DNA of 64,000 nt from Chryseotalea sanaruensis (lineage in GTDB: Bacteria; Bacteroidota; Bacteroidia; Cytophagales; Cyclobacteriaceae). Positions 1 to 64,000 of the stretch are shown here, piece after piece (the first letter of the stretch is position 1; the number at the start of each line of letters is the position of its first letter). Both the position numbers and the translations under genes were made by a program. Under the pieces are notes generated by a model. It was not told where the DNA came from, did no database searches, and worked only from the letters and a program-made list of their open reading frames with translations. The stretch spans positions 496,001 to 560,000 of the forward strand of contig NZ_BHXQ01000005.1 of assembly GCF_003990915.1 (NCBI RefSeq), in the 5' to 3' direction.

Positions 1-59
1 TATCCAATCTATATCGTACCTTCGATCAGTTATTAACATGATTTGCAATTAGATGTTAA

Positions 60-647
60 CTATTTTAGCATAGCCGCAATTTCAGGGCGCGTCTTTTCAA
101 GATAGGCATAGTCAAGTTTTAAGCCCATTGGACCAAGTGCACTTACCATCATATCGTACACTGGTTTCACATCGGCAAATGATCCAGCCACATTTTCGTA
201 AGCAGTAGAGTTATATTTATTTTTGAGCGTTTTAACTGCATTTTTAGCAAGCAGCATTTTTACAATTTCAGGTCTGCAAAAGAAAGCAGCCGTATGTAAA
301 GCAGTAGACCCTTCGTTGTTTTGAAAATTAATATCAGCGCCTGCATCAATAAGCACTTTTGCGATCTCAGGTTTGCCGAAAACCGCTGCGCTTATTAGTG
401 GGCTTGAACCACCAAATGGATCTTTCGTATTAATATCGGTACCGGCAGCTATATGCATTTGTACTGCTTCCAAATTGCCGGTTACTACAGCGGTGTGTAT
501 ATCCATCTGCGGGGCTTGCGAACTGGTTTTGGTGTTCGTTTTTTCTTTAGTCGCTTCTTTGTTCTGGCAGGCACCTGAGGTTAAAAGCATGGCAAACAAT
601 GCAATTGCAAAACTTGATTTTAAAGGGTTAATCATTCTAGTTTTCAT
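60..647 (-). CDS. Ankyrin-repeat lipoprotein
   Basis: 195-residue exported protein. The N-terminus has a hydrophobic segment ending at a cysteine (SGACQNK), which looks like a lipoprotein signal, followed by a Lys/Thr/Glu-rich linker. About three ankyrin repeats cover residues 48-145, with the typical pattern of GADIN, TALHTAA and VKMLL. Ankyrin repeats bind other proteins; nothing here identifies the partner. The C-terminal 50 residues are outside the repeats and not recognised. It is divergent from the AraC/TPR gene, with about 255 bp between the likely starts. Membrane anchoring is inferred from the signal; the ankyrin fold is seen directly. Confidence 0.85.
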   Translation of the reverse strand: MKTRMINPLKSSFAIALFAMLLTSGACQNKEATKEKTNTKTSSQAPQMDIHTAVVTGNLEAVQMHIAAGTDINTKDPFGGSSPLISAAVFGKPEIAKVLIDAGADINFQNNEGSTALHTAAFFCRPEIVKMLLAKNAVKTLKNKYNSTAYENVAGSFADVKPVYDMMVSALGPMGLKLDYAYLEKTRPEIAAMLK

Positions 648-903
648 AAGTCGATAATTTTTATTTAATGATGCAAAGAACTGTTTGCAGCCGCCTTACG
701 ACTAAATAGCCCTGCGGCTAAAAGCATGAAAGTTGAAGCAAAGCGTATAAATTTTGATGCAGAAGTATAAATTATCGCGCAAACCGCGTATTTCTGAGTA
801 ATTCTGACCTTTCTAAACCGGGGTGCCAGATGTGGTCAGTCCATTTTTTTACCCCATATTGTGCCTGAATTTTTTGATTAAATCGTTCCAGTATCTCTAC
901 CGT

Positions 904-2970
904 ATGCCCGATAACCCAACTCCTGCAAATGAATTTCTGAGTCAGGTCACTTCCATTATCGAAAGAAATATGGCAAACGAGCAATTCGGGGTTTCTGAAT
1001 TGGCCGATGCTATGAATATGAGCAGGTCCAATCTACTTAGAAAAGTTAAAAAGGATAGCAAGCTTTCCGTGAGTCAGTTGATCAATCAGGTAAGGTTAAA
1101 TCGCGCCATGGAGATGTTGCGCACCTCATCCTTAAATGTTTCTGAAGTATCGCATCAGGTGGGTTTTAATAGCACTTCCTATTTTATAAAATGCTTTCGC
1201 GAATATTATGGATATCCTCCGGGAGAAGTTGGTAAGCATCCTGAAACAGAAATACTCCCTGTTCATAATGTTAGCAAAACTAAAAAGTTGTGGATACCTG
1301 TTTTGGCAGGCGGTGTCGTTGTGGTGTTGGCTTTGCTCTTTATATATAGAGGCAGCAAATTTAGTACATATGAAGTTGAGCTGGAAAAGTCAATTGCTGT
1401 ATTGCCATTTAAGAATGAGAGCAATGACTCTACAAACGTTTACCTGATTAATGGTTTGATGGAGTCGACCTTGCTGAATTTACAAAAGATACAAGACTTG
1501 CGGGTAATCAGCAGAACCTCTTCAGAAAAGTATAGAAACAGTGCTAAGTCAATTCCAGAAATGGCAAAGGAATTGAACGTGCGTTATTTTGTTGAGGGGA
1601 GTGGGCAAAAAATCGGAGATCAGATATTGCTTAACATACAGCTTATTGAAGCATCAACCGATCGGCATCTATGGTCGAACCAATATAAGAGGGAGGCAAA
1701 AGATATTTTTCAGTTGCAGCAAGAGATAGCCCGTAGTATTGCCGAAGAAATTAGAGCGATTATTACTACTGATGAAAAACAGAGGATAGCGAAAAAACCT
1801 ACTGAAAATATTGTCGCTTATGATTTGTATTTAAAAGGCAAAAACTTTCAACTATTAGGTGGAGAGGTTAACGATTTAAAAGCGATTGAGTATTTTAAAC
1901 AAGCTATTGAGGAAGACAATGAGTTTGCGGTGGCATATGCAGAAACGGCAATTGCATATTACTATTTGGATTTTTACAGGGCAGAAAAGAAGTACTCAGA
2001 AGAGATTAATCAATACGCAGACAAGGCATTTTTGTATGACTCAAAACTTGGGGGTAGCCTTGTAGCTAAAGCTTTGTCCTACATGACTAAAAGAGAGTAT
2101 GAGTCAGCGGTGCCTTATCTGGAAAAAGCACTCGAGTACAATCCTAATTCTGTTGAGGTAATCGGTTTCTTATCCGACTTTTATTCAATTTATAATCCTA
2201 ATACCGGGAAGTATTTAGAATATGCCTTGAAGGGAGTTCAGCTGGATGTTGCTTCACTAGATTCGACAACAGCAAGCTATACGTATTTGCGGTTAGGAAA
2301 TGCTTTAATACAAAATGGATTTGTAGAAGAATCTTTGGTATATATCGATAAATCATTGGCATATAACCCACTCAATCCCTTTGCTAAATATGTGCGTGCT
2401 TTTATCATGTTTGCTACAAGTAAGGACCCTAAGTTGACCAGGGATTTATTAATAGAAGAATATAAGAAAGACACAACGCGTTTTGATATTTTGCAAGACA
2501 TTGGTAAAGTCTCTTATTATATGAGAGACTATAAAGGAGCATACCAATACTATAAACGATTTTTACAGATTCGTGAATCACAACAGATGGATATTTATCG
2601 TCACGAGAATTTAACCATAGCCTATGTATTGGCAGAAGTAGGATTTCAAGAAGAGTCTGATGTGTTGGTAAAGGATTACAAGGCATTTATTGATGAAGAT
2701 AAGTCGCTTTACAAGAATTTGGGCCTTTCCGCTTACTATACATATATAGGTAATCAGAACGAAGCAATACAACATATGCAGCTCTTTTCTAAAGAAGATA
2801 ATGTGCAATACTGGATAATTTTATTTTTGGAGGAAGATCCGCTAATGGTAACTATAAAAGACAATACTGAATTTAAAAAATACCTGAACATTACTAAATC
2901 AAAATTTTGGAAATCGCATGAAGCATTAAAAACAACTTTGGGCGATAAGGGATTATTGGTTACCCATTAA
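904..2970 (+). CDS. Membrane-tethered AraC-type regulator with TolB-like and TPR domains
   Basis: 688 residues from the ATG at 904; an upstream GTG at 823 would add 27 residues that do not look like part of the fold. Residues about 10-105 are an AraC-type double helix-turn-helix (SELADAMNMSRSNLLRKV, then EVSHQVGFNSTSYF). One transmembrane helix follows at about 129-148. Next is a TolB/FlgO-like domain (SIAVLPFKNESND) at about 163-288, then TPR-like helical repeats to the end. The likely topology is DNA-binding domain in the cytoplasm and sensor in the periplasm, in a single chain. No partner kinase is adjacent. The ligand and target genes are unknown. The domain assignments are strong; the topology is inferred. 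Confidence 0.88.
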   Translation: MPDNPTPANEFLSQVTSIIERNMANEQFGVSELADAMNMSRSNLLRKVKKDSKLSVSQLINQVRLNRAMEMLRTSSLNVSEVSHQVGFNSTSYFIKCFREYYGYPPGEVGKHPETEILPVHNVSKTKKLWIPVLAGGVVVVLALLFIYRGSKFSTYEVELEKSIAVLPFKNESNDSTNVYLINGLMESTLLNLQKIQDLRVISRTSSEKYRNSAKSIPEMAKELNVRYFVEGSGQKIGDQILLNIQLIEASTDRHLWSNQYKREAKDIFQLQQEIARSIAEEIRAIITTDEKQRIAKKPTENIVAYDLYLKGKNFQLLGGEVNDLKAIEYFKQAIEEDNEFAVAYAETAIAYYYLDFYRAEKKYSEEINQYADKAFLYDSKLGGSLVAKALSYMTKREYESAVPYLEKALEYNPNSVEVIGFLSDFYSIYNPNTGKYLEYALKGVQLDVASLDSTTASYTYLRLGNALIQNGFVEESLVYIDKSLAYNPLNPFAKYVRAFIMFATSKDPKLTRDLLIEEYKKDTTRFDILQDIGKVSYYMRDYKGAYQYYKRFLQIRESQQMDIYRHENLTIAYVLAEVGFQEESDVLVKDYKAFIDEDKSLYKNLGLSAYYTYIGNQNEAIQHMQLFSKEDNVQYWIILFLEEDPLMVTIKDNTEFKKYLNITKSKFWKSHEALKTTLGDKGLLVTH

Positions 2971-3082
2971 GGTGTTTTTCATTTATTAATAAGTTGCATA
3001 TCTTGTTAGCAGTTCTGTAATTATGATCACTCCAGCTTGTGTGTAACATTTTTGGAGAAGTGAGTTCTACTATATAGAAAGT

Positions 3083-3538
3083 ATGATTAACACTTCAATT
3101 TTAGTTTTATTAATAGCTTTATTGTTAATTTTTCTATTTCTATCCTTACTTCATTTTTATTGGGGCTTTGGTGGGAGGTGTGGGATAGAGGTTGCTTTAC
3201 CTTCACGGGAAGATAATATTCCATTATTCAGACCTGGTAAATTAATTACATTATTGATTGCTTTTGTGCTTCTTATATGTGCAGGCTTTTTTCTGCTGAT
3301 AATTATTGGATTAGCTCCAGAGGTGACGAAATATTTTTTCTGGGTAATCTTAATTGTCTTCTCTTCAAGAGTAATCGGAGATTTTAAATTTTTTGGACTT
3401 TTTAAGAAATACAAATACACAAGGTTTGCCGTCAATGATTCAAAATACTATACACCCTTATCGTTGGTCATAACCATACTAGTGCTTCTACTAATCGTGT
3501 GGATTATTTTTTCTCAGGACCACAATCTAATCAGCTGA
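3083..3538 (+). CDS. DUF3995-like small membrane protein
   Basis: 151 residues with about four hydrophobic segments (near 5-27, 50-75, 80-97 and 125-145). The LHFYWGFGG motif after the first helix and the PLFRPGKLITLL stretch after a short loop match the DUF3995 family as I remember it. The family has no established function. ATG start. It converges on the minus-strand gene that ends at 3583. I see no catalytic residues. Confidence 0.75.
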   Translation: MINTSILVLLIALLLIFLFLSLLHFYWGFGGRCGIEVALPSREDNIPLFRPGKLITLLIAFVLLICAGFFLLIIIGLAPEVTKYFFWVILIVFSSRVIGDFKFFGLFKKYKYTRFAVNDSKYYTPLSLVITILVLLLIVWIIFSQDHNLIS

Positions 3539-3582
3539 TTTATTATTGAGGGAGGCTACATCTAATGTTACTGGTAATAATG

Positions 3583-4116
3583 CTAGGCAATTTTTTTAGA
3601 GTTAACGATTTGATTAACTCGACTTTGAATTATCCATATTCCAAAAGGCAGGAAGATCAGCATAAAGAAGTAATGAAAGAAGTCATTGAAATAAACAGGT
3701 CTATTAACTTCTGCTGATCTTATTATCTTGGCGTTTTGGTAAATGATATACCATGAAGCGCCCACCCAAATAAAGTAAAGTGGAATTATTGATAAGATGG
3801 GAGTCATATCCGATTCGGATAATGTTGCCAGCGTAACCATTATGTATATTGTAATTGCAACTTTTAATCCGTAGAAAATTTGATAAAGTATTTTATTAAA
3901 TTTTTGCTCCGGGTGAATAAATCTTGATAGTCTATGACCGATAGTATACTCCCATATATACCAAATTATAAAAAAGAGAATAAGCCAAAGTGCGAAATTA
4001 TCAGGTGCGTCTTCACTTAACTTTTGTAGTAAAAATCGTAAGGGAGAAATGATCAAAGATGGTCCACAATAAAATAAAAGAAAAATTTGCCAGTTTTTTA
4101 GCTTTAGAATATTCAT
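3583..4116 (-). CDS. Hypothetical multi-pass membrane protein
   Basis: 177 residues with about four hydrophobic segments (near 10-28, 40-60, 88-105 and 112-130, plus a weaker one near 147-165). I do not recognise the family. Charged residues sit in the loops and the C-terminus is basic. It is a single gene, convergent with the DUF3995-like gene, and is followed upstream by about 250 bp holding only the terminator of the BNR gene. It could be a sensor or accessory membrane protein, but nothing in the sequence decides this. Confidence 0.7.
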   Translation of the reverse strand: MNILKLKNWQIFLLFYCGPSLIISPLRFLLQKLSEDAPDNFALWLILFFIIWYIWEYTIGHRLSRFIHPEQKFNKILYQIFYGLKVAITIYIMVTLATLSESDMTPILSIIPLYFIWVGASWYIIYQNAKIIRSAEVNRPVYFNDFFHYFFMLIFLPFGIWIIQSRVNQIVNSKKIA

Positions 4117-4290
4117 TACGAGTTAAGGCTTACTTATTAATCATTTAATTAGGCATCTCGGTGTCAGTAGAGTTCAGCATAGCCGAGTGCAATATTTTGC
4201 ATAGTAAATGTAGTGAATATTTTAACTGCTAATCAATACCTTGGCGATGTTTACACAAGTCATGGAGTTTTTTAAACATCCTAATAATGC

Positions 4291-4320
4291 AAAAGGAGCT
4301 GTATTCCTACAGCTCCTTTT
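4291..4320 (-). terminator. Rho-independent terminator of the BNR-repeat gene
   Basis: A perfect 12-bp inverted repeat, AAAAGGAGCTGT and ACAGCTCCTTTT, with a 6-nt loop. On the minus strand the stem ends in a run of T. It lies about 50 bp past the stop of the minus-strand gene. The rest of 4117-4371 holds nothing else I recognise except an AT-rich repeat at 4339-4363. Confidence 0.8.
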
Positions 4321-4338
4321 AAAATCATGTTCCTATTA

Positions 4339-4363
4339 ATTTTGAATCTAGAATTTGAAATTT
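4339..4363. repeat. TTTGAAATTT-type intergenic repeat, copy 1
   Basis: AT-rich, partly palindromic sequence of the form TTTTGAATC-TAG-AATTTGAAATTT, just past the stop of the BNR gene. It resembles the copies at 28428-28457 and 31217-31295, which also sit at gene ends or starts. Confidence 0.45.
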
Positions 4364-4371
4364 ATAATTGC

Positions 4372-7300
4372 TTAATCAGTCAACACAATCGCATCAACAT
4401 TTTTCTGTTTTACTAATGCATTCAGCTTCGGCACTTCTTGTGTGATTATTTTATTAAGCACAGCAAGTTGCTCATCTATCTTGCCACTAATCTCCTGATA
4501 CACCGCTTTTACCTGTGCCGTAGGACGGTAATCGCTGCCGCTTGCTTCGCGTGAAAGACCTGCTAACTTATTATTTAAACGAATTGGGAAATTCAATGGA
4601 TCTTGTCCGCTTCTGTTTTTAGTCTGATACAAAGCTTCTTCTACTTTCTTCATTTCAGCTAAAATAGTTTTGGCAAGTTCTGTTACTTCCTTCATATCTT
4701 CTTTTCCCTTCATCGGTTCTGTAACACGGTTAATTTGTTCGCGGGCAGAGCGAATGCGTTTTACGGCATTATTGGTCTCACTCAATTTGTCTCTCACCAA
4801 CATCAGAAAATCAAATTGTGCTTTAATATCTTCAACACTGCCTTCAGTGCGAGGATCTTTAACAATTTCAAATTCTGTTTCCTGTGCTTGTCCATTAATG
4901 GTAAGCTTAGCCTTGTATTTACCAGGTACTGCTTTGGGGCCGGTTAGTCCTCCGCCCCACATAATCAAACCATCAAAACCATCGGCATTAGCATAGCGCA
5001 TGTTCCAGTTGTGGCGGTTGAAGCCCAGCTTCACAGTCATCTCTTCTTCTTTGGCTTTTTTATCTGGCTTAGTACTGAACTTCTTTATCAGTGTGCCATT
5101 CATTTCCATAATTTCTAGCGAGGCTTTCAGCTTAGCGGTGTCTTTTACATAATAATGAATCAACACACCGTTCGGATGGTTCTTACCTTCTTTTTTCGAT
5201 TCGCCTCTCCAGCCACCCTGGCTGCCATTCATGCGGTAGCTTGGCATAGGTTTAAATAAATGAAAATCGGCTTTCGCTACTGTTTCATTTAATTGATGAA
5301 GTGGGGTCAGGTCATCAATTATCCAGAAGCTTCTGCCCTGTGTAGCAGCAATCAAATTATCATTCTTGATAGTTAAATCAGTGATGGGCACTTTGGGTAA
5401 GTTTAGCTGAAAAGGTTTCCAGCTGGTACCATCATCAAAGGAAACATACATACCAAATTCGGTACCGGCATAAAGCAGACCGGCACGCTTAGGATCTATA
5501 CGGACTACACGTGTAAAGTGTGGCGCTTTAATTCCGTCAGTAATTTTAGTCCATGTTTTTCCATAGTCTTTTGATTTGTATAAATATGGTTCATAGTCGC
5601 CCGACTTGTAACGTGTGCCTGCTACATAAATACCTCCTTTAGTATGCGGATCAAATTCAACGCTGTTAAACATTACCCACTCAGGCATACCAGCTGGTGT
5701 AATCTTTTCCCAAGTCTTGCCACCATCTTTAGTAATGTGCAACAATCCGTCATCAGAGCCTGCAACAATCAGGTCTTTTTCGTAAGGCGATTCGCCTACC
5801 GCGAAGATGGTACAATAGTATTCTACACTTGTATTGTCTTTTGTAATAGGCCCACCACTAGATCCCATTTTGCTTGCATCATTTCGGGTTAAATCAGGAC
5901 TTATAATTTCCCAGCTCTCCCCACCATTGCGTGTCATGTGCAATACGTTAGACGCAGCGTATAATTTTTTAGTATCGTGTGGCGAAAAGAAAATCGGGAA
6001 GTTCCACTGAAAGCGATACTTCGCACCTTCCGCACCGTGTCCCATTGGGTTGTCGGGCCAGGCGTTGATGCTGCGCTCTTCTTTTGTGCGGTGATTTAAG
6101 CGTGATAAGTAACCATCATAACTTCCACCATACACAATATCAAGATCAGTCGGGTCAACAGCAATGTGCCCACTTTCACCACCTGCTGTTTCTTCCCAAT
6201 CTTGTTCGCCTATGCTATTGCCATCGGTGCGGTGATAAATGCGTACCGTAGAATTGTCTTGTTGTGCACCATAAATTCTGTAAGGAAAATGATTATCGGT
6301 AATCACACGATAGAATTGAGCAGTAGGTTGGTTGTGATAAGTCGACCAGTTCATACCACCATCAAAGGTAACGCTACCACCACCATCATCACCCATAACC
6401 ATACGTTGGTTATCTTCAGGAGCTATCCATAAATCGTGGTGATCACCATGGGCAGCATTAAATGACTGAAATGTTTTGCCGCCATCTTTAGAGCGATGGT
6501 ATGAAACATTCAACACATAAACCATATCTTCTTCTTTTGTGTCGGCATAAATTCTGGTGTAATACCAGGCACGTTGACGCAACGCACGGTCATCATTCAT
6601 TTTTCTCCAGGTAGCACCGGCATCATCAGAGCGATATACACCGCCATTATCATTTTCTATAATGGCGTACACACGGTTTGAATTAACAGGTGAAACTGTT
6701 ACACCTGAGATACCCCAAATACCTTTAGGGAGTCCGTTGTTTTTGGAAATATTTGTCCAGGTCTCTCCGGCATCAGTGCTTTTCCAAAGGGCAGAACCTT
6801 CACCGCCACTTTCTAAGCTATAAGGTGTTCTACGAATGCGCCAGGTAGAAGCGTAGAGCACACGAGCATTGTTAGGGTCGAAGCACAAATCGATAGCACC
6901 GGCATCAGCATTGGCAAACAATACACGTTTCCAGGTTTTACCCCCGTCAATAGTTTTGTAAACACCACGTTCATCAGAGGATTTAAATAAATCTCCCATA
7001 ACAGCAGCATATACCACATCAGGGTTTTTAGGATCGATTCGGATACGTACTACATGTTTAGAATCTTTGAGACCTATATGGCTCCAGGTTTTACCTGCAT
7101 CTACTGATTTGTAAACGCCTTCACCAAAGGAGACGTTACCGCGTACAGTTTTTTCTCCTCCGCCTACATACAGCACGTTATTGTCCCACTCACTTACCGC
7201 TACTGCTCCAATGGAATTTCCGAAGAAGCCATCAGAAATATTTTCCCATGTTCCTCCACCATCTGTGGTTTTCCAAACACCACCACCAACGGAACCCATG

Positions 7301-7506
7301 TAAAAAAGATTAGGCTTGCCGGGCACACCTGTTACGGTTGACGAGCGGCCACCACGGAAGGGGCCAATGTTGCGCCATTCCATACCGGCATAAAGTTTTT
7401 CATCGTAGGTAACTGTGGTCTTGGCAGGCGCACTGCCTTTTTTCTGTGCCTGACCTGCAAATGTTACAGTTAAGAGCACAAAACTGAGTAGAAGTATTTT
7501 CTTCAT
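4372..7506 (-). CDS. Secreted BNR/sortilin-like beta-propeller protein
   Basis: 1044 residues with a clear signal peptide (first 20 residues, cleaved after AGQA). Residues about 45-730 hold repeated BNR/Asp-box motifs (variants of S-x-D-x-G-x-T-W, such as SVDAGKTWSHIG and SKDYGKTWTKI), giving one or two seven-bladed or ten-bladed propellers like the VPS10/sortilin family. The C-terminal about 300 residues are alpha-helical plus a beta domain and contain no obvious protease or glycosidase motif. The family is widespread in Bacteroidota and often annotated as glycosyl hydrolase; no catalytic residues support that here. Start ATG at 7506. It is divergent from the MFS gene and has its own terminator. 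Confidence 0.9.
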   Translation of the reverse strand: MKKILLLSFVLLTVTFAGQAQKKGSAPAKTTVTYDEKLYAGMEWRNIGPFRGGRSSTVTGVPGKPNLFYMGSVGGGVWKTTDGGGTWENISDGFFGNSIGAVAVSEWDNNVLYVGGGEKTVRGNVSFGEGVYKSVDAGKTWSHIGLKDSKHVVRIRIDPKNPDVVYAAVMGDLFKSSDERGVYKTIDGGKTWKRVLFANADAGAIDLCFDPNNARVLYASTWRIRRTPYSLESGGEGSALWKSTDAGETWTNISKNNGLPKGIWGISGVTVSPVNSNRVYAIIENDNGGVYRSDDAGATWRKMNDDRALRQRAWYYTRIYADTKEEDMVYVLNVSYHRSKDGGKTFQSFNAAHGDHHDLWIAPEDNQRMVMGDDGGGSVTFDGGMNWSTYHNQPTAQFYRVITDNHFPYRIYGAQQDNSTVRIYHRTDGNSIGEQDWEETAGGESGHIAVDPTDLDIVYGGSYDGYLSRLNHRTKEERSINAWPDNPMGHGAEGAKYRFQWNFPIFFSPHDTKKLYAASNVLHMTRNGGESWEIISPDLTRNDASKMGSSGGPITKDNTSVEYYCTIFAVGESPYEKDLIVAGSDDGLLHITKDGGKTWEKITPAGMPEWVMFNSVEFDPHTKGGIYVAGTRYKSGDYEPYLYKSKDYGKTWTKITDGIKAPHFTRVVRIDPKRAGLLYAGTEFGMYVSFDDGTSWKPFQLNLPKVPITDLTIKNDNLIAATQGRSFWIIDDLTPLHQLNETVAKADFHLFKPMPSYRMNGSQGGWRGESKKEGKNHPNGVLIHYYVKDTAKLKASLEIMEMNGTLIKKFSTKPDKKAKEEEMTVKLGFNRHNWNMRYANADGFDGLIMWGGGLTGPKAVPGKYKAKLTINGQAQETEFEIVKDPRTEGSVEDIKAQFDFLMLVRDKLSETNNAVKRIRSAREQINRVTEPMKGKEDMKEVTELAKTILAEMKKVEEALYQTKNRSGQDPLNFPIRLNNKLAGLSREASGSDYRPTAQVKAVYQEISGKIDEQLAVLNKIITQEVPKLNALVKQKNVDAIVLTD

Positions 7507-7714
7507 AGTGTTTATGGTTTCCGTATTATCGGTTTTTAAGGGATAATGAGTTACTAATTATGCTCCAAATGAGATTGTGCTTTTTTATGAAAGGTTAATT
7601 TCGTTTTTTGGTAGTGCCAAGTTCGATAGATTAAAGACTTTAATTAGGAAAAATTGAACTGGCATCGTGCCTGCCTTTTATAAAAGATTAGGCTTCATTA
7701 AATTTTTTGATGTA

Positions 7715-8938
7715 ATGAAACAAGATTATCGTTCGCTTTACTCGGTTCCTGTTGTTGTAGCTGCACTGGGTTACTTCGTAGATATTTATGACTTACTACT
7801 TTTCAGTATTGTGCGCATCACCAGCTTGCGTAGTCTGGGTGTTGCTGAAGAAAATTTGATGAGTACAGGAGAATTTCTCATTCAAGCACAAATGTTTGGT
7901 TTGTTGATAGGTGGTATTATCTGGGGCATTATGGGCGACAAGCGTGGAAGACTGTCTGTTCTGTTTGGTTCTATTCTATTATACTCATTGGCCAACATTG
8001 GTAATGGCTTTGTTACTACAGTTGATCAATATGCGTTATTGCGTTTTATTGCAGGTATAGGTTTGGCGGGTGAATTAGGTGCCGGTATTACTTTAGTTTC
8101 AGAAGTATTATCGAAAGAGTTACGCGGTTATGGCACCACCATTGTGGCTTCTGTTGGTTTAATGGGTGCAGTGTTGGCCAATATAGTAGCCCGCACATTC
8201 GACTGGCAGATGGCTTACTTTATTGGAGGTGGTTTAGGGCTACTGTTGTTGTTGGCGCGTGTAAGTATTTTTGAATCTGGCATGTATGAAAAGGTAAAAA
8301 CAAAGAATGTAAAGCGTGGTAATTTCCTGCAGCTCTTCACAAACCGGGATCGACTACAGCGCTTCGTGTCTTGCATTTTTATTGGTTTGCCAATCTGGTT
8401 TGTGATTGGTATACTCATCAGCTTTTCGCCTGAGTTTGCTAAAGCGTTGGGTGTTTCAGGCACCATTATAGCGGGTGATGCGGTGATGTTTAGTTACATC
8501 GGGTTGGCAGTGGGCGATTTAAGCAGTGGTTTGATTAGTCAATGGCTGAAGTCGCGTAGAAAAGTAGTGCTGCTCTACATTTTAATTACACTTGTTTTTA
8601 TTGTGCTTTATTTATTCAATCCATCCGATTCGCCTGCCGTATTTTATCTGATCTGCTTCGGTCTTGGTGTAGGCACTGGTTATTGGGCTTTGTTTGTAAC
8701 TATTGCTGCAGAGCAATTCGGCACTAACCTTCGTTCTACTGTTGCCACTTCAGTGCCCAATTTTATCAGAGGTACTGTTGTGCCCTTGGTGGCTTTATTT
8801 AGTTTGTTGCGGCCTCTTTTGGGTATTACCTGGGGCGCTTTTATTGTGGGTTCGTTTACTATTTTAATATCGTTAATAGCTTTAAAATTTTTAAATGAAA
8901 CATTCGCTAGAGATCTTAATTTTTTAGAAGAAGATTAA
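7715..8938 (+). CDS. MFS transporter
   Basis: A GTG at 7667 is possible, but the ATG at 7715 (MKQDYRSLY) fits family starts better and gives about 407 residues. There are about 12 hydrophobic segments and the MFS cytoplasmic loop signature after helix 2 (GDKRGRLSVLFGS). The second half repeats the pattern. A cluster of Gly/Ala in helices 4-5 (GIGLAGELGAGITLVSEVL) resembles the sugar/metabolite porter subgroup. The substrate cannot be read from the sequence. The next gene starts about 30 bp downstream on the same strand and may be co-transcribed. Confidence 0.87.
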   Translation: MKQDYRSLYSVPVVVAALGYFVDIYDLLLFSIVRITSLRSLGVAEENLMSTGEFLIQAQMFGLLIGGIIWGIMGDKRGRLSVLFGSILLYSLANIGNGFVTTVDQYALLRFIAGIGLAGELGAGITLVSEVLSKELRGYGTTIVASVGLMGAVLANIVARTFDWQMAYFIGGGLGLLLLLARVSIFESGMYEKVKTKNVKRGNFLQLFTNRDRLQRFVSCIFIGLPIWFVIGILISFSPEFAKALGVSGTIIAGDAVMFSYIGLAVGDLSSGLISQWLKSRRKVVLLYILITLVFIVLYLFNPSDSPAVFYLICFGLGVGTGYWALFVTIAAEQFGTNLRSTVATSVPNFIRGTVVPLVALFSLLRPLLGITWGAFIVGSFTILISLIALKFLNETFARDLNFLEED

Positions 8939-8967
8939 GTAGTAAATTGAGTAAACGAGAACAGGAG

Positions 8968-10551
8968 ATGATGGCATGGACCCCGGCTAAAATTTTCCCA
9001 AGAACTTACCGGTTCTTTCTGGCGCAATACAGTGCCACGCTCGATCCTGATTTTACCCGGGCACGACTTCTGTTAAACTTTATTTTCATTACTTCTATCA
9101 TCAGTATTATATTCTTTATTACATATCAGTTTTTTAACACAAATATTCCGACATATATTTATTTAGTTACACCACTTTTTTTATTCTTCATTGCTTTTTT
9201 GCTACGCACTAAAATTAGTCTTGATGTGCTGTCCAATATTCTGCTGACTTTCTATTGGATTGTTTTTTCTATTGGTGTCTATTTTTCAGGAGGTATACAT
9301 TCGGTGGTTTTACCATGGCTTACATTACTGCCTTTTATGGCTAATGTGTTTAATAATTATACTAATGCGATTGTTTGGTTTGGAATAATTGCAGCAACGG
9401 TTTTGCTTTATGCATTGCAGAATGCTCATATACCAGCTGTTGCTTTTTCAGAAGATCCATGGCGACCACTGATATCGTACACAGGGTTGGCATCTTTGCT
9501 TTTTTTCTTCACTACTTTTTATCATAATACTCAAACTCGGTTTATCAGTTTGCTTAAAGAGCGAAATTATATGCTGGCCGAAAACCAAGATGAATTACAA
9601 ACACAGAATGAGGCATTAAAGAAACAAAGAGATGTTATTGAACTTCAGCAGGAACAAATTAAGCAGATTAATGAGCAACTGCGGGATAAACTTAACGAGA
9701 TAGAAAGTATAAATGATGTGTTGGAAGAACAGCGCGAAATATTAATGCATTTAACAAAGTGCAGGTGGATTAAAGAAGGCGAGTTGCAGGGTGCACTTAA
9801 GGAAGTAGCCTTGTTGGCATCAAAAGCAATGGGGATTACACAGGTAACTGTATGGCGGGTAAATGATAAACAAGACAGATTAGAGGCTATTATGAGTTAC
9901 AACGCCCTCTCTAGTCAATTTTCGTCAGGTATTAGTTTTGAAGTGGCGGGTTATCAGCTTTATTACGAGGTTTTATATGCTGAAAAAATTGTAGCAGTTG
10001 AAGATGTTTTTTTACATGACCTCACCCGCCATAATGTGGTAGACTATTTCATTCCGCAGAATATTAAATCATGCATGGATGTGCCATATTATATTGGTGG
10101 AAACCTTGGTGGTACTGTAAGTTTTGAAAATCATCAGGAAACAAGGAAGTGGACAAGTCAGGATAAGAATTTTGCAAAAGCGTTAGCAGATATTGTAACC
10201 TTGGCTATTGAATCTGCGTGGAGACGTGAGTACGAAGAGAAAATACGGGAACAGAATGAGACTATTTCGCAAATAAATAAAGGACTAGAAGACCGTGTGC
10301 GAAAACGCACTGAGGAATTGGAGCTCCAGAATGAGAAATTGGCCGAGTATGCTTTCATTAACTCTCATGTACTCCGTGGACCGCTCAGCCGCATGCTTGG
10401 GCTTATTCACCTGATGGAAATGACAGATAAAAAGGACTTGCAACTTATTGACTACCTTAAGAAATCAGGTGAGGAGCTAGATGAAGTGGTAAAAAAAATT
10501 AACACAACTTTAGCTGAGCGGACTGACTTAGGACGTAAAGATTTTCGGTAA
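8968..10551 (+). CDS. Membrane GAF protein with HisKA-type H-box but no ATPase domain
   Basis: About 527 residues from the ATG at 8968; a TTG at 8947 is the longest alternative. Six hydrophobic helices (about 30-190) are followed by a coiled coil (about 195-265), a GAF domain (about 275-420), a second coil, and a phosphoacceptor-type segment containing SHVLRGPLSRMLG, with the candidate His near residue 467. The chain stops about 60 residues later, so the catalytic HATPase domain of a histidine kinase is missing. The family pattern suggests a sensor that dimerises with, or is phosphorylated by, another kinase. The complete kinase gene starts 9 bp downstream. The signal bound by the GAF domain is unknown. 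Confidence 0.85.
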   Translation: MMAWTPAKIFPRTYRFFLAQYSATLDPDFTRARLLLNFIFITSIISIIFFITYQFFNTNIPTYIYLVTPLFLFFIAFLLRTKISLDVLSNILLTFYWIVFSIGVYFSGGIHSVVLPWLTLLPFMANVFNNYTNAIVWFGIIAATVLLYALQNAHIPAVAFSEDPWRPLISYTGLASLLFFFTTFYHNTQTRFISLLKERNYMLAENQDELQTQNEALKKQRDVIELQQEQIKQINEQLRDKLNEIESINDVLEEQREILMHLTKCRWIKEGELQGALKEVALLASKAMGITQVTVWRVNDKQDRLEAIMSYNALSSQFSSGISFEVAGYQLYYEVLYAEKIVAVEDVFLHDLTRHNVVDYFIPQNIKSCMDVPYYIGGNLGGTVSFENHQETRKWTSQDKNFAKALADIVTLAIESAWRREYEEKIREQNETISQINKGLEDRVRKRTEELELQNEKLAEYAFINSHVLRGPLSRMLGLIHLMEMTDKKDLQLIDYLKKSGEELDEVVKKINTTLAERTDLGRKDFR

Positions 10552-10560
10552 TTTTGTACA

Positions 10561-12633
10561 ATGGCTTGTAGGCGGATCTTTTTCTGTGTTTTTATACTTA
10601 CAATACTGTCTTTTGAGGTATTGGCGCAGGATTATGACCGAATTGCAGGTATCAAGCAACAGCTTTCAATTTCAACTGACGGTATAGAGCAATTTCAGCT
10701 ATTGGGCGATTTGGCATTCGAATACCGCTTTGCTCATCCAGATTCTACAATCTATTTCAGTCAACAAGCTTATAACTTGGGCTTAAAACTAAAACTTAAG
10801 CTTGGCATGGCACGCCCATTCAATTTCATGGGGGTTGCCCACAACTACAAAGGCGATAGGTTAGCCGCTTATGAGGCCTATTCAAAAGCCTTTGAAATTG
10901 CTGTAGAGCAGAACGACACATTACAAATCGCCCACGCAAAGAATAATATGGGGCGTGTATTTTTCGATCAGGGTTTACTCTCCAGATCATATGATTATTT
11001 TTTGGAAGCTATTCCTCTTTTTGAAGAAGTGAAGGACTCGACCGGTATGGCCTACGGATATCAAAGTCTCGCCAATCTTTACAGAACACAACGCGATTAT
11101 GTAAAGGCGGAAGAGTTTTTTGTTAAGGCCTTAGAAATTCGATTAAAACTTAAAAGGACTCGCGACATCATGTCTGCCTATACCTACTTAGGGAGGTTGT
11201 ACAATGAATCAGGAAAATATACAAAAGCAACAGAGTATTTCCTAAAAGCCGATTCGGGGTATTCTTCAACCAATGACCAAATAAACTTAGCGGAAACGAG
11301 AATTTTTTTGGCTGAGAATTATATTGAAGACAATAAGGTAAAAGAAGCTGAAGAAATTTTTGAAAGAGGATATGAAGTAATCAGCCGAAGCAATGTAGTG
11401 CGGTTTCAACCACGTGCTCATATTACGTTAGGTAAGATTGATTTTTTGAAGGGGGATTATAGAAACGCTAAATCAGAATTTGAAAAAGGTTTATCAGTTG
11501 CCAAAGATATCAAAGACATCGCATTGCAAATGGAAGCCCACCTATACCTGTCGAAGGTGGCAGAAAAGCAAGCTAACCCATCAGACCAACTTAATAATTA
11601 CAATAAATACCTGATCCTAAAAGATTCGCTCAAAGACCTTGATGTTGCAAGACAGGTTGAAAGATTGCAATTCGAACTGCAGATTGAGAAGAAAGATCAG
11701 GAAAATAAATTATTAAAGATTAATGAAGAGCGTAACAATGCCATTATTACACAACAACGTTACCAAAATATTGCACTCTTCGCAGTAGTCTTTTCTTTAT
11801 TGATTGTTGGATCGCTTATATGGCGAAACAGCAGAAGAAAGGCAGCAGCCAATAATGTGCTTGCTAAACAGAATGCAGAAATTGAGAGCCAGCGTGTGGA
11901 GATCCTTAAGCAAAACGAAGAATTAGCGAATCAAAATTTAAAACTGTCGGAATTGAATCATGAGAAGGATACACTCATGAGTATTGTAGCACATGATTTA
12001 AAATCACCACTAAACAGGATCCGAGGACTGGTAGAAGTTATTCGTTTGGAGCCTGGCGGACTAAGTGAAGATAAACTCAAGCTGTTAAAAATGATTGAGA
12101 CCTCCACTCAGGCAGGTGTTGACTTGATTACAGATTTACTGGACGTACATGAAATTGAAGAAAACAGAAATGTTTTAAAGGCAACTATTGATATGCCATC
12201 GTTTTTGCGTAGCAGGTTAGAAAATTTTCGCTCAATTGCTATAGCAAAAGGTATTGATATTAAGCTGGAAGACAATCATGTAGGTGCGATACAATCTGAT
12301 ATTGAGTACCTCAATAGAATTCTGGACAATTTGTTATCGAACGCTATTAAATTTTCTCCAAAGGGCTCAGTTATTGAAATGTCATCTGGTAGAGATGGAG
12401 ACATGGCTTGGATATCTGTTAAAGATCACGGACCAGGATTTCAGGATTTTGATAAAACATTAATCTACCAGAAATTCAAACGACTTAGTGCAAGACCCAC
12501 CGGGGGCGAGAGTTCAAACGGATTAGGATTAGCCATTGTAAAAACATTGGTAGACCGCTTACAAGGCGAAATTATTCTTAACACAACTTCAGGTAAGGGA
12601 AGCGAATTCATTGTTAAGTTTCCAGCCAACTAA
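10561..12633 (+). CDS. TPR-sensor histidine kinase
   Basis: 690 residues. Signal peptide (cleavage after VLAQ), about six TPR units in the periplasm (about 60-350), one transmembrane helix (about 402-420), a coiled coil, a HisKA domain with IVAHDLKSPLNRIRG (His near 478), and an HATPase domain with NLLSNAIKFSP (N box), VKDHGPGF (G1) and SNGLGLAIVKTL (G2). All kinase motifs are present. Nine bp separate it from the upstream GAF protein, so the two are probably one operon. No response regulator is adjacent. The stimulus is unknown. Confidence 0.93.
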   Translation: MACRRIFFCVFILTILSFEVLAQDYDRIAGIKQQLSISTDGIEQFQLLGDLAFEYRFAHPDSTIYFSQQAYNLGLKLKLKLGMARPFNFMGVAHNYKGDRLAAYEAYSKAFEIAVEQNDTLQIAHAKNNMGRVFFDQGLLSRSYDYFLEAIPLFEEVKDSTGMAYGYQSLANLYRTQRDYVKAEEFFVKALEIRLKLKRTRDIMSAYTYLGRLYNESGKYTKATEYFLKADSGYSSTNDQINLAETRIFLAENYIEDNKVKEAEEIFERGYEVISRSNVVRFQPRAHITLGKIDFLKGDYRNAKSEFEKGLSVAKDIKDIALQMEAHLYLSKVAEKQANPSDQLNNYNKYLILKDSLKDLDVARQVERLQFELQIEKKDQENKLLKINEERNNAIITQQRYQNIALFAVVFSLLIVGSLIWRNSRRKAAANNVLAKQNAEIESQRVEILKQNEELANQNLKLSELNHEKDTLMSIVAHDLKSPLNRIRGLVEVIRLEPGGLSEDKLKLLKMIETSTQAGVDLITDLLDVHEIEENRNVLKATIDMPSFLRSRLENFRSIAIAKGIDIKLEDNHVGAIQSDIEYLNRILDNLLSNAIKFSPKGSVIEMSSGRDGDMAWISVKDHGPGFQDFDKTLIYQKFKRLSARPTGGESSNGLGLAIVKTLVDRLQGEIILNTTSGKGSEFIVKFPAN

Positions 12634-12658
12634 CTGCAAGCGCCATTCAGCGTATCTT

Positions 12659-13567
12659 TTAAATCTTAAAATGATATCCGATGCTAACTAGGACTGGAGA
12701 AGGGGCAGAGATGTCAATGCCAGGATTGTTTTGCAAGGCCTTTATATCATTTTGAAATGAAGCAGATCGAAAAGGAATGACTAACTCAAGATGAATATAA
12801 TTATCATCACTGTTTCTTGTTTTATTCTCAAAACCAACCGCAACTGATGGCCCATAATATGTTTTGTCATATTGTGATGCACCAATCACTTTTATAACAC
12901 CATTGTAACCATACATAGCGGAAATTGTCGGCACCAATCTTTGTTGACCTAAACGCAGATTTAGGCCTGCATTAAAACCAAGGCCGTTTAAGGCATAGCC
13001 AGCGGCAACAAAAATTCCTACCGAAGTCTTCTCTGCATCACCCGGAATAAAAGTCAATCGACCACCAACTCCACCATAATCAAGGCCGAGACCCAGTCCT
13101 AAATGTAAACTCACATCATTTATTTCATTATAATCTTCTGTAATTGTACCATCTTCTTCCGACTCAGCTTCACTTTTTTGAATAGTTGGTTCTAACGGTT
13201 TATTAACCAATGCAGGATTTACCACTTGAGTGATGCTTTGTCGCGTGGTGTCAGGTGTAGAGATTGCCTCTTTTTCCTTAACAAACTTTTCCTGCCCTAT
13301 GTAGACTACAATATTTTCTTTTAATAAATTTTCGATTAATGCAAGATCCACAACTTTTTTATCCTGCGTTTGAAATTGGACGACAGCAATAAGATTAAGT
13401 GAGAGCGCACCTTCTTTAACAATAAGTAAGTTATCGCTGATGGTTTTAATTTCTGTAGATACACGGGCACTATCTTTCATTGTAATCAAGGCCTGCTGAC
13501 CTTGTACAGCGAAACAGCACCCTAATATAATTAGCAGCACAGCGAACTTTCCTACGATTTTATGCAT
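12659..13567 (-). CDS. Exported outer membrane beta-barrel-like protein
   Basis: The frame is open to 13714, but the ATG at 13567 starts directly before a signal peptide (MHKIVGKFAVLLIILGCC, cleavage after VQGQ), and the upstream part overlaps the cyclophilin gene. The product is about 302 residues. After a region of about 120 residues with alternating charged stretches, the C-terminal half has repeated beta strands with the glycine and aromatic pattern of a small barrel, ending IGYHFKI as barrels of this phylum often do. The function is unknown. It lies 31 bp downstream of the cyclophilin gene on the same strand. Confidence 0.8.
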   Translation of the reverse strand: MHKIVGKFAVLLIILGCCFAVQGQQALITMKDSARVSTEIKTISDNLLIVKEGALSLNLIAVVQFQTQDKKVVDLALIENLLKENIVVYIGQEKFVKEKEAISTPDTTRQSITQVVNPALVNKPLEPTIQKSEAESEEDGTITEDYNEINDVSLHLGLGLGLDYGGVGGRLTFIPGDAEKTSVGIFVAAGYALNGLGFNAGLNLRLGQQRLVPTISAMYGYNGVIKVIGASQYDKTYYGPSVAVGFENKTRNSDDNYIHLELVIPFRSASFQNDIKALQNNPGIDISAPSPVLVSIGYHFKI

Positions 13568-13598
13568 AAATATTAAGTGATCTGTATGTTGTGCTTTC

Positions 13599-14474
13599 TT
13601 ACTTCTTTTTTTCCTCTTTAGGATATTCGTATCCGTATAGCTTGGTGATTTTCTTCTTCGATAATTCCTCAACAGTAACAAACATACGGACGTCTTCTTT
13701 TGGTCTATTAGCACGATTGCGTTCTAAGGCGGCTATCTTATCAATTACTTCCAATCCTTTAATTACTTTTCCAAATACAGTATACTCATCATCCAAATGA
13801 GGTGATCCTCCGGTTGTAGTATATGCTTTCAACCGCTCAGAAGCCATTGGCTTATTTAATTTAAGACCAGTTTCTTTTTCAATTCGAGGAGCCAGTGCAT
13901 TGATGCATGCCTGATATGCATTCTGATCGGTCTGGTATAATTGAACTAAAGAATCGTACAAAGGCTTGTTCTCTGGTTTTGAAATTAGCTGTCGTATACC
14001 CATGCCCAGTTTCTCCTGGTCAATCAGTAAGTCGCTTTCTTTCCAGACTTGACCATGAACTATATAAAATTGTGAGCCATTAGAGGCACGTTTCGGATTC
14101 TGCTTATCCTCTTGACGCGCTGCTGACAGTGATCCTTTTTCATGAAACAAGGAAGGAACAAACTCTGCGGGCAAGGTATAGCCTGGACTACCCGTACCTA
14201 TAGGTTGCCCTGCATTGGCTTTTTTCGAATTAGGATCACCGCCCTGAATCATAAAATTAGGGATTACACGATGAAATAATAAACTGTCGAAATACTTTTC
14301 TTTAGCAAGTTTGATAAAATTCTCTTTGTGCTTGGGAGTCTCGTCATATAGAATAGCAACCATATCACCATAATTGGTTTTAATAGTCACAACATAATCT
14401 GTTTTTTTTGACTGAGCACATCCTAATAAAAAAGCAAATGATAAAAACAGGGAGAAAAAAGTTACACGATTCAT
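13599..14474 (-). CDS. Cyclophilin-type peptidyl-prolyl isomerase lipoprotein
   Basis: 291 residues. Lipoprotein signal ending LLGC (Cys near 19). The cyclophilin fold is clear: FHRVIPNFMIQGGDP, GSQFYIVHG and FGKVIKGLEVIDKI. Compared with compact cyclophilins there is an insertion of about 75 residues between the active-site strands (near 130-205), with helical character. It probably isomerises X-Pro bonds during folding in the periplasm; the lipid anchor is inferred. Start ATG at 14474. The 156 bp upstream hold only a weak 6-bp hairpin (14537-14566). Confidence 0.93.
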   Translation of the reverse strand: MNRVTFFSLFLSFAFLLGCAQSKKTDYVVTIKTNYGDMVAILYDETPKHKENFIKLAKEKYFDSLLFHRVIPNFMIQGGDPNSKKANAGQPIGTGSPGYTLPAEFVPSLFHEKGSLSAARQEDKQNPKRASNGSQFYIVHGQVWKESDLLIDQEKLGMGIRQLISKPENKPLYDSLVQLYQTDQNAYQACINALAPRIEKETGLKLNKPMASERLKAYTTTGGSPHLDDEYTVFGKVIKGLEVIDKIAALERNRANRPKEDVRMFVTVEELSKKKITKLYGYEYPKEEKKK

Positions 14475-14630
14475 ATAAATTTAAAATTCAAAGACTTAAC
14501 TCAGAGTTGTTTACATAAGCTTTCTTTTTTATCCCCCTGCCTTTCAAAATGACTTATTGCAGGCAGACGCATCCTTCCCTCTACTTAGAAGAACTCTAAT
14601 GGAGCTTAAATTAACAACATCGATACTATC

Positions 14631-15557
14631 TTATGCTTGCATGCTTAATCTGATTTTATTCAAAATCTCCTGGCCGCCTTCTGCTAACACTTCCAACGCA
14701 ACGCGTTTACCCAGCTCCTTAGCATCAATAGCAGGAGCAGCGTCTTTTACCTTTACTACACGCTTACCATCTAACGAAATAATGCCAGCTTTTAGTGTAA
14801 TCAAATTTCCTTCATAATGGGCATAACCAAAGGAAGGTATGCTGCAGCCGCCTTGTAAAGTTTTTAAAAAAGAGCGTTCTGCTCTCATACAATCTTCTGT
14901 ATCAGGGTGATTGATGTAGCGTTGTACGGCATCTTTCTTTTTGAAATCAAGTTTTTTATGGCACTCAACAGCAATAGTGCCCTGACCAACAGCAGGAACA
15001 AAATAGCTAGTCTCAATTTTATCAGCAATCAGATTGTCATATCCCAGGCGATGCACACCAGCGTAAGCCAGCATTAAGGCATCGCATTCACCTGCTTTCA
15101 TTTTCTCGATACGTGTCTGCAAATTACCTCGTACGGTTACTGCTTCAATGTTTGGATAGTAGTGCTTTAAAAAAGCAACCCTGCGTGTGGAGGCTGTACC
15201 AATGCGCAGACCTACTTTAAATAGATCTAAATGTTTGTTAGTGCTAACCATCACATCATTGACCTGCTCTCTTTCGGTAAAAGCAATCAGCTCTAATTCT
15301 TCAGGCAATTCACTTGACAGATCTTTGGCGCTGTGAACGGCAATGTCGATACTACCATCCAATAGCTTGGCTTCAATTTCTTCAGTGAACACACCCTTGC
15401 TACCAATCTTACCAATCGTCACATCCAGGATTTTATCACCTTTAGTGTCGATGGTAACAATTTCGGTTTTCATGCCGGATGGGCGCAGTAATTGTGCAAT
15501 GTGTTCTGCTTGCCAAAGAGCCAGCTTACTACCACGGGTACCTATGCGTATGGTCAT
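14631..15557 (-). CDS. hemC: Hydroxymethylbilane synthase (porphobilinogen deaminase)
   Basis: 308 residues from the ATG at 15557 (MTIRIGTRGSKLALWQ); the longer frame to 15632 runs into a repeat and is not used. It condenses four porphobilinogen units to hydroxymethylbilane in haem synthesis. Seen: the N-terminal RGSKLALWQAEH, the HSAKDLSS segment with the catalytic-region aspartate, GTASTRRVA, and the cofactor-attachment loop with cysteine (LQGGCSIPSFGYA). The length is normal. It lies downstream of holB with a 100-bp repeat-filled gap. The other haem gene in the window, hemL, is at 43.7 kb. Confidence 0.97.
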   Translation of the reverse strand: MTIRIGTRGSKLALWQAEHIAQLLRPSGMKTEIVTIDTKGDKILDVTIGKIGSKGVFTEEIEAKLLDGSIDIAVHSAKDLSSELPEELELIAFTEREQVNDVMVSTNKHLDLFKVGLRIGTASTRRVAFLKHYYPNIEAVTVRGNLQTRIEKMKAGECDALMLAYAGVHRLGYDNLIADKIETSYFVPAVGQGTIAVECHKKLDFKKKDAVQRYINHPDTEDCMRAERSFLKTLQGGCSIPSFGYAHYEGNLITLKAGIISLDGKRVVKVKDAAPAIDAKELGKRVALEVLAEGGQEILNKIRLSMQA

Positions 15558-15579
15558 AATATATGATTTGAAAATGAAC

Positions 15580-15656
15580 TGATGTGCTGATATGTTGATT
15601 TGCTCATGTGCTGATTGAATAATGAGAATCAACGAATCAGCACATCAACGAATCAT
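15580..15656. repeat. TTGATGTGCTGATT-type inverted repeat, copy 1
   Basis: Between holB and hemC. Several imperfect units of TGATGTGCTGAT run in one direction, and the opposite arm (AATCAGCACATCAACGAATC) follows, so the RNA can fold into a long hairpin. The same unit fills 30324-30418. Confidence 0.7.
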
Positions 15657-16784
15657 CTAATTATTAGTTAGTGTTTTAGACAAGTTAACAGAAAGGTCCA
15701 GGAAAATCATTTTGGCACTGCCGTTTCTTTCTAAATGGTAAGTAGCCTCGCTCATCAATTTAACTGACGTTTCTATTTTTTGCCAGTTAAGTACTTTTCC
15801 AAAGTTTTGAACAAACTGCAATTCCTCGCCACGGGTTCGGTTAATAGCATTGGCTCCTGATATATGCAGTAGTGTTTCTCTAAGCATGTTCATGCTATAA
15901 GAGAGCATACTCCGCTGACTCAGTTTATCCAGGTTATGGTATTCATCAGCCATGCCTACCAAAGCGATATAATCTTTCTTAAAGCAAGTGCGCATCCATT
16001 CAATAAAACGTTGCGTGTTATTGTCTTCTTCTTTTGATAGTATTTTAAAGGAGAGATTCAGATTTCCATCGGCTAGTTGTGCTGCTTTACCCGCCCGCTT
16101 CTCGTCCACCTCCATATGTTCCATCAGATACTGCTCTAATTCTGTATCACTTAGGAGAGGAACTGTAATGAGTTGTGTACGTGATAAAATAGTGGGCAAT
16201 AAACGATCGCCTGCGTTTGTAATCAGTATGAAGTAAGTATTGGGTGTAGGTTCTTCTAATATTTTAAGGATACCATTGGCTGCTGAAGGGTGCATGTATT
16301 CAGGCTGCCAGATAATCATCACTTTATTTTTACTTTCAAAAGGTTTTAGTGAAAGTGCTTTTACAATCTCACGACTTTCTTCTTTTGAAATATTCGCTTG
16401 CTTATCCTCACCACCATAGAAGTTGGCCCAGTCTTCTACATTTCCGAATGGTTGTTGCAGCAAAAAACTTCTCCAGGTTTTTAACTTTTCAATTTTAAAA
16501 GTCTCCTCGTCTTTACTTCCTTTAATATTCCCTATGGGAAAAACAAAGTGGGTGTCTGGATGAATAAACTTCAGGTTTTTACTACAGGCAGCACAAACAC
16601 CACAGGCATCATCTTCACCAGGATTTTGACAATGCAAGTAAGTGGTGTATGCCAGTGCCAGCGGTAAATTCAAGGCGCCTTCGGCACCTAAAAAAAGTTG
16701 TGCATGTGCTACGTGATTGTTCTGCACAGCTTGCAGTAAAACTTTTTTTACTTCTGTTAGTCCGGGTATTTGAGAGAAGAGCAT
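15657..16784 (-). CDS. holB: DNA polymerase III subunit delta prime
   Basis: 375 residues. Clamp-loader subunit of the replicase. The N-terminal AAA+ domain holds a zinc-type cysteine set (C-Q-N-P, then CGVCAAC), the sensor-like PSAANGILKILEEP motif typical of delta prime and tau, and SRTQLI. The P-loop position reads LGAEGALNLPLA and lacks the Lys-Thr pair, which is usual for delta prime because it does not hydrolyse ATP. The C-terminal half is helical. It starts 4 bp after the GlmU-like gene ends, so the two are translated together. Confidence 0.93.
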   Translation of the reverse strand: MLFSQIPGLTEVKKVLLQAVQNNHVAHAQLFLGAEGALNLPLALAYTTYLHCQNPGEDDACGVCAACSKNLKFIHPDTHFVFPIGNIKGSKDEETFKIEKLKTWRSFLLQQPFGNVEDWANFYGGEDKQANISKEESREIVKALSLKPFESKNKVMIIWQPEYMHPSAANGILKILEEPTPNTYFILITNAGDRLLPTILSRTQLITVPLLSDTELEQYLMEHMEVDEKRAGKAAQLADGNLNLSFKILSKEEDNNTQRFIEWMRTCFKKDYIALVGMADEYHNLDKLSQRSMLSYSMNMLRETLLHISGANAINRTRGEELQFVQNFGKVLNWQKIETSVKLMSEATYHLERNGSAKMIFLDLSVNLSKTLTNN

Positions 16785-16788
16785 AGCG

Positions 16789-17961
16789 TCAGGCTTTCTT
16801 TAATTCTTCGGTTGAATCAAAGATATGTTTCAATATGTCTTTGTCAAGTTGAGTAAGTTCTATATGTCTGCGACTCATTACGCGTTCAGCGGTTTCAAAT
16901 GCTTTATTAAGCTGATAGGGAATAAAACCGGAAGCACCACCCCAAGAAAAAGAGGGTACGAAATTGCGTGGATAGCCATCACCAAAAATATTAGCAGAAA
17001 CACCAACAACAGTGCCGGTATTAAACATGGTATTAATACCACATTTACTATGGTCGCCCATCATTAAACCACAAAACTGCTGACCGGTATTAACAAAGCT
17101 GCGTTTGGTATAACTCCATAACTTCACCTGATCATAATTATTTTTTAAGTTAGATGTATTGGTATCGGCACCAAGATTACACCATTCACCTAACACCGAG
17201 TTGCCAAGGAAACCATCATGTCCTTTGTTACTAAAACCAAACAAAACACTATTACTGATTTCACCACCTACTTTGCAATGAGGACCTATGGTGGAATCGC
17301 CTCGCATTTTAGCACCCATATTAACAGTTGATCCTTCGCACAAAGCGAAAGAACCTTTAATGAGTGAGCCCTCCTGCACAACAGCATTTTTTCCTATGTA
17401 GATTGGGCCACTTTCTGCATTGAGTACAGCGGCTTTAATGTCTGCACCATCCTCTACAAAAATATTTTCGGCACCATATACAATGGTGTGCTTGTCTTGT
17501 ATACCAATCGATTCTCTTCCTTCAGTGATCAGCACAAAATCTTTTTTAAGCTCTGAGGCATTATGTTGAAAGATTTTCCAGGGCTGATCAATCAGTGTGT
17601 AGGTGCTATCGTAAATTATATTTTGAGTAGCTGAAGGTAGATCAAGTGTTTTACTACGAGAAGCCAACACCACAGCTCCACTAACAAGGTTTTGGCCGAT
17701 TGTTAATTTCTTTATGGCCTTAACTAAATTTTCATCAGGGCACAGCGCCCCATTAATCATGAGGTTATCGTTGGTGGCGAGTGCAGTAAATTTAGGTTGA
17801 AGGTAATTTTCAGTTAAGCTCGAGCTCTTGCCACCAAAGTATTGCTCCCATTTTTCACGAATAGTGATGATGCCTATTCGGATGTCTGCCACAGGCCGTG
17901 TAAAAGTGAAAGGTAACAGGTTGATGCGAATGATTGGATCGTCAAACAGTACAAGATTCAT
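16789..17961 (-). CDS. GlmU-like sugar nucleotidyltransferase family protein
   Basis: 390 residues. The N-terminal half resembles the GlmU-type nucleotidyltransferase fold but lacks the standard glycine-rich G-x-G-T-R-M signature at the N-terminus; instead it starts MNLVLFDDP. The C-terminal half (about 170-350) has the hexapeptide pattern of a left-handed beta helix (IYIGKNAVVQEGSLIKG, CKVGGEISNSVLFG). Bacteroidota carry a conserved group of this type annotated as putative sugar nucleotidyl transferase. The substrate is not known. It heads the glmU-like to holB pair. Confidence 0.85.
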   Translation of the reverse strand: MNLVLFDDPIIRINLLPFTFTRPVADIRIGIITIREKWEQYFGGKSSSLTENYLQPKFTALATNDNLMINGALCPDENLVKAIKKLTIGQNLVSGAVVLASRSKTLDLPSATQNIIYDSTYTLIDQPWKIFQHNASELKKDFVLITEGRESIGIQDKHTIVYGAENIFVEDGADIKAAVLNAESGPIYIGKNAVVQEGSLIKGSFALCEGSTVNMGAKMRGDSTIGPHCKVGGEISNSVLFGFSNKGHDGFLGNSVLGEWCNLGADTNTSNLKNNYDQVKLWSYTKRSFVNTGQQFCGLMMGDHSKCGINTMFNTGTVVGVSANIFGDGYPRNFVPSFSWGGASGFIPYQLNKAFETAERVMSRRHIELTQLDKDILKHIFDSTEELKKA

Positions 17962-18060
17962 GGAGTAAAAATAAGTGCTTATTGGTAATTTCAGCGTAAT
18001 TAGAAGAGTTGATTGCCAAATAAGTGAAAAGCTTTTCAGAAAACCTTTTTTCTTTATATG

Positions 18061-18108
18061 AATCCGTCTGACCGCTGTTTACTTCAGCTTTCAGCGGTCT
18101 GACGGATT
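18061..18108. repeat. 17-bp inverted repeat
   Basis: Arms AATCCGTCTGACCGCTG (18061-18077) and CAGCGGTCTGACGGATT (18092-18108), with one mismatch and a 14-nt loop. It lies between the rpmE terminator and the start of the GlmU-like gene. There is no T-run, so a terminator role is uncertain; it may be a repeat element. Confidence 0.65.
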
Positions 18109-18196
18109 GCAATTCTTTGGCAATATTTTCAAATTCGAAGCGTGACTCCAGTGATACGCGTGAAATAGCTGATTTCTTTGGTGCAGTAATAAATGA

Positions 18197-18230
18197 AAAA
18201 ATCCTTCCCCAGTGACAAGGAAGGATTTTT
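18197..18230 (-). terminator. Rho-independent terminator of rpmE
   Basis: Perfect 12-bp stem, AAAAATCCTTCC and GGAAGGATTTTT, with a 10-nt loop. On the minus strand the stem is followed by T residues. It lies 24 bp past the rpmE stop. Confidence 0.85.
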
Positions 18231-18253
18231 AGCAAAATAATTAGAAGAAGTAA

Positions 18254-18499
18254 TTATGCTTTTTTGTACTTGTTCTTGAATTTTTCAACGCGACCAGCGG
18301 TATCCACGAACAATTTCTTACCAGTGTAGAAAGGATGTGAAGCAGAGCTCACCTCGACTTTAATTACAGGGTATTCTTTGCCGTCCTCCCACTTTACAGT
18401 TTCCTTAGACTTAAGGGTAGAGCGAGTTAAAAATTTAAAATCGCTTGCCATGTCGTGGAAAACAACTTCGTTATATTCCGGATGAATGTCGTTTTTCAT
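18254..18499 (-). CDS. rpmE: 50S ribosomal protein L31, type B
   Basis: 81 residues from the ATG at 18499 ([10 protein letters not shown]). The longer frame to 18565 runs through the promoter and is not used. The C-x-x-C zinc motif of type A L31 is absent, and the [11 protein letters not shown] and [13 protein letters not shown] segments are those of type B. It is transcribed alone, with its own promoter at 18532-18561 and terminator at 18197-18230. Confidence 0.96.
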
Positions 18500-18531
18500 A
18501 TCAAAATTGATGTTTTTCTCAAAAGGGACTG

Positions 18532-18561
18532 CAAAGATAGGACTAGCGTTGCAAAATACAA
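18532..18561 (-). promoter_or_regulatory. Bacteroidota-type promoter of rpmE
   Basis: On the minus strand a TTG (18561-18559) is followed after exactly 19 bp by TATCTTTG (18539-18532), matching the TTG / TAnnTTTG elements known for the primary sigma factor of this phylum. Transcription would begin near 18526, leaving a leader of about 27 nt before the ATG at 18499. This supports the chosen start. Confidence 0.75.
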
Positions 18562-18628
18562 GCATGGCTTTTTAATAAATCATGAAAAACACCAAAAAGA
18601 GTATTGAAAGCCTTAATTTTATGTTTTT

Positions 18629-20320
18629 ATGATAAGAAACTCAGCGTTTTTATGGCTTTTCCTCCATTTTTCAGGTTGTGTACTTGCTCAAAGTAGCTTC
18701 ATACCCTTAAATGAAGACTACTACCAGCGTATAGACCGCTACGAAATAAAGTCAGGTAAAATCTACCCCCAAATTTTTACGGGTATTAAGCAGTACAAAC
18801 GCTCAGATGTAGTCACTTTTATAGATTCTATAAATGCTGATGGATATTCAACCTCAAAAAGCGATCAATTCAATACCAGCTATATCCGAAACGACAACTG
18901 GGAATGGAGCCAGGCTGAGGATGCCGATAGTGAGAAACCGGTTTTAAAGCACTTTTATAAAAAGAAGGCCGATTTTTACAGCCATCATACTGAAGATTTC
19001 GATGTTCATATTAACCCCATTTTGTACTTAGGGGCTGGAATGGACTCACGCTTGAGCGATGACCAACTCCTCATCAATACAAGAGGTGTCGAAGTGAGGG
19101 GCATGGTGGATGGTAAAGTGGGGTTCTATACCTATTTGACAGAAAATCAGATGATCATGCCGTCTTATATTAATGACGAGCGAACAAGAACTGGCGTAAT
19201 CCCGCATGAAGGGTTTTGGAAAAGATATAAAGAAGGACCAGGTATAGATTTTTTACAAGCCAGAGGGTATATCACTTTTGAGGCCACGAAACACATTAAC
19301 CTACAATTTGGGCACGATCGTTTTTTTATAGGTAACGGCCATCGTTCCTTAATACTCTCCGACTATGCGCCACCAGGTTTGTTCTTTAAAGGGAATGTAA
19401 AAGTCTGGAAATTCAATTATCTCTTTCTCATCAACAGATATACAGCTGAGCCACGAGGTAACGCGGGTGGTTCTTTTGGTAATGCAGGCTATCCTGAAAA
19501 ATTTGTGGCATTACATCATTTCAGTATTAATGTTGGGAAGAAATTAAACATTGGTGTTTTCGAATCAGTAGTATTTGGGGCCGACTCATTAAATCAGGGT
19601 AAGTTTGATTTTGCCTATGCGAATCCTATCATTTTTTATAGAGCCATTGAGCATCAAACCGGAAGTCGTGATAACGTATTATTGGGAGCCGATTTTAAAT
19701 GGAATGCTATTAAAAAAGTACAGCTCTATGGTCAGCTTACACTTGATGAATTCTTACTCGACAATATTAGACAACGTAACGGCTGGTGGGCCAATAAATT
19801 TGCTGCGCAAGCTGGGTTAAAATATATAGATGCTTTTGGCGTCTCTAACCTCGATATACAAGGTGAATTGAATGTGGTGAGACCCTTTACTTTCTCGCAC
19901 TATACCAAATATGGAAGTTACTCACACTTTAATCAATCCATTACACACCCACTAGGTGCCAATTTTCAAGAGATGTTAGGAATAATCCGTTATCAGCCTC
20001 TACCTAAATTAACATTTACGGCTAAAGTGATTATGATAAAAACTGGTCGTGATGGTGTAAATGAAAACTGGGGTGGTAATATTTTAAAAAACAATAGTAC
20101 AAGACAACAAGACTTTAACAATAGTATTGGTCAGGGTATAGAACAAGAAATCATCTATGGAAGCTTTACAGGAAGTTGGATGTTAAAACACAATCTCTTT
20201 GTTGATGCTATGCTTATTACACGTGACAGTAAGAGCCCTGATCCACTTTATCAAAATAACAGCACTATTACTACATTAAGCCTGCGTTGGAATATCGCGC
20301 AGCGTCATTACGAATTTTAA
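18629..20320 (+). CDS. Wzi/RemB-like outer membrane beta-barrel protein
   Basis: 563 residues with a signal peptide (cleavage after VLAQ). The rest is rich in alternating beta strands with aromatic ends, typical of an outer membrane barrel. The stretch INLQFGHDRFFIGNGHRS followed by LFFKGNVKVWKFNYL matches my memory of the capsule-assembly Wzi fold and of the Bacteroidota RemB-type gliding-associated proteins. The role (polysaccharide binding or adhesion) is inferred from those families. It ends 3 bp before the ABC transporter starts, suggesting one operon. Confidence 0.75.
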   Translation: MIRNSAFLWLFLHFSGCVLAQSSFIPLNEDYYQRIDRYEIKSGKIYPQIFTGIKQYKRSDVVTFIDSINADGYSTSKSDQFNTSYIRNDNWEWSQAEDADSEKPVLKHFYKKKADFYSHHTEDFDVHINPILYLGAGMDSRLSDDQLLINTRGVEVRGMVDGKVGFYTYLTENQMIMPSYINDERTRTGVIPHEGFWKRYKEGPGIDFLQARGYITFEATKHINLQFGHDRFFIGNGHRSLILSDYAPPGLFFKGNVKVWKFNYLFLINRYTAEPRGNAGGSFGNAGYPEKFVALHHFSINVGKKLNIGVFESVVFGADSLNQGKFDFAYANPIIFYRAIEHQTGSRDNVLLGADFKWNAIKKVQLYGQLTLDEFLLDNIRQRNGWWANKFAAQAGLKYIDAFGVSNLDIQGELNVVRPFTFSHYTKYGSYSHFNQSITHPLGANFQEMLGIIRYQPLPKLTFTAKVIMIKTGRDGVNENWGGNILKNNSTRQQDFNNSIGQGIEQEIIYGSFTGSWMLKHNLFVDAMLITRDSKSPDPLYQNNSTITTLSLRWNIAQRHYEF

Positions 20321-20323
20321 CAA

Positions 20324-22147
20324 ATGAAAGTTTATCTCCGCATTTTTAGTTACGCACCTAAACTTGTTTCACGCCTGGTGCAGTTTTTTGTTTTTTCTCT
20401 TTTAGGAACTGTTTTTGGAGTACTTAACCTTACGTTGGTTATCCCCATGCTTGATGTGTTATTTAACACGACAGACCAAACGCTGATACCCGCACTCCCT
20501 GAGTTCGAAATATCGATTAAGTATTTCACTGCTACCTTCAACTATTATTTTACAAAAGTGGTTTTGGAATATGGTAAAGTGGAGGCATTACTTTTTGTTT
20601 GTTCCTCTATTGTAGTTACAGTTATTCTGGCCAACCTCTTCCGTTATGGGGAGCGAATGACAGCCTCAAAACTAAGAGTAGACATAACCAAAAATTTGCG
20701 TATGCATATTTTCGGAAAAGTAATGCAGCTTCATATCGGCTTCTTTAACGATCAACGTAAGGGCGATTTGATTTCGCGTTTTACCAACGATGTAGGTGAA
20801 GTTGAAAGTTCAGTGGTGAACAGTCTTAAATCTGTCATGAAAGAGCCGATCACCATCCTGGTTTCTTTAGGTGTATTATTTACCATTTCATTTCAACTTA
20901 CGTTATTCACACTTTTAGTACTGCCAATTATTGCCATTGTTATTGGCGGTATTGTTAAACAGTTAAAAAGAAGAGCAACACAAAGTCAGGAGTCGCTAGG
21001 TAGAATTGGAAATATTCTAGATGAGACATTTAGTGGCATGCGTGTGATCAACGCTTTCAATGCCAAAAAATTTGTGCTTAACAGAATTGATAATGAAACT
21101 TCCTATCACCGTAAGGTAAACTTATCCCTATCTCGTAAAAATGAATTGGCCTCACCTGTTTCTGAAATATTAGGGGTGATAGTCGTAGCCATTATTGTTT
21201 ACTATGGCGGTAATCTTGTGTTAAGTAATACTCCTGAACTCGAGGCTTCACAGTTCATGGCTTTTCTGGCCATCTATGCTTCCATGATACAGCCAGCTAA
21301 AAATTTCTCCAACGGCATTACTTCAGTTCAAAAAGGAACGGTTTCAGCAAGTCGCATTTTTGAAATAATCGACACCGAATCTGCTATTAAAAGTAAACCC
21401 GATGCTACCATACTTAAATCATTCGAAGACAAGATTGAATTTAGAGATGTAAGCTTTGCTTATAACGACAACACTGTACTTAGAAATATTAACCTCTCTG
21501 TTAAAAAGGGTACAACATTGGCACTGGTGGGGCCATCGGGTGGTGGTAAGTCTACTTTGGCCGATTTAGTACCTCGCTTTTACGATCCATTAAAGGGTGA
21601 TGTGTTTGTTGATGGACTTTCTCTTAAAGATTATGAGCTAGAATCGCTAAGAAGTGTAATGGGAGTAGTCACACAGGAGTCTATTCTCTTTAATGACACT
21701 ATTTTTAACAACATTGCCTTTGGTATAGATAATATACGTGAGGAAGATGTTATGAATGCTGCTAAGGTTGCCAATGCACATGACTTTATTATGCAAACAG
21801 AGCAGGGTTATCAAACAACCATTGGCGAAAGAGGTAGTAAGTTGTCGGGTGGACAGCGTCAACGGTTGAGCATTGCACGTGCAGTGCTTAAAAACCCACC
21901 CATTTTAATTTTAGATGAGGCAACCTCGGCTTTAGATTCTGAATCGGAACGACTGGTACAGGACGCTCTCACTAAACTAATGAAGAACAGAACATCTATT
22001 GTGATTGCCCATCGGCTTAGCACTATCCAGCATGCGGATGAAATTTTGGTGGTACAAAACGGGGAAATTGTGGAGAGGGGTAGACACGAAGAGCTGATTG
22101 CGAATAGTGGCTTATACCGTAAACTCACAGAAATTCAGAAAGTCTGA
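20324..22147 (+). CDS. MsbA-like ABC transporter, fused permease and ATPase
   Basis: 607 residues. The N-terminal half has six transmembrane helices of the ABC exporter type, with coupling-helix sequence LHIGFFNDQRKGDLISRFTN. The C-terminal half has Walker A (GPSGGGKST), Q-loop, signature LSGGQRQR, Walker B plus ILDEATSALD, and switch His (IAHRLST). It probably acts as a homodimer that flips a lipid or exports a hydrophobic compound; the MsbA-like arrangement suggests lipid A core or a related glycolipid. Start ATG at 20324, 3 bp after the barrel gene. Confidence 0.93.
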   Translation: MKVYLRIFSYAPKLVSRLVQFFVFSLLGTVFGVLNLTLVIPMLDVLFNTTDQTLIPALPEFEISIKYFTATFNYYFTKVVLEYGKVEALLFVCSSIVVTVILANLFRYGERMTASKLRVDITKNLRMHIFGKVMQLHIGFFNDQRKGDLISRFTNDVGEVESSVVNSLKSVMKEPITILVSLGVLFTISFQLTLFTLLVLPIIAIVIGGIVKQLKRRATQSQESLGRIGNILDETFSGMRVINAFNAKKFVLNRIDNETSYHRKVNLSLSRKNELASPVSEILGVIVVAIIVYYGGNLVLSNTPELEASQFMAFLAIYASMIQPAKNFSNGITSVQKGTVSASRIFEIIDTESAIKSKPDATILKSFEDKIEFRDVSFAYNDNTVLRNINLSVKKGTTLALVGPSGGGKSTLADLVPRFYDPLKGDVFVDGLSLKDYELESLRSVMGVVTQESILFNDTIFNNIAFGIDNIREEDVMNAAKVANAHDFIMQTEQGYQTTIGERGSKLSGGQRQRLSIARAVLKNPPILILDEATSALDSESERLVQDALTKLMKNRTSIVIAHRLSTIQHADEILVVQNGEIVERGRHEELIANSGLYRKLTEIQKV

Positions 22148-22194
22148 CATTTTTCTTTAACTTTCCAGTGTCCTTATAACCGAAAACGAAGATC

Positions 22195-22518
22195 ATGAAT
22201 CGCAATCGTATTATCTTTTACATAGCCTTTGGCACTTTTCATTTAGGTGCCTTCATTTTTACTGTTATGTTAAATAATGACACAGGCTTGTTATTTAAAA
22301 TGGTAAGTTACGTGCCTATGTTTAAATGGGTAACCTTTGCAGGGTTGCTCATGTTATTGGCTGATGCTGGTTGGTCCTTCATAGCGAATAGAAATGCCTC
22401 AAAAGAAAATGCAGCTCTCACCCAAGAGCTCAATATGCTGAAAGCAAAATTGTTCGATTTGCAAGAAGCAGCAAAAAAGCAAGCAGCAATAGTTGCCCAG
22501 AAAGAAGCAGAAAAATAA
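22195..22518 (+). CDS. Small membrane protein with C-terminal coiled coil
   Basis: 107 residues: two transmembrane helices (about 5-25 and 42-63), then a charged coiled coil rich in Ala, Lys and Glu (about 68-107). I do not recognise a named family. It lies between the ABC transporter and the YifB gene with short gaps, so it may share their transcript. Function unknown. Confidence 0.75.
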   Translation: MNRNRIIFYIAFGTFHLGAFIFTVMLNNDTGLLFKMVSYVPMFKWVTFAGLLMLLADAGWSFIANRNASKENAALTQELNMLKAKLFDLQEAAKKQAAIVAQKEAEK

Positions 22519-22530
22519 TTTTTTTAGCCC

Positions 22531-24069
22531 ATGTTGGCGAAAACATTCGGAAGTGCAGTACAAGGAGTGGATGCCCGTACCATTACCGTAGAAGTAAATG
22601 TAGGTCAAGGCGCCAAGTTTTGGATGAGCGGCCTGCCAGATGGTGCTGTAAAAGAAAGTGAACACCGTGTTGAATCTTCTGTAAAAACTTTTGGCTATTA
22701 CATGCCACGACAAAAAACTGTCGTAAACCTTGCGCCCGCTGATTTAAGAAAAGAAGGATCAGCATACGATCTACCTATTGCGTTATGTGTGTTAAAAGCA
22801 TCCGGGCAAATTGTAACAGAGAAGCTCGAGCAATACATGGTAATGGGTGAGTTGGCTTTAGATGGTACCCTTCGCCCAATCAAAGGCGTTTTGCCCATTG
22901 CTATACAAGCCAGAAAAGAAGGCTTCAAAGGAATTATGCTGCCTAAAGACAATGCACGCGAAGCAGCCATTGTTAATAGTATTGATGTACTACCAGTTTC
23001 AACATTAGAAGAGGCGATCGATTTTTTTGAGGATCGCGTACAAATTACACCACTTGTAGTTGATACACGCGAAATATTTAACGCTGAACTCAACAACTAC
23101 AATGCTGACTTTAAAGATGTGCAAGGTCAGGAAAATATAAAACGTGCCATGGAGATTGCTGCGGCTGGTGGGCATAACGTGATTATGATTGGCCCGCCCG
23201 GTGCAGGTAAAACCATGTTAGCAAAACGCATCTCAAGTATTTTACCACCGCTTTCTTTACATGAAGCACTCGAAACAACTAAAATACATTCTGTTGCTGG
23301 CCGTCTCGGTCGGGATGCATCCTTAATGACCACAAGACCTTTCAGGAGTCCGCACCACACTATTTCTGATGTGGCGCTTGTTGGGGGCGGAGGCAATCCG
23401 CAGCCTGGTGAAATATCTTTGGCACATAATGGTGTTTTGTTTTTAGACGAGTTGCCTGAGTTTAAGCGCACGGTGTTAGAAGTAATGCGTCAACCGATGG
23501 AGGAAAGACGCGTTACCATTTCGCGTGCTAAAATATCCCTCGATTATCCTGCTAACTTCATGTTAGTCGCTAGTATGAATCCTTGTCCGTGTGGCTACTA
23601 CAACCATCCTGAAAAAGAATGTGTGTGTGGCCCCGGCATTGTGCAGCGTTACTTAAGTAAAATCAGTGGACCTTTGCTAGATCGAATTGATTTGCATGTA
23701 GAAGTAGTGCCAGTTGGTTTTGATGAAATGACAGCGCGCAGAAAAGCGGAAAGCAGCAGTGAAATTCGTGAACGTGTAATTAAAGCACGCGAAATACAAA
23801 GTAAACGTTTTGAAAAACAGACAGACGTATATTCCAATGCCATGATGCATTCTAACATGGTAAAAGAAGTTTGCGAGATTAATGAAGCAGGCCGCACATT
23901 ACTGAAGACAGCCATGGAGCGTTTAGGATTAAGTGCACGCGCTTACGATCGCATTTTAAAAGTATCGCGCACCATTGCAGATCTTGCAGGCGCTGAAAAT
24001 ATTAAGACAGAACATTTGGCAGAAGCCATTCAGTACAGAAGTTTGGATAGAGAAGGTTGGGCGGGTTAA
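22531..24069 (+). CDS. YifB/ComM family Mg-chelatase-like AAA ATPase
   Basis: 512 residues. Domain order is that of YifB/ComM: an N-terminal LonC-like ChlI fold, a Mg-chelatase-type ATPase core with Walker A (GPPGAGKTML) and Walker B (LFLDELPEF), a cysteine cluster (NPCPCGYYNHPEKECVC), and the C-terminal Mg-chelatase helical domain. In naturally competent bacteria ComM is a branch-migration helicase for incoming DNA; whether this organism is competent is not shown. Length is normal. Start ATG at 22531. Confidence 0.93.
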   Translation: MLAKTFGSAVQGVDARTITVEVNVGQGAKFWMSGLPDGAVKESEHRVESSVKTFGYYMPRQKTVVNLAPADLRKEGSAYDLPIALCVLKASGQIVTEKLEQYMVMGELALDGTLRPIKGVLPIAIQARKEGFKGIMLPKDNAREAAIVNSIDVLPVSTLEEAIDFFEDRVQITPLVVDTREIFNAELNNYNADFKDVQGQENIKRAMEIAAAGGHNVIMIGPPGAGKTMLAKRISSILPPLSLHEALETTKIHSVAGRLGRDASLMTTRPFRSPHHTISDVALVGGGGNPQPGEISLAHNGVLFLDELPEFKRTVLEVMRQPMEERRVTISRAKISLDYPANFMLVASMNPCPCGYYNHPEKECVCGPGIVQRYLSKISGPLLDRIDLHVEVVPVGFDEMTARRKAESSSEIRERVIKAREIQSKRFEKQTDVYSNAMMHSNMVKEVCEINEAGRTLLKTAMERLGLSARAYDRILKVSRTIADLAGAENIKTEHLAEAIQYRSLDREGWAG

Positions 24070-24070
24070 G

Positions 24071-24100
24071 TTGACAATTATGTAATTGACAATTGACAAT
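24071..24100. repeat. TTGACAATT-type intergenic repeat, copy 1
   Basis: TTGACAATT occurs three times in 30 bp directly after the YifB stop. The same unit fills both arms of the repeat at 41836-41950. It is one of the intergenic repeat families in this window. Confidence 0.65.
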
Positions 24101-24169
24101 GCTAGTATGCGTATACACCAAGTCAAGCTGCTAAACTATTAAGAATTATGCTTTAGTCTATTCGTTTCT

Positions 24170-24218
24170 CCTCAGTGTCTCTCTTGCATTGGCGAGTGCA
24201 AGGCAGAGGACGCTGAGG
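24170..24218. repeat. Long imperfect hairpin
   Basis: Outer arms CCTCAG and CTGAGG with partly paired flanks (GTCTCT against AGAGGAC), and a perfect inner stem CTTGCA / TGCAAG. It lies between the convergent YifB and DUF808 genes, so it may act as a two-way terminator, but no T-run follows. It may instead be a dispersed repeat. Confidence 0.5.
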
Positions 24219-24266
24219 TTATCTGATTACCCTTATACCTTGAGAATACTACGCAAAGACAAACGA

Positions 24267-25127
24267 TCACTTTCGCGAGAATATTTTTTTTACACCACTA
24301 ATGACTCCAACCGTGATGAGTCCTACTACTAAACCTATTATAAATTCTTTAAGCATCAACGGCACCTGTGGGAAACTGTGATGTAAATAAACAAAGCTAT
24401 GAACGAAAATTCCACCGGAAACAAGCAGTAGCGCAATAGTGCCCACAACGTTAAGCGATTTGATTACCCACGGCAGTGACTTCACTAACACATTGCCGAA
24501 CATGAAAAATACGCCCTTGCCTTCCGATCGCTTAATGAGCCTGAAGCCCATGTCGTCCATCCTTATGATCAGCGCGACTAAACCATAGACACCAACGGTT
24601 GCGAGAATGGCCACTACAGAAACCGTGATAATTTGAATGACAAGTTTTTCTTCGAGCACTGTGCCCAGCGCGATGATTACTATTTCTACGGAAAGAATGA
24701 AGTCGGTGGTGATGGCAGATTTTACTTTAGCTTTCTCTGCATCACGGTTGTCATCTTTTGCCCGCTCAACTACCTGATGACCTTTTTTGGAGCGATGAAA
24801 AAGAAATTCTATAATCTTCTCGACTCCCTCAAACGCGAGATAGAGCCCGCCTAATACCAAAATGATTTTTATGACTACAGGAAAGAATGCCGTCAGAAGC
24901 AAGGCAACGGGAACAATGATGAGCTTGTTAATAAATGATCCTTTGGTAATCGCCCAAAGCACAGGCAACTCTCGCTTAGCTAGAAAGCCTGTAGCTTTTT
25001 CTGCGTTAACAGCCAGATCGTCACCCAAAATGCCGGCCGTTTTGCGCGTGGCAATTTTACTGGCAACAGCTACATCATCCATTAAAGCAGCTACGTCATC
25101 TAAAATTGCAAAAATACCAGAGGCCAT
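24267..25127 (-). CDS. DUF808 family membrane protein
   Basis: 286 residues. The N-terminus (ILDDVAALMDDVAVASKIATRK) with the following GILGDDLAVNAEKATGF is the signature of the DUF808/YedI family. About seven hydrophobic segments follow (notably near 68-100, 145-185, 225-245 and 260-280). The role of the family is not established. The start ATG at 25127 is preceded by a candidate -7 element. Confidence 0.9.
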   Translation of the reverse strand: MASGIFAILDDVAALMDDVAVASKIATRKTAGILGDDLAVNAEKATGFLAKRELPVLWAITKGSFINKLIIVPVALLLTAFFPVVIKIILVLGGLYLAFEGVEKIIEFLFHRSKKGHQVVERAKDDNRDAEKAKVKSAITTDFILSVEIVIIALGTVLEEKLVIQIITVSVVAILATVGVYGLVALIIRMDDMGFRLIKRSEGKGVFFMFGNVLVKSLPWVIKSLNVVGTIALLLVSGGIFVHSFVYLHHSFPQVPLMLKEFIIGLVVGLITVGVISGVKKIFSRK

Positions 25128-25153
25128 ATTTATTACTTAAAACAAAATCCGGG

Positions 25154-25161
25154 CAAAAATA
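25154..25161 (-). promoter_or_regulatory. Candidate -7 promoter element of the DUF808 gene
   Basis: TATTTTTG on the minus strand fits TAnnTTTG and lies about 27 bp before the ATG. No TTG is seen at the expected -33 distance, so this rests on one element only. The rest of 25128-25320 holds nothing I recognise. Confidence 0.4.
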
Positions 25162-25320
25162 GGTTAAAAGTTAAATAGATAAACGCTTTGGAAGAGTACA
25201 GGCATGCATCTTACAGAATTTATGAACTCAATAAAGACGATTGGGGATTTGGCACCGAGCGAAAGGAGCAGCTGCTAAAATGAATCAGTGCGAACACGAC
25301 TAAAGGTAAAGCGCAGATAT

Positions 25321-26067
25321 TTAGTTTTCTTGAAATATTCTTTTCGATAAATCTATCGCTTTTGTCAAATTCGATGTTCGTTCAATTCCCTCAAGAAGAT
25401 AACTCCTAAAATCTTCAAGGTTAGGGTGTAATTTGTATAGTGTAAAATAGTAGAACAGAAAGATCCTTTCATCAGGATTGAGCTGCGAAAATGCAAACTG
25501 AAGATATTTTTTTCTACCTTCGTTTCTTTTCTCTTCACAAATCCACTTAATGAATTGAAACATGCTCGATGCAAAGGGGTCGGCACTGCTCCTTTTTCCT
25601 GAACTAAGTTTTGAGTACTCGTTTTCCAACGTAGTGGAACTATCTCGATTTAAAATCTCCACACATCCATTAATCAAGTATTGTGTTGTTGTAGGTTTAA
25701 TTTCTGCGGCAATTTCCAAATTCAAATTTAGTAAGTTGAAAAAGGTATTGTCAAATCTCTGATATTTTAAAGTTTTATTCTGGAGCTTGAATTCATTCCT
25801 AGTTAGCTTTAGCTCCTCTTCCTGTTTTGTTAAGGCCATCCTAGCTATTCTAATATCTTCTCGCTGTTGTATGATTGTATAGACAAGACCAATTATTGTT
25901 ATTCCAGAGAATAATGATGTAACAAATCCATACATATCACCAAATTGGCCCCGATCAGCTCCAATATCTTTGGAGTTTGAAAGAATTTGGTTAAGAATGA
26001 AAGGTGTTAGCAACCATAATCCCACGACTATGATTATTGTTAGAATTACTGCTTTTTTAGTTGACAT
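25321..26067 (-). CDS. Putative AbiC-like phage abortive infection protein
   Basis: 248 residues from the ATG at 26067; a GTG at 26076 is possible. Two N-terminal transmembrane helices (about 5-27 and 42-65) are followed by a coiled coil (about 68-105) and a soluble domain with FDNTFFNLLNLNLEI. This layout, including QFGDMYGFVTSLFSG before helix 2 and IIQQREDI after it, matches the putative AbiC family (Pfam putAbiC) as I recall it. AbiC in Lactococcus gives abortive infection against phage. Defence is inferred from family; no second defence gene is adjacent. It sits in an accessory stretch with a decayed gene copy and IS remnant. Confidence 0.65.
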   Translation of the reverse strand: MSTKKAVILTIIIVVGLWLLTPFILNQILSNSKDIGADRGQFGDMYGFVTSLFSGITIIGLVYTIIQQREDIRIARMALTKQEEELKLTRNEFKLQNKTLKYQRFDNTFFNLLNLNLEIAAEIKPTTTQYLINGCVEILNRDSSTTLENEYSKLSSGKRSSADPFASSMFQFIKWICEEKRNEGRKKYLQFAFSQLNPDERIFLFYYFTLYKLHPNLEDFRSYLLEGIERTSNLTKAIDLSKRIFQEN

Positions 26068-26164
26068 ATTCTGCACCGAGTTTTTTTTCTTTACGAATTT
26101 ATACTTTTTTATGAATGCTTCGATCGTTAATCATTAAATAGCTATCTGTAACTTGCTCATATTT

Positions 26165-26320
26165 ATGAAACGCACCATCCTTCTCTACAGCCTAGCCTTG
26201 GCCATTTTAATTCCTGTTGCAGTGGCTGCAGTTTAGTTTTATGGTTAAAGACTTAACCACTTAGTTTTACCTGGGGTGGTGGCCGTTATTTTTACTGCAG
26301 TGTATCTGGACGGGGTTCTA
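26165..26320 (+). pseudogene. Decayed partial copy of the LuxR-type regulator gene
   Basis: The sequence is a close copy of the first about 150 bases of the intact gene at 28002. The first 31 bases are identical (26165-26195 against 28002-28032). It then has a 2-base deletion near 26205, giving a frameshift and an early TAG, and later small indels. Similarity fades around 26320, before the helix-turn-helix part, so only the membrane-anchor portion was duplicated or survived. The rest of 26068-26409 shows no gene. Confidence 0.85.
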
Positions 26321-26409
26321 GACTTATTCCGATACAAATAGAGCTTTAAAACACAACAATTAAGCGAAGCAAATACCACCTTGTCAATCAATTTAAATTT
26401 TAAATCGGC

Positions 26410-27066
26410 ATGAGAAACCAATTTCTTCTTTTTGTTTTACTGATTTTATTTCTTTCAAATTGTGACGAGCGTGTTGAAAAGAATGAAATCGATACAGATA
26501 AGAATATATTCACAAAATCAGTTGGCGGATTAATTTCTCCTGAAGTAGCTGAGCGCTGGGTTGAGCGGAAGAGGAGTCACACATCCGGTCGTGAGCAAAA
26601 TTTCAATGTAACTGCAGATAAATTGAACGCTCTGCTTGATCAGGTGGATAACAAACTCGGAGTTATTCTTCATCATGCTCAAGGTCCAAATGGAGAACAT
26701 CACTTGTTCATTACACCTGTCAAATCTGATTTACAATCCTGGACCAATGGTTCAGTGCTGGATGCAGCTACAAACGAATTCACTGATGCATCGCAGGCAA
26801 AGAATTGGGTTTTGGATTACAAAGAACAGCACCCCGGTGGCCCGTGGTCACATTTTTATGGAATTGATTTGTTTGATGAGATCAGGGCGATAGATGGCCT
26901 GAGCAGAGTTGATATAGTGCCCGGTGAAACTGAAGAAGGACAGTTGCCAATGCTATTATATGTATGGAAAGAAAGTTCAACATCAAACGGAAAACTCCAA
27001 CAAGAAGCAAGTGTATTTGATCGCGGATATGTTTGTCCTACTGTATGCCCGCCAGCCGAAGAATAA
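26410..27066 (+). CDS. Hypothetical lipoprotein
   Basis: 218 residues. Signal peptide with lipobox FLSNC (Cys near 18). Mature region mixed alpha/beta, with no family I can name. Segments such as VILHHAQGPNGEHHLFITPV and FYGIDLFDEIRAI are well ordered. The C-terminal CPTVCPPAEE holds two cysteines. The next gene starts 12 bp later on the same strand, and the two probably form a pair. It lies between the decayed LuxR copy and the IS21-like remnant, which suggests a mobile or duplicated block. Confidence 0.75.
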   Translation: MRNQFLLFVLLILFLSNCDERVEKNEIDTDKNIFTKSVGGLISPEVAERWVERKRSHTSGREQNFNVTADKLNALLDQVDNKLGVILHHAQGPNGEHHLFITPVKSDLQSWTNGSVLDAATNEFTDASQAKNWVLDYKEQHPGGPWSHFYGIDLFDEIRAIDGLSRVDIVPGETEEGQLPMLLYVWKESSTSNGKLQQEASVFDRGYVCPTVCPPAEE

Positions 27067-27078
27067 TTAATCAAACGT

Positions 27079-27786
27079 ATGAGCGCTCAATTATTCGATA
27101 ATATCTTTATACTGTCTGTGGTTTCAACGCTTGTTCCGCTGGTGGTTTTCTTTCTGCGTTGGAATCGTCAGTCAATACATTACAGGATAATAGTTGCGCT
27201 ATTGGCCTTCTCGTTCATTTCAGATTTAACGATACGGTTCTGGTCTATCAATGATGTGCCTTCAAGTGTTCTGACAAATCTCTACACTGTCGTGGAGTTT
27301 ATATTGATAAGCGTATTCTGCTATAAAATCCTTTTTCAAAACAAGGCAAGATTATTTCTATACTTTGGAAGTGTTATCTTCTTGGTCTCTTTAGTTGTAC
27401 TTGGAGTTGTGAAGGGATTTCTGTTTCCGAATAACTACCTATGGTCGATCTCTTCATTTATACTAGGGACGTATTCAATTTTATATTTTTGTTTTATTCC
27501 GTTCATGATAATCGAGCGTTACTTCGACAAACATTTATTTAGCAACATTATCCTGACATCTTCTCTCTGTTTGTACTGCTTCGTGAGTATGATACTTTTT
27601 ATTTTCATGGATTTCGTTTTCGCAAATCTCACTGCCGATCAGGCGAAAGGCTTTTGGAGTATTTATAACATCATTAACGTTTTAAAGAACGTGGGAATTA
27701 CACTAGCATTTTTTCTGAGTGGCAAGCGGAATGTTTACATGACTTTTTCACAACTGGAGAAAATAGGCAGAGACCAAGACAAATAA
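27079..27786 (+). CDS. Hypothetical seven-helix membrane protein
   Basis: 235 residues with about seven hydrophobic helices spread along the whole chain. Conserved-looking points are SDLTIRFWSIND near 48-62 and NLYTVVEFILIS near 68-80. I have no named family for it. The ATG at 27079 follows the lipoprotein gene by 12 bp, so the pair probably works together. Function unknown. Confidence 0.75.
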   Translation: MSAQLFDNIFILSVVSTLVPLVVFFLRWNRQSIHYRIIVALLAFSFISDLTIRFWSINDVPSSVLTNLYTVVEFILISVFCYKILFQNKARLFLYFGSVIFLVSLVVLGVVKGFLFPNNYLWSISSFILGTYSILYFCFIPFMIIERYFDKHLFSNIILTSSLCLYCFVSMILFIFMDFVFANLTADQAKGFWSIYNIINVLKNVGITLAFFLSGKRNVYMTFSQLEKIGRDQDK

Positions 27787-27855
27787 AGAGAACTGACGAA
27801 TCGATAGAAGCATCGCGACTTCTTAGCAAGCATCTTGGTGGATAAACGGGTGGCC

Positions 27856-27911
27856 ATTGTGCCACCCATTTCGGCTCATATTGTGCCACGTGTCTCGGTG
27901 ATATAGTGCCA
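27856..27911. mobile_element. Remnant of an IS21-like terminal repeat
   Basis: Direct repeats with a period of 23-24 bp: ATTGTGCCAC at 27856 and 27880, ATAGTGCCA at 27903, separated by TTTCGGCTCAT and TCTCGGTGAT. Repeated GTGCCA units with an interspersed CGG core are typical of the multiple-repeat ends of IS21-family elements. No transposase or second end is in the window, so this looks like an orphan end. Confidence 0.55.
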
Positions 27912-28001
27912 TAAAGAATACCAAGCAATAGCCAATCGCCTCATAAACTTTCTAATTTAGATGCTTGCTTCCTTCTAAGTCCCTCGTAATTTTAGTGCTT
28001 A

Positions 28002-28427
28002 ATGAAACGCACCATCCTTCTCTACAGCCTGGCCCTGGCCATTCTACTTTTTCTGTTGCAGTGGCTGCAGTTTAGTTTCATGGTGAAGGACTTAACCATC
28101 GAGTTTTACCTGGGGGTAGTGGCGACTATTTTTACTGCAGTCGGCATCTGGACTGGGCTAAAATTAACGCGAACAAAAACGAAGGTGGTTGTTCAAACGG
28201 AATTCACCTTTAATGAAATAGAACTTAACCGACTGGGCATCAGCAAAAGAGAGCTTGAAGTATTAACACTGATGGCCCAGGGTTTATCGAACCAGGAAAT
28301 AGCCGATAAACTATTTGTATCGCTGAATACCATTAAAACACATTCTTCTAATTTATTCCTCAAACTTGAAGTCAATCGCAGAACCCAGGCAATACAAAAG
28401 GCGAAAGCATTAAGCCTTATCCGATAA
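28002..28427 (+). CDS. Membrane-anchored LuxR-type HTH regulator
   Basis: 141 residues. Two transmembrane helices (about 5-25 and 32-53) are followed by a GerE/LuxR-type helix-turn-helix at about 75-138 (SKRELEVLTLMAQGLSNQEI, then NTIKTHSSNLFLKL). There is no receiver domain. It may sense membrane state or partner proteins; this is inferred. It heads a run of five plus-strand genes up to 30323. A broken partial copy lies 1.8 kb upstream. Confidence 0.92.
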   Translation: MKRTILLYSLALAILLFLLQWLQFSFMVKDLTIEFYLGVVATIFTAVGIWTGLKLTRTKTKVVVQTEFTFNEIELNRLGISKRELEVLTLMAQGLSNQEIADKLFVSLNTIKTHSSNLFLKLEVNRRTQAIQKAKALSLIR

Positions 28428-28457
28428 TTTCAAATTTGAAATTTCAAATTTTGAATT
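28428..28457. repeat. TTTGAAATTT-type intergenic repeat, copy 2
   Basis: Directly after the LuxR-type stop. It contains the perfect 14-bp palindrome TTTCAAATTTGAAA and a second, looser copy. A separate small hairpin, TCACCC-TTTC-GGGTGA, follows at 28502-28517. Confidence 0.6.
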
Positions 28458-28565
28458 GCCCTCCTCCAACTTTCAGGTGATTTCAGTAAGTTTATAGACA
28501 ATCACCCTTTCGGGTGAAGGATAAAACAGCCTTTGTCGCTTTGTTTGAGGCATAAAACAAAATTT

Positions 28566-29096
28566 ATGAAAAAGATAATTTTAATCAACGGACTCATTGC
28601 AGGCGCTCTGGTCTCTCTTATGTTGCTAATAACCCAATACATTTTCAGAGCCAACGACACCACCCTGGATTATGGCATGCTGATCGGCTTCAGCACCATG
28701 ATCATTTCCTTATCCCTAATTTTTGTGGCTGTTAAAACTTACCGCGATCGTCATCAAAACGGTGTTATTACTTTCGGTAAGGCTTTTCAAATTGGAATTC
28801 TGCTAGCCGTAATAGCCTCATTTATGTACGCCACCACCTGGGAAATCTATTTTAACACAGCTGGTTCTGATTTTGTAGCATGGTATACTAAAGCGCAGAT
28901 GGATAAACTGGTGCAGGAAGGCGCCAGCGAAGCAGAGCTGACCGAAATGAAAACCAGTCTGGACAGCATGGCTACAATTTATCAAAACCCGTTGATGCGA
29001 TTTAGCATGACCTTAATGGAGATTTTTCCGGTAGGTTTGATTATTACCTTGATAAGTGCAGGCTTGCTCAGAAAAAAAGAAGTATTACCCGCATAA
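28566..29096 (+). CDS. DUF4199 family membrane protein
   Basis: 176 residues from the ATG at 28566 (MKKIILINGLIAG); an upstream TTG adds 11 non-conserved residues. Four transmembrane helices with the family pattern: first helix, then LDYGMLIGFSTMIISLSLIF, then the GVITFGKAFQIGILLAVIAS segment, and a last helix near the C-terminus. DUF4199 is common in Bacteroidota and its function is not established. It is part of the 28.0-30.3 kb gene run. Confidence 0.9.
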   Translation: MKKIILINGLIAGALVSLMLLITQYIFRANDTTLDYGMLIGFSTMIISLSLIFVAVKTYRDRHQNGVITFGKAFQIGILLAVIASFMYATTWEIYFNTAGSDFVAWYTKAQMDKLVQEGASEAELTEMKTSLDSMATIYQNPLMRFSMTLMEIFPVGLIITLISAGLLRKKEVLPA

Positions 29097-29106
29097 TTGT
29101 TAAGCC

Positions 29107-29559
29107 ATGCAATCAAAAGCTGCTACTGTTGATGAATACATCGTAAGTCTTCCTGACGATAGACGAAAAGCCATTGAAGCGTTGCGAAAAAAAATAAGAA
29201 AAAATTTACCAAAAGGTTTTGAGGAGGTGATGAGCTACGGTATGATCGGCTATGTGGTGCCGCATAAACTTTATCCATCAGGCTATCATTGCGATCCTAA
29301 ACTGCCTTTACCTTTCATTAACATAGCTTCTCAGAAAAATTACATTTCCTTCTACCACATGGGCTTATACGAAGGGGAGTTGTTAGATTGGTTCAGAGAT
29401 GAATGGAAAGAAGTCTCCATAAAGAAATTAGATATGGGTAAGTGTTGTATACGTTTTAAAAAGCCTGAAGATATTCCTGTGGACTTGCTTGGAGAGTTAG
29501 TTTCGAAAGTAACCCCAAAGCAATGGATTGAATATTATGAAAGACAGGTAAAAAGATAG
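29107..29559 (+). CDS. DUF1801 family protein (first copy)
   Basis: 150 residues. DUF1801/YdhG-like fold: VDEYIVSLPDDRRKAIEALR, EEVMSYGMIGYVVP, KNYISFYHMGLY, and the C-terminal GKCCIRFKKPEDIP. The family is small and cytoplasmic, without a proven function. It lies 10 bp after the DUF4199 gene, and a second DUF1801 gene follows 1 bp later. Confidence 0.9.
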   Translation: MQSKAATVDEYIVSLPDDRRKAIEALRKKIRKNLPKGFEEVMSYGMIGYVVPHKLYPSGYHCDPKLPLPFINIASQKNYISFYHMGLYEGELLDWFRDEWKEVSIKKLDMGKCCIRFKKPEDIPVDLLGELVSKVTPKQWIEYYERQVKR

Positions 29560-29560
29560 T

Positions 29561-29950
29561 ATGGAAAATGAAGTCACAGCTTTTTTAAAACCCCTGAAAC
29601 ATCCCTTGATAAAGGAGATAGAGGTTTTAAGAAAAATTATACTGAGCACAGATGCCGATATGGGCGAGAATATTAAATGGAACGGTCCTAATTTTCATCA
29701 TAAAAGTGAGGATAGAATTTCTATACGCATTCATCCTGCTACACAGCTTCAGCTGATTCTGCACCGGGGTGCTAAGGTGTTAGCACAACCTAAGGGAAAA
29801 TTGATAGAAGATAATTCTGGTATGCTGGTGTGGAAGGGGAACGATCGTGCTGTAATCACCTTTAAAGACATGAAAGAAATTAAGGCAAAGGAAATTGAGT
29901 TAAAAGCAATTGTTACTAAATGGTTGGCAGCTTCAGCTGCTGGCAAATAA
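29561..29950 (+). CDS. DUF1801 family protein (second copy)
   Basis: 129 residues, a shorter and diverged DUF1801 member (ENIKWNGPNFHHKSEDRISI, then the RAVITFKDM segment). It starts 1 bp after the first copy ends and is followed 10 bp later by the VOC gene. Two different paralogues side by side suggest they form a mixed complex, which is inference. Confidence 0.85.
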   Translation: MENEVTAFLKPLKHPLIKEIEVLRKIILSTDADMGENIKWNGPNFHHKSEDRISIRIHPATQLQLILHRGAKVLAQPKGKLIEDNSGMLVWKGNDRAVITFKDMKEIKAKEIELKAIVTKWLAASAAGK

Positions 29951-29960
29951 TAAATTACCA

Positions 29961-30323
29961 ATGGAAACTAAAAAACATGTTCTCGGCATTGGCGGATTAT
30001 TTTTCCGTTCTAAAGATCCTAAAGCCTTAAGTGAATGGTACCGTATTCACTTTGGTATTAATGATGCAACTAGCAATAGTCTATGGATAACGGAAGAGGG
30101 GCCAACAGTTTTTTCTCCCTTTAAGCAAGACACCGACTATTTTGGTAGTAAAGAACAAATGTTTATGATCAACTTTCGTGTGCAGGATTTAGATGGCTTG
30201 ATGGAAAAGCTTGCTGAGGCCGGAGTTCGCATTGATGATAAGCGCATGAACGAAGCATATGGAAAATTTGCCTGGGTGTACGACTCTGAAGGAAACAAGT
30301 TAGAGTTATGGGAAGCCGTTTGA
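29961..30323 (+). CDS. VOC/glyoxalase family protein
   Basis: 120 residues from the ATG at 29961 (METKKHVLGIGG); the longer frame overlaps the DUF1801 gene and is not used. Single VOC module: GGLFFRSKDPKALSEWYR at the start, then INFRVQDLDGLMEKLAEAGV, and the final FAWVYDSEGNKLELWE with the metal-site glutamate. The substrate is unknown. It is the last gene of the run, followed by the repeat at 30324-30418. Confidence 0.88.
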   Translation: METKKHVLGIGGLFFRSKDPKALSEWYRIHFGINDATSNSLWITEEGPTVFSPFKQDTDYFGSKEQMFMINFRVQDLDGLMEKLAEAGVRIDDKRMNEAYGKFAWVYDSEGNKLELWEAV

Positions 30324-30418
30324 TGATGTGCAGATTCGTTGATGTACTGATTGATAATTGAAGATTTACTAATTTAAAGATTAATCATCAGCACATCAAC
30401 TCATTAATCATCAGCAAA
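30324..30418. repeat. TTGATGTGCTGATT-type inverted repeat, copy 2
   Basis: Fills the whole space between the convergent VOC and RNA methyltransferase genes. The left arm carries GATGATGTGCAGATTCGTTG and TGATGTACTGATT; the right arm carries AATCATCAGCACATCAACTC. It is the same family as 15580-15656. The position suggests a two-way transcription stop. Confidence 0.7.
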
Positions 30419-30419
30419 T

Positions 30420-31208
30420 TTAAAAACCTCTTTGTCTTCTGGCTTCAAACACAACCACCGCGGCAGCAGTCGATACATTCATTGAATCAATTTTGCCCAA
30501 CATAGGAATGATAATGTTAGCATTAGCTTGCTTTACCCAGACATCAGTAAGGCCGGTAGCTTCAGTGCCCATCACTATGGCTGAAGGTTTTTGGTAATCA
30601 ACGGTATGGTAAGGCTGGGAGGCTTGCAAGTAAGTGCAATAGATTTCAATGTTGTTTTTTCTAAGCCAGGCAATGGTTTCTTCAGAAGTGGCAGCTGCCA
30701 CTTGTTTTGTAAACACACACCCTAAACTAGAGCGAATTACATTTGGGTTATAAAAATCAGTTTGTGTATCGCAAATGATAACGGCATCAACATTAGCAGC
30801 ATCGGCAGTGCGAAGTATTGCCCCAAGGTTGCCTGGCTTTTCAACACCTTCTAAAATCAGTATCAAGGGATTTTTGCTGAGTTCAATCTGATCCAGTGCA
30901 TGTACACGCATTTCGGCAACGGCAATCATACCGCCAGTACCCTCACGCACGGCAATTTTATCAAACACCTCTTTAGATACAGGAATCAGTAATTTTTCAT
31001 CCTTTAATTGAGCAGGAATATCAGCGACATCAACAATCTCATCACAAAAAAACAAGTTGCCAATTTTATAACCGGCTTCTATTGCCATGCTGATTTCCTT
31101 TTTGCCCTCAATGATAAAAAGCTGCTGCTTTCTTCGCTCACGCGGTTTCTCCAGGGCAAGCAGGCTTTTGATTTTAGGGTTTTGAGTACTCGTTATCTTG
31201 AAATGCAT
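30420..31208 (-). CDS. TrmH/SpoU family RNA methyltransferase
   Basis: 262 residues from the ATG at 31208 (MHFKITSTQNPKIKSL); a TTG at 31226 is less likely. It transfers a methyl group from S-adenosylmethionine to a ribose 2'-OH in rRNA or tRNA. Seen: the N-terminal substrate-binding domain with RRKQQLFIIEGKKEI, then SpoU motifs EGVEKPGNLGAILRTADA, IVMGTEATGLTD and the final IPMLGKIDSMNVSTAAAVVV (the knot). The exact target nucleotide cannot be read. Confidence 0.93.
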   Translation of the reverse strand: MHFKITSTQNPKIKSLLALEKPRERRKQQLFIIEGKKEISMAIEAGYKIGNLFFCDEIVDVADIPAQLKDEKLLIPVSKEVFDKIAVREGTGGMIAVAEMRVHALDQIELSKNPLILILEGVEKPGNLGAILRTADAANVDAVIICDTQTDFYNPNVIRSSLGCVFTKQVAAATSEETIAWLRKNNIEIYCTYLQASQPYHTVDYQKPSAIVMGTEATGLTDVWVKQANANIIIPMLGKIDSMNVSTAAAVVVFEARRQRGF

Positions 31209-31216
31209 GACTGGTT

Positions 31217-31295
31217 TAAAATTCAAAATTCAAAATTTAAAGTTAGAATGAACACTTATTCGTACTTTTATTTTGAATTTTAAATTTTGAATTTG
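31217..31295. repeat. TTTGAAATTT-type inverted repeat between two divergent genes
   Basis: Arm 1 (31217-31242) is built of AAAATTCAAAATT units and arm 2 (31270-31295) of ATTTTGAATTT units, an imperfect 26-bp inverted repeat around a 27-nt centre. It covers the whole space upstream of both genes and includes the likely TTG start of the plus-strand gene. Confidence 0.65.
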
Positions 31296-32183
31296 AAACT
31301 GTTACACCCCGCTTCCTGGCAAGATTACCAACTCATTGATTCCGGAGAAGGAGAAAAGTTAGAGCGCTTTGGTAAATACACACTCATTCGCCCTGAACCA
31401 CAGGCTATTTGGAAAAAAGTATTGAGCGATGATGAATGGCAGAAACTGGCACATGCACGTTTTGATCGCGAACAAAAGGATAAATTCCGTTTTAGCGATG
31501 ACGTGAAAGGTGGTTGGCAACGAGGCAAGGACATGCCTGAAAGTTGGAATGTTTCCTATCCTCTGCCAGACAGAAGCATTACCCTCCGGTTAGCACTTAC
31601 CAGTTTTGGTCACGTTGGCATTTTTCCTGAACAAGGAGAAAACTGGAACTTCATTTATAATACAGTAAAGTCCTGGAACACAGCTAACCCTCGCATATTA
31701 AACCTTTTTGCCTATACAGGCGCAGCCAGTGTAATGGCTAAAGCAGCAGGTGCCGATGTTACGCATGTAGATGCATCAAGGCCTGGTATAAATTGGGCTA
31801 ATCAAAATATGCAATTGAACGATCTTGCAGACATTCGTTGGGTATATGAAGATGCACTCAAGTTTGTAAAGAGAGAAGTGAAACGCGGCAATAAATATAA
31901 TGGAATCATTATGGATCCGCCTCCTTATGGACGCGGGCCCGATGGAGAAAAGTGGACTTTGCAAGAGAAGTTAGACGAGCTTGTGCAACAAGCCAGCGAA
32001 CTACTTGAAAAGAAAAATGCTTTTTTCATCCTTAGTACTTATGCTGTTGGGCTTTCATCATTAGTGAGTGTAAATGTGGTAAAATCACATTTTAATGTAA
32101 CACCAGAATTTGGCGAGTTCTTTTTAAAATCAAAGAACAACCGCGATTTACCAATGGGTACTTTTTTGAGATTTAATGTGTAG
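31287..32183 (+). CDS. Class I SAM-dependent methyltransferase
   Basis: 298 residues. The start is TTG at 31287 (or the TTG at 31293); no ATG lies nearby, and HPASWQDYQLIDSGEGEKLE is the typical N-terminus of this family, so the non-standard start is real. Rossmann-type methyltransferase with LNLFAYTGAASVMAKAAGA (SAM site), VDASRPGINWA, and the catalytic-type MDPPPYGRGP motif. The family resembles RlmI/RlmK-type rRNA cytosine methyltransferases, but the PUA domain is not obvious; the target is unknown. Confidence 0.88.
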   Translation: MNLKLLHPASWQDYQLIDSGEGEKLERFGKYTLIRPEPQAIWKKVLSDDEWQKLAHARFDREQKDKFRFSDDVKGGWQRGKDMPESWNVSYPLPDRSITLRLALTSFGHVGIFPEQGENWNFIYNTVKSWNTANPRILNLFAYTGAASVMAKAAGADVTHVDASRPGINWANQNMQLNDLADIRWVYEDALKFVKREVKRGNKYNGIIMDPPPYGRGPDGEKWTLQEKLDELVQQASELLEKKNAFFILSTYAVGLSSLVSVNVVKSHFNVTPEFGEFFLKSKNNRDLPMGTFLRFNV

Positions 32184-32270
32184 TTAAGCATCCACTATCT
32201 TGACTATTAATGATACAATATTATTTACAGTCATTACGTGTTTAATAGCTTAGATTCAAAGTTTAAGATT

Positions 32271-32477
32271 ATGAATATGAAATACGAGAAAATCATCTAT
32301 GGTCTAGGTACGTGCCTGATAGTAGGGGGTGCCATTCTTAAAGTGATGCATATACCATATGGAAATGCATTGCTTATGATGGGTTTTATAGGTACATCAC
32401 TTTTTCAATCCTGGTTAATTACTCAGTTGAAGAATAAGGTTAATGAACTTGAACAAAAGCAGGAAAGTAGGGGATAA
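32271..32477 (+). CDS. Small GldL-like transmembrane protein
   Basis: 68 residues from the ATG at 32271 (MNMKYEKIIYGLG); the longer GTG-started frame at 32238 adds 11 residues that look non-coding. Two transmembrane helices with a short turn (LKVMHIPYGN), then a short coiled coil. The segment KIIYGLGTCLIVGGAILKVM resembles the N-terminus of the gliding motor protein GldL. It lacks the rest of GldL and no other gld gene is in the window. Its stop overlaps the start of the helicase gene by 1 base (TAATG). Confidence 0.75.
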   Translation: MNMKYEKIIYGLGTCLIVGGAILKVMHIPYGNALLMMGFIGTSLFQSWLITQLKNKVNELEQKQESRG

Positions 32478-34624
32478 TGCGCGACACAGCCAATACGCTT
32501 TTTACCCTAGCTGCGGATTTTATTCAGCACACCTCACGCTCTGTTTTTTTAACAGGTAAGGCAGGTACTGGTAAGACTACCTTTCTTCGCCATATTGCTT
32601 CTACCACTAAAAAGAGTTTGGCCATTGCCGCACCAACAGGAGTGGCCGCGATTAATGCTGGTGGCATGACACTCCACTCATTATTTCAATTGCCCTTTGG
32701 TGTTTACCTGCCGGGCTATCATACTGCCAATACTTCCGTTCAGATTACCAATAGAAATAATCTCTTCAAAAACCTTCACCTCAGCAAAACAAAAAGAGAA
32801 GTATTGCAGGAGATGGAACTACTGATCATTGATGAGATCAGCATGGTGCGTTGCGATATGCTGGATGCAGTAGACACTATTTTGAAAGTGGTAAGAAGAA
32901 GTCAGCAACCTTTTGGCGGTGTGCAATTATTATTTATCGGTGATTTGTATCAGCTCTCGCCCGTTGCCAAGCCTGATGAATGGGCCATTCTACAAGAGCA
33001 TTACGAAAGCCCCTTCTTCTTTCATGCCAAGGTAATGGAGGAGGCAAAACCCCTCAACATAGAGTTAACAAAAATCTACCGACAAAACGAGCAGACCTTT
33101 ATAGACCTGCTCAATAATATCAGGCAGGGTAAAGTGACCAATGATGATCTCAGCTTATTGGATTCACGCTTACAAAATCAAAAAATTGAAGGTGCCATCA
33201 CACTAACAACACACAATCAAAAAGCAGATAGCATTAATGAATATGAATTAAGTAATCTTGAGGCCCAGGCCTATCGGTTTAAGGCAATAATAACCGGAGA
33301 GTTTTCCGACAGGAGCTATCCAACGGATGAGGTATTGGTATTGAAGAAGGGTGCACGTATCATGTTCATAAAAAATGATTCTGGAGAAGAGCGCAGGTAC
33401 TACAATGGTAAAATGGCTACCATTACTTTTGTTGATGAAGACGCTGTTGAGGTGCAGTTTGATGATGGATTTACTTTTGACCTGACCAAAGAAACGTGGC
33501 GCAACATTCGTTATAAATACCAGGCAGAAGCCGATGAAATTGATGAAGAGGAGTTAGGCACATTTACACAATACCCAATACGATTAGCCTGGGCCATTAC
33601 CATACATAAAAGTCAGGGGTTAACTTTTGAAAAAGCAATGATAGACGCGGGTAACTCATTTGCCCCCGGTCAGGTCTATGTTGCCTTAAGTCGTTGTACT
33701 TCTCTCGATGGTTTAATTTTACAAACACCCATTGCTTCAAAGCAGATCATGACTGATCCGCAGGTAATTCGCTACTCAAACAATTTAAAAACAGTTACTG
33801 AGCTAAACGAATTACTTGAAACGGAAAAAGCCATTCACACCAAATTGCAGATTGCACGCTCTTTTACTTTTTCAAAAATAAAAGATGCTATTTCGGAATG
33901 GGCTGCGGCAGTTGGAGAGCAAAAATCTCCTGACATCAATGCTATCGACCTAAGTGGAAAACTAATGGCCAAAGCCATCAACTTAGATGAACTCGCACTA
34001 AAAACAAGGGCTTGGTTAGAACGCAAGAGCGAAAATGTATCAAGTGTTGAGGCTGAGCAAGTCTTTGAACAGGGTCTTAAGAAATCGATTGAGCATTTTT
34101 ACGAATTACTGCACAACGATTTTTATCTTCCTTTACTTTCACACGAAGAAAGTTTCAGGGCCAAGAAGAAAGTAAAGCAGAAGGTACAGGAAGTACAGCA
34201 GCTCCTCTCCATTGTGCGTTCTCATGCCCAACGTTTGTGTGGCATCTTTTTAGAAGATGAGATCATGTTTAACGGCAAACCAGATTATTACAAAACAGTA
34301 GCGCCATTGAAACCCTTGGCTAAAGGTGGTAGTGCTATTGAATCACGGATATTATTCGATAAAGGTATGTCGCTAGAAGAAATTGCAGAATCCAGGGGCT
34401 TAGTTTTGTCTACCATTCAAGGGCATATTGCGCAATACGTTAAGACAGGAGCTATAGCCATTGATAGACTGGTTAGCGCTGAAAAACTTGCTGTAATTGA
34501 AAAGACCTTTAAAGAAACAGACGAACCAACCTTTTCCAGTATAAAGGAAAAATTGGGTGATGACTACACTTACGGAGAGATTAGGATGGTTTTTAACCAT
34601 TTGGAGTACTTAAACAAGGCTTAA
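32477..34624 (+). CDS. PIF1/RecD-like superfamily 1 helicase with C-terminal HTH
   Basis: 715 residues. 5' to 3' type helicase: Walker A GKAGTGKTTF near 28, Walker B LLIIDEISMV near 114, QLLFIGDLYQLSPV (motif III), and the C-terminal motif with WAITIHKSQGLTFE and VYVALSRCTS. The last about 100 residues (SLEEIAESRGLVLSTIQGHI) form a winged-helix/HTH domain of the kind found in PIF1-like helicases of bacteria. The role is probably DNA repair or resolution of structured DNA. Translationally coupled to the small GldL-like gene. Confidence 0.9.
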   Translation: MRDTANTLFTLAADFIQHTSRSVFLTGKAGTGKTTFLRHIASTTKKSLAIAAPTGVAAINAGGMTLHSLFQLPFGVYLPGYHTANTSVQITNRNNLFKNLHLSKTKREVLQEMELLIIDEISMVRCDMLDAVDTILKVVRRSQQPFGGVQLLFIGDLYQLSPVAKPDEWAILQEHYESPFFFHAKVMEEAKPLNIELTKIYRQNEQTFIDLLNNIRQGKVTNDDLSLLDSRLQNQKIEGAITLTTHNQKADSINEYELSNLEAQAYRFKAIITGEFSDRSYPTDEVLVLKKGARIMFIKNDSGEERRYYNGKMATITFVDEDAVEVQFDDGFTFDLTKETWRNIRYKYQAEADEIDEEELGTFTQYPIRLAWAITIHKSQGLTFEKAMIDAGNSFAPGQVYVALSRCTSLDGLILQTPIASKQIMTDPQVIRYSNNLKTVTELNELLETEKAIHTKLQIARSFTFSKIKDAISEWAAAVGEQKSPDINAIDLSGKLMAKAINLDELALKTRAWLERKSENVSSVEAEQVFEQGLKKSIEHFYELLHNDFYLPLLSHEESFRAKKKVKQKVQEVQQLLSIVRSHAQRLCGIFLEDEIMFNGKPDYYKTVAPLKPLAKGGSAIESRILFDKGMSLEEIAESRGLVLSTIQGHIAQYVKTGAIAIDRLVSAEKLAVIEKTFKETDEPTFSSIKEKLGDDYTYGEIRMVFNHLEYLNKA

Positions 34625-34716
34625 GCGTATCCAGACAAATTTTCTTCGGAGGCTATTTTGATTTTATCGTTTCATTAGATTTTCAAAATCGCTCAGGCAA
34701 ATCCATAACTTTCAGC

Positions 34717-34724
34717 TATCTTTG
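34717..34724 (+). promoter_or_regulatory. Candidate promoter -7 element of typA
   Basis: TATCTTTG matches TAnnTTTG exactly and is followed by GCGCCC. Transcription would start near 34729, leaving a leader of about 47 nt before the ATG at 34776. No clear TTG lies at -33. Confidence 0.55.
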
Positions 34725-34775
34725 CGCCCTTAAATTCAAGCAAAGACCGTCCAAACTGGGGCGGAAGCAAACAAT

Positions 34776-36581
34776 ATGGAAGTAAATAAAATCAGGAACA
34801 TTGCGATTATCGCACACGTTGACCACGGTAAAACTACCCTTGTTGACAAACTTCTCATGGCCGGTAAACTTTTTAAAGACCACGAGACCCCTGGCGAGCT
34901 AATCATGGACAGCAATGACCTGGAACGCGAGCGTGGTATTACAATTTTGGCGAAAAACGTTTCTGTTCGCTATAAAGATTATAAAATCAATGTAATTGAT
35001 ACACCGGGTCACTCTGACTTTGGTGGTGAAGTAGAGCGCGTATTGAACATGGCCGATGGTTGCTTACTATTGGTTGATGCTTTCGAAGGTCCAATGCCTC
35101 AAACACGTTTCGTATTGCAAAAGGCGCTTCAGATGGGTTTAAAGCCCATTGTTGTTGTTAATAAGGTTGATAAGAAAAACTGTACACCTGACGAAGTACA
35201 TGAGCAGGTTTTCGAATTAATGTTCTCTTTAGATGCTACAGAAGAACAGTTAAACTTCCCTACTTTCTATGGTTCTGCCAAGAATGGTTGGATGAGTACA
35301 GACTGGAGAAAACCTACAGAAGATATTTCTCCTCTTATCGAAGGTGTTATCGAACACATTCCTGCACCTAAAGTTGATGAAGGTCTAACACAGTTAATGA
35401 TCACTTCGCTTGAGTACTCGGCCTACATTGGTCGTGTAGCCATCGGACGTGTACAACGCGGTAGCATTAAGGCTGGTCAACCGATTGCCTTGGTGAAACG
35501 CGATGGTAAAATTGTGAAAACACGCGTAAAAGAAGTTTACGTATTCGAAGGTTTTGGTAAAGAAAAAGTAGAGCAGGTATCTGCCGGTGAAATTTGTGCG
35601 TTGGTTGGTATAGAAGGTTTTGAAATTGGTGATACGGTAACAGATGTTGAAAAACCTGAAGCTTTAAAAGCGATTTCTATTGATGAGCCTACTATGAGTA
35701 TGCTCTTCACCATTAACAACTCACCTTTCTATGCTAAAGAAGGTAAGTTTGTTACATCACGCCACATTCGTGAGCGTTTGGAAAAAGAATTAGAGAAAAA
35801 CCTGGCGCTTCGCTTAGGCGATACAGGTTCAGCAGATAGTTTCATGGTATTCGGACGAGGTGTACTACACTTGTCTGTATTGATTGAAACCATGCGCAGA
35901 GAGGGTTATGAATTACAGATCGGTCAGCCACAGGTTATCTTCCGTGAAATTGACGGTATGAAATGTGAGCCGGTTGAAGAATTAACTATCGACTTACCAG
36001 AAACAGTTGCAGGTAAGGCTATTGAAACAGTATCGCAGCGTAAAGGTGAAATGTTAAACATGGAACCAAAAGCGGATCGTATGATTTTAAAGTTCTTGAT
36101 TCCTTCACGCGGTATCATGGGCTTGAGAAACTATTTGTTAAACGTAACAGCAGGTGAAGCGATTGTAACACACCGCTTTAAAGAATACCAACCTTACAAA
36201 GGTGAAATTCCTGGCCGTATCAATGGTTCATTAATTGTAATGGAACAAGGTGAGGCTATCGCATACAGCTTGCACAACCTACAGGATCGTGGTAAGTTCT
36301 TTATCAATGATGGTGAAGAAGTTTACGAAGGTCAGGTGATTGGTGAACACAGCCGTGCGGGTGACTTGGTAATTAACGTTACCAAAACCAAGAAACTTAC
36401 TAACATGCGTGCTTCTGGTTCGGATGAGAAGATGAAAATAGCTCCTCCTTTGAAGCACACATTGGAAGAAGCTTTGGAATATATTCAAGGTGACGAATAC
36501 GTAGAGGTAACACCTAAGTCAATCCGTATCCGTAAAATCTATTTAACTGAAAACGAGCGTAAGCGTTATAGCAAAGGTTAA
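34776..36581 (+). CDS. typA: Translational GTPase TypA/BipA
   Basis: 601 residues. Ribosome-associated GTPase related to EF-G. Seen: G1 (AHVDHGKTT), G2 region with RGITI, G3 (DTPGHSDFGGEV), G4 (NKVDKK), then the EF-Tu-like domain 2 and the EF-G-like C-terminal domains (PSRGIMGLRNYLLNVTAGE, then ALEYIQGDEYVEVTPKSIRI). Full length. It acts in ribosome assembly and stress adaptation, including cold. It is a single-gene unit with a candidate promoter at 34717. Confidence 0.97.
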   Translation: MEVNKIRNIAIIAHVDHGKTTLVDKLLMAGKLFKDHETPGELIMDSNDLERERGITILAKNVSVRYKDYKINVIDTPGHSDFGGEVERVLNMADGCLLLVDAFEGPMPQTRFVLQKALQMGLKPIVVVNKVDKKNCTPDEVHEQVFELMFSLDATEEQLNFPTFYGSAKNGWMSTDWRKPTEDISPLIEGVIEHIPAPKVDEGLTQLMITSLEYSAYIGRVAIGRVQRGSIKAGQPIALVKRDGKIVKTRVKEVYVFEGFGKEKVEQVSAGEICALVGIEGFEIGDTVTDVEKPEALKAISIDEPTMSMLFTINNSPFYAKEGKFVTSRHIRERLEKELEKNLALRLGDTGSADSFMVFGRGVLHLSVLIETMRREGYELQIGQPQVIFREIDGMKCEPVEELTIDLPETVAGKAIETVSQRKGEMLNMEPKADRMILKFLIPSRGIMGLRNYLLNVTAGEAIVTHRFKEYQPYKGEIPGRINGSLIVMEQGEAIAYSLHNLQDRGKFFINDGEEVYEGQVIGEHSRAGDLVINVTKTKKLTNMRASGSDEKMKIAPPLKHTLEEALEYIQGDEYVEVTPKSIRIRKIYLTENERKRYSKG

Positions 36582-36583
36582 AA

Positions 36584-36601
36584 CTGTAGGATACACTACA
36601 G
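36584..36601. repeat. Short hairpin after typA
   Basis: CTGTAG-GATACA-CTACAG, a perfect 6-bp stem a few bases past the typA stop. No T-run follows, so it is a weak terminator at best. Confidence 0.35.
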
Positions 36602-36624
36602 ATAAAGCCTGAATTAATTAACGG

Positions 36625-36703
36625 CACTTAGAATTTTCAGAGCCTTATCATTTTTCAGTTTACTGACTGTAGAATGATTTGAGAGCACTGAGGATTCTAA
36701 GTG
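36625..36703. repeat. Inverted repeat between typA and the deacetylase gene
   Basis: Arms CACTTAGAATTTTCAG (36625-36640) and CTGAGGATTCTAAGTG (36688-36703) match at 14 of 16 positions. A smaller hairpin TCAGT-TT-ACTGA lies inside. The right arm overlaps the last two codons and the stop of the minus-strand deacetylase gene. It may act as a two-way stop. Confidence 0.6.
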
Positions 36704-37485
36704 TTTTTAAATTCCCCTAATGTTAGAAAAGTAAACCCCTTCTCTTTACACCACGCAAGCCATTGGTCAAAAGAGTAAACCATAGCACGCCCTGTCTTTT
36801 TTCTGACAAAGCCGGGTAACCCAAAACGCGATTGATTCAGATCTGTGAATTCCCAGGGGTGGAAATATAAATTGAGGTAACGATCACTCCAGAGCACAAT
36901 ACAGCAAAACCATTTATAAATCATTAAAGGTAAGTTGTGGAATGACAACCAAAATAAAGGAAACCGAAGTGTTGGAGTCGCAGAAGCAGGAATCTCTAAT
37001 AAACCATTGTGCATAAAAGCAGTACGCGGTTTAAAATAATTATTGTAGCGTCCTGGTAGATAAACCGGATTCAGGGATGAGTCATATCGATAGCCTGCAG
37101 CCACAATGGCGGCATCGCTTACAGGTTTCATGCGCGCCATTCTGAACCCGGAAATAGTTTGCCCGGAAATTTTCTCAAGCTCTTTTTTAGAGGAGACTAA
37201 ATGCTCTTCCTTGAAATCTGAATGATAAAATCCGTGTGAAGCCAGCTCATGTCCTTCTTTATTAATTCTGTCGATGATTTCTGGAGCATTAGATGCAAAT
37301 ACAACTGTGCTGAAAAAGGTAGCATGTATTTGGTGCTTTTTTAATAAATCCAGGATAACGTGGCAGCCAACCCTGGAAATACTGATTTGATCGGAGAAAG
37401 GAATTGATTTTCCATACTCAAGGGGCATATCAAACTCTTCAATATCAAAGGAGAGAAAAACAGTCTTACCTTGTCTTGGTTTCAT
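36697..37485 (-). CDS. Polysaccharide deacetylase (NodB-like)
   Basis: 262 residues from the ATG at 37485 (MKPRQGKTVFLSFD). It removes acetyl groups from amino sugars. Catalytic features seen: SFDIEEFD (catalytic base and metal Asp), HATFFSTVVFA, and HELASHGFYHSDF (metal-binding His pair). The C-terminal part has a hydrophobic stretch (WLSFHNLPLMIYKWFCCIVLW) that may associate with the membrane. It overlaps the glycosyltransferase gene by 20 bases, so the three genes 36697-39596 are one operon. Confidence 0.9.
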   Translation of the reverse strand: MKPRQGKTVFLSFDIEEFDMPLEYGKSIPFSDQISISRVGCHVILDLLKKHQIHATFFSTVVFASNAPEIIDRINKEGHELASHGFYHSDFKEEHLVSSKKELEKISGQTISGFRMARMKPVSDAAIVAAGYRYDSSLNPVYLPGRYNNYFKPRTAFMHNGLLEIPASATPTLRFPLFWLSFHNLPLMIYKWFCCIVLWSDRYLNLYFHPWEFTDLNQSRFGLPGFVRKKTGRAMVYSFDQWLAWCKEKGFTFLTLGEFKNT

Positions 37486-38428
37486 TAACAGTATTGCGAA
37501 GGTTAGGATGGTTCGATTCACGAATCAGGTAGAGTGGACGTTGCTTTACTTGTAATACCAATTTTCCGAGATATAACCCAATAATACCTAACATCAGAAG
37601 TTGCAATCCACCAAAGAAGATTATCGTCATAATAAGTGAGGTCCATCCATTTACTGCATTGCCTGTGAAATAACTAATAAGTGCGTAAGGCAAATAGGAA
37701 AGTGAAATGATAAAAAAAGCAATACCAAGATAAGCTGTAAGTAACAAAGGTTTTGTGCTGAATGAAGTAATTCCTCTGTAAGCAAATGAGATCATCTTGC
37801 CGAGACTGTATTTGCTTTCTCCAGCATGGCGCATCCCCGGAGAGTATTCGATAGAAGTTTGTCTGAAGCCCATCCATTTTACTAAACCGCGAATAAACAG
37901 ATCTGTTTCACCAAATCGGTTAATAGCATCAACGGCTCTTCGATCCATCAATCTGAAATCTGCTGTGCCCTTCTCTAATTCAAGGTCAGAAAGAACTCTC
38001 ATTAGCGAATAAAAAAAGGAAGAGCTTTTTCTCTTAAAGGAGGATGTGTTTTTATCATCCTTCCGGATAGTATAAACAATGTCGAATCCATTTTGCCACT
38101 TCTCAATTAACGTGGGAATTAATCCAGGAGGGTGCTGCAAATCAGCATCCATTGAAATAACGCAATCACCCTGAGCCATGTCTATCCCTGCCTTAAGTGC
38201 AAACTGATGGCCAAAATTTCTTGACAACTCTATGTAAAAAACGTCTGGATCGGCCTTAGCTATTCTTTGAATTTCAGAGAGTGATTGGTCGTTACTGCCA
38301 TCATCCACAAAAATAATCTCATAGTTGAATCGTGCATTTATCAGAATATCATGAATGCGATTATAAAGTGGTTGAATATTCCTCCCCTCATTATATACAG
38401 GTATTACAATTGAAATTCTTCGAGTCAT
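37466..38428 (-). CDS. Family 2 glycosyltransferase, GtrB/DPM1-like
   Basis: 320 residues. GT-A fold with FVDDGSNDQS and the DADLQHPPG motif, followed by two C-terminal transmembrane helices (about 230-255 and 265-290). This layout is that of polyprenyl-phosphate sugar transferases such as GtrB or ArnC, which load a sugar onto undecaprenyl phosphate at the inner face of the membrane. The sugar is unknown. It sits between the deacetylase and the GT87-like gene. Confidence 0.92.
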   Translation of the reverse strand: MTRRISIVIPVYNEGRNIQPLYNRIHDILINARFNYEIIFVDDGSNDQSLSEIQRIAKADPDVFYIELSRNFGHQFALKAGIDMAQGDCVISMDADLQHPPGLIPTLIEKWQNGFDIVYTIRKDDKNTSSFKRKSSSFFYSLMRVLSDLELEKGTADFRLMDRRAVDAINRFGETDLFIRGLVKWMGFRQTSIEYSPGMRHAGESKYSLGKMISFAYRGITSFSTKPLLLTAYLGIAFFIISLSYLPYALISYFTGNAVNGWTSLIMTIIFFGGLQLLMLGIIGLYLGKLVLQVKQRPLYLIRESNHPNLRNTVNETKTR

Positions 38429-38435
38429 TTTTTAA

Positions 38436-39596
38436 TTATTGATGACTTGTATTAGATAACGGGCTGTTTTCTTTAAAAGTAATTAGTTCCCACATTAGAT
38501 ATAACCAAACCAATATACAGGGTAGGGCTTTGAGTGCATATTGTAGAACAAAATCTCTTGCATATCTGGGAAACAAATCTGTGGGAGATAAACTCGTTAA
38601 AATAAATGTAAAAATAAAAAGACTCAGTACAATACTGTTAATTGGTTTTTTATGCAGTAGAAACCAAATGCATGCACCCGTAAATGCAATTATATAGGTT
38701 GAAGATTCTGTTCCTGTGCTAAATAAACAGACAAACAACATTACAGAGCTTAATAACAGTAATTGAAAATTTTGATTGGTGAATTGTTTGATCTTAAGGT
38801 AGGGTATTGCGAATAAACTTAGTCCCGGAATAAGAAAATACAAGGTGGGAATATCGAGAAAACCGGTAACTCTTCTTACAAACCCCATTATTGAAATATC
38901 TTGCCTTAAAGAGTAAATATTTAATTCATTTTTGGTAGTAAGTGAATTAAACCAGTCTTGATAAGATTGAATGATAAAGTCGGGACTTGCTAAAAACATT
39001 GGGGCTATTAAGCAAATCAATGCCCAAAAGACAGAAGATAACAAAAGCCTGCTTTTGTTTTTTGAGAAGAAGAAAAAAGCAAATCCTACTACGCTGTATA
39101 GCTTAATAAATGTGCCAGCCATAATTACTAAAGCGGCCCAGAATTCCTTCCCCTGGCTTATCCACACGTAGGCTAAAATAATGGTGGCTGCTATAACTGG
39201 ATTAAACTGCGTATTTACATAGGATGTAAAAAGTTCGTTAGATATCAAAAGCAGCAAAATTACTTGTTGTGATTCCTTTAATGGAAGTTGTCTGATTGCG
39301 TAGTATAAAGTCAACCCTGTGAATGAGATCCATAAGATTACGCCTATAAGATCAGGCAGCATGGCAAAAGGAGCTATAATTATACTAAAGAAGGGGCCAT
39401 AATGGTTAGAATCAAAATATAGGTTGGGGTATTCTAAATAGAGATTTTGCTCCGCCAGCGTATTCCAAAAAACATTCTTAAAGATTAAATAATTATTGTA
39501 GCCACCTCTTAAATGCTGTTTAACACCAGCGATAAAGGCAAGACAAAGCCATATAACTAATATTGATCTTGGCTTTCCTATTATTGATTTGAGCAT
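38436..39596 (-). CDS. GT87/DUF2029-like polyprenol-sugar-dependent glycosyltransferase
   Basis: 386 residues with about ten transmembrane helices. The loop after the first helix carries LYLEYPNLYFDSNHYGPFFS, with the DxxxYxP-type acidic motif of the GT-C class family DUF2029 (GT87). Such proteins transfer mannose or another sugar from a polyprenyl-phosphate donor outside the cytoplasm. It is first in the operon, 7 bp before the GtrB-like gene, which would make its donor. The acceptor is unknown. Confidence 0.8.
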   Translation of the reverse strand: MLKSIIGKPRSILVIWLCLAFIAGVKQHLRGGYNNYLIFKNVFWNTLAEQNLYLEYPNLYFDSNHYGPFFSIIIAPFAMLPDLIGVILWISFTGLTLYYAIRQLPLKESQQVILLLLISNELFTSYVNTQFNPVIAATIILAYVWISQGKEFWAALVIMAGTFIKLYSVVGFAFFFFSKNKSRLLLSSVFWALICLIAPMFLASPDFIIQSYQDWFNSLTTKNELNIYSLRQDISIMGFVRRVTGFLDIPTLYFLIPGLSLFAIPYLKIKQFTNQNFQLLLLSSVMLFVCLFSTGTESSTYIIAFTGACIWFLLHKKPINSIVLSLFIFTFILTSLSPTDLFPRYARDFVLQYALKALPCILVWLYLMWELITFKENSPLSNTSHQ

Positions 39597-39691
39597 AAGT
39601 AACCGAAAAATACTAAATAACCTTATGAGGCTGAAATTTTGTGTTTTCTCACTTCAATTAAAGGTTGAAAGTTATAAGAGTCTGATCGATT

Positions 39692-39759
39692 TAAACTAAG
39701 GATTAACTAGTTTAGTGTACTATTATTAATATTGAGTTAAACTATGTTAAGATAGTTTA
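39692..39759 (+). promoter_or_regulatory. Two tandem copies of a TAAACTA/TAGTTTA inverted repeat
   Basis: TAAACTA-N9-TAGTTTA at 39692-39714 and TAAACTA-N8-TAGTTTA at 39738-39759. Both are perfect 7-bp dyads with similar spacers. They lie 23-90 bp before the ATG of the STAS-like gene at 39782 and look like paired regulator sites. Confidence 0.5.
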
Positions 39760-39781
39760 CAGCACATTCTCATTTTTAAGC

Positions 39782-40171
39782 ATGGAGCGCATTAGAGTAA
39801 TCAATATACAAGGCCATTCCATTATTGTGGTGGATTATGCTGGCTGCAAAGAAGATGAAATGTTAGCCCTGGCCGCCTTGGCGAAAGAGGCTGTTAAAGC
39901 TGATGGTACTCTAAAGCTGGTGATTTCGCGCTACAGTAATATGTATATCACGCCACGCTTTGTTCGTTTTTTTGAAAATGAAACCAACGAAGTAAAACCA
40001 TTTTTAAAAAAGAATGCACTTATCGGTTTAAATGAACCCAAGAAAATAATAGTAAAAGCATTTAACTTCTTCATGGGCACCGATTTCAGGGCTTTCGATA
40101 GTGAAAAAGAGGCTCTTGAGTTTTTGGTCGATGCACCGATTGAGGAGGAGGCTAAAAGTATCTTTGATTAA
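39782..40171 (+). CDS. STAS/SpoIIAA-like small protein
   Basis: 129 residues. Alternating beta strand and helix with HSIIVVDYAGCKED near the start, TLKLVISRYSNMYIT in the middle and FDSEKEALEFLVD at the end, which resembles SpoIIAA-like/STAS-fold small proteins. The function is unknown. A pair of dyads lies in its upstream region. It is separated from guaA by 134 bp. Confidence 0.6.
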   Translation: MERIRVINIQGHSIIVVDYAGCKEDEMLALAALAKEAVKADGTLKLVISRYSNMYITPRFVRFFENETNEVKPFLKKNALIGLNEPKKIIVKAFNFFMGTDFRAFDSEKEALEFLVDAPIEEEAKSIFD

Positions 40172-40304
40172 TAACAAGATCGATGCATTGATCATAGTCA
40201 CTACAGAATACCTTGCTTGAGGTTTCTCGGTTAAGCTCGAAAATAACCCTTTCTTTTGCCTAAAATTTCGGATTGCGCTCCGGAAATACTGCTTATTTTT
40301 GCGG

Positions 40305-41834
40305 ATGGCACAACAGATTCTCATTCTTGATTTTGGTTCACAATACACCCAGCTGATTGCCCGCAGGGTTCGCGAGCTTAATGTTTATTGTGAAATCCAC
40401 CCATTTAATAAGGTTCCAGCCTTAACTCCTGATATTAAAGGTGTTATTTTGTCTGGCAGCCCCTGCTCAGTACGTCAGGAGAATGCGCCAACAGTTGATC
40501 TCAGCCTTTTCAGGGGCAAAGTACCCGTTCTAGGTGTTTGTTACGGTGCCCAACTGATGGCTCAGCAATTGGGTGGCAGCGTTACCCCTTCTAAAATCAG
40601 AGAATATGGTCGCGCTAAACTGAGCACTGTTGATCATCATAATGATTTATTAAAAGAAATCTCTCTTGATAGCCAGGTGTGGATGTCGCATGGCGACACA
40701 ATAGAAGCAGTGCCTGATAATTTTGAGCTAATCGCCAGCACCTCATCTGTACGGGTAGCGGCTTTTCAGATAAAAAATGAAAAAACTTTCGGTATACAAT
40801 TCCACCCTGAAGTAACACACTCAACCGAAGGCAAAAACTTACTAAGAAATTTCGTTGTTCATATCTGCAATAGTGCACAAGATTGGACACCAGATCAATT
40901 TATTGAAACTACCATAACTGATTTAAAACAAAAGTTGGGTAATGATCAGGTAGTAATGGCTCTCTCGGGCGGTGTAGACTCTACAGTTGCAGCTATTTTA
41001 GTGCATAAAGCAATTGGAAAAAATCTGCATTGCATTTTTGTGGATAATGGTTTGCTACGTAAAGATGAATTTACGCAGGTATTGGAATCATATAAAGGCA
41101 TGGGGCTTAACATAAAAGGTGTTGATGCTAAAGATAAATTTTATACTGCCCTGAATGGCCTTACAGAGCCTGAGAGCAAACGCAAGGCTATCGGTAAAAC
41201 CTTTATCGATGTATTTGATGAGGAATCTCATCAGATTAAAGATGTAAAATGGTTGGGACAAGGCACTATCTATCCTGATGTGATTGAATCTGCACCGGTA
41301 ATGGGGCCATCACAAACGATTAAGTCACACCACAATGTGGGTGGCTTACCTGAAAAGATGAAACTTAAAATCGTTGAGCCACTGAATACTTTGTTTAAAG
41401 ATGAAGTGCGACTTGTGGGTAAAACGTTAGGTATTGATCCAACTATTTTAGGGAGACATCCTTTCCCAGGACCAGGTTTGGGCATTCGTATATTAGGAGA
41501 TATCAACGCGGAAAAAGTAAGTGTATTACAGGAAGTAGATGCTATCTTTATTGGCGGCTTGCGCAAACATGGTCTGTACGATAAAGTTTGGCAAGCTGGT
41601 GCAATGTTGCTGCCAATACAATCTGTAGGTGTAATGGGCGATGAAAGAACGTATGAACGTGTGGTGGCTTTACGCGCAGTGAGTTCCATTGACGGTATGA
41701 CTGCCGATTGGGTTCATTTGCCTTACGAGTTCCTCGCAGAGATATCAAATGAAATTATTAATAAAGTAAAAGGGGTGAATCGTGTAGTATATGACATTAG
41801 CTCAAAACCACCGGCTACTATAGAGTGGGAATAA
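40305..41834 (+). CDS. guaA: GMP synthase, glutamine-hydrolysing
   Basis: 509 residues from the ATG at 40305 ([15 protein letters not shown]). It makes GMP from XMP, ATP and glutamine. Seen: the class I amidotransferase with the nucleophile Cys in [10 protein letters not shown] and FHPEVTHS, then the ATP pyrophosphatase P-loop ALSGGVDST and the C-terminal dimerisation region ending KPPATIEWE. Length and order are normal. A two-base-longer frame upstream is not used. Confidence 0.97.
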
Positions 41835-41835
41835 A

Positions 41836-41950
41836 TCAATTGACAATGGATAATTAACAATGTACAATTGCTTATGACGAAAAGAGATTTGAGACTTTCA
41901 ATTTTAGTGCTTTTTATAATTGTCAATTGTCAACTGTCAATTGACAATTC
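41836..41950. repeat. TTGACAATT-type inverted repeat, copy 2, running into a coding region
   Basis: Left arm 41836-41870 (CAATTGACAATGGATAATTA) and right arm 41916-41950 (AATTGTCAATTGTCAACTGT and onward) are inverted copies. The right arm lies inside the next gene and encodes part of its signal peptide. Confidence 0.7.
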
Positions 41951-43640
41951 TGCATTTGCACAAGTGCAAGTGAACTACGAGCAAGACTATAAAAATGCCA
42001 AGCTCCTTTTTCAGGAAGGCAAGTACAATCTGGCTATGGAAAACTTCAAAAAAGTTATTCCCTACGACAAGGCCAACGATTATTCACAGTATGCATCATT
42101 TTATTATGCAGTAGCCGCTTTCAAACAACGATACTACAGTGTATCAAAAGATATGCTGAATCAGATAAAAATGTTGTATCCCAATTGGGAGAAAACAGAA
42201 GAGGTTAATTATTGGCTTGCACTAAACCTGCTTGAAACAGGTGACATTTTTCAAGGTGTAAAAATAATTAATGCATTAAAAGATAAAAAACTTCAGACTG
42301 AAGCAAATCGCGCCAAAGAAAATTATATCAACAAAATCACCGATGCAGAAACACTTAGGATGCTCGCGGAAGAACATCCCAAAGATCAGGTAATTGCTAC
42401 ATCGTTAGCATCAGTCTTATCTAAAAATATTGCCTCGTTAGCTGATCGCGAGGAACTTGAAAAGTTAATAGATGATTTTAACCTTGACCGTAATGCTTTT
42501 ATTACAGAGGCGCCAAAATCATTCTTTAAAGATATCTACTCAGTGGCGCTTGTTTTTCCTTTTGTGGTTAACAGACTTGATCCAAGTCCTGCCAAAAAGC
42601 CAAATCAGTTTGTGCTGGATATGTATCAGGGTATTCTACTAGCGAAAGACACATTAGAAAAACAAGGAATAAAAATCAGCTTACGAGCATACGATACAGA
42701 ACGCAGTCAGGAGAAATTGAAATTTATTTTGGAGAAAGATGAATTAAAAAATGCTGATTTAGTAATTGGGCCACTCTTGCGTGAAGACAATGCATTGATG
42801 CAGGAATTTTCAGCAACCAATAAAGTCAATACCTTTAATCCTTTGTCGAATGACTTCGATATGGTGAAGGGCAATCCCTTTGGATTTCTCTTTCAACCTT
42901 CTTACGAAGTGATAGGGCATAAAGCAGCAAAGTATTTAAGTACTGATGTAGAGCGCAGTAAAAAGAAGTGCCTGGTTTTTTACGGCTCCAATATGCGGGA
43001 CTCAGTCTTGGCGTGGAACTTTATTGCGAAAGCTGAAGAAGCTGGTATTAAGATAATCTTAAAACAGGAAGTGTATAAAGAAGAATCAAACAAAATTACT
43101 GATGTACTCGCCACAGCTACAGAGTTTGACGAATGGAAAGCGCCCTCGCAATTTACTATTCCAAAAGATAGTATAGGAGCAATTTTTGTCGCTTCAGATG
43201 ATCCTGTTATTTATACTAAAGTAGTGAGTGCTGTTGAAACGCGTAAAGACAATACTTTGATTATTGGAAGTGAAGTGTGGTTGGAAAATGGCTCCATAGC
43301 TTTGGCTAAATTTCAACGTATGAATATTGTTTTGCACGCACCAAACTATGTTTCGGCAAACAGTAAAGAATACGCTGACTTTAACCGTCAGTTTATCAAA
43401 CGATTTGGTCGTACGCCATCAAGCCTTTCGCTTAACTACGCAAGAACTGGTTACGAAATGATGCTTATTCTCGGTCGCGGCCTTCATAAATATGGTGTTT
43501 ACTTGCAGGATGGATTTAATAAGGAAGTACAAGAACCTTATATGATGACAGGCTTTGATTTCCGTTTCAGTAACTTTAATCAAACAGTTCCGTTTGTTAA
43601 ATTTCAATACGGATCACTCGAAGTAATTGCTACATATTAA
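41874..43640 (+). CDS. Exported ABC substrate-binding-like protein with TPR-like N-terminus
   Basis: 588 residues from the ATG at 41874 (MTKRDLRLSIL). The signal peptide ends near SAFAQ. Residues about 35-200 are TPR-like (YKNAKLLFQEGKYNLAMENF). The remainder has the type 1 periplasmic-binding-protein fold: SVALVFPFVV, then FVLDMYQGILLAKDTL, then ADLVIGPLLRED and IGAIFVASDDPV. The combination resembles LpoA-like activators and amino-acid-binding proteins of Bacteroidota. A ligand cannot be named. The signal peptide is partly encoded by a repeat. Confidence 0.85.
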   Translation: MTKRDLRLSILVLFIIVNCQLSIDNSAFAQVQVNYEQDYKNAKLLFQEGKYNLAMENFKKVIPYDKANDYSQYASFYYAVAAFKQRYYSVSKDMLNQIKMLYPNWEKTEEVNYWLALNLLETGDIFQGVKIINALKDKKLQTEANRAKENYINKITDAETLRMLAEEHPKDQVIATSLASVLSKNIASLADREELEKLIDDFNLDRNAFITEAPKSFFKDIYSVALVFPFVVNRLDPSPAKKPNQFVLDMYQGILLAKDTLEKQGIKISLRAYDTERSQEKLKFILEKDELKNADLVIGPLLREDNALMQEFSATNKVNTFNPLSNDFDMVKGNPFGFLFQPSYEVIGHKAAKYLSTDVERSKKKCLVFYGSNMRDSVLAWNFIAKAEEAGIKIILKQEVYKEESNKITDVLATATEFDEWKAPSQFTIPKDSIGAIFVASDDPVIYTKVVSAVETRKDNTLIIGSEVWLENGSIALAKFQRMNIVLHAPNYVSANSKEYADFNRQFIKRFGRTPSSLSLNYARTGYEMMLILGRGLHKYGVYLQDGFNKEVQEPYMMTGFDFRFSNFNQTVPFVKFQYGSLEVIATY

Positions 43641-43684
43641 TTGAGTATTCACAGGAAGTAAGCGTTACCTTTTTTTTAAGCAGC

Positions 43685-44977
43685 ATGAATCGCGATACAA
43701 GTAAATCACTTTTTGATAGAGCAAAACAAGTTATACCCGGTGGTGTAAATTCACCTGTCCGGGCTTTTCGTGCAGTTGGTGGCAATCCGCTTTTTATGCA
43801 GCGAGCAAAAGGCGCTTATCTTTTTGATGAAGATGGAAACCGATTTATTGACATGATCAATTCATGGGGTCCAATGATTTTAGGGCATGCGAATGAAGTG
43901 GTTGAAGAGGCTGTAAAAAAAGCGTTAGAAGGATCACCTTCCTTTGGCGCACCAACAAGACGTGAAGTGGAAATGGCTGAGTTAGTCTGCTCATTAGTTC
44001 CTTCAATCGAACAGGTGCGCATGGTCAATTCCGGAACAGAGGCAACCATGGCCGCTATACGTGTTGCGCGAGGTTATACCGGTCGCGATAAAATCATTAA
44101 GATGGAAGGCTGCTACCATGGCCATGCAGATTCATTTCTAATTGCTGCTGGGAGTGGCGCAATGACTTTCGGTGTGCCTGATAGTCCGGGGGTAACAAAA
44201 GGTGTTGCTAACGATACACTTACGGCTCCTTTCAATAACCTTGCTGCTGTTGAAAAAATTTTAGATGAAAATAAAGATAATGTTGCTGCTCTTATTTTAG
44301 AGCCAGTAGTAGGTAACATGGGTTGTGTACTTCCTAATGAAAATTATTTACAAGGCTTGCGTAAACTTTGCACACAACATGGCGTTGTGTTAATTTTCGA
44401 TGAAGTAATGACTGGTTTCCGTTTATCAATAGGTGGTGCTCAACAATTATTTGGTGTCGAGCCCGACATGACTACCCTTGGTAAAATTGTTGGAGGAGGT
44501 TTACCAGTTGGTGCCTATGGTGGAAGAAAAGAAATTATGAACTGTGTTTCACCTGCCGGGCCTGTATATCAGGCCGGAACTTTGTCAGGTAATCCTTTGG
44601 CAATGGCGGCTGGGAAAGCATTGCTTACTTATTTAAAGGAAAACCCTTCGGTATACATCAATATAAATCAGGCAGGAACAAGTTTGGCCGAGGGATTACG
44701 CGCTCAGATAAAAGAATTTGGCATTAAAGCATCTGTTAACCAGATTGGTTCAATGTTTACTTTATTCTTTACAGATGAGCATGTAGCAGATTATGATTCA
44801 GCTAAGAAAGCTGACACAACAGTGTTTGGAATTTATTTTCAGCATATGCTTGAGCAAGGTGTATACATGGCTCCTTCGCAATTCGAGGCTATGTTCATTT
44901 CGAATTGTATAGATAAAAACATAACGGGTGATATATTATCAGCTAGTTATAATGCTTTAAAAAGTATTTCTAAGTAG
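43685..44977 (+). CDS. hemL: Glutamate-1-semialdehyde 2,1-aminomutase
   Basis: 430 residues. PLP enzyme that makes 5-aminolevulinate in the C5 haem pathway. Seen: PGGVNSPVRAFRAVGG at the start, NSGTEATMAAIRVARG, the region LIFDEVMTGFR and the PLP lysine in TLGKIVGGGLPVGAYGG. Full length. The start ATG at 43685 follows the upstream gene by 44 bp. Confidence 0.97.
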   Translation: MNRDTSKSLFDRAKQVIPGGVNSPVRAFRAVGGNPLFMQRAKGAYLFDEDGNRFIDMINSWGPMILGHANEVVEEAVKKALEGSPSFGAPTRREVEMAELVCSLVPSIEQVRMVNSGTEATMAAIRVARGYTGRDKIIKMEGCYHGHADSFLIAAGSGAMTFGVPDSPGVTKGVANDTLTAPFNNLAAVEKILDENKDNVAALILEPVVGNMGCVLPNENYLQGLRKLCTQHGVVLIFDEVMTGFRLSIGGAQQLFGVEPDMTTLGKIVGGGLPVGAYGGRKEIMNCVSPAGPVYQAGTLSGNPLAMAAGKALLTYLKENPSVYININQAGTSLAEGLRAQIKEFGIKASVNQIGSMFTLFFTDEHVADYDSAKKADTTVFGIYFQHMLEQGVYMAPSQFEAMFISNCIDKNITGDILSASYNALKSISK

Positions 44978-44997
44978 TATCAACTCAATATAAAAAG

Positions 44998-45372
44998 GTG
45001 AGCCAGCTTCGAGAAATATGGTCGTTTCGATTCCTCTCTGGAGTACTTGCTTTTTATTTATTGAATATTAGTATCGACCCACAGGATATTTCTGCTCCAT
45101 GGCAAGAAGAAAATCTTTATGTTAATGAGATAGAATCTATTGTAGAGCTCATTGCAGAAGAGATTCTTAATTATAATGATGCTGTTCCGGAACATGAAGA
45201 TGCTGATGGAGAAAAGAACGCTCATGTTAGTTTTTTTAAATTATTTTCTCCTTCAGTTTTTCTGTTTGCTATTTTTGAATTGAAAAACAAAATTAAATTA
45301 CCTGATGTAAACTTCCCGAGCAGGTTAATTAAACAGAGCGCTGATGTTGCAGCGCCCCCACCACGAGCTTAG
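44998..45372 (+). CDS. Hypothetical protein with N-terminal hydrophobic segment
   Basis: 124 residues from a GTG start. A hydrophobic N-terminus (FRFLSGVLAFYLLNISI) is followed by an acidic stretch with VELIAEEILNYNDAVPEHED and ends SADVAAPPPRA. I do not recognise the family, though the compact acidic layout looks like a real gene. It lies 20 bp after hemL and may depend on it for translation. Confidence is moderate because there is no ATG. Confidence 0.6.
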   Translation: MSQLREIWSFRFLSGVLAFYLLNISIDPQDISAPWQEENLYVNEIESIVELIAEEILNYNDAVPEHEDADGEKNAHVSFFKLFSPSVFLFAIFELKNKIKLPDVNFPSRLIKQSADVAAPPPRA

Positions 45373-45518
45373 TTCTAACAAAGTATTGTCCTATGACCAA
45401 TCGGTCACTATTACTTTATGTTATAACTATGAAATCGCCATTAAAATCCGTTACACCCAATGGTCTGATAATTCAGGTGATTCCATGTGTCCATGATTTA
45501 AGAAATGAATATTAACAC

Positions 45519-45611
45519 ATGAAAGCAAAATTTAGACGCAATCTTTTCTTTTTATTATTGTTAGCCCTACTCGCCATCTGGACTATCCTTCATGCGTGGT
45601 TGGCTGACTAA
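45519..45611 (+). CDS. Putative 30-residue membrane microprotein
   Basis: An ATG-started frame of 30 codons: a basic N-terminus (MKAKFRRN), about 17 hydrophobic residues (LFFLLLLALLAIWTILHAW) and a short acidic end (LAD). This is a classic single-pass small membrane protein. It lies between the acidic hypothetical protein and the decayed barrel gene, 17 bp before the latter. A second short frame at 45429-45515 shows no clear features. Expression is not shown. Confidence 0.45.
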   Translation: MKAKFRRNLFFLLLLALLAIWTILHAWLAD

Positions 45612-45627
45612 CGAATATTTAAAGCAT

Positions 45628-46505
45628 ATGAAATATTTCTGCACACGCATATTCATGTGCGTATGCCTGTTTGTGTACGCATCAGATTTTTCAGACAGCA
45701 CAAAAACATTAATAAACCAAAAGACAAAAATTGATCATGCCGAGCCTTTGTACATAGATTTGATTCGCGATCTCGGAGCCCGAAAAGGGGAACGTGAGTG
45801 GAATGTGGGCCTAGGAATGACAGATAAATTTGTTACGATAAATACATCGCACTGGTAGAGTATGAATGGGCAGTAGCTGACAGAATTGGACCTGAGATTG
45901 AGTTGCCATTTTTTATTTATTTACCAAATAAAACTGGAATGGAGTAAACCAGGCCTTCAGATCGGTTAGGGTCTATTAAAACTGCTGTGCAATGGACTTT
46001 TCTTGTCAAGCCAAAAGCAGGTTTATCCTTGGCGTTAGGAACTATTAATGAATTGCTTATTCAGGATTTTAATCGTTTAACAAAAGATCAACTCGTGGCA
46101 GGAAATGTCATTAATCCATTTTTGGTTGTAGCTAAACGCCTTGTCACAGATTGGCATTCACTTGTATATGCTGGGCCAAAGTTTTCTAATAATTTTAAAA
46201 CACGTGATTGGCAAAATAGCATGGAGGTGAATACAAACTATCACTACGTGATACCAGACACAGAAAACTATGTAGGTATTGAGTTTAACAAAAGTTTCGG
46301 GAGGGGTGAGCTCGATATGGTGATAAGACCGCAAATGCGTCTTGTTATCCATGACTCATTAATGATTGGTATTGTTTCAGGTATACCTGTATCCAAAGAA
46401 AGCGAGAGATTGAGTTCGTTTTTAAGATTAATTTATGAACCCAGGCACAAAAAAATAATTAACCAACAAGATGAAGAGCCTGTACGCTCACTTGAATTAT
46501 TTTAA
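45628..46505 (+). pseudogene. Broken outer membrane protein gene (HAEPLYIDLIRDLGARKGE family)
   Basis: From the ATG at 45628 the frame holds a signal peptide and then HAEPLYIDLIRDLGARKGER and EWNVGLGMTDKF, then runs into TAG at 45856. The continuation, DKYIALVEYEWAVADRIG, is in another frame from about 45834, so one base was lost or gained near 45829-45833. That frame has a TAA at 45945-45947 and then runs on, TRPSDRLGSIKTAVQWTFLV and onward, to a normal end at 46505. So one frameshift plus one in-frame stop break a product of about 290 residues. I know the family only as a conserved Bacteroidota hypothetical, probably an outer membrane protein. Confidence 0.8.
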
Positions 46506-46531
46506 TTAAAGAGGGCGTACAGATTTGTTAA

Positions 46532-47350
46532 TTAAATTCTGAAAGATAGACCAAGGTATATTCTTGTGGGGGATGGTTTGTTTAGCCCTAAATTAGTAGC
46601 CACATCAACTTTAACATTAGGGCTAATGTTGTAAATCAAACCACCATTTAATAAGTAGTTATTATCAGCAGATGTAAAGAAAGCAACGGTCTCTACATAA
46701 AAATCAAGTTCTCCAACCAAGGGCCCGCCTATCACTACAGTTTGAAAAAAACTAAGATCGTGACCGCCTGTGCCATCCGGAATAAAATCAATTTGCGGTT
46801 GTGCTCCAAGTCCTAACTTATCCGTTAATGTATAGGAGAAAGGAAATCCTACACCAAATTGAATGTTGTCATTAAATTCAAGGGCATTTCCAGGCTCAAA
46901 GGTTATATAAGGGATAGCACCGAAAGAAGTTTTCTTATCACCATCGTTGCCCCAGAAATTTCTCTTAAGCCTTACTGTTAATGCACCCGCGCCATCATCA
47001 ATTTTTTTTCCTTCATTATCCTGATAAATATTAAAAAGTTCATAACCGAGATGTATATCCCAATTAGCAGTTAGGCCCATTTTATAAAGTCCGCTCCAAA
47101 TATTAATTGTTCTGGGACTATTACCCTGAGTTTCTTTTACCCATTTTATAACATCTCCTTCAAATTGAAAATGACCTGCGTCAACTGTCTGTGCAGTTTC
47201 AGTAATATCAGGTCTGTCTAATGCAAAGTTTCGCATATTTTCGCGCGGCACGGGTTTAAATAAATTATACCCAGCTTGACTCTGTTGACTGTAAATCTGA
47301 TGTGTAGAAAGGCATAGTATGATGATGGACAAAAGGTATTGTTTTTTCAT
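46532..47350 (-). CDS. Outer membrane barrel protein, MetA-pathway/transporter-like
   Basis: 272 residues with a signal peptide (cleavage after IYSQ). Pattern TLALDRPDITETAQTVDAGH-type (here FALDRPDITETAQTVDAGHF) followed by barrel strands ending LSFRI. This is the transporter family sometimes labelled phenol MetA degradation-like. The substrate is unknown. It converges on the broken barrel gene at 46505 with a 26-bp gap. Upstream lies a 349-bp AT-rich gap. Confidence 0.8.
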   Translation of the reverse strand: MKKQYLLSIIILCLSTHQIYSQQSQAGYNLFKPVPRENMRNFALDRPDITETAQTVDAGHFQFEGDVIKWVKETQGNSPRTINIWSGLYKMGLTANWDIHLGYELFNIYQDNEGKKIDDGAGALTVRLKRNFWGNDGDKKTSFGAIPYITFEPGNALEFNDNIQFGVGFPFSYTLTDKLGLGAQPQIDFIPDGTGGHDLSFFQTVVIGGPLVGELDFYVETVAFFTSADNNYLLNGGLIYNISPNVKVDVATNLGLNKPSPTRIYLGLSFRI

Positions 47351-47699
47351 GAATTAAAATTTTAGACAAATCTGAATTAATTTTTATATATAAATATTTG
47401 CTTGATTAATGATGTTTCAACAAAGATTGTTAATTGCAAATATAGGCTCGACTATTATTTAACCATCTATACCAAAAATCGCAACACACCAATTTAATAA
47501 AGTAAATTAGTGTATTAATTGATTATATCCGATAAAATAAATGACTAATTTAGATTCATCGTTGATTTGCAGCTTTGTACTTTTTTAAATTTCAATAATA
47601 TGTTTGATCAATTTAAGTGAATTTTAAATGGATTTAATGTTTGTTTTTAGTTTAGTTCATATTGTATATCTTAACACTAACTAACCAACCCGCCCTCAT
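47351..47699. other. AT-rich intergenic region between divergent genes
   Basis: No gene is visible. It carries a near-perfect dyad CACCAATTTA-ATAAAG-TAAATTAGTG at 47488-47513 and long A/T stretches, and must hold the promoters of the barrel gene and of the GAF-PAS gene. I cannot assign a clear TAnnTTTG element. Confidence 0.5.
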
Positions 47700-50282
47700 A
47701 TGAATTTTACGCAATCCCGAACCTTCAGGTATACTCTTACATTTGCCATTATTGGCATCGTTGTGTCGATACTAATTGCTTATGTACAACGAAATACCAT
47801 TGCGGTATATGATCGCAACCTACCCTATATAAGTTTAGGCGATCACATTAAAAATAAGTCAACAAAGGCACATCTTTGGTTTGAGGAGTTAATGGCTGGC
47901 GATGAAACACTCGACTTTGAAAAAGATGTGCTATCGCTATTTAAATCTTCAAAGAAGATATTAGAAGGAGCTTATAATGCCGAGGAAACTGAGCTCGGTA
48001 AATTTGAAAGACTTGATGATGAGGAAACAGATGTGATATTAAAAGAAGCTATTGGTGATATTGAAAACTTGACTAACTCAGCCAAACAGCGTTATGATTT
48101 TAAAAAACAAGCACAGGCTAATGTTGAAACAGATAGTTTAGGGAATGTAATCGTGTCAGCGACAGGGGAGGCAGCAGGTGGTAAACTGGATCAGGAGTTC
48201 GATGCAGCATATGAAGAGTTTCAAGAAACGATGGATCGTTTAATCAATCATATTGGTCAACGTGTTGATAAAGATTCTGGGTTCCTTAACAGCTTGTCAT
48301 GGATTACAATATTGTTCGTTATCGCAGCTTTTGTTTTTATCTGTACGCTTATTTATAGAATATGCTTTACAAACGAAAAGCTAATTGAGGAGAATAATAC
48401 AAAACTATCGGAAGAAACTACACGAATGGAGGCAATAGCTGGCTTCATTGAAGGTGTGTCTTCAGGTAATTATAGTATTCAGTTAACAGGCATGAGTGAA
48501 ACGGAAGGTCTTGGTGCCACGTTGGTTACCATGCGTAATAAGCTTAGTCAGAATGCAGAAACAGACAGAAGACGCAACTGGTCAACTACAGGTTTAGCGC
48601 AGGTTGGAGATATTTTGCGCGCTAGTAATACATCTACCGCAGAATTATATGATAATATCATTCGTTTTGTTGTAAAATATACTGATAGTAATCAGGGTGG
48701 ATTATTCGTTTTTAATGAAGAAAACGAATCTGATCAATATTTGGAGTTGGTGGCTTGTTATGCTTTCGAGAGAAAGAAATACCTAACAAAAAAAGTAGGT
48801 ATTGGCGAAGGTTTGGTAGGACAATGTTTTGTTGAAGGAGAAAGAATTTATTTGCTGGATGTGCCTGAAGAATACATTACTATAACCTCTGGTCTCGGTG
48901 GAGCAAATCCTTCTGCACTGTTATTAGTACCGATGAAAGTAAATGATAAACTTTACGGAGTCATTGAGATAGCTTCCTTTAAAAAATTTGAAGATTACGA
49001 AATTGAATTAGTGGAGAAATTGGCAGAGAGTATTGCTTCAACCATTGCCACTGTGCGCACCAATGAGAGCACAAGAGTACTGTTGGAGAAAACACAACAG
49101 CAAACAGAAGAAATGCGGGCACAAGAGGAGGAAATGCGTCAGAACATGGAAGAGCTTGAAGCTACGCAAGAAGAGATGCGCAGAAAGGAGAAACATTTAC
49201 AAAATGTATTAGATGAAGAAAAAGCAAAAGCCAGTATTAGCGAGAAGAACAGAGAGGCCATCATGAATCTTACAAAAGATGAGGCGGTACAGTCTGGCAA
49301 TTTTCGTAAAGCACTTGAAATCATAACTTCAACTATAACTAAAACAATAAGTGTTTCTCGATGCAGTATTTGGGCTTACCACAAATCAACACATTCTATT
49401 TTTAATGAAATGCTTCATAACACACAAACAGGGGAGTTTGAGTCGGGCTCGTCACTGAATGGAAAGGATTTCCCTGGATATTTTCGTGCTGTATTAAGTG
49501 AACAAATTATTGTGGCCAACAATGCTCATACTCATGAGGCTACGCGGGAATTCTCAGAGGTTTACCTGCGTCCACTGGGTATTGAATCTATGTTAGATGT
49601 TCCCTTTTTTGATGCAGGTAAAATTGCTGGGGTTATTTGCTGCGAGCATCAGTCTGAACAAAAACATTGGACTGAAGCCGACATCGAATTTTTAAAATCT
49701 TGCGCAGATATCGTGACAATTCTGTACAAGACTTATAAAACAAATGAATTGCTGCAACAAATAACCTCACAAGAAGAAGAACTTCGACAGAATACAGAGG
49801 AACTACAGGCGACACAAGAGCATATCGAGCAACAGCTTTCAGAAAGTAACCAACTGAAGGATCAACTCAAAACCAGGGAAAATGTATTTGCATTGACGAC
49901 TATACTTTCTGAATCAGATCTTAAGGGAAGCATTACATATGCTAACAACAAGTTGTCGGAGGTGTCTAAATACACAAATGAGGAAATGATTGGCAAGGGG
50001 CACAATCTGTTTAGACATGAGGATATGCCTGCGGTACTCTTTAAATTGATGTGGGATACTATTAAAAGTGGCAAGACTTTCTCAGGTATTGTAAAAAATA
50101 AAGCAAAAGACGGTTCTCATTATTGGGTAGATGCCACCATTGTCCCAGTTAAAGATGAGAATGGAGTCACTTATAAATACATTGGTGCACGCTACCATAT
50201 AACAGACGACTTTTTAGCAGAAAACCTGTATGAAAAGCAAGCAAAGCGCCTCAATTTACCAGCCCTCCCGAAAAAGGGCTGA
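47700..50282 (+). CDS. Membrane GAF-GAF-PAS sensor protein lacking an output domain
   Basis: 860 residues. Transmembrane helices near 10-28 and 200-220 bound a periplasmic region of about 170 residues; a HAMP-like segment follows (about 225-275). GAF 1 (about 305-455) has GIGEGLVGQCFVEGERIYL; a long coiled coil rich in Glu/Gln (about 460-520) leads to GAF 2 (about 525-690), a second coil, and a PAS domain (about 725-845) with ITYANNKLSEVSKYT and WVDATIVPVKDENG. No kinase, cyclase or methyl-accepting tip is present, so it probably relays its signal to a partner. Not adjacent to any kinase. Confidence 0.88.
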   Translation: MNFTQSRTFRYTLTFAIIGIVVSILIAYVQRNTIAVYDRNLPYISLGDHIKNKSTKAHLWFEELMAGDETLDFEKDVLSLFKSSKKILEGAYNAEETELGKFERLDDEETDVILKEAIGDIENLTNSAKQRYDFKKQAQANVETDSLGNVIVSATGEAAGGKLDQEFDAAYEEFQETMDRLINHIGQRVDKDSGFLNSLSWITILFVIAAFVFICTLIYRICFTNEKLIEENNTKLSEETTRMEAIAGFIEGVSSGNYSIQLTGMSETEGLGATLVTMRNKLSQNAETDRRRNWSTTGLAQVGDILRASNTSTAELYDNIIRFVVKYTDSNQGGLFVFNEENESDQYLELVACYAFERKKYLTKKVGIGEGLVGQCFVEGERIYLLDVPEEYITITSGLGGANPSALLLVPMKVNDKLYGVIEIASFKKFEDYEIELVEKLAESIASTIATVRTNESTRVLLEKTQQQTEEMRAQEEEMRQNMEELEATQEEMRRKEKHLQNVLDEEKAKASISEKNREAIMNLTKDEAVQSGNFRKALEIITSTITKTISVSRCSIWAYHKSTHSIFNEMLHNTQTGEFESGSSLNGKDFPGYFRAVLSEQIIVANNAHTHEATREFSEVYLRPLGIESMLDVPFFDAGKIAGVICCEHQSEQKHWTEADIEFLKSCADIVTILYKTYKTNELLQQITSQEEELRQNTEELQATQEHIEQQLSESNQLKDQLKTRENVFALTTILSESDLKGSITYANNKLSEVSKYTNEEMIGKGHNLFRHEDMPAVLFKLMWDTIKSGKTFSGIVKNKAKDGSHYWVDATIVPVKDENGVTYKYIGARYHITDDFLAENLYEKQAKRLNLPALPKKG

Positions 50283-50376
50283 AAACAGCGGTTACTTTAT
50301 GGTGCATAGTCTGATTGTTAAACGGTAAATCACATATTCGTTTTCACCGATATTTCTTACCTTTACCATTCAAACT

Positions 50377-51483
50377 ATGCGCACCATGAACAAAGCCATA
50401 TGTACCGCAGTGCTTGCTTTACTTTTTGCAGCACCGGCTTTACTTTTTGCACAAGGCGAACGAAAGGATAAGCAGGCCGTAACCTTTGAAGAGATTTATG
50501 ACGAGCCCTACTCTATCAACAAGCTTTTTGTTCATTTCCAACCCTTGTACGGAGAGCTATTCGCAACCAATGTAAATGCAGGTTATGGCATTGAAGCTTC
50601 TTATTATATGAAAGACAAGGCTGACTTTAAAGTAGCTTTGCGTAAAACGTATTCACAGCGTTTCTTCGATTTGTCAAGAGATTTGGCAGCCAATAACAGT
50701 AGTGTAGATAACGAAATTGAAGTATATAATTATTTCGAGTTTGGTGGCACCTACCACATCAAAGATTTCGAGAAAAGCTCTAAAACAAATATGACGCTCT
50801 ACAAAAAGAGTTACGCTGGCAATAAGTGGGCTGCGCGTGTTCCCTTGCAGGCAGAAGTGCCCTGCAAAGTGCGCATTGTGTATGGGGCACGCCTAGGGGC
50901 TATCATATGGGATAGTTCGACAGACCTTGGCAGAGCATTAACCGCGCAAGACCTAACCAATGCAGATCTCACTAACATCAATACGGCAGATACGCAATAT
51001 CCTACATTACCGTTAACCGAAACTGATCCTGAAACTAATCGTCAGCGAAATGTAAATCCCTTTACCAATATTGCATCTCAAGCCATTTACATTGGTGGTT
51101 CCTATACGTGGATTAGAAATATCGCAGTAAACTTCGACAAGTTTGAAGAAGGCATTGACGATTTAATATTAACTACCTACATCGATATCCTTTTCGCACC
51201 AGCTACAAGAGTAGACGATGTTATTTACACACACCGCGATATAAATGGAGCATTAATACCAGGCAGTACAAGTACATACTCTGTTAAAGCAGTAAGTACA
51301 CAATCACTCGGTTTCAGAGCAGGGGTTGAAGGAAAATTCAATAGACAGCTAGGTTGGGCTTATGGTGGTGAAGTTGGTTACCGTCCAAGCTTGGTGGGCA
51401 GAGGCTTCTTTGCACTGTTAAAAATAAGCTTCCCGGTATTTGGAACGCAACTCGACTATAAAGTAGAGTCCTTCGGTAAATAA
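50377..51483 (+). CDS. Exported outer membrane beta-barrel-like protein
   Basis: 368 residues with a signal peptide (cleavage after LLFAQG). The body is beta-rich with many aromatic strand ends and finishes with LDYKVESFGK, not the usual terminal Phe. I cannot name the family. It lies 95 bp after the GAF-PAS gene and 5 bp before hutI. Two runs of mobile residues suggest extracellular loops. Function unknown. Confidence 0.72.
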   Translation: MRTMNKAICTAVLALLFAAPALLFAQGERKDKQAVTFEEIYDEPYSINKLFVHFQPLYGELFATNVNAGYGIEASYYMKDKADFKVALRKTYSQRFFDLSRDLAANNSSVDNEIEVYNYFEFGGTYHIKDFEKSSKTNMTLYKKSYAGNKWAARVPLQAEVPCKVRIVYGARLGAIIWDSSTDLGRALTAQDLTNADLTNINTADTQYPTLPLTETDPETNRQRNVNPFTNIASQAIYIGGSYTWIRNIAVNFDKFEEGIDDLILTTYIDILFAPATRVDDVIYTHRDINGALIPGSTSTYSVKAVSTQSLGFRAGVEGKFNRQLGWAYGGEVGYRPSLVGRGFFALLKISFPVFGTQLDYKVESFGK

Positions 51484-51487
51484 TAAC

Positions 51488-52735
51488 ATGATCTGCGATT
51501 TATTACTCACCAATATTAAAGGTTTGGTGCAAGTACGCAATGCCGACTTTACCCGTGCATCAGGTAAAAGTATGGCGGAATTACCTGTACTTACTGATGC
51601 TTTTTTATCTATACATCAAAGCAAAATAATTTCTTTTGGATCAATGTCTTCAATGCCAGCCAACTTAAAAAGTTTGCAGACTATTGATTGTAACGGTCGT
51701 TTTGTATTTCCCTCTTTCGTTGATTCACACACACACTTGGTTTTTGCAGCAAGTCGCGAGGAAGAATTTGTGATGAAAATAAATGGCGCGACCTATCAAG
51801 ATATTGCAGCAGCTGGTGGCGGTATTTTAAACTCAGCCAGGAAACTACAGACGCTTGCAGAAGATGAACTCCTCGAGCGGTCGTTACCAAGAGCTTGGGA
51901 AATTATACAATCAGGAACTGGTGCTGTTGAAATTAAAAGTGGGTATGGTCTTACTGTTAAAGATGAGATAAAAATGTTACGTGTGGCAAAACGTATAGCA
52001 CAACACACTCCTTTAACAGTTAAAACAACTTTTTTGGGTGCGCATGCTGTGCCTGCAAACATCACAAAAGAGGCTTACATACAAACCATTATTCAAGAAA
52101 TGATACCGGCTGTAGCCGAAGAAAAACTGGCCAACTACATCGATGTTTTTTGCGAACAAGGTTTTTTTACACCTGATGAAACAGAAAAAATTGTAGAGGC
52201 TGGAAAGGCTTTTGGTATGAAGCCTCGTCTACACGCCAATCAATTGTATAATTCAGGTGGCGTGCAAGTAGGTGTTAAAACAGGAGCCCTCAGTGTGGAT
52301 CATTTAGAAAACATAGGTCCCGAAGAAATTGAAGCCTTGAAAAAAAGTGCTGTAATGCCTACTGCCTTGCCGGGGGCTGCTTTCTTTTTGAATCTTCCCT
52401 TTCCACTGGGCAGGGCTATGATTGAAGCAGGGCTGCCTTTAGCCATTGCATCGGACTACAACCCTGGTAGTGCCCCAAGTGGTAACATGTCCTTAATGAT
52501 GGCCTTGGCTTGTATCAAAATGAAACTTACGCCTGAGGAGGCCATTAATGCAGCAACCATCAATACCGCAGATGCCTTAGAATTAAGTGCAACACATGGT
52601 AGCATTACAGCAGGAAAGCAAGCAAACATCTTTATTACCAAACCTATACCTTCCTATGCCTTTTTACCCTATGCATTTGGTAGCCAATTGGTAGATAAAG
52701 TAATTTTAAATGGAAAAGTGGTCTCTGAAATGTAA
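51488..52735 (+). CDS. hutI: Imidazolonepropionase
   Basis: 415 residues. It hydrolyses 4-imidazolone-5-propanoate to N-formimino-glutamate in histidine breakdown. Amidohydrolase features: the metal pair DSHTHLVFA, AGGGILNSARK, the loop with LHANQLYNSGGVQ, DHLENIG, and ASDYNPGSAPSGNMSLMM near the C-terminus. Full length. The other hut genes (hutH, hutU, hutG) are not in the window. Confidence 0.95.
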   Translation: MICDLLLTNIKGLVQVRNADFTRASGKSMAELPVLTDAFLSIHQSKIISFGSMSSMPANLKSLQTIDCNGRFVFPSFVDSHTHLVFAASREEEFVMKINGATYQDIAAAGGGILNSARKLQTLAEDELLERSLPRAWEIIQSGTGAVEIKSGYGLTVKDEIKMLRVAKRIAQHTPLTVKTTFLGAHAVPANITKEAYIQTIIQEMIPAVAEEKLANYIDVFCEQGFFTPDETEKIVEAGKAFGMKPRLHANQLYNSGGVQVGVKTGALSVDHLENIGPEEIEALKKSAVMPTALPGAAFFLNLPFPLGRAMIEAGLPLAIASDYNPGSAPSGNMSLMMALACIKMKLTPEEAINAATINTADALELSATHGSITAGKQANIFITKPIPSYAFLPYAFGSQLVDKVILNGKVVSEM

Positions 52736-52746
52736 TAAATCAAGGT

Positions 52747-52824
52747 CGTTTACTTAAGCTCCCCTGATCCTCTCCTAAGGAGAGGGAAGGGTGAGGCCAA
52801 ATAAAAAGTAAGCTTAAGTAAACG
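52747..52824. repeat. Palindromic intergenic element
   Basis: Outer arms CGTTTACTTAAGCT (52747-52760) and AGCTTAAGTAAACG (52811-52824) are a perfect 14-bp inverted repeat. Inside is CCTCTCC-TAA-GGAGAGG-like palindromic sequence (52770-52786 region) and GAGGG-rich sequence. It resembles a REP-like dispersed element and lies between hutI and apt. Confidence 0.65.
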
Positions 52825-52887
52825 GCATTGAGTATTTAATGGCCTTTTAGCATATTATTTCTCTATTTTTCCGCAAATATCTCATAC

Positions 52888-53421
52888 ATGTCAATTAGCG
52901 AAAAAGTAAAATCAGTTATTCGAGATGTGCCCGATTTTCCCAAACCAGGTATTTTGTTTAAAGACATCACTCCTGTTTTAGCCAACACAAGCCTCGTGCA
53001 CGAAATAGTACAGGAATTGGTTAAAGATTTTAAATCTGGCGGCTATGATGCCATTATCGGGATAGAATCCAGAGGATTTATTTTCGGGTCATTATTGGCT
53101 TACGAACTTGAAATTCCCTTTATACCTGTACGTAAAGCAGGAAAATTGCCATTTCATACCATATCTGAGTCTTACAACCTTGAATACGGTAAAGCTACTA
53201 TAGAAATACATCAGGATGCCCTTAAACCAGGTAGTCGCGTATTGATTCATGACGATTTATTAGCGACAGGGGGCACTGCAGCTGCAGCAGCTCGTTTGGT
53301 GCATAAGTTGGGTGCAGAGACAGCAGCTTTCTCTTTCTTGATTAATCTTTCTTTCTTAAAAGGCGATAATATCCTTTTTGATGAATTTGGCGTTAAACCG
53401 AATTATTTAATAAGTTATTAA
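52888..53421 (+). CDS. apt: Adenine phosphoribosyltransferase
   Basis: 177 residues. It salvages adenine to AMP. Seen: VIRDVPDFPKPGILFKDITP at the N-terminus, IGIESRGFIFGSLLAYEL, FIPVRKAGKLP and the PRPP-binding loop VLIHDDLLATGGTAAAAA. Full length. The next gene follows by 30 bp. Confidence 0.97.
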   Translation: MSISEKVKSVIRDVPDFPKPGILFKDITPVLANTSLVHEIVQELVKDFKSGGYDAIIGIESRGFIFGSLLAYELEIPFIPVRKAGKLPFHTISESYNLEYGKATIEIHQDALKPGSRVLIHDDLLATGGTAAAAARLVHKLGAETAAFSFLINLSFLKGDNILFDEFGVKPNYLISY

Positions 53422-53451
53422 CCCTTCGGGGATTTCTTTGTTTAAGTATTA

Positions 53452-54039
53452 ATGGAGCGTTCTGTTCATATACCCATATTCCCACTTCGTATTCTACCTC
53501 TCCCGGCAGAACTGGTTCCTTTGCACATTTTTGAGCCAAGGTATAAACAGCTTTTGCAGGATGTAGAGTCGCGCGATATACGCTTTGGCATTTATTTCGA
53601 TCATCCGCTTAATGACCTTAGAATTGGTTCTTTAATGCGGCTGGAGACGGTCACCAAGCGTTATCCCAATGGAGAGCTTGATATCATTGTTAAGTGTGAA
53701 GATATTTTCTTTTTACACGAGCAAAAAAGAACCTATCCTGGAAAATTGTATCCTGGGGGAGAAGTGGAGCATTGGGAAGTTAACTTAAGCACCTTCCCTG
53801 ATGAAGATTTGTACCTTCAATACAATACTTATCGAATGATGCGGGGAATTGCTAGTCAGATAAGAAGCTGCTCAATATTTGAAATAGCAAATGAACTCAG
53901 CCTGGACTTCGCAGATCGTTATAAATTCGTAACCCTGCAAGAAGACAAACAGCAAAGATTTTTAAAAAATAAAGTATCCTACCACTTGCAACTACTCGAA
54001 CACGAAGAAAAGAGTAAGGATGTTTTTCATTTGAATTAG
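53452..54039 (+). CDS. LON N-terminal (substrate-binding) domain protein
   Basis: 195 residues. It opens IPIFPLRILPLPAELVPLHI, the signature of the LON N-terminal domain, followed by FEPRYKQLLQDV. There is no ATPase or serine-lysine protease domain, so it is a free LON-type domain, as is common in bacteria. The function of such free-standing domains is not known; binding of unfolded protein is suggested. Start ATG at 53452. Confidence 0.85.
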   Translation: MERSVHIPIFPLRILPLPAELVPLHIFEPRYKQLLQDVESRDIRFGIYFDHPLNDLRIGSLMRLETVTKRYPNGELDIIVKCEDIFFLHEQKRTYPGKLYPGGEVEHWEVNLSTFPDEDLYLQYNTYRMMRGIASQIRSCSIFEIANELSLDFADRYKFVTLQEDKQQRFLKNKVSYHLQLLEHEEKSKDVFHLN

Positions 54040-54248
54040 ACCAGCCCAGCGCTGTTCAAAATTTCATTTAGCTCCTACAATAGATAGTTTTATTCAAGAC
54101 TGATTTTTATCTTGATAAAGTAACTAAATCTCGTTAACTTTTTTACAAACATGTAAGTTTTGAATTTTCTTATTATTTTCAGGTGCAGGAGTCTAAAAAT
54201 CAATTAAATATTGCGTTAAATACTTATTCATTAAAAGCAATCTTAACA

Positions 54249-55085
54249 ATGAGATATTATTTCTATTTGATATTTATTTTAATGTCATGCTCAACATCAG
54301 GACAAGAAACAAACAAAATCAGTGAAAGCAGCCTTACTGATGACGAAATAACAAAAAGATATTTAGAAAAAGGTGCATGGACTTTAAGATATTTTTCACC
54401 AGAATATCAGTCATATCTTGATTCTGCAATACATGAAAATCCAAATATTGCATACTACTACCAACAAAAGGCTATGCCTTATTTCAAATTAGGAAAATAT
54501 GAAGTGGGGCTTAAAATTCTAGAAAAAGCAGTTGAACTTGATCCTAAGAGTTATATTGATTACAAGGCGTTTATACAATGTATCTTTCAAAAAAATTATC
54601 AAAATGCTTTAGAGAGCTTTATCACCGCAAAGAAAATAAAGGGAGTCAATGGATACGTCATGGATCATTCTTATGATTTTTATATTGGTCTGTGCTACTT
54701 GCAGCTGAATGAATTTGAAAAGGCAGTTAAATATTTTGAAGCAAGTATTAGCGAAATGCTTAAATCTAATAGTGAGAGTTGGGTACATCACTTGGATCTA
54801 CTTTATGCAGGTATCGCTTTTCAAGAATTAAATAATCATGAAATGGCGATTAAGTACTTTGATAGGGCATTAAAGAAATATCCCAATTTCTCAGATGTAA
54901 AATATTACAAGTCAATATCACTGTTTAGACTAGGCTTATTAGAGGTTGCGGATGAATTATTAAATTCATGTGAATTGGATTTTAAAAGGGGTTTCACTAT
55001 AAATGAAGACAATGCCATTTACGAAAAGTATCCCTATCAAATAAAACAATTTTATATTGATATGCTTAGATTAACTAAAAGATAA
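54249..55085 (+). CDS. TPR-repeat lipoprotein
   Basis: 278 residues from the ATG at 54249 (MRYYFYLIFILMSC); a GTG at 54183 adds non-conserved residues. Lipobox LMSC with the cysteine near 14. TPR repeats cover about 60-250 (AYYYQQKAMPYFKLGKYEVG, then KYFDRALKKYPNFSDVKYYK). It is anchored in the envelope and probably binds another protein. It lies outside the peptide locus, 298 bp from its 3' end, and shares no obvious role with it. Confidence 0.85.
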   Translation: MRYYFYLIFILMSCSTSGQETNKISESSLTDDEITKRYLEKGAWTLRYFSPEYQSYLDSAIHENPNIAYYYQQKAMPYFKLGKYEVGLKILEKAVELDPKSYIDYKAFIQCIFQKNYQNALESFITAKKIKGVNGYVMDHSYDFYIGLCYLQLNEFEKAVKYFEASISEMLKSNSESWVHHLDLLYAGIAFQELNNHEMAIKYFDRALKKYPNFSDVKYYKSISLFRLGLLEVADELLNSCELDFKRGFTINEDNAIYEKYPYQIKQFYIDMLRLTKR

Positions 55086-55383
55086 TATCAGTCCTTAGCT
55101 ATCTTCTGATTTATTTAGATAATGTACTGAAAAATGGTAGGTGACTTTTTTTTAATCCCTTTGCTATAAGAAATCATTCTGGTCATTTATGACTTAAAAA
55201 ACTCACAGTTAAGCGTTTATGATTTTTATATAGTATCGAATTCGAAGAATAAAAAAGTTTAGTGAAATACATTCCACTAAAATTCTTAAAATGTTATTCA
55301 ACTAATTGATTTCCAAATACTTTTTCACTAACCCACCAACCATTTTTCAGTAATATGCCTTTATTTAAATTTAATACATCTAA

Positions 55384-56673
55384 TCATCTGGATGATAGAT
55401 TTTTCTTAAAGCTATAAAATATTCTTTCAGCTAGGGTCAAATCTTCTGTGATAATCTCAGCAGTTGCGAGCATCCCATCCTTTAAGGTAATGTCCTTAAC
55501 CTTGCTATTTCTCAAATTTTCCCTCAATGATACCGTTGCATAGAAAAAATCTTTATTCGATTTACTGAATTCTGCAATGGAAGAAATTGAACCTTCCATT
55601 GTTCCGAATTCTTCATACGGATAACCATGCAGTTTAATTATTACTCTTTGTCCTATTTGTACTTTTCCAAAATTATTTTGAGGGATATTAATTTCACCGA
55701 AAAAAGAACTTGAAGAAGGACCTACATAAAATACCTCGGAATTGATAGTCAAGTATTGGCTTTCCTGAAGTATTCCTGAAAAGTGTATAATTCCATTTGA
55801 CGGAGAGACTAACAAAAATTCTTTTCTCCATGCCACAATAGAACTCACTAAAGAATTCAGAGATTGTTTAAATTTTTCAGTGTCCTCAAAAAGATTTCTT
55901 TCTAAGTCTAATAACTCACCTTGTTTTTTAAGTATCAATGAATTGTTATTTATTATAAGCATTTCCAAATTTTTCAAAGGTATCTTTTTTGCTAATGACT
56001 TACTCTCTTCCCTATCAATATCCATAGATGTAATCACCTTCTCATTGTATAATTTTTGATTAATCAAAAATTCATTAGATGCGAGTTCAGAATCACGTTT
56101 GAATAGTTGCCCCTGTTCTTCAAGAGTTCGCTTCATTTTATTCAATTCATTTAAATCCGCTAACAAAATATTTCGTTGTGACTCATAAAACTTGTCACTA
56201 TATAGAAGAATCACTTTGGTATAGTGTTGTTGAAATTCCTGATATAGCATTTGAATTTCACCCAATGATTTAAAATCAGCAAGTCTATTTTCACTGAATT
56301 TATTAAATTCATTTCTAAAAAATAACTCGCTAATAACACTCAATTCTTTCTCAAGATCCAAGATTTCTTGGTGATTAGCTGAACTCTCAACCCAGCCAAG
56401 TATTTGTCCTTTTAAAACGACTTCAGACTCCTTTACAAATAATTTTTCTAGTCTTCCGTTGGATCTAACAATTACGGGCTTGATACTAACTTTAGATGTA
56501 AGTCTAAAATCAGATTTTACAATTGTAGGATATTGTATTAGTATAGTTAGGGCTGAAATTAAAATAAATATTGCTGCAATAACATAAGTGCCAATGCGAA
56601 TTATCACACGAGGCATTTTCTCTAGATAATCTCTTACTGCCTCACTTCTATTATCTGATTCAAACTCTTCCAT
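55384..56673 (-). CDS. HlyD-family secretion adaptor of the peptide exporter
   Basis: 429 residues. N-terminal transmembrane helix (about 27-50), a biotinyl-lipoyl-like segment (IVRSNGRLEKLFVKESEVVL), long coiled-coil hairpin (about 100-260), a second lipoyl half (VSPSNGIIHFSGILQ), and a beta-barrel domain with GQRVIIKLHGYPYEEFG. It links the inner membrane C39 ABC exporter to an outer membrane channel; no TolC-like gene is in the window. It begins directly after the stop of the exporter gene. The frame stays open 29 codons past its TGA, down to a TAA at 55294. Confidence 0.93.
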   Translation of the reverse strand: MEEFESDNRSEAVRDYLEKMPRVIIRIGTYVIAAIFILISALTILIQYPTIVKSDFRLTSKVSIKPVIVRSNGRLEKLFVKESEVVLKGQILGWVESSANHQEILDLEKELSVISELFFRNEFNKFSENRLADFKSLGEIQMLYQEFQQHYTKVILLYSDKFYESQRNILLADLNELNKMKRTLEEQGQLFKRDSELASNEFLINQKLYNEKVITSMDIDREESKSLAKKIPLKNLEMLIINNNSLILKKQGELLDLERNLFEDTEKFKQSLNSLVSSIVAWRKEFLLVSPSNGIIHFSGILQESQYLTINSEVFYVGPSSSSFFGEINIPQNNFGKVQIGQRVIIKLHGYPYEEFGTMEGSISSIAEFSKSNKDFFYATVSLRENLRNSKVKDITLKDGMLATAEIITEDLTLAERIFYSFKKNLSSR

Positions 56674-58875
56674 TTAGTTTCCTAATTCTAATTGATTTTT
56701 CACTAAAGCGTAGTAATATCCTCTTTTTAAAACCAATTCTTCATGATTTCCTGTTTCAACTATTTCCCCTCTATTTAGAACAATTATCTTATCTGCTTTT
56801 TTTACAGTGCTCAATCTGTGTGCAATGACCACAACTGTTCTTTTTTGAAAATACGATTCTAGATTATTCATAATCACAGCTTCATTCGTAGCGTCAAGGG
56901 CACTAGTTGCTTCATCAAAAAGTAAAAAATCGGGATTTTTATAGACAGCGCGAGCTATTAAAATCCTCTGCTTCTGACCACCGCTTATCCCCACTCCACT
57001 AGAACCAATTCTCGTATTATAACCCATTGGAAGATTTTCTATAAAATCTCCCAAATTAGCAATTTGAATTGCTAATTTGAGCTTTTGATAATCTATAACT
57101 CCGTTTGAATCTGATTCACTAATATTTCTAGAAATAGAATCCGAGAAAATATAGCCATCTTGCATAACAACACCACAATTACTTCTCCAAAATTTTGAGC
57201 CAAAATTTTTCAAGTTATTACTTGAAATGAAAATATTGCCTAAAGTTGGTTCGTAAAATTTTAAAAGAAGTTTTAAGAGTGTGGTCTTACCGCTTCCACT
57301 AGAACCAACGATTGCCGTAACTTTGCTTGCTGGTATAGTGAAACTAATATTTTTCAACACTAATTCAGAGGCAGTGCTTCCGTATCGAAAACTAACGCTA
57401 TCGAACTCAATTGATTTGTCATTAGGCAATTCGCTAATTGTTTCCTCATTGGGTTCCTCATTCTTTTTTTCATGTATTTCCTTTAGCCGCGCAATGCTCA
57501 GTCGGGCATCTTGATAACTGCGAACAAAAAAAATAAAATTGTTTATCGGGACATTCATTTGACCGATTATATATTGAACAGATAGCATTCCCCCAAATGT
57601 TAGTTGACCGTCAATCACACTTTTAGCAGCTATAAAACTTATAACAATGTTCTTTATTTCATTAATAAAACGACCACCCTCATTTTGTGATTGCGAGAGG
57701 GCTAAACTTTTAATGTTTAACTTAAAAAGTCTTGCTTGAATTGCTTCCCACTCCCATCGTCTCCTTTTTTCTGATCCATTCAATTTAATCTCCTGCATTC
57801 CGTTAATGAGTTGAATAGTGCTACTTTGATTCCCGGAAGCTTGGTCAAAATATCTATAGTCTATAAGCTCTCTTTTTTTCATGAATAATAATACCCATAT
57901 AATATAAATTAATGACCCAATAAAAAATATTAAAAAAAGTGAAAGATTAAAGTACCATAGAATACCAGCAAAAATTATAAAAGGAAAAAGAGAAAAGATC
58001 GTATCTAAAGTAGCAGCAGATAAAAACGCTTGTATACGATTATGGTCCTGAATTCGCTGAAGGAGATCTCCATTATTTTTAGAATCGAAAAATGAAACTG
58101 GTAGATTCATTAATTTTATCAAGAAATCTGATAACATCCTTAAATTCATTCTGCTTGTGATGTGAAGCAACAGCCAGCTTCGAATCACGCTAATAGATGT
58201 TTGAGACAAAAACAATATCAGCTGTGCTATAAGCATCAAATAGATAAAATTTACATTTTTGGTATTAATGCCTGTATCTACTATTTGCTGAGTTATAAAT
58301 GGAAACGTTAGTTGAAGTAAACTCCCAACCATTAACCCTATTACTATAGGGGTGCTATAATTTTTGAATGGCCGAAAATACTTTGTAATAAAATTAGGCA
58401 GTGCTCTATCTGTTTCTATCCTATCCTCTTGTTGATCGAAAAGTGGCGTGGTTTCTAATAATAGTAAAATACCCTCTGAATTTTCGTTTGGTTTTTTTTC
58501 TGGAATCCAACCTTGAATAAATTCACTTACCGAGTATGATATTAAGCCGTGGGCTGGATCAGCAATAAGGATTTTCTTTTCAGTCGCTTCATAAATAACT
58601 ACAAAATGTCTTTGGCGCCAGTGTGCAATACATGGGAGCGGAATTTTTTCGACCAAATCATTATAAGTGGTATTTAAAGCTAAGGTGCTAAAACCGATTT
58701 TCTCAGCAGCATCTGACAATCCCCCAAGCGAACTTCCATCCCTAGCGAGATTACATATACTCCGCAGATAACCAATATCAAAATAGCGTCCATAATATTT
58801 ACTAATCATTTGTAGACATGTTGGTCCACAGTCCATTTGATCCAATTGCCTAAAAAAAGGAAGCTTTTTTTTCAT
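56674..58875 (-). CDS. C39 peptidase-containing ABC transporter (bacteriocin-type PCAT)
   Basis: 733 residues. The N-terminal C39 peptidase domain (about 1-130) has the catalytic Cys16 in QMDCGPTC, His90 in RHFVVIY and Asp106 in IADPAHG, all intact. Six transmembrane helices (about 170-430) and an ATPase with Walker A VGSSGSGKTTL, signature GVGISGGQKQR, Walker B/LFDEATSALD and the switch His in VIAHRLST follow. Such proteins cut leader peptides after Gly-Gly and export the core. The neighbouring precursor has just such a leader. Its stop directly abuts the start of the HlyD gene. Confidence 0.95.
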   Translation of the reverse strand: MKKKLPFFRQLDQMDCGPTCLQMISKYYGRYFDIGYLRSICNLARDGSSLGGLSDAAEKIGFSTLALNTTYNDLVEKIPLPCIAHWRQRHFVVIYEATEKKILIADPAHGLISYSVSEFIQGWIPEKKPNENSEGILLLLETTPLFDQQEDRIETDRALPNFITKYFRPFKNYSTPIVIGLMVGSLLQLTFPFITQQIVDTGINTKNVNFIYLMLIAQLILFLSQTSISVIRSWLLLHITSRMNLRMLSDFLIKLMNLPVSFFDSKNNGDLLQRIQDHNRIQAFLSAATLDTIFSLFPFIIFAGILWYFNLSLFLIFFIGSLIYIIWVLLFMKKRELIDYRYFDQASGNQSSTIQLINGMQEIKLNGSEKRRRWEWEAIQARLFKLNIKSLALSQSQNEGGRFINEIKNIVISFIAAKSVIDGQLTFGGMLSVQYIIGQMNVPINNFIFFVRSYQDARLSIARLKEIHEKKNEEPNEETISELPNDKSIEFDSVSFRYGSTASELVLKNISFTIPASKVTAIVGSSGSGKTTLLKLLLKFYEPTLGNIFISSNNLKNFGSKFWRSNCGVVMQDGYIFSDSISRNISESDSNGVIDYQKLKLAIQIANLGDFIENLPMGYNTRIGSSGVGISGGQKQRILIARAVYKNPDFLLFDEATSALDATNEAVIMNNLESYFQKRTVVVIAHRLSTVKKADKIIVLNRGEIVETGNHEELVLKRGYYYALVKNQLELGN

Positions 58876-58889
58876 ATTAAAATGGGAAC

Positions 58890-60389
58890 TTACTTAATCA
58901 ATGAATCCTTAAGGTCATTTAATAAACCAAAGTTTTTTTGTCCTTTAAGCGGCCAAGAAGTATAAATTTTATCAACCTTTAATTTTTCTTTTAGAATCAA
59001 ATCATAAACAGACTTGCCTCGTTGACCAGAAAATGGAGTTTTTTGATTCATTGGGAAGGACATTAAATCACCAACAAAAAGAATTTTTTCGTTCGGGAAA
59101 TAATAGACCAGATACTCCTTTGTGTGTTCTGTATCACCAACTTCATACACAATAGATTCATTAAATGAGTCGGAATATTTTCTATGACTCCCTTGTGGAA
59201 TAATTTCATATTTTATATCTGGTTTGTTTGAAATGTATTCATAAGAATTTGATAAGGAATGGGTATTGCTAAAAATATTTGAAAAATAGTCTACATTTCC
59301 TGTTGTCGTGATTACATTAATTTCATTAAACCATCTTAGTCCTCCTGCATGATCGGGATGGTGATGACTGACAAAGATATTCTTTAGCTTTTTATTAGGA
59401 TTTATATCTTGTAGTTCAGAAATTATTGCTTGATGAGTTTCAAATCCTTTTGGTAATTCATAAATGTCAAAATGGAGCTTATTCTCAGCTATAATTACCT
59501 TATTGTTTAGAGTATTAAGTTTAAGTAGGTACAGATTTTTCCCAATCTTTTCTCTTGAAACACCTGATGGTTTATGCTGTACTAATGTATCCAACCTAAA
59601 CTCAGAATCTAATTCGCTGATTAGATTATTTTTTGCAGGATAAACTTTAAAATCAGAAATTGATAATCTTTTTTCGATTTGCCCATACTCTTTATCAATT
59701 CTTTCAGATGGCACCCATAAATTTTCAAGTTGATGATATCCATGGAATTCAGTGGTAACAATATAATCTCCATATAAGTCGCTATATTTTAGTTCATCAA
59801 TCTTAGTAAGCAGGAATTTTGAGTCAAGAGAAATTTTAAAATGATTGCCACTTTTGTCGTTAAATGAAACAACTTTTAATGTATCTGAACTAAAGCATAA
59901 TGACAACGTATTCCTATGCTCATAAGCAAATTTTAGAAATTTTGAAGGTAAAGATTTTTGAACTTGATTAATCAATTGATCTCTACTCTGTTTACCCAAT
60001 TTTTGTTTGTCGGCCTGAAAATAATCTTTAACGATAACACTATCACTTTTGTAAAAAGTCAAATTTCGATAAGTGTTTCCATACATGACAATTTCTTTGC
60101 TTGAAAAAACACACTGTTCATTTTCATAAAAGAAATTAGCTTCGTTAATACCAAACTCCCGTCTCTCATAAGGAATTGTATAATGGCCTAGATTAAACAT
60201 TATACCATTGGCCTTAAATGAAACAGGAACACTTATAGATTTGTGCCCCCCATAGGTATCAATTGACTTCATCAAAATGCCCAAGGCGTCTTGATAGTTT
60301 CCATAATGATCAAACCCATTTTGGCATTTTACTGAAGACGGTATAACAAAAAAAAGTATACCTATCACTACTAATTGTATATTTTTCAT
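58890..60389 (-). CDS. Exported metallo-beta-lactamase-fold protein in the peptide locus
   Basis: 499 residues from the ATG at 60389 (MKNIQLVVIGILFFVI, signal peptide to about SSVKC); the longer frame overlaps the hydroxylase gene. The first about 280 mature residues form a beta-rich domain resembling LolA/LppX-like sorting proteins. The C-terminal half is an MBL hydrolase: FVSHHHPDHAGGLRWF, then the HTKEYLVYYF and FVGDLMSFP segments with metal ligands. Its stop is 14 bp before the exporter start. Possible roles are late tailoring of the peptide outside the cytoplasm or self-protection; neither is shown. Confidence 0.82.
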   Translation of the reverse strand: MKNIQLVVIGILFFVIPSSVKCQNGFDHYGNYQDALGILMKSIDTYGGHKSISVPVSFKANGIMFNLGHYTIPYERREFGINEANFFYENEQCVFSSKEIVMYGNTYRNLTFYKSDSVIVKDYFQADKQKLGKQSRDQLINQVQKSLPSKFLKFAYEHRNTLSLCFSSDTLKVVSFNDKSGNHFKISLDSKFLLTKIDELKYSDLYGDYIVTTEFHGYHQLENLWVPSERIDKEYGQIEKRLSISDFKVYPAKNNLISELDSEFRLDTLVQHKPSGVSREKIGKNLYLLKLNTLNNKVIIAENKLHFDIYELPKGFETHQAIISELQDINPNKKLKNIFVSHHHPDHAGGLRWFNEINVITTTGNVDYFSNIFSNTHSLSNSYEYISNKPDIKYEIIPQGSHRKYSDSFNESIVYEVGDTEHTKEYLVYYFPNEKILFVGDLMSFPMNQKTPFSGQRGKSVYDLILKEKLKVDKIYTSWPLKGQKNFGLLNDLKDSLIK

Positions 60390-60390
60390 T

Positions 60391-61581
60391 TTAAATAGTT
60401 TCAAATTTACTAATAGGATTAAGCTGATTAAAGAAATCATAACTAAACACATATGGAGATCCTTCAAAATTCATAAGAATCAGTTTGTCATTATATTTAT
60501 CATTAATATAGTCGTATCCATCTTTAAATTTTTTAATAAATTTCAACCCCTCACTCGTAAATATTTGATCATTGTCCAGTGATTTGAGATCACTGCCGAA
60601 TTTTTTTGTGTAGAATCCTATTCTACCAATAATCTCGTGTCTTTGCTTAACATCGAATTGGAAGCCGCTTAATGCTTTGTCTAAAAAGAATAGAATCGTT
60701 GTATAAGTAAATAGACCGTGAAAAGCCCCATAAATTGTTCGGCCTTCTCTTTTTTCCGAAATAAATTCTCTGAGAAATGTTTCTTTTGGAACTTTTAAAT
60801 ATTCCGTAGTCTGTAATGTAAGTGCATTGAATACAACATGGCCACATTGGTGGGCGAGGTCGTCAATAAAAAAGACTTCATCATGTGCCAGGCCCTCTGT
60901 ATTTATGAATGCTGTACCATGGTAGGAAATCGCAGCCATAGAATAAATATTTGGGCTGCTCATAATTGAAATTTCACGGACTGTATTGATTAGTAGTTCG
61001 GTAAACTCAGGGGATATTTTTTTCATCATCACGAACGCATTCTCAATGTGATTAAGGTGGCGTGTTAGAGTGTGGTCAGCAGATTCATTAAATCTTACCA
61101 TTTCACCATCTAATGATAACTGTGAAATTAGAAATGAGTGATGCTTACAAAGGCGTATTGAAGTTCCATTTATAAATGAATCTGTAGTCAATTTTGAAAT
61201 CTGATCTTTTATTCTTAATTCTTTGCTATTAAAATCCCACACTATCTTCACTTGTTGAGAAGGCTCACTATGCAAGTAGCCAATATTCGGTAAATTAATA
61301 AACCCAAATTGATCAGAGCGTGCTTCAAACTCCTTTGGTCTTAAAGATGGCTCTATGTAACCAAAAACGGATTGTTCCAATGTTGATGTTGTAAGATTTT
61401 TACTTTCTGCTAAAAAAAAATAGAATAGGGTTGGCTCAAGAAATGCTAAATCATTGTCATAGGCTAATTTATCAAACAATAGAGGATTTTGCTTATAGAA
61501 AAGTACCCTAATAGTATCTGCAAGTTCAGCTTGATTATTAAAAACCAAATTTTTATCTATTTCAAAGTTCAGAAGTTTCAT
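60391..61581 (-). CDS. HExxH-type peptide hydroxylase-like protein with HQCGH
   Basis: 396 residues. In the middle lies FFIDDLAHQCGHVVFNAL with His244, Gln245 and His248 (HQxxH), and about 40 residues later GAFHGLFTY with His288, followed by a hydrophobic helix. This spacing and the LHG-like third site match my memory of the HExxH putative peptide modification family (TIGR04267), some members of which are 2-oxoglutarate-dependent peptide beta-hydroxylases. The usual Glu is Gln here. The N-terminal half is alpha-helical and not otherwise known. It is first of the operon after the precursor terminator; 1 bp separates it from the MBL gene. Confidence 0.7.
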   Translation of the reverse strand: MKLLNFEIDKNLVFNNQAELADTIRVLFYKQNPLLFDKLAYDNDLAFLEPTLFYFFLAESKNLTTSTLEQSVFGYIEPSLRPKEFEARSDQFGFINLPNIGYLHSEPSQQVKIVWDFNSKELRIKDQISKLTTDSFINGTSIRLCKHHSFLISQLSLDGEMVRFNESADHTLTRHLNHIENAFVMMKKISPEFTELLINTVREISIMSSPNIYSMAAISYHGTAFINTEGLAHDEVFFIDDLAHQCGHVVFNALTLQTTEYLKVPKETFLREFISEKREGRTIYGAFHGLFTYTTILFFLDKALSGFQFDVKQRHEIIGRIGFYTKKFGSDLKSLDNDQIFTSEGLKFIKKFKDGYDYINDKYNDKLILMNFEGSPYVFSYDFFNQLNPISKFETI

Positions 61582-61677
61582 TTTGTTTTAAATCGAAGTT
61601 GATGTGTATATGGATGAGGCTTTATGCGTTATTGAATTTATATTTCTGATGGCCTCTAAGATTTGGCACATTTTGAT

Positions 61678-61707
61678 AAAAAAAGGGCTGCCATTTGTTG
61701 ACAGCCC
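61678..61707 (-). terminator. Terminator between the precursor and the biosynthetic genes
   Basis: On the minus strand GGGCTG and CAGCCC form a 6-bp stem (61702-61707 and 61685-61690), followed by a run of seven T (61684-61678). It lies 37 bp past the precursor stop and would end most transcripts there, so that precursor mRNA exceeds that of the enzymes. Confidence 0.75.
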
Positions 61708-61744
61708 AATGGACTTATTCAAAGTATGAATTAAATCCCTTTGA

Positions 61745-61921
61745 TTAATGAGGGTGACAGGTTGTTGGAGTAGTTGGAGTTGTTATGATAACCGTTCCTT
61801 TTGGTAAAAGCTGATGACAATCAGCTAGTTCGCCTCCTTTAATGGCTTCGATGTTTGCGACAAAATTCGAAGAATCAACTTTTGCCTTTAAGTCTGCAAG
61901 ACTCATTTTTTTGTTTTCCAT
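61745..61921 (-). CDS. Precursor peptide with double-glycine leader
   Basis: 58 residues from the ATG at 61921 (MENKKMSLADLKAKV); the internal ATG at 61906 would give 53. Leader of 30 residues ending VANIEAIKGG, the double-glycine type recognised by C39 peptidases. The predicted 28-residue core begins ELADCHQLLPKG and ends PTTPTTCHPH: two Cys (35 and 55), each followed by His, and four Pro. A 24-residue upstream frame extension is not used. It faces the P4H gene across a 200-bp divergent regulatory region. Similarity to known RiPP classes is not evident to me. Confidence 0.82.
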   Translation of the reverse strand: MENKKMSLADLKAKVDSSNFVANIEAIKGGELADCHQLLPKGTVIITTPTTPTTCHPH

Positions 61922-61992
61922 AACTGCACTTGAGTTAATTTTTAAAAATTGATGATACCCAAGAACCATTGTTAGATTACTTATCGTCATCA

Positions 61993-62035
61993 AAGTAAAC
62001 TTCTAAAAAAAAGTTTGCTTCACAAAATTTTTGTG
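61993..62035. promoter_or_regulatory. Dyads in the divergent promoter region of the peptide locus
   Basis: AAGTAAACTT (61993-62002) and AAGTTTGCTT (62011-62020) are a near-perfect inverted repeat, directly followed by the perfect palindrome CACAAAA-T-TTTTGTG (62021-62035). They lie between the precursor and the P4H gene and are the best candidate regulator sites. A -7-like TATATTTG is on the minus strand at 62070-62063, but no -33 was found for it. Confidence 0.5.
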
Positions 62036-62125
62036 GGAAAACTATTTACTTTTACCGTTAACCAAATATAAATTGTTTAAACTGAACGAAAATTAAAAGA
62101 ACTTCTCATTTGATTTATTGAACCT

Positions 62126-63154
62126 ATGCACCCTATCCTTAAAGACCCTGCCGATGTAATTTTTAATACAACAGTTTTAACTGTGGAACACCTAATTGAG
62201 AAATTGGATGTTAAAGTTACCAAAATGACTATAAGGAATGAATTATTTGATTGTGCAAGCTATCCTGTCATACCATTGGATTATTTATGCAAAATGCTTG
62301 AAGGATGGGGGATTTCAAGCATTGTTCTAAAAGCTAACATAGAAATTTTGAAATCTGTAAATCTGCCAGCAATAGCTTATTTACCAGGTAATCTTGAAGG
62401 TTTAGGAGTATTTATTGTAGTTGTCGGAATAAGTGATGACTTTGTATCATATTATTTAGCTGGTTCTGGAGTTCAAACTGAGTCATTAAAAGAGTTTGAA
62501 GAGCGCTGGACAGAGGGGGTTTTAGTTCCTTTAGAGGTTTCTTTAAATCAATCTGGTGAGGAGTTGTACCTTGAGAATAAAGAAATCGAAAATAGTCTAA
62601 AAAATATCTATAAAGGCTCAGTAAGAATTATTGACAATTTTATATCAAATGAAGATTGTGATTTTATAATTGACTATTGTGATTCGAACGAATTATTTGC
62701 TAGGAGTAAAGTTGACATAGCAAATGGACAAGATGATATTGTACATCCAGTAAGAACTAGTTATAGTGCATTAATTGAAGATAGAAATATCTCAGCACTA
62801 AATAATTTGTATTCTAAGGTTTCTCAATTTACTGGGTCATTAGTAAATAATATTGAGAATATTCAATGCGTTAGATATGGCCCTGGTGAACAATTTGGAG
62901 TTCACTTTGATAGTGATATAACAAACAGAAGATTATATACACTTTTAATTTACCTTAATGACAACTACCAAGCGGGAGAAACATATTTTCCTGAAATAGA
63001 TCTTAAGATTACCCCAAAAAAAGGTCGTTGCTTGATGTTTAGAAATGTTGATGAAAGCTATAATAAAATATTACATTCAGTTCACTCTGGTCTCCCAACA
63101 ACAAGCGGGGTGAAGTATGCCTGCAATATCTGGGTCAGATACCCTAAACCTTAG
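62126..63154 (+). CDS. Inactive C39-like domain fused to prolyl 4-hydroxylase
   Basis: 342 residues. The N-terminal about 140 residues resemble C39-like domains (FDCASYPVIPLDYLCKML, then LPAIAYLPGNLEGLGVFIVV, then EERWTEGVLVPLEV) but lack the catalytic Cys at the QxxDC position. The C-terminal about 180 residues are a 2-oxoglutarate/Fe(II) oxygenase of the prolyl 4-hydroxylase type: VHFDSD (His260, Asp262), and HSGLPTTSGVK (His320, Lys330) for iron and 2-oxoglutarate. A dead C39 domain can still bind a Gly-Gly leader, so this is likely a leader-guided hydroxylase for the precursor on the other strand. The coupling is inferred. Confidence 0.88.
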   Translation: MHPILKDPADVIFNTTVLTVEHLIEKLDVKVTKMTIRNELFDCASYPVIPLDYLCKMLEGWGISSIVLKANIEILKSVNLPAIAYLPGNLEGLGVFIVVVGISDDFVSYYLAGSGVQTESLKEFEERWTEGVLVPLEVSLNQSGEELYLENKEIENSLKNIYKGSVRIIDNFISNEDCDFIIDYCDSNELFARSKVDIANGQDDIVHPVRTSYSALIEDRNISALNNLYSKVSQFTGSLVNNIENIQCVRYGPGEQFGVHFDSDITNRRLYTLLIYLNDNYQAGETYFPEIDLKITPKKGRCLMFRNVDESYNKILHSVHSGLPTTSGVKYACNIWVRYPKP

Positions 63155-63226
63155 GATTACCATATTTTTTTCATTCAAAGTTTTGGATGTGTAATTTTAT
63201 TAGTATACCGATCAATATTAACAAAC

Positions 63227-63262
63227 AAAAGCCACGAGCAGTTTTAACTACCCGTGGCTTTT
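63227..63262. terminator. Two-way terminator between the P4H and M16 genes
   Basis: Perfect 10-bp stem AAAAGCCACG and CGTGGCTTTT with a 16-nt loop. It has a T-run on both strands and lies between convergent genes, so it probably stops transcription from both sides. Confidence 0.8.
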
Positions 63263-63279
63263 AAAATTGTTACTAACTT

Positions 63280-64000
63280 TTATTTACCTTCTGCCTTCGC
63301 TTTTGCTTTAGCAAAATCACCCGCCTTAATAATGTTAATCATTTCAGGCTTTAAGTGTTTCTTCATGGCAGCATTAATCTGCTCAGGTGTTAAGTCTGCT
63401 ACTTTCTTTTCGTAGGCTTCATCCCATGCCATGTTACGACCAATGAATAAGTAGTTGTTTAATGTTCCGGCTAAACCACCATCTTGCGAGCGCGATACTG
63501 TTCTGGATTGTAACCAACCAGATTTAGCAGCAGCGATCTCCTCAGCAGTAAAACCTTCAGTAATTACTTTCTGAATTTCTTCTTTGAAAGCCGCTTCAAG
63601 CTTCTCTACATTTTCAGGAGCATAAATAGCATACGCAAAGAAGCTGCCTACCGGATCTAAAGAACCTGCACTAAATTGTGAACCTACGCCATAGCTAAGT
63701 CCGTCTTTTTGACGAATGCGTGTAGCTAATCTTGAATTTAAGAAACCACCACCTAACATATAATTACCTAACACTAAAGCAGGGTAGTCTGCATTGTCAT
63801 CGCGCATCTCAAAGCTGTAGTTGGCTACAAAAAATGCATTCGCTTTGTCGGGTGCTTCTATAGATTCATTGATAGTCTTTACAGGCATCGCTTTATTTGT
63901 AATGCGAGTATACGGCATGCTGCTTTTCCAATCACCAAATAGTGTTGTAGAAAGTGCCTTGATTTCATTTGCATCAAAATCACCAACTATAGACATGGTG
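63280..64000 (-). CDS. M16 family peptidase, C-terminal part (cut by the window edge)
   Basis: The window shows only the last about 240 residues, which have the inactive-half M16 fold: VLGNYMLGGGFLNSRLATRI near the start and the YGVGSQFSAGSLDPVGSF and ITEGFTAEEIAAAKSGWL segments. The zinc site (HxxEH) would be upstream, outside the window. It is an insulinase/processing-peptidase-like protein. Stop at 63280. The true start cannot be given. Confidence 0.9.
   Translation of the reverse strand, partial: TMSIVGDFDANEIKALSTTLFGDWKSSMPYTRITNKAMPVKTINESIEAPDKANAFFVANYSFEMRDDNADYPALVLGNYMLGGGFLNSRLATRIRQKDGLSYGVGSQFSAGSLDPVGSFFAYAIYAPENVEKLEAAFKEEIQKVITEGFTAEEIAAAKSGWLQSRTVSRSQDGGLAGTLNNYLFIGRNMAWDEAYEKKVADLTPEQINAAMKKHLKPEMINIIKAGDFAKAKAKAEGK

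Follow-up and report, generated by a model that had tools for sequence, protein, structure and literature searches.

A horizontally acquired island in Chryseotalea sanaruensis pairs a Gly-Gly precursor peptide with two candidate oxygenases

Enzymes of the aKG-HExxH type (TIGR04267), among them the beta-hydroxylases ChlBH, PflC/PosC and BpmH/BipH, belong to RiPP loci and carry an HxxxH motif with a further histidine in FHG. The accessible part of PMC12636437 describes such enzymes as hydroxylating the Asp, His and Gln residues of RiPP precursors and as performing oxidations other than hydroxylation, with PflC showing both peptide hydrolysis and oxidation. As far as the available descriptions go, ChlBH comes with an rSAM fusion and a cyclophane, PflC with an NHLP-type leader, and the bpm system with MNIO, RRE and B12-rSAM partners. 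C39-like domains (CLD) of the HlyB type score as C39 in Pfam and have lost the catalytic residues; they are joined to a transporter and, in the accessible text of PMC6363468, dead domains of this kind recruit export substrates. P4H-like 2OG-Fe(II) oxygenases (PF13640) are marked by HxD...H and a lysine. Moreover, several Gly-Gly RiPPs of Bacteroidota, including the rSAM-modified family TIGR04149, have a short Gly-Gly leader and a C39 peptidase-ABC exporter (PCAT). Here we describe a locus that, unlike the three aKG-HExxH systems above, combines a divergent relative of these enzymes with a Gly-Gly leader and a PCAT. It lies in a window of 64,000 nucleotides, by which we mean the whole stretch of DNA that was analysed.

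Seven genes, encoding a TPR protein, an HlyD-type protein, a C39-ABC exporter, a metallo-beta-lactamase-fold (MBL) protein, an HQxxH protein, a precursor peptide and a C39-like/P4H fusion, make up one insertion (Table 1). This block is a single horizontally acquired island. In two genomes of the same genus (L174 and L175) it is missing at this place, its flanking genes lying 54 bp and 74 bp apart; in the other two genomes compared (L176 and L177) the M16-peptidase-like gene is not beside the LON-domain-like gene. The G+C content is 31.8% at 54040-63200 against 39.0% in the remainder of the window, which bears out the AT-rich stretch that a sequence-only reading of this DNA had reported. The six genes named in that reading are likewise real: all are open at the positions given for them, and Pfam matches exceed their cut-offs for the MBL protein, the exporter, the HlyD-type protein and the fusion. 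The TPR gene, also inside the island, had been overlooked. No insertion-type repeat was recognised among repeats of at least 18 nt around the island. The promoter pattern TTTG/TAnnTTTG has 0 sites within it and, over the whole window, is not above chance. From its gene content, the island is probably equipped to make, tailor, cleave and export a small peptide.

Table 1. Positions of the island, its genes and the features discussed in the text (coordinates of the window)
Feature	Position	Strand	Description
LON-domain-like gene (named by eye)	ends 54039		left flank of island
Acquired island	54040-63279	.	all DNA between the LON-domain-like and M16-peptidase-like flanking genes
TPR protein	54183-55085	+	lipoprotein-like N-terminus by eye; TPR families over cut-off
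HlyD-type membrane fusion protein	55384-56673	-	PF13437 39.6 bits (cut-off 22.2)
C39 peptidase-ABC exporter (PCAT)	56674-58875	-	PF03412, PF00664 and PF00005 over cut-off
MBL protein	58890-60389	-	signal peptide by eye; C-terminal metallo-beta-lactamase-fold domain; PF00753 43.6 bits (cut-off 22.7)
HQxxH protein	60391-61581	-	divergent relative of aKG-HExxH peptide hydroxylases (by sequence); motif HQCGH
Precursor peptide	61745-61921	-	58 codons; leader 1-30 ending in Gly-Gly, core 31-58
Codons for core Cys35-His36	61814-61819	-	kept Cys-His pair (GG-x4-CH)
C39-like/P4H fusion	62126-63154	+	divergent from precursor; PF03412 28.9 bits (cut-off 22), PF13640 52.8 bits (cut-off 27)
C39-like domain of fusion	62279-62527	+	PF03412 match at residues 52-134; lacks the catalytic Cys and His
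Prolyl-4-hydroxylase-like 2OG-Fe(II) domain of fusion	62864-63139	+	residues 247-338; H260, D262, H320, K330
M16-peptidase-like gene (named by eye)	from 63280	-	right flank of island

The exporter keeps the Cys-His-Asp triad residues, and the occurrence of this protein and a Gly-Gly leader in one unit predicts a PCAT-exported peptide. It shares 52-70% identity with the exporters of other loci containing an HQxxH protein (six of them at 67-70%), against 43-55% with 37 checked exporters from loci without one. The MBL protein carries the motif HHHPDH, which we take to resemble that of a general hydrolase, and is proposed to be an exported accessory hydrolase. A resistance-type beta-lactamase was rejected, the NCBIfam subclass B1 models matching weakly and far under their cut-offs. 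Homologues of the MBL protein occur in 9 of the 20 HQxxH loci and homologues of the TPR protein also in 9/20, the window being included in both counts; the TPR protein is possibly accessory, perhaps for immunity.

By its sequence, the HQxxH protein belongs to an oxygenase superfamily and is a divergent relative of the aKG-HExxH enzymes. TIGR04267 matches it with an E value of 0.0087 and 16.1 bits, far under the curated cut-off of 40 bits, and matches all 5 family members scanned at E<=1 (best 5.7e-9). In hhalign, HQCGH...AFHG was aligned to HEMAH...LFHG of the canonical member L160 (E 5e-6, probability 86). Moreover, H244, H248, H288 and R320 are invariant in 16/16 HQxxH proteins, and the three histidines fall at ligand positions; R281, considered as a further invariant residue, is held in 14 and lost in the other two (G453 and G441). 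What sets the family apart from the aKG-HExxH beta-hydroxylases is the second residue of the motif, where Gln stands for Glu in 17 of the 18 members having that region, G453 being the one relative with HE. Zincin proteases normally use this Glu as their catalytic base, which the replacement takes away. The AlphaFold2 model computed from this one sequence had a pLDDT of 33, too low to serve for a fold search, and a PDB search with a five-row HQxxH profile returned one match at chance level (E 1.5). No HQxxH relative was confirmed in IMG/VR, and the plasmids searched gave no match to the window protein. Two weak matches, G684 (3e-9) and G874 (7e-6), are not counted among the 20 loci, as neither a Gly-Gly precursor nor an exporter is visible in the stretches read.

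The precursor consists of the leader MENKKMSLADLKAKVDSSNFVANIEAIKGG and the core ELADCHQLLPKGTVIITTPTTPTTCHPH; the core is Thr-rich, has two Cys and contains TTPTTPTT in its C-terminal half. Against NCBIfam the precursor matched no family at E<=1, TIGR04149 included, although 2/11 of its relatives match that model weakly (best E 0.089). In an alignment of 11 precursors, the only invariant columns after the Gly-Gly are a Cys-His pair. A Gly-Gly precursor with this pair exactly at core positions 5-6, GG-x4-CH, is present in 17 of the 20 HQxxH loci, and the cores of these 17 are otherwise dissimilar. The remaining three (L028, L029 and L030) have DCH at another place, where CH is the C-terminus of the precursor and not at +5/+6; one of three candidate precursors of L029 lacks CH. 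The motif had initially been taken as DCH, which was replaced by GG-x4-CH once more loci were read. As a control, 37 exporter loci without HQxxH, taken from the top of the exporter score list rather than at random, some of them close kin and three of them in genomes with an HQxxH locus elsewhere, gave GG-x4-CH in 1 of 47 candidate precursors (that of L139). Fisher's test of 14/14 against 1/47 gives p 7e-13, with kinship uncorrected. The Gly-Gly precursor detector by itself finds 13 of 14 candidates (the GG-x4-CH-type loci then in hand) against 1/47; it overlooked the precursor of L021, which was identified by eye, and also picked one ORF of L120 resembling ribosomal protein L7/L12. All loci were retrieved via HQxxH or exporter proteins, the core sequence not serving as a query. 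The exact rule was fixed after the window, L021 and seven more loci, and the eight loci of this type examined afterwards (L055, L057, L120-L122 and L182-L184) all fit it, L182-L184 belonging to another bacterial family. Run over 390 genomes, a profile of the leader alone gave 11 strong matches, each in a genome with HQxxH, the profile having been made from those 11. This co-occurrence of the HQxxH family with Cys-His precursors gives a hint at the enzyme's site of action, and we therefore propose this pair as the place where the HQxxH protein may oxidise the core. The pair could instead serve leader cutting, metal binding or activity.

The second candidate oxygenase is the fusion. Its N-terminal domain has neither Cys nor His at the aligned C39 catalytic places and so, judging by these residues, is a C39-like domain and not a peptidase. 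Whereas the HlyB-type domains are joined to a transporter, this one is joined to a 2OG oxygenase, and this N-terminal extension, together with the position of the gene beside a Gly-Gly precursor, distinguishes the protein from other P4H-like oxygenases. The only other fusion found, in the graspetide-like locus L004 of Xanthomonas sp. AmX2, has the same domain order and shares H260, D262, H320 and K330. Its PF03412 score of 19.7 is just under cut-off, and at the C39 catalytic places Cys is present and Glu replaces His. Its gene comes right after that of a Gly-Gly precursor whose 27-residue core has 7 Pro, and the locus also shares a PCAT and an HlyD protein with the island. Peculiar to L004 are DUF6817 and an MvdC/D-type ATP-grasp, which passes the cut-off of PF21068 and stays below those of the NCBIfam ATP-grasp models; it has a further 2OG-oxygenase-like gene, just under cut-off, and no HQxxH by BLAST. 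The two fusion-adjacent cores both contain TTP, which is absent from all 65 others; in Pro content the window core does not stand out, 5/65 reaching its level. By analogy with C39-like domains that recruit export substrates, we propose that the dead domain of the fusion may be a leader-binding module. Structure prediction from the two fusion sequences gave a pLDDT of 50, likewise too low for a fold search. IMG/VR held one match to the oxygenase domain, and the plasmid matches comprised 16 records, each covering <80% of the fusion; four of the 16 neighbourhoods were opened, and the proteins of L017 and L018 (217-218 aa) were rejected as too short to be fusions. In the accessible text of a graspetide survey, which has Xanthomonas members with a Gly-Gly peptidase, neither 'hydroxylase' nor 'oxygenase' appears (PMC8939145). 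In the literature searched, mostly openly readable, no C39-like/P4H fusion or HQxxH/GG-x4-CH peptides were found described, including in the accessible parts of PMC12257519, PMC12636315 and PMC12707348.

Taken together, we favour a reading, at slightly better than even odds (about 0.55), in which the island makes and exports a RiPP. The 58-aa precursor would enter the pathway with its Gly-Gly leader. The HQxxH protein, as a putative metal- and 2-oxoglutarate-dependent oxygenase of the HExxH kind with Gln in place of the protease-type Glu, would oxidise the Cys-His pair five and six residues past the cut site, most likely by beta-hydroxylation at or next to His36. The fusion would bind the Gly-Gly leader via its dead peptidase domain and hydroxylate prolines of TTPTTPTT. 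The C39-ABC exporter would then cleave after Gly-Gly and export the core together with HlyD, and the exported MBL and TPR proteins may be accessory, in processing or immunity.

The chemistry at the Cys-His pair might be of another kind. The HQxxH protein could carry out a non-hydroxylating oxidation there, crosslinking Cys to His, forming a heterocycle or cleaving the backbone oxidatively, which would suit a pair whose members are adjacent and both invariant, in the 11 aligned precursors and in later loci. The accessible part of PMC12636437 offers precedents in the oxidative backbone cleavage by the HExxH enzymes PflC/PosC and in a 2OG enzyme, cited there, that forms a Cys-Tyr crosslink; however, it also describes the characterised RiPP aKG enzymes as largely limited to hydroxylation, and a crosslink of neighbouring residues would presumably be strained. 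We hold this possible but unlikely. Still lower we place a role for the HQxxH protein as a partner of leader or exporter, or as a metallopeptidase, the CH then serving the finished peptide, for example in metal binding. The low TIGR04267 score would agree with such a role, as would the missing zincin base; but the three ligand-position histidines and R320 are kept in 16/16, HE is kept in one relative, and the protein is tied to the core motif, beyond the leader alone.

The part assigned to the fusion is open to a different objection, since this protein may be unrelated to the window precursor and act on another protein substrate, or may be an island passenger. The fusion gene is on the opposite strand to the operon, no fusion was seen in 19 of the 20 HQxxH loci, although contig ends truncate some of these, and in 7/20 loci the divergent spot by the precursor holds a helix-turn-helix-type gene (by eye; BLAST-related). 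Family precursors do therefore occur without one of the two enzymes, and the gene set, which the sequence-only reading had treated as a group to be sought together, is not a fixed one, nor are the two oxygenases a fixed pair; precursor homologues without these enzymes, which that reading had named as evidence against itself, are what we find as far as the fusion is concerned. Even so, we doubt that the fusion is a bystander, as it lies within the same insertion, adjoins the precursor and recurs immediately behind another Gly-Gly precursor whose core is Pro-rich, and C39-like domains elsewhere recruit export substrates (PMC6363468, accessible part). The hydroxylated peptide proposed in that reading is partly supported, by two enzymes placed by sequence in oxygenase superfamilies, one of them tied to one kind of precursor. 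The reading had also inferred that the core is tailored by hydroxylation rather than crosslinked or dehydrated, and stated that lanthipeptide synthetase and radical SAM enzymes are lacking. Both absences were upheld: PF04738, the lanthipeptide dehydratase family, had 0 matches in the host genome (a draft of 38 contigs) and 4 in each of two other genomes (G116 and G631), and no radical SAM family is among the matches listed for the island proteins. A lanthipeptide-type cluster with its dehydratase supplied in trans, suggested by the Thr-rich core with two Cys and by HQxxH homologues beside LanB/LanC (L021) or LanB (L030), is thus largely refuted already, and we give it next to no weight. These homologues and the methyltransferase-like genes (named by eye) in L028-L030, L182 and L183 mean, however, that a core neither crosslinked nor dehydrated may hold at this locus and is locus-specific at most, not a trait of the HQxxH family.

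Returning to the favoured pathway, we tentatively suggest, with less confidence than for the pathway itself, that dead C39 domains are portable recognition modules for Gly-Gly leaders and that HQxxH/GG-x4-CH loci form an undescribed Bacteroidota RiPP family with dedicated Cys-His modification. If so, a dead C39 domain on a tailoring oxygenase would take the place of an RRE, and one leader motif would serve modification, cutting and export. Were the domain to bind the leader, Gly-Gly leaders would gain a module movable between tailoring enzymes, which would be useful for peptide engineers. The change of Glu to Gln in HExxH bears on the choice between peptide hydrolysis and oxidation, and modification of the Cys-His pair by HQxxH enzymes would possibly be other than simple hydroxylation. 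Moreover, the link between an enzyme family and a two-residue motif names a likely reaction site ahead of the chemistry.

Seven genes form a single island at the end of the window (table), with a G+C content of 31.8% in 54040-63200 compared with 39.0% in the remaining window. The sequence-only reading had seen here the gene set of a peptide locus, which was borne out: its six genes and a TPR gene lie in one island. Moreover, PF04738 was not found in the window genome, in keeping with its remark that no lanthipeptide synthetase is present. A gap of 54 or 74 bp separates the flanking genes, named by eye as LON-domain-like and M16-like, in two same-genus genomes; in two others the M16-like gene is not adjacent. 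The HQxxH protein found no match in four other same-genus genomes, and matches occurred in 2/146 relatives, one of them the window's own genome. We take the island to be a recent acquisition, with the TPR gene and the C39-like/P4H fusion gene inside its borders.

Coordinates of features in the window and at the loci (L-numbers) compared with it
Feature	Locus	Position	Strand	Remark
Precursor, 58 aa	window	61745-61921	minus	first in transcription order of minus-strand genes
HQxxH protein	window	60391-61581	minus	second
MBL-fold protein	window	58890-60389	minus	third; signal peptide judged by eye
C39-ABC exporter	window	56674-58875	minus	fourth
HlyD	window	55384-56673	minus	fifth
C39-like/P4H fusion	window	62126-63154	plus	divergent from precursor gene
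TPR protein	window	54183-55085	plus	convergent with HlyD gene
HQxxH-family protein	L182	8686-10335	minus	HEGSH; fused to TonB-like domain (by eye)
Decaying HQxxH locus	L184	7838-9824	minus	HQxxH in fragments and HlyD truncated; precursor remains legible as GGTENACH
ThiF-family and alpha/beta-hydrolase genes	L050	1341-3105	plus	between precursor and HQxxH genes
365-416 aa family	L047	8258-9424
365-416 aa family	L053	5867-6964
365-416 aa family	L053	13089-14339
365-416 aa family	L055	10668-11816
365-416 aa family	L057	2192-3334
Genes before proline-rich Gly-Gly precursor	L004	6668-9517	plus	2OG-oxygenase-like, DUF6817, unmatched 199 aa, ATP-grasp
C39-like ORF, 177 aa	L022	9759-10292	minus	lacks catalytic Cys and His
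VKOR-thioredoxin-like ORF (by eye)	L022	8635-9786	minus	overlaps 177-aa ORF
Annotated 2OG-Fe(II) oxygenase region	L019	1638-8597	plus	Methylomagnum plasmid; follows RiPP gene (annotated as Cys-every-fifth) and two radical SAM maturases

Searches with HQxxH profiles built from 2, 5 and 14 rows, whose genome samples overlap, found matches in 4/120 genomes of one genus, 14/390 of the order and 5/360 of the phylum, respectively. Three further loci were gained via an exporter search, and two weak matches in the order sample (G684, G874) were excluded. The final set holds 20 loci, the window among them (the others being L021, L028-L030, L047-L053, L054 with L055, L057, L120-L122 and L182-L184), and gene counts across it are lower bounds because several loci are short contigs (L028, L057), broken in frame (L053), split between two contig ends (L054/L055) or a remnant (L184).

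None of these loci was retrieved by its core sequence, and 17/20 contain a precursor with Cys-His at core positions 5-6 after Gly-Gly (GG-x4-CH); in an alignment of 11 precursors, this Cys and His are the sole invariant columns after the Gly-Gly. The motif was first recorded as DCH, and the exact rule was set after reading the window and L021 together with a further seven loci. The eight loci of the GG-x4-CH type examined subsequently fit without exception: L055, L057, L120-L122 and, from another bacterial family and with five precursors, L182-L184. L028, L029 and L030 depart from the rule, each with a precursor ending DCH, DCHD or DCHE; one of three candidates in L029 is without CH. The control set comprised 37 exporter loci without HQxxH, of which 27 had at least one candidate precursor (47 candidates in all): GG-x4-CH occurs in one (L139) and CH anywhere in five. 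Fisher p values for 14/14 HQxxH loci against this control are 7e-13 when precursors are counted and 4e-10 when loci are counted, values that overstate the case because the loci are kin. Across 390 genomes, a leader-only profile lacking the core recovered 11 matches at E 2.1e-10 or better, all in HQxxH genomes; since it was built from those same 11, it shows only the absence of further close HQxxH-less leaders in the sample. The next match (E 0.0024) likewise lies in an HQxxH genome, and weaker matches up to 0.1 raise the total to 33.

H244, H248, H288 and R320 (window numbering) are invariant across 16 full-length HQxxH-family proteins. Residue 245 is Gln in 15/16 and Glu in one (G453), or Gln in 17/18 once two partial proteins are added. 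The window protein alone scores below the cut-off of TIGR04267, the aKG-HExxH family, and fails the family test in its present definition; 5/5 scanned family members match at E<=1 (best 5.7e-9). Aligned by hhalign with the canonical member L160, it places HQCGH on HEMAH and AFHG on LFHG (E 5e-6, probability 86). Given the invariant His and Arg residues, the TIGR04267 matches and this alignment, the HQxxH protein probably works like an HExxH enzyme. According to PMC12636437, ChlBH hydroxylates Asp and His, PflC/PosC hydroxylate Gln, and known HExxH enzymes are also capable of backbone cutting; BipH is described in PMC12707348 as hydroxylating in biphenomycin biosynthesis. No description of an HQxxH enzyme paired with a Cys-His core was found in the literature searched.

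Across loci, HQxxH occurs in the company of other tailoring enzymes: LanB/LanC in L021, LanB in L030, methyltransferase-like genes (named by eye) in L028-L030, L182 and L183, and a ThiF-family gene in L050. L030 also holds an aldo-keto-reductase-like gene. The MBL protein and the TPR protein are each present in at least 9/20 loci, an amidohydrolase-family protein replacing MBL in L051 (PF01979 match) and L057 (BLAST). Of the nine loci with the TPR protein, all but the window (8/9) also encode a small protein judged TonB-like by eye; the domain is joined to the HQxxH protein in L182 and a separate small gene elsewhere. The 365-416 aa family, exported as judged by eye, recurs near HQxxH precursors, and its L047 copy matched nothing in Pfam or NCBIfam.

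In the window fusion PF03412 and PF13640 are both above the Pfam cut-off. Aligned with active C39 domains, it misses both the Cys and the His at the catalytic positions, and its oxygenase half retains HxD, His and Lys. Among 395 phylum genomes (E<=1e-5) a full-length match was found in the window's own genome only. The single further fusion, from Xanthomonas sp. AmX2 (L004; 33% identity in the alignment), has a C39 match just below cut-off, and its gene lies about 80 bases or less after that of a 57-aa Gly-Gly peptide with core DGDGIPTLPPVSTTPKTDGVGPQPGPV; an MvdC/D-type ATP-grasp, DUF6817, another oxygenase-like gene, a C39-ABC exporter and HlyD are also present. The stand-alone C39-like ORF of L022 (29% identity across 155 aa) lies near two Gly-Gly precursors, an exporter and HlyD, another dead C39 domain adjoining a possible tailoring enzyme. 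Since dead C39-like domains serve in type I secretion to recruit the substrate for export (PMC6363468), that of the fusion may, by analogy, hold the Gly-Gly leader while the oxygenase half would act on the core, probably at the TTPTTPTT prolines. Proline content lends this target thin support: the window core has 4 Pro in 28 residues, reached by 5/65 other cores, and TTP occurs in 0/65.

An oxygenase-tailored Gly-Gly peptide is the favoured account of the island. The sequence-only reading, which proposed hydroxylation by two oxygenases rather than crosslinking or dehydration, was right in kind but put the constant part in the wrong place: what stays constant is the pairing of the HQxxH protein with a Cys-His core, to which the fusion is an addition.
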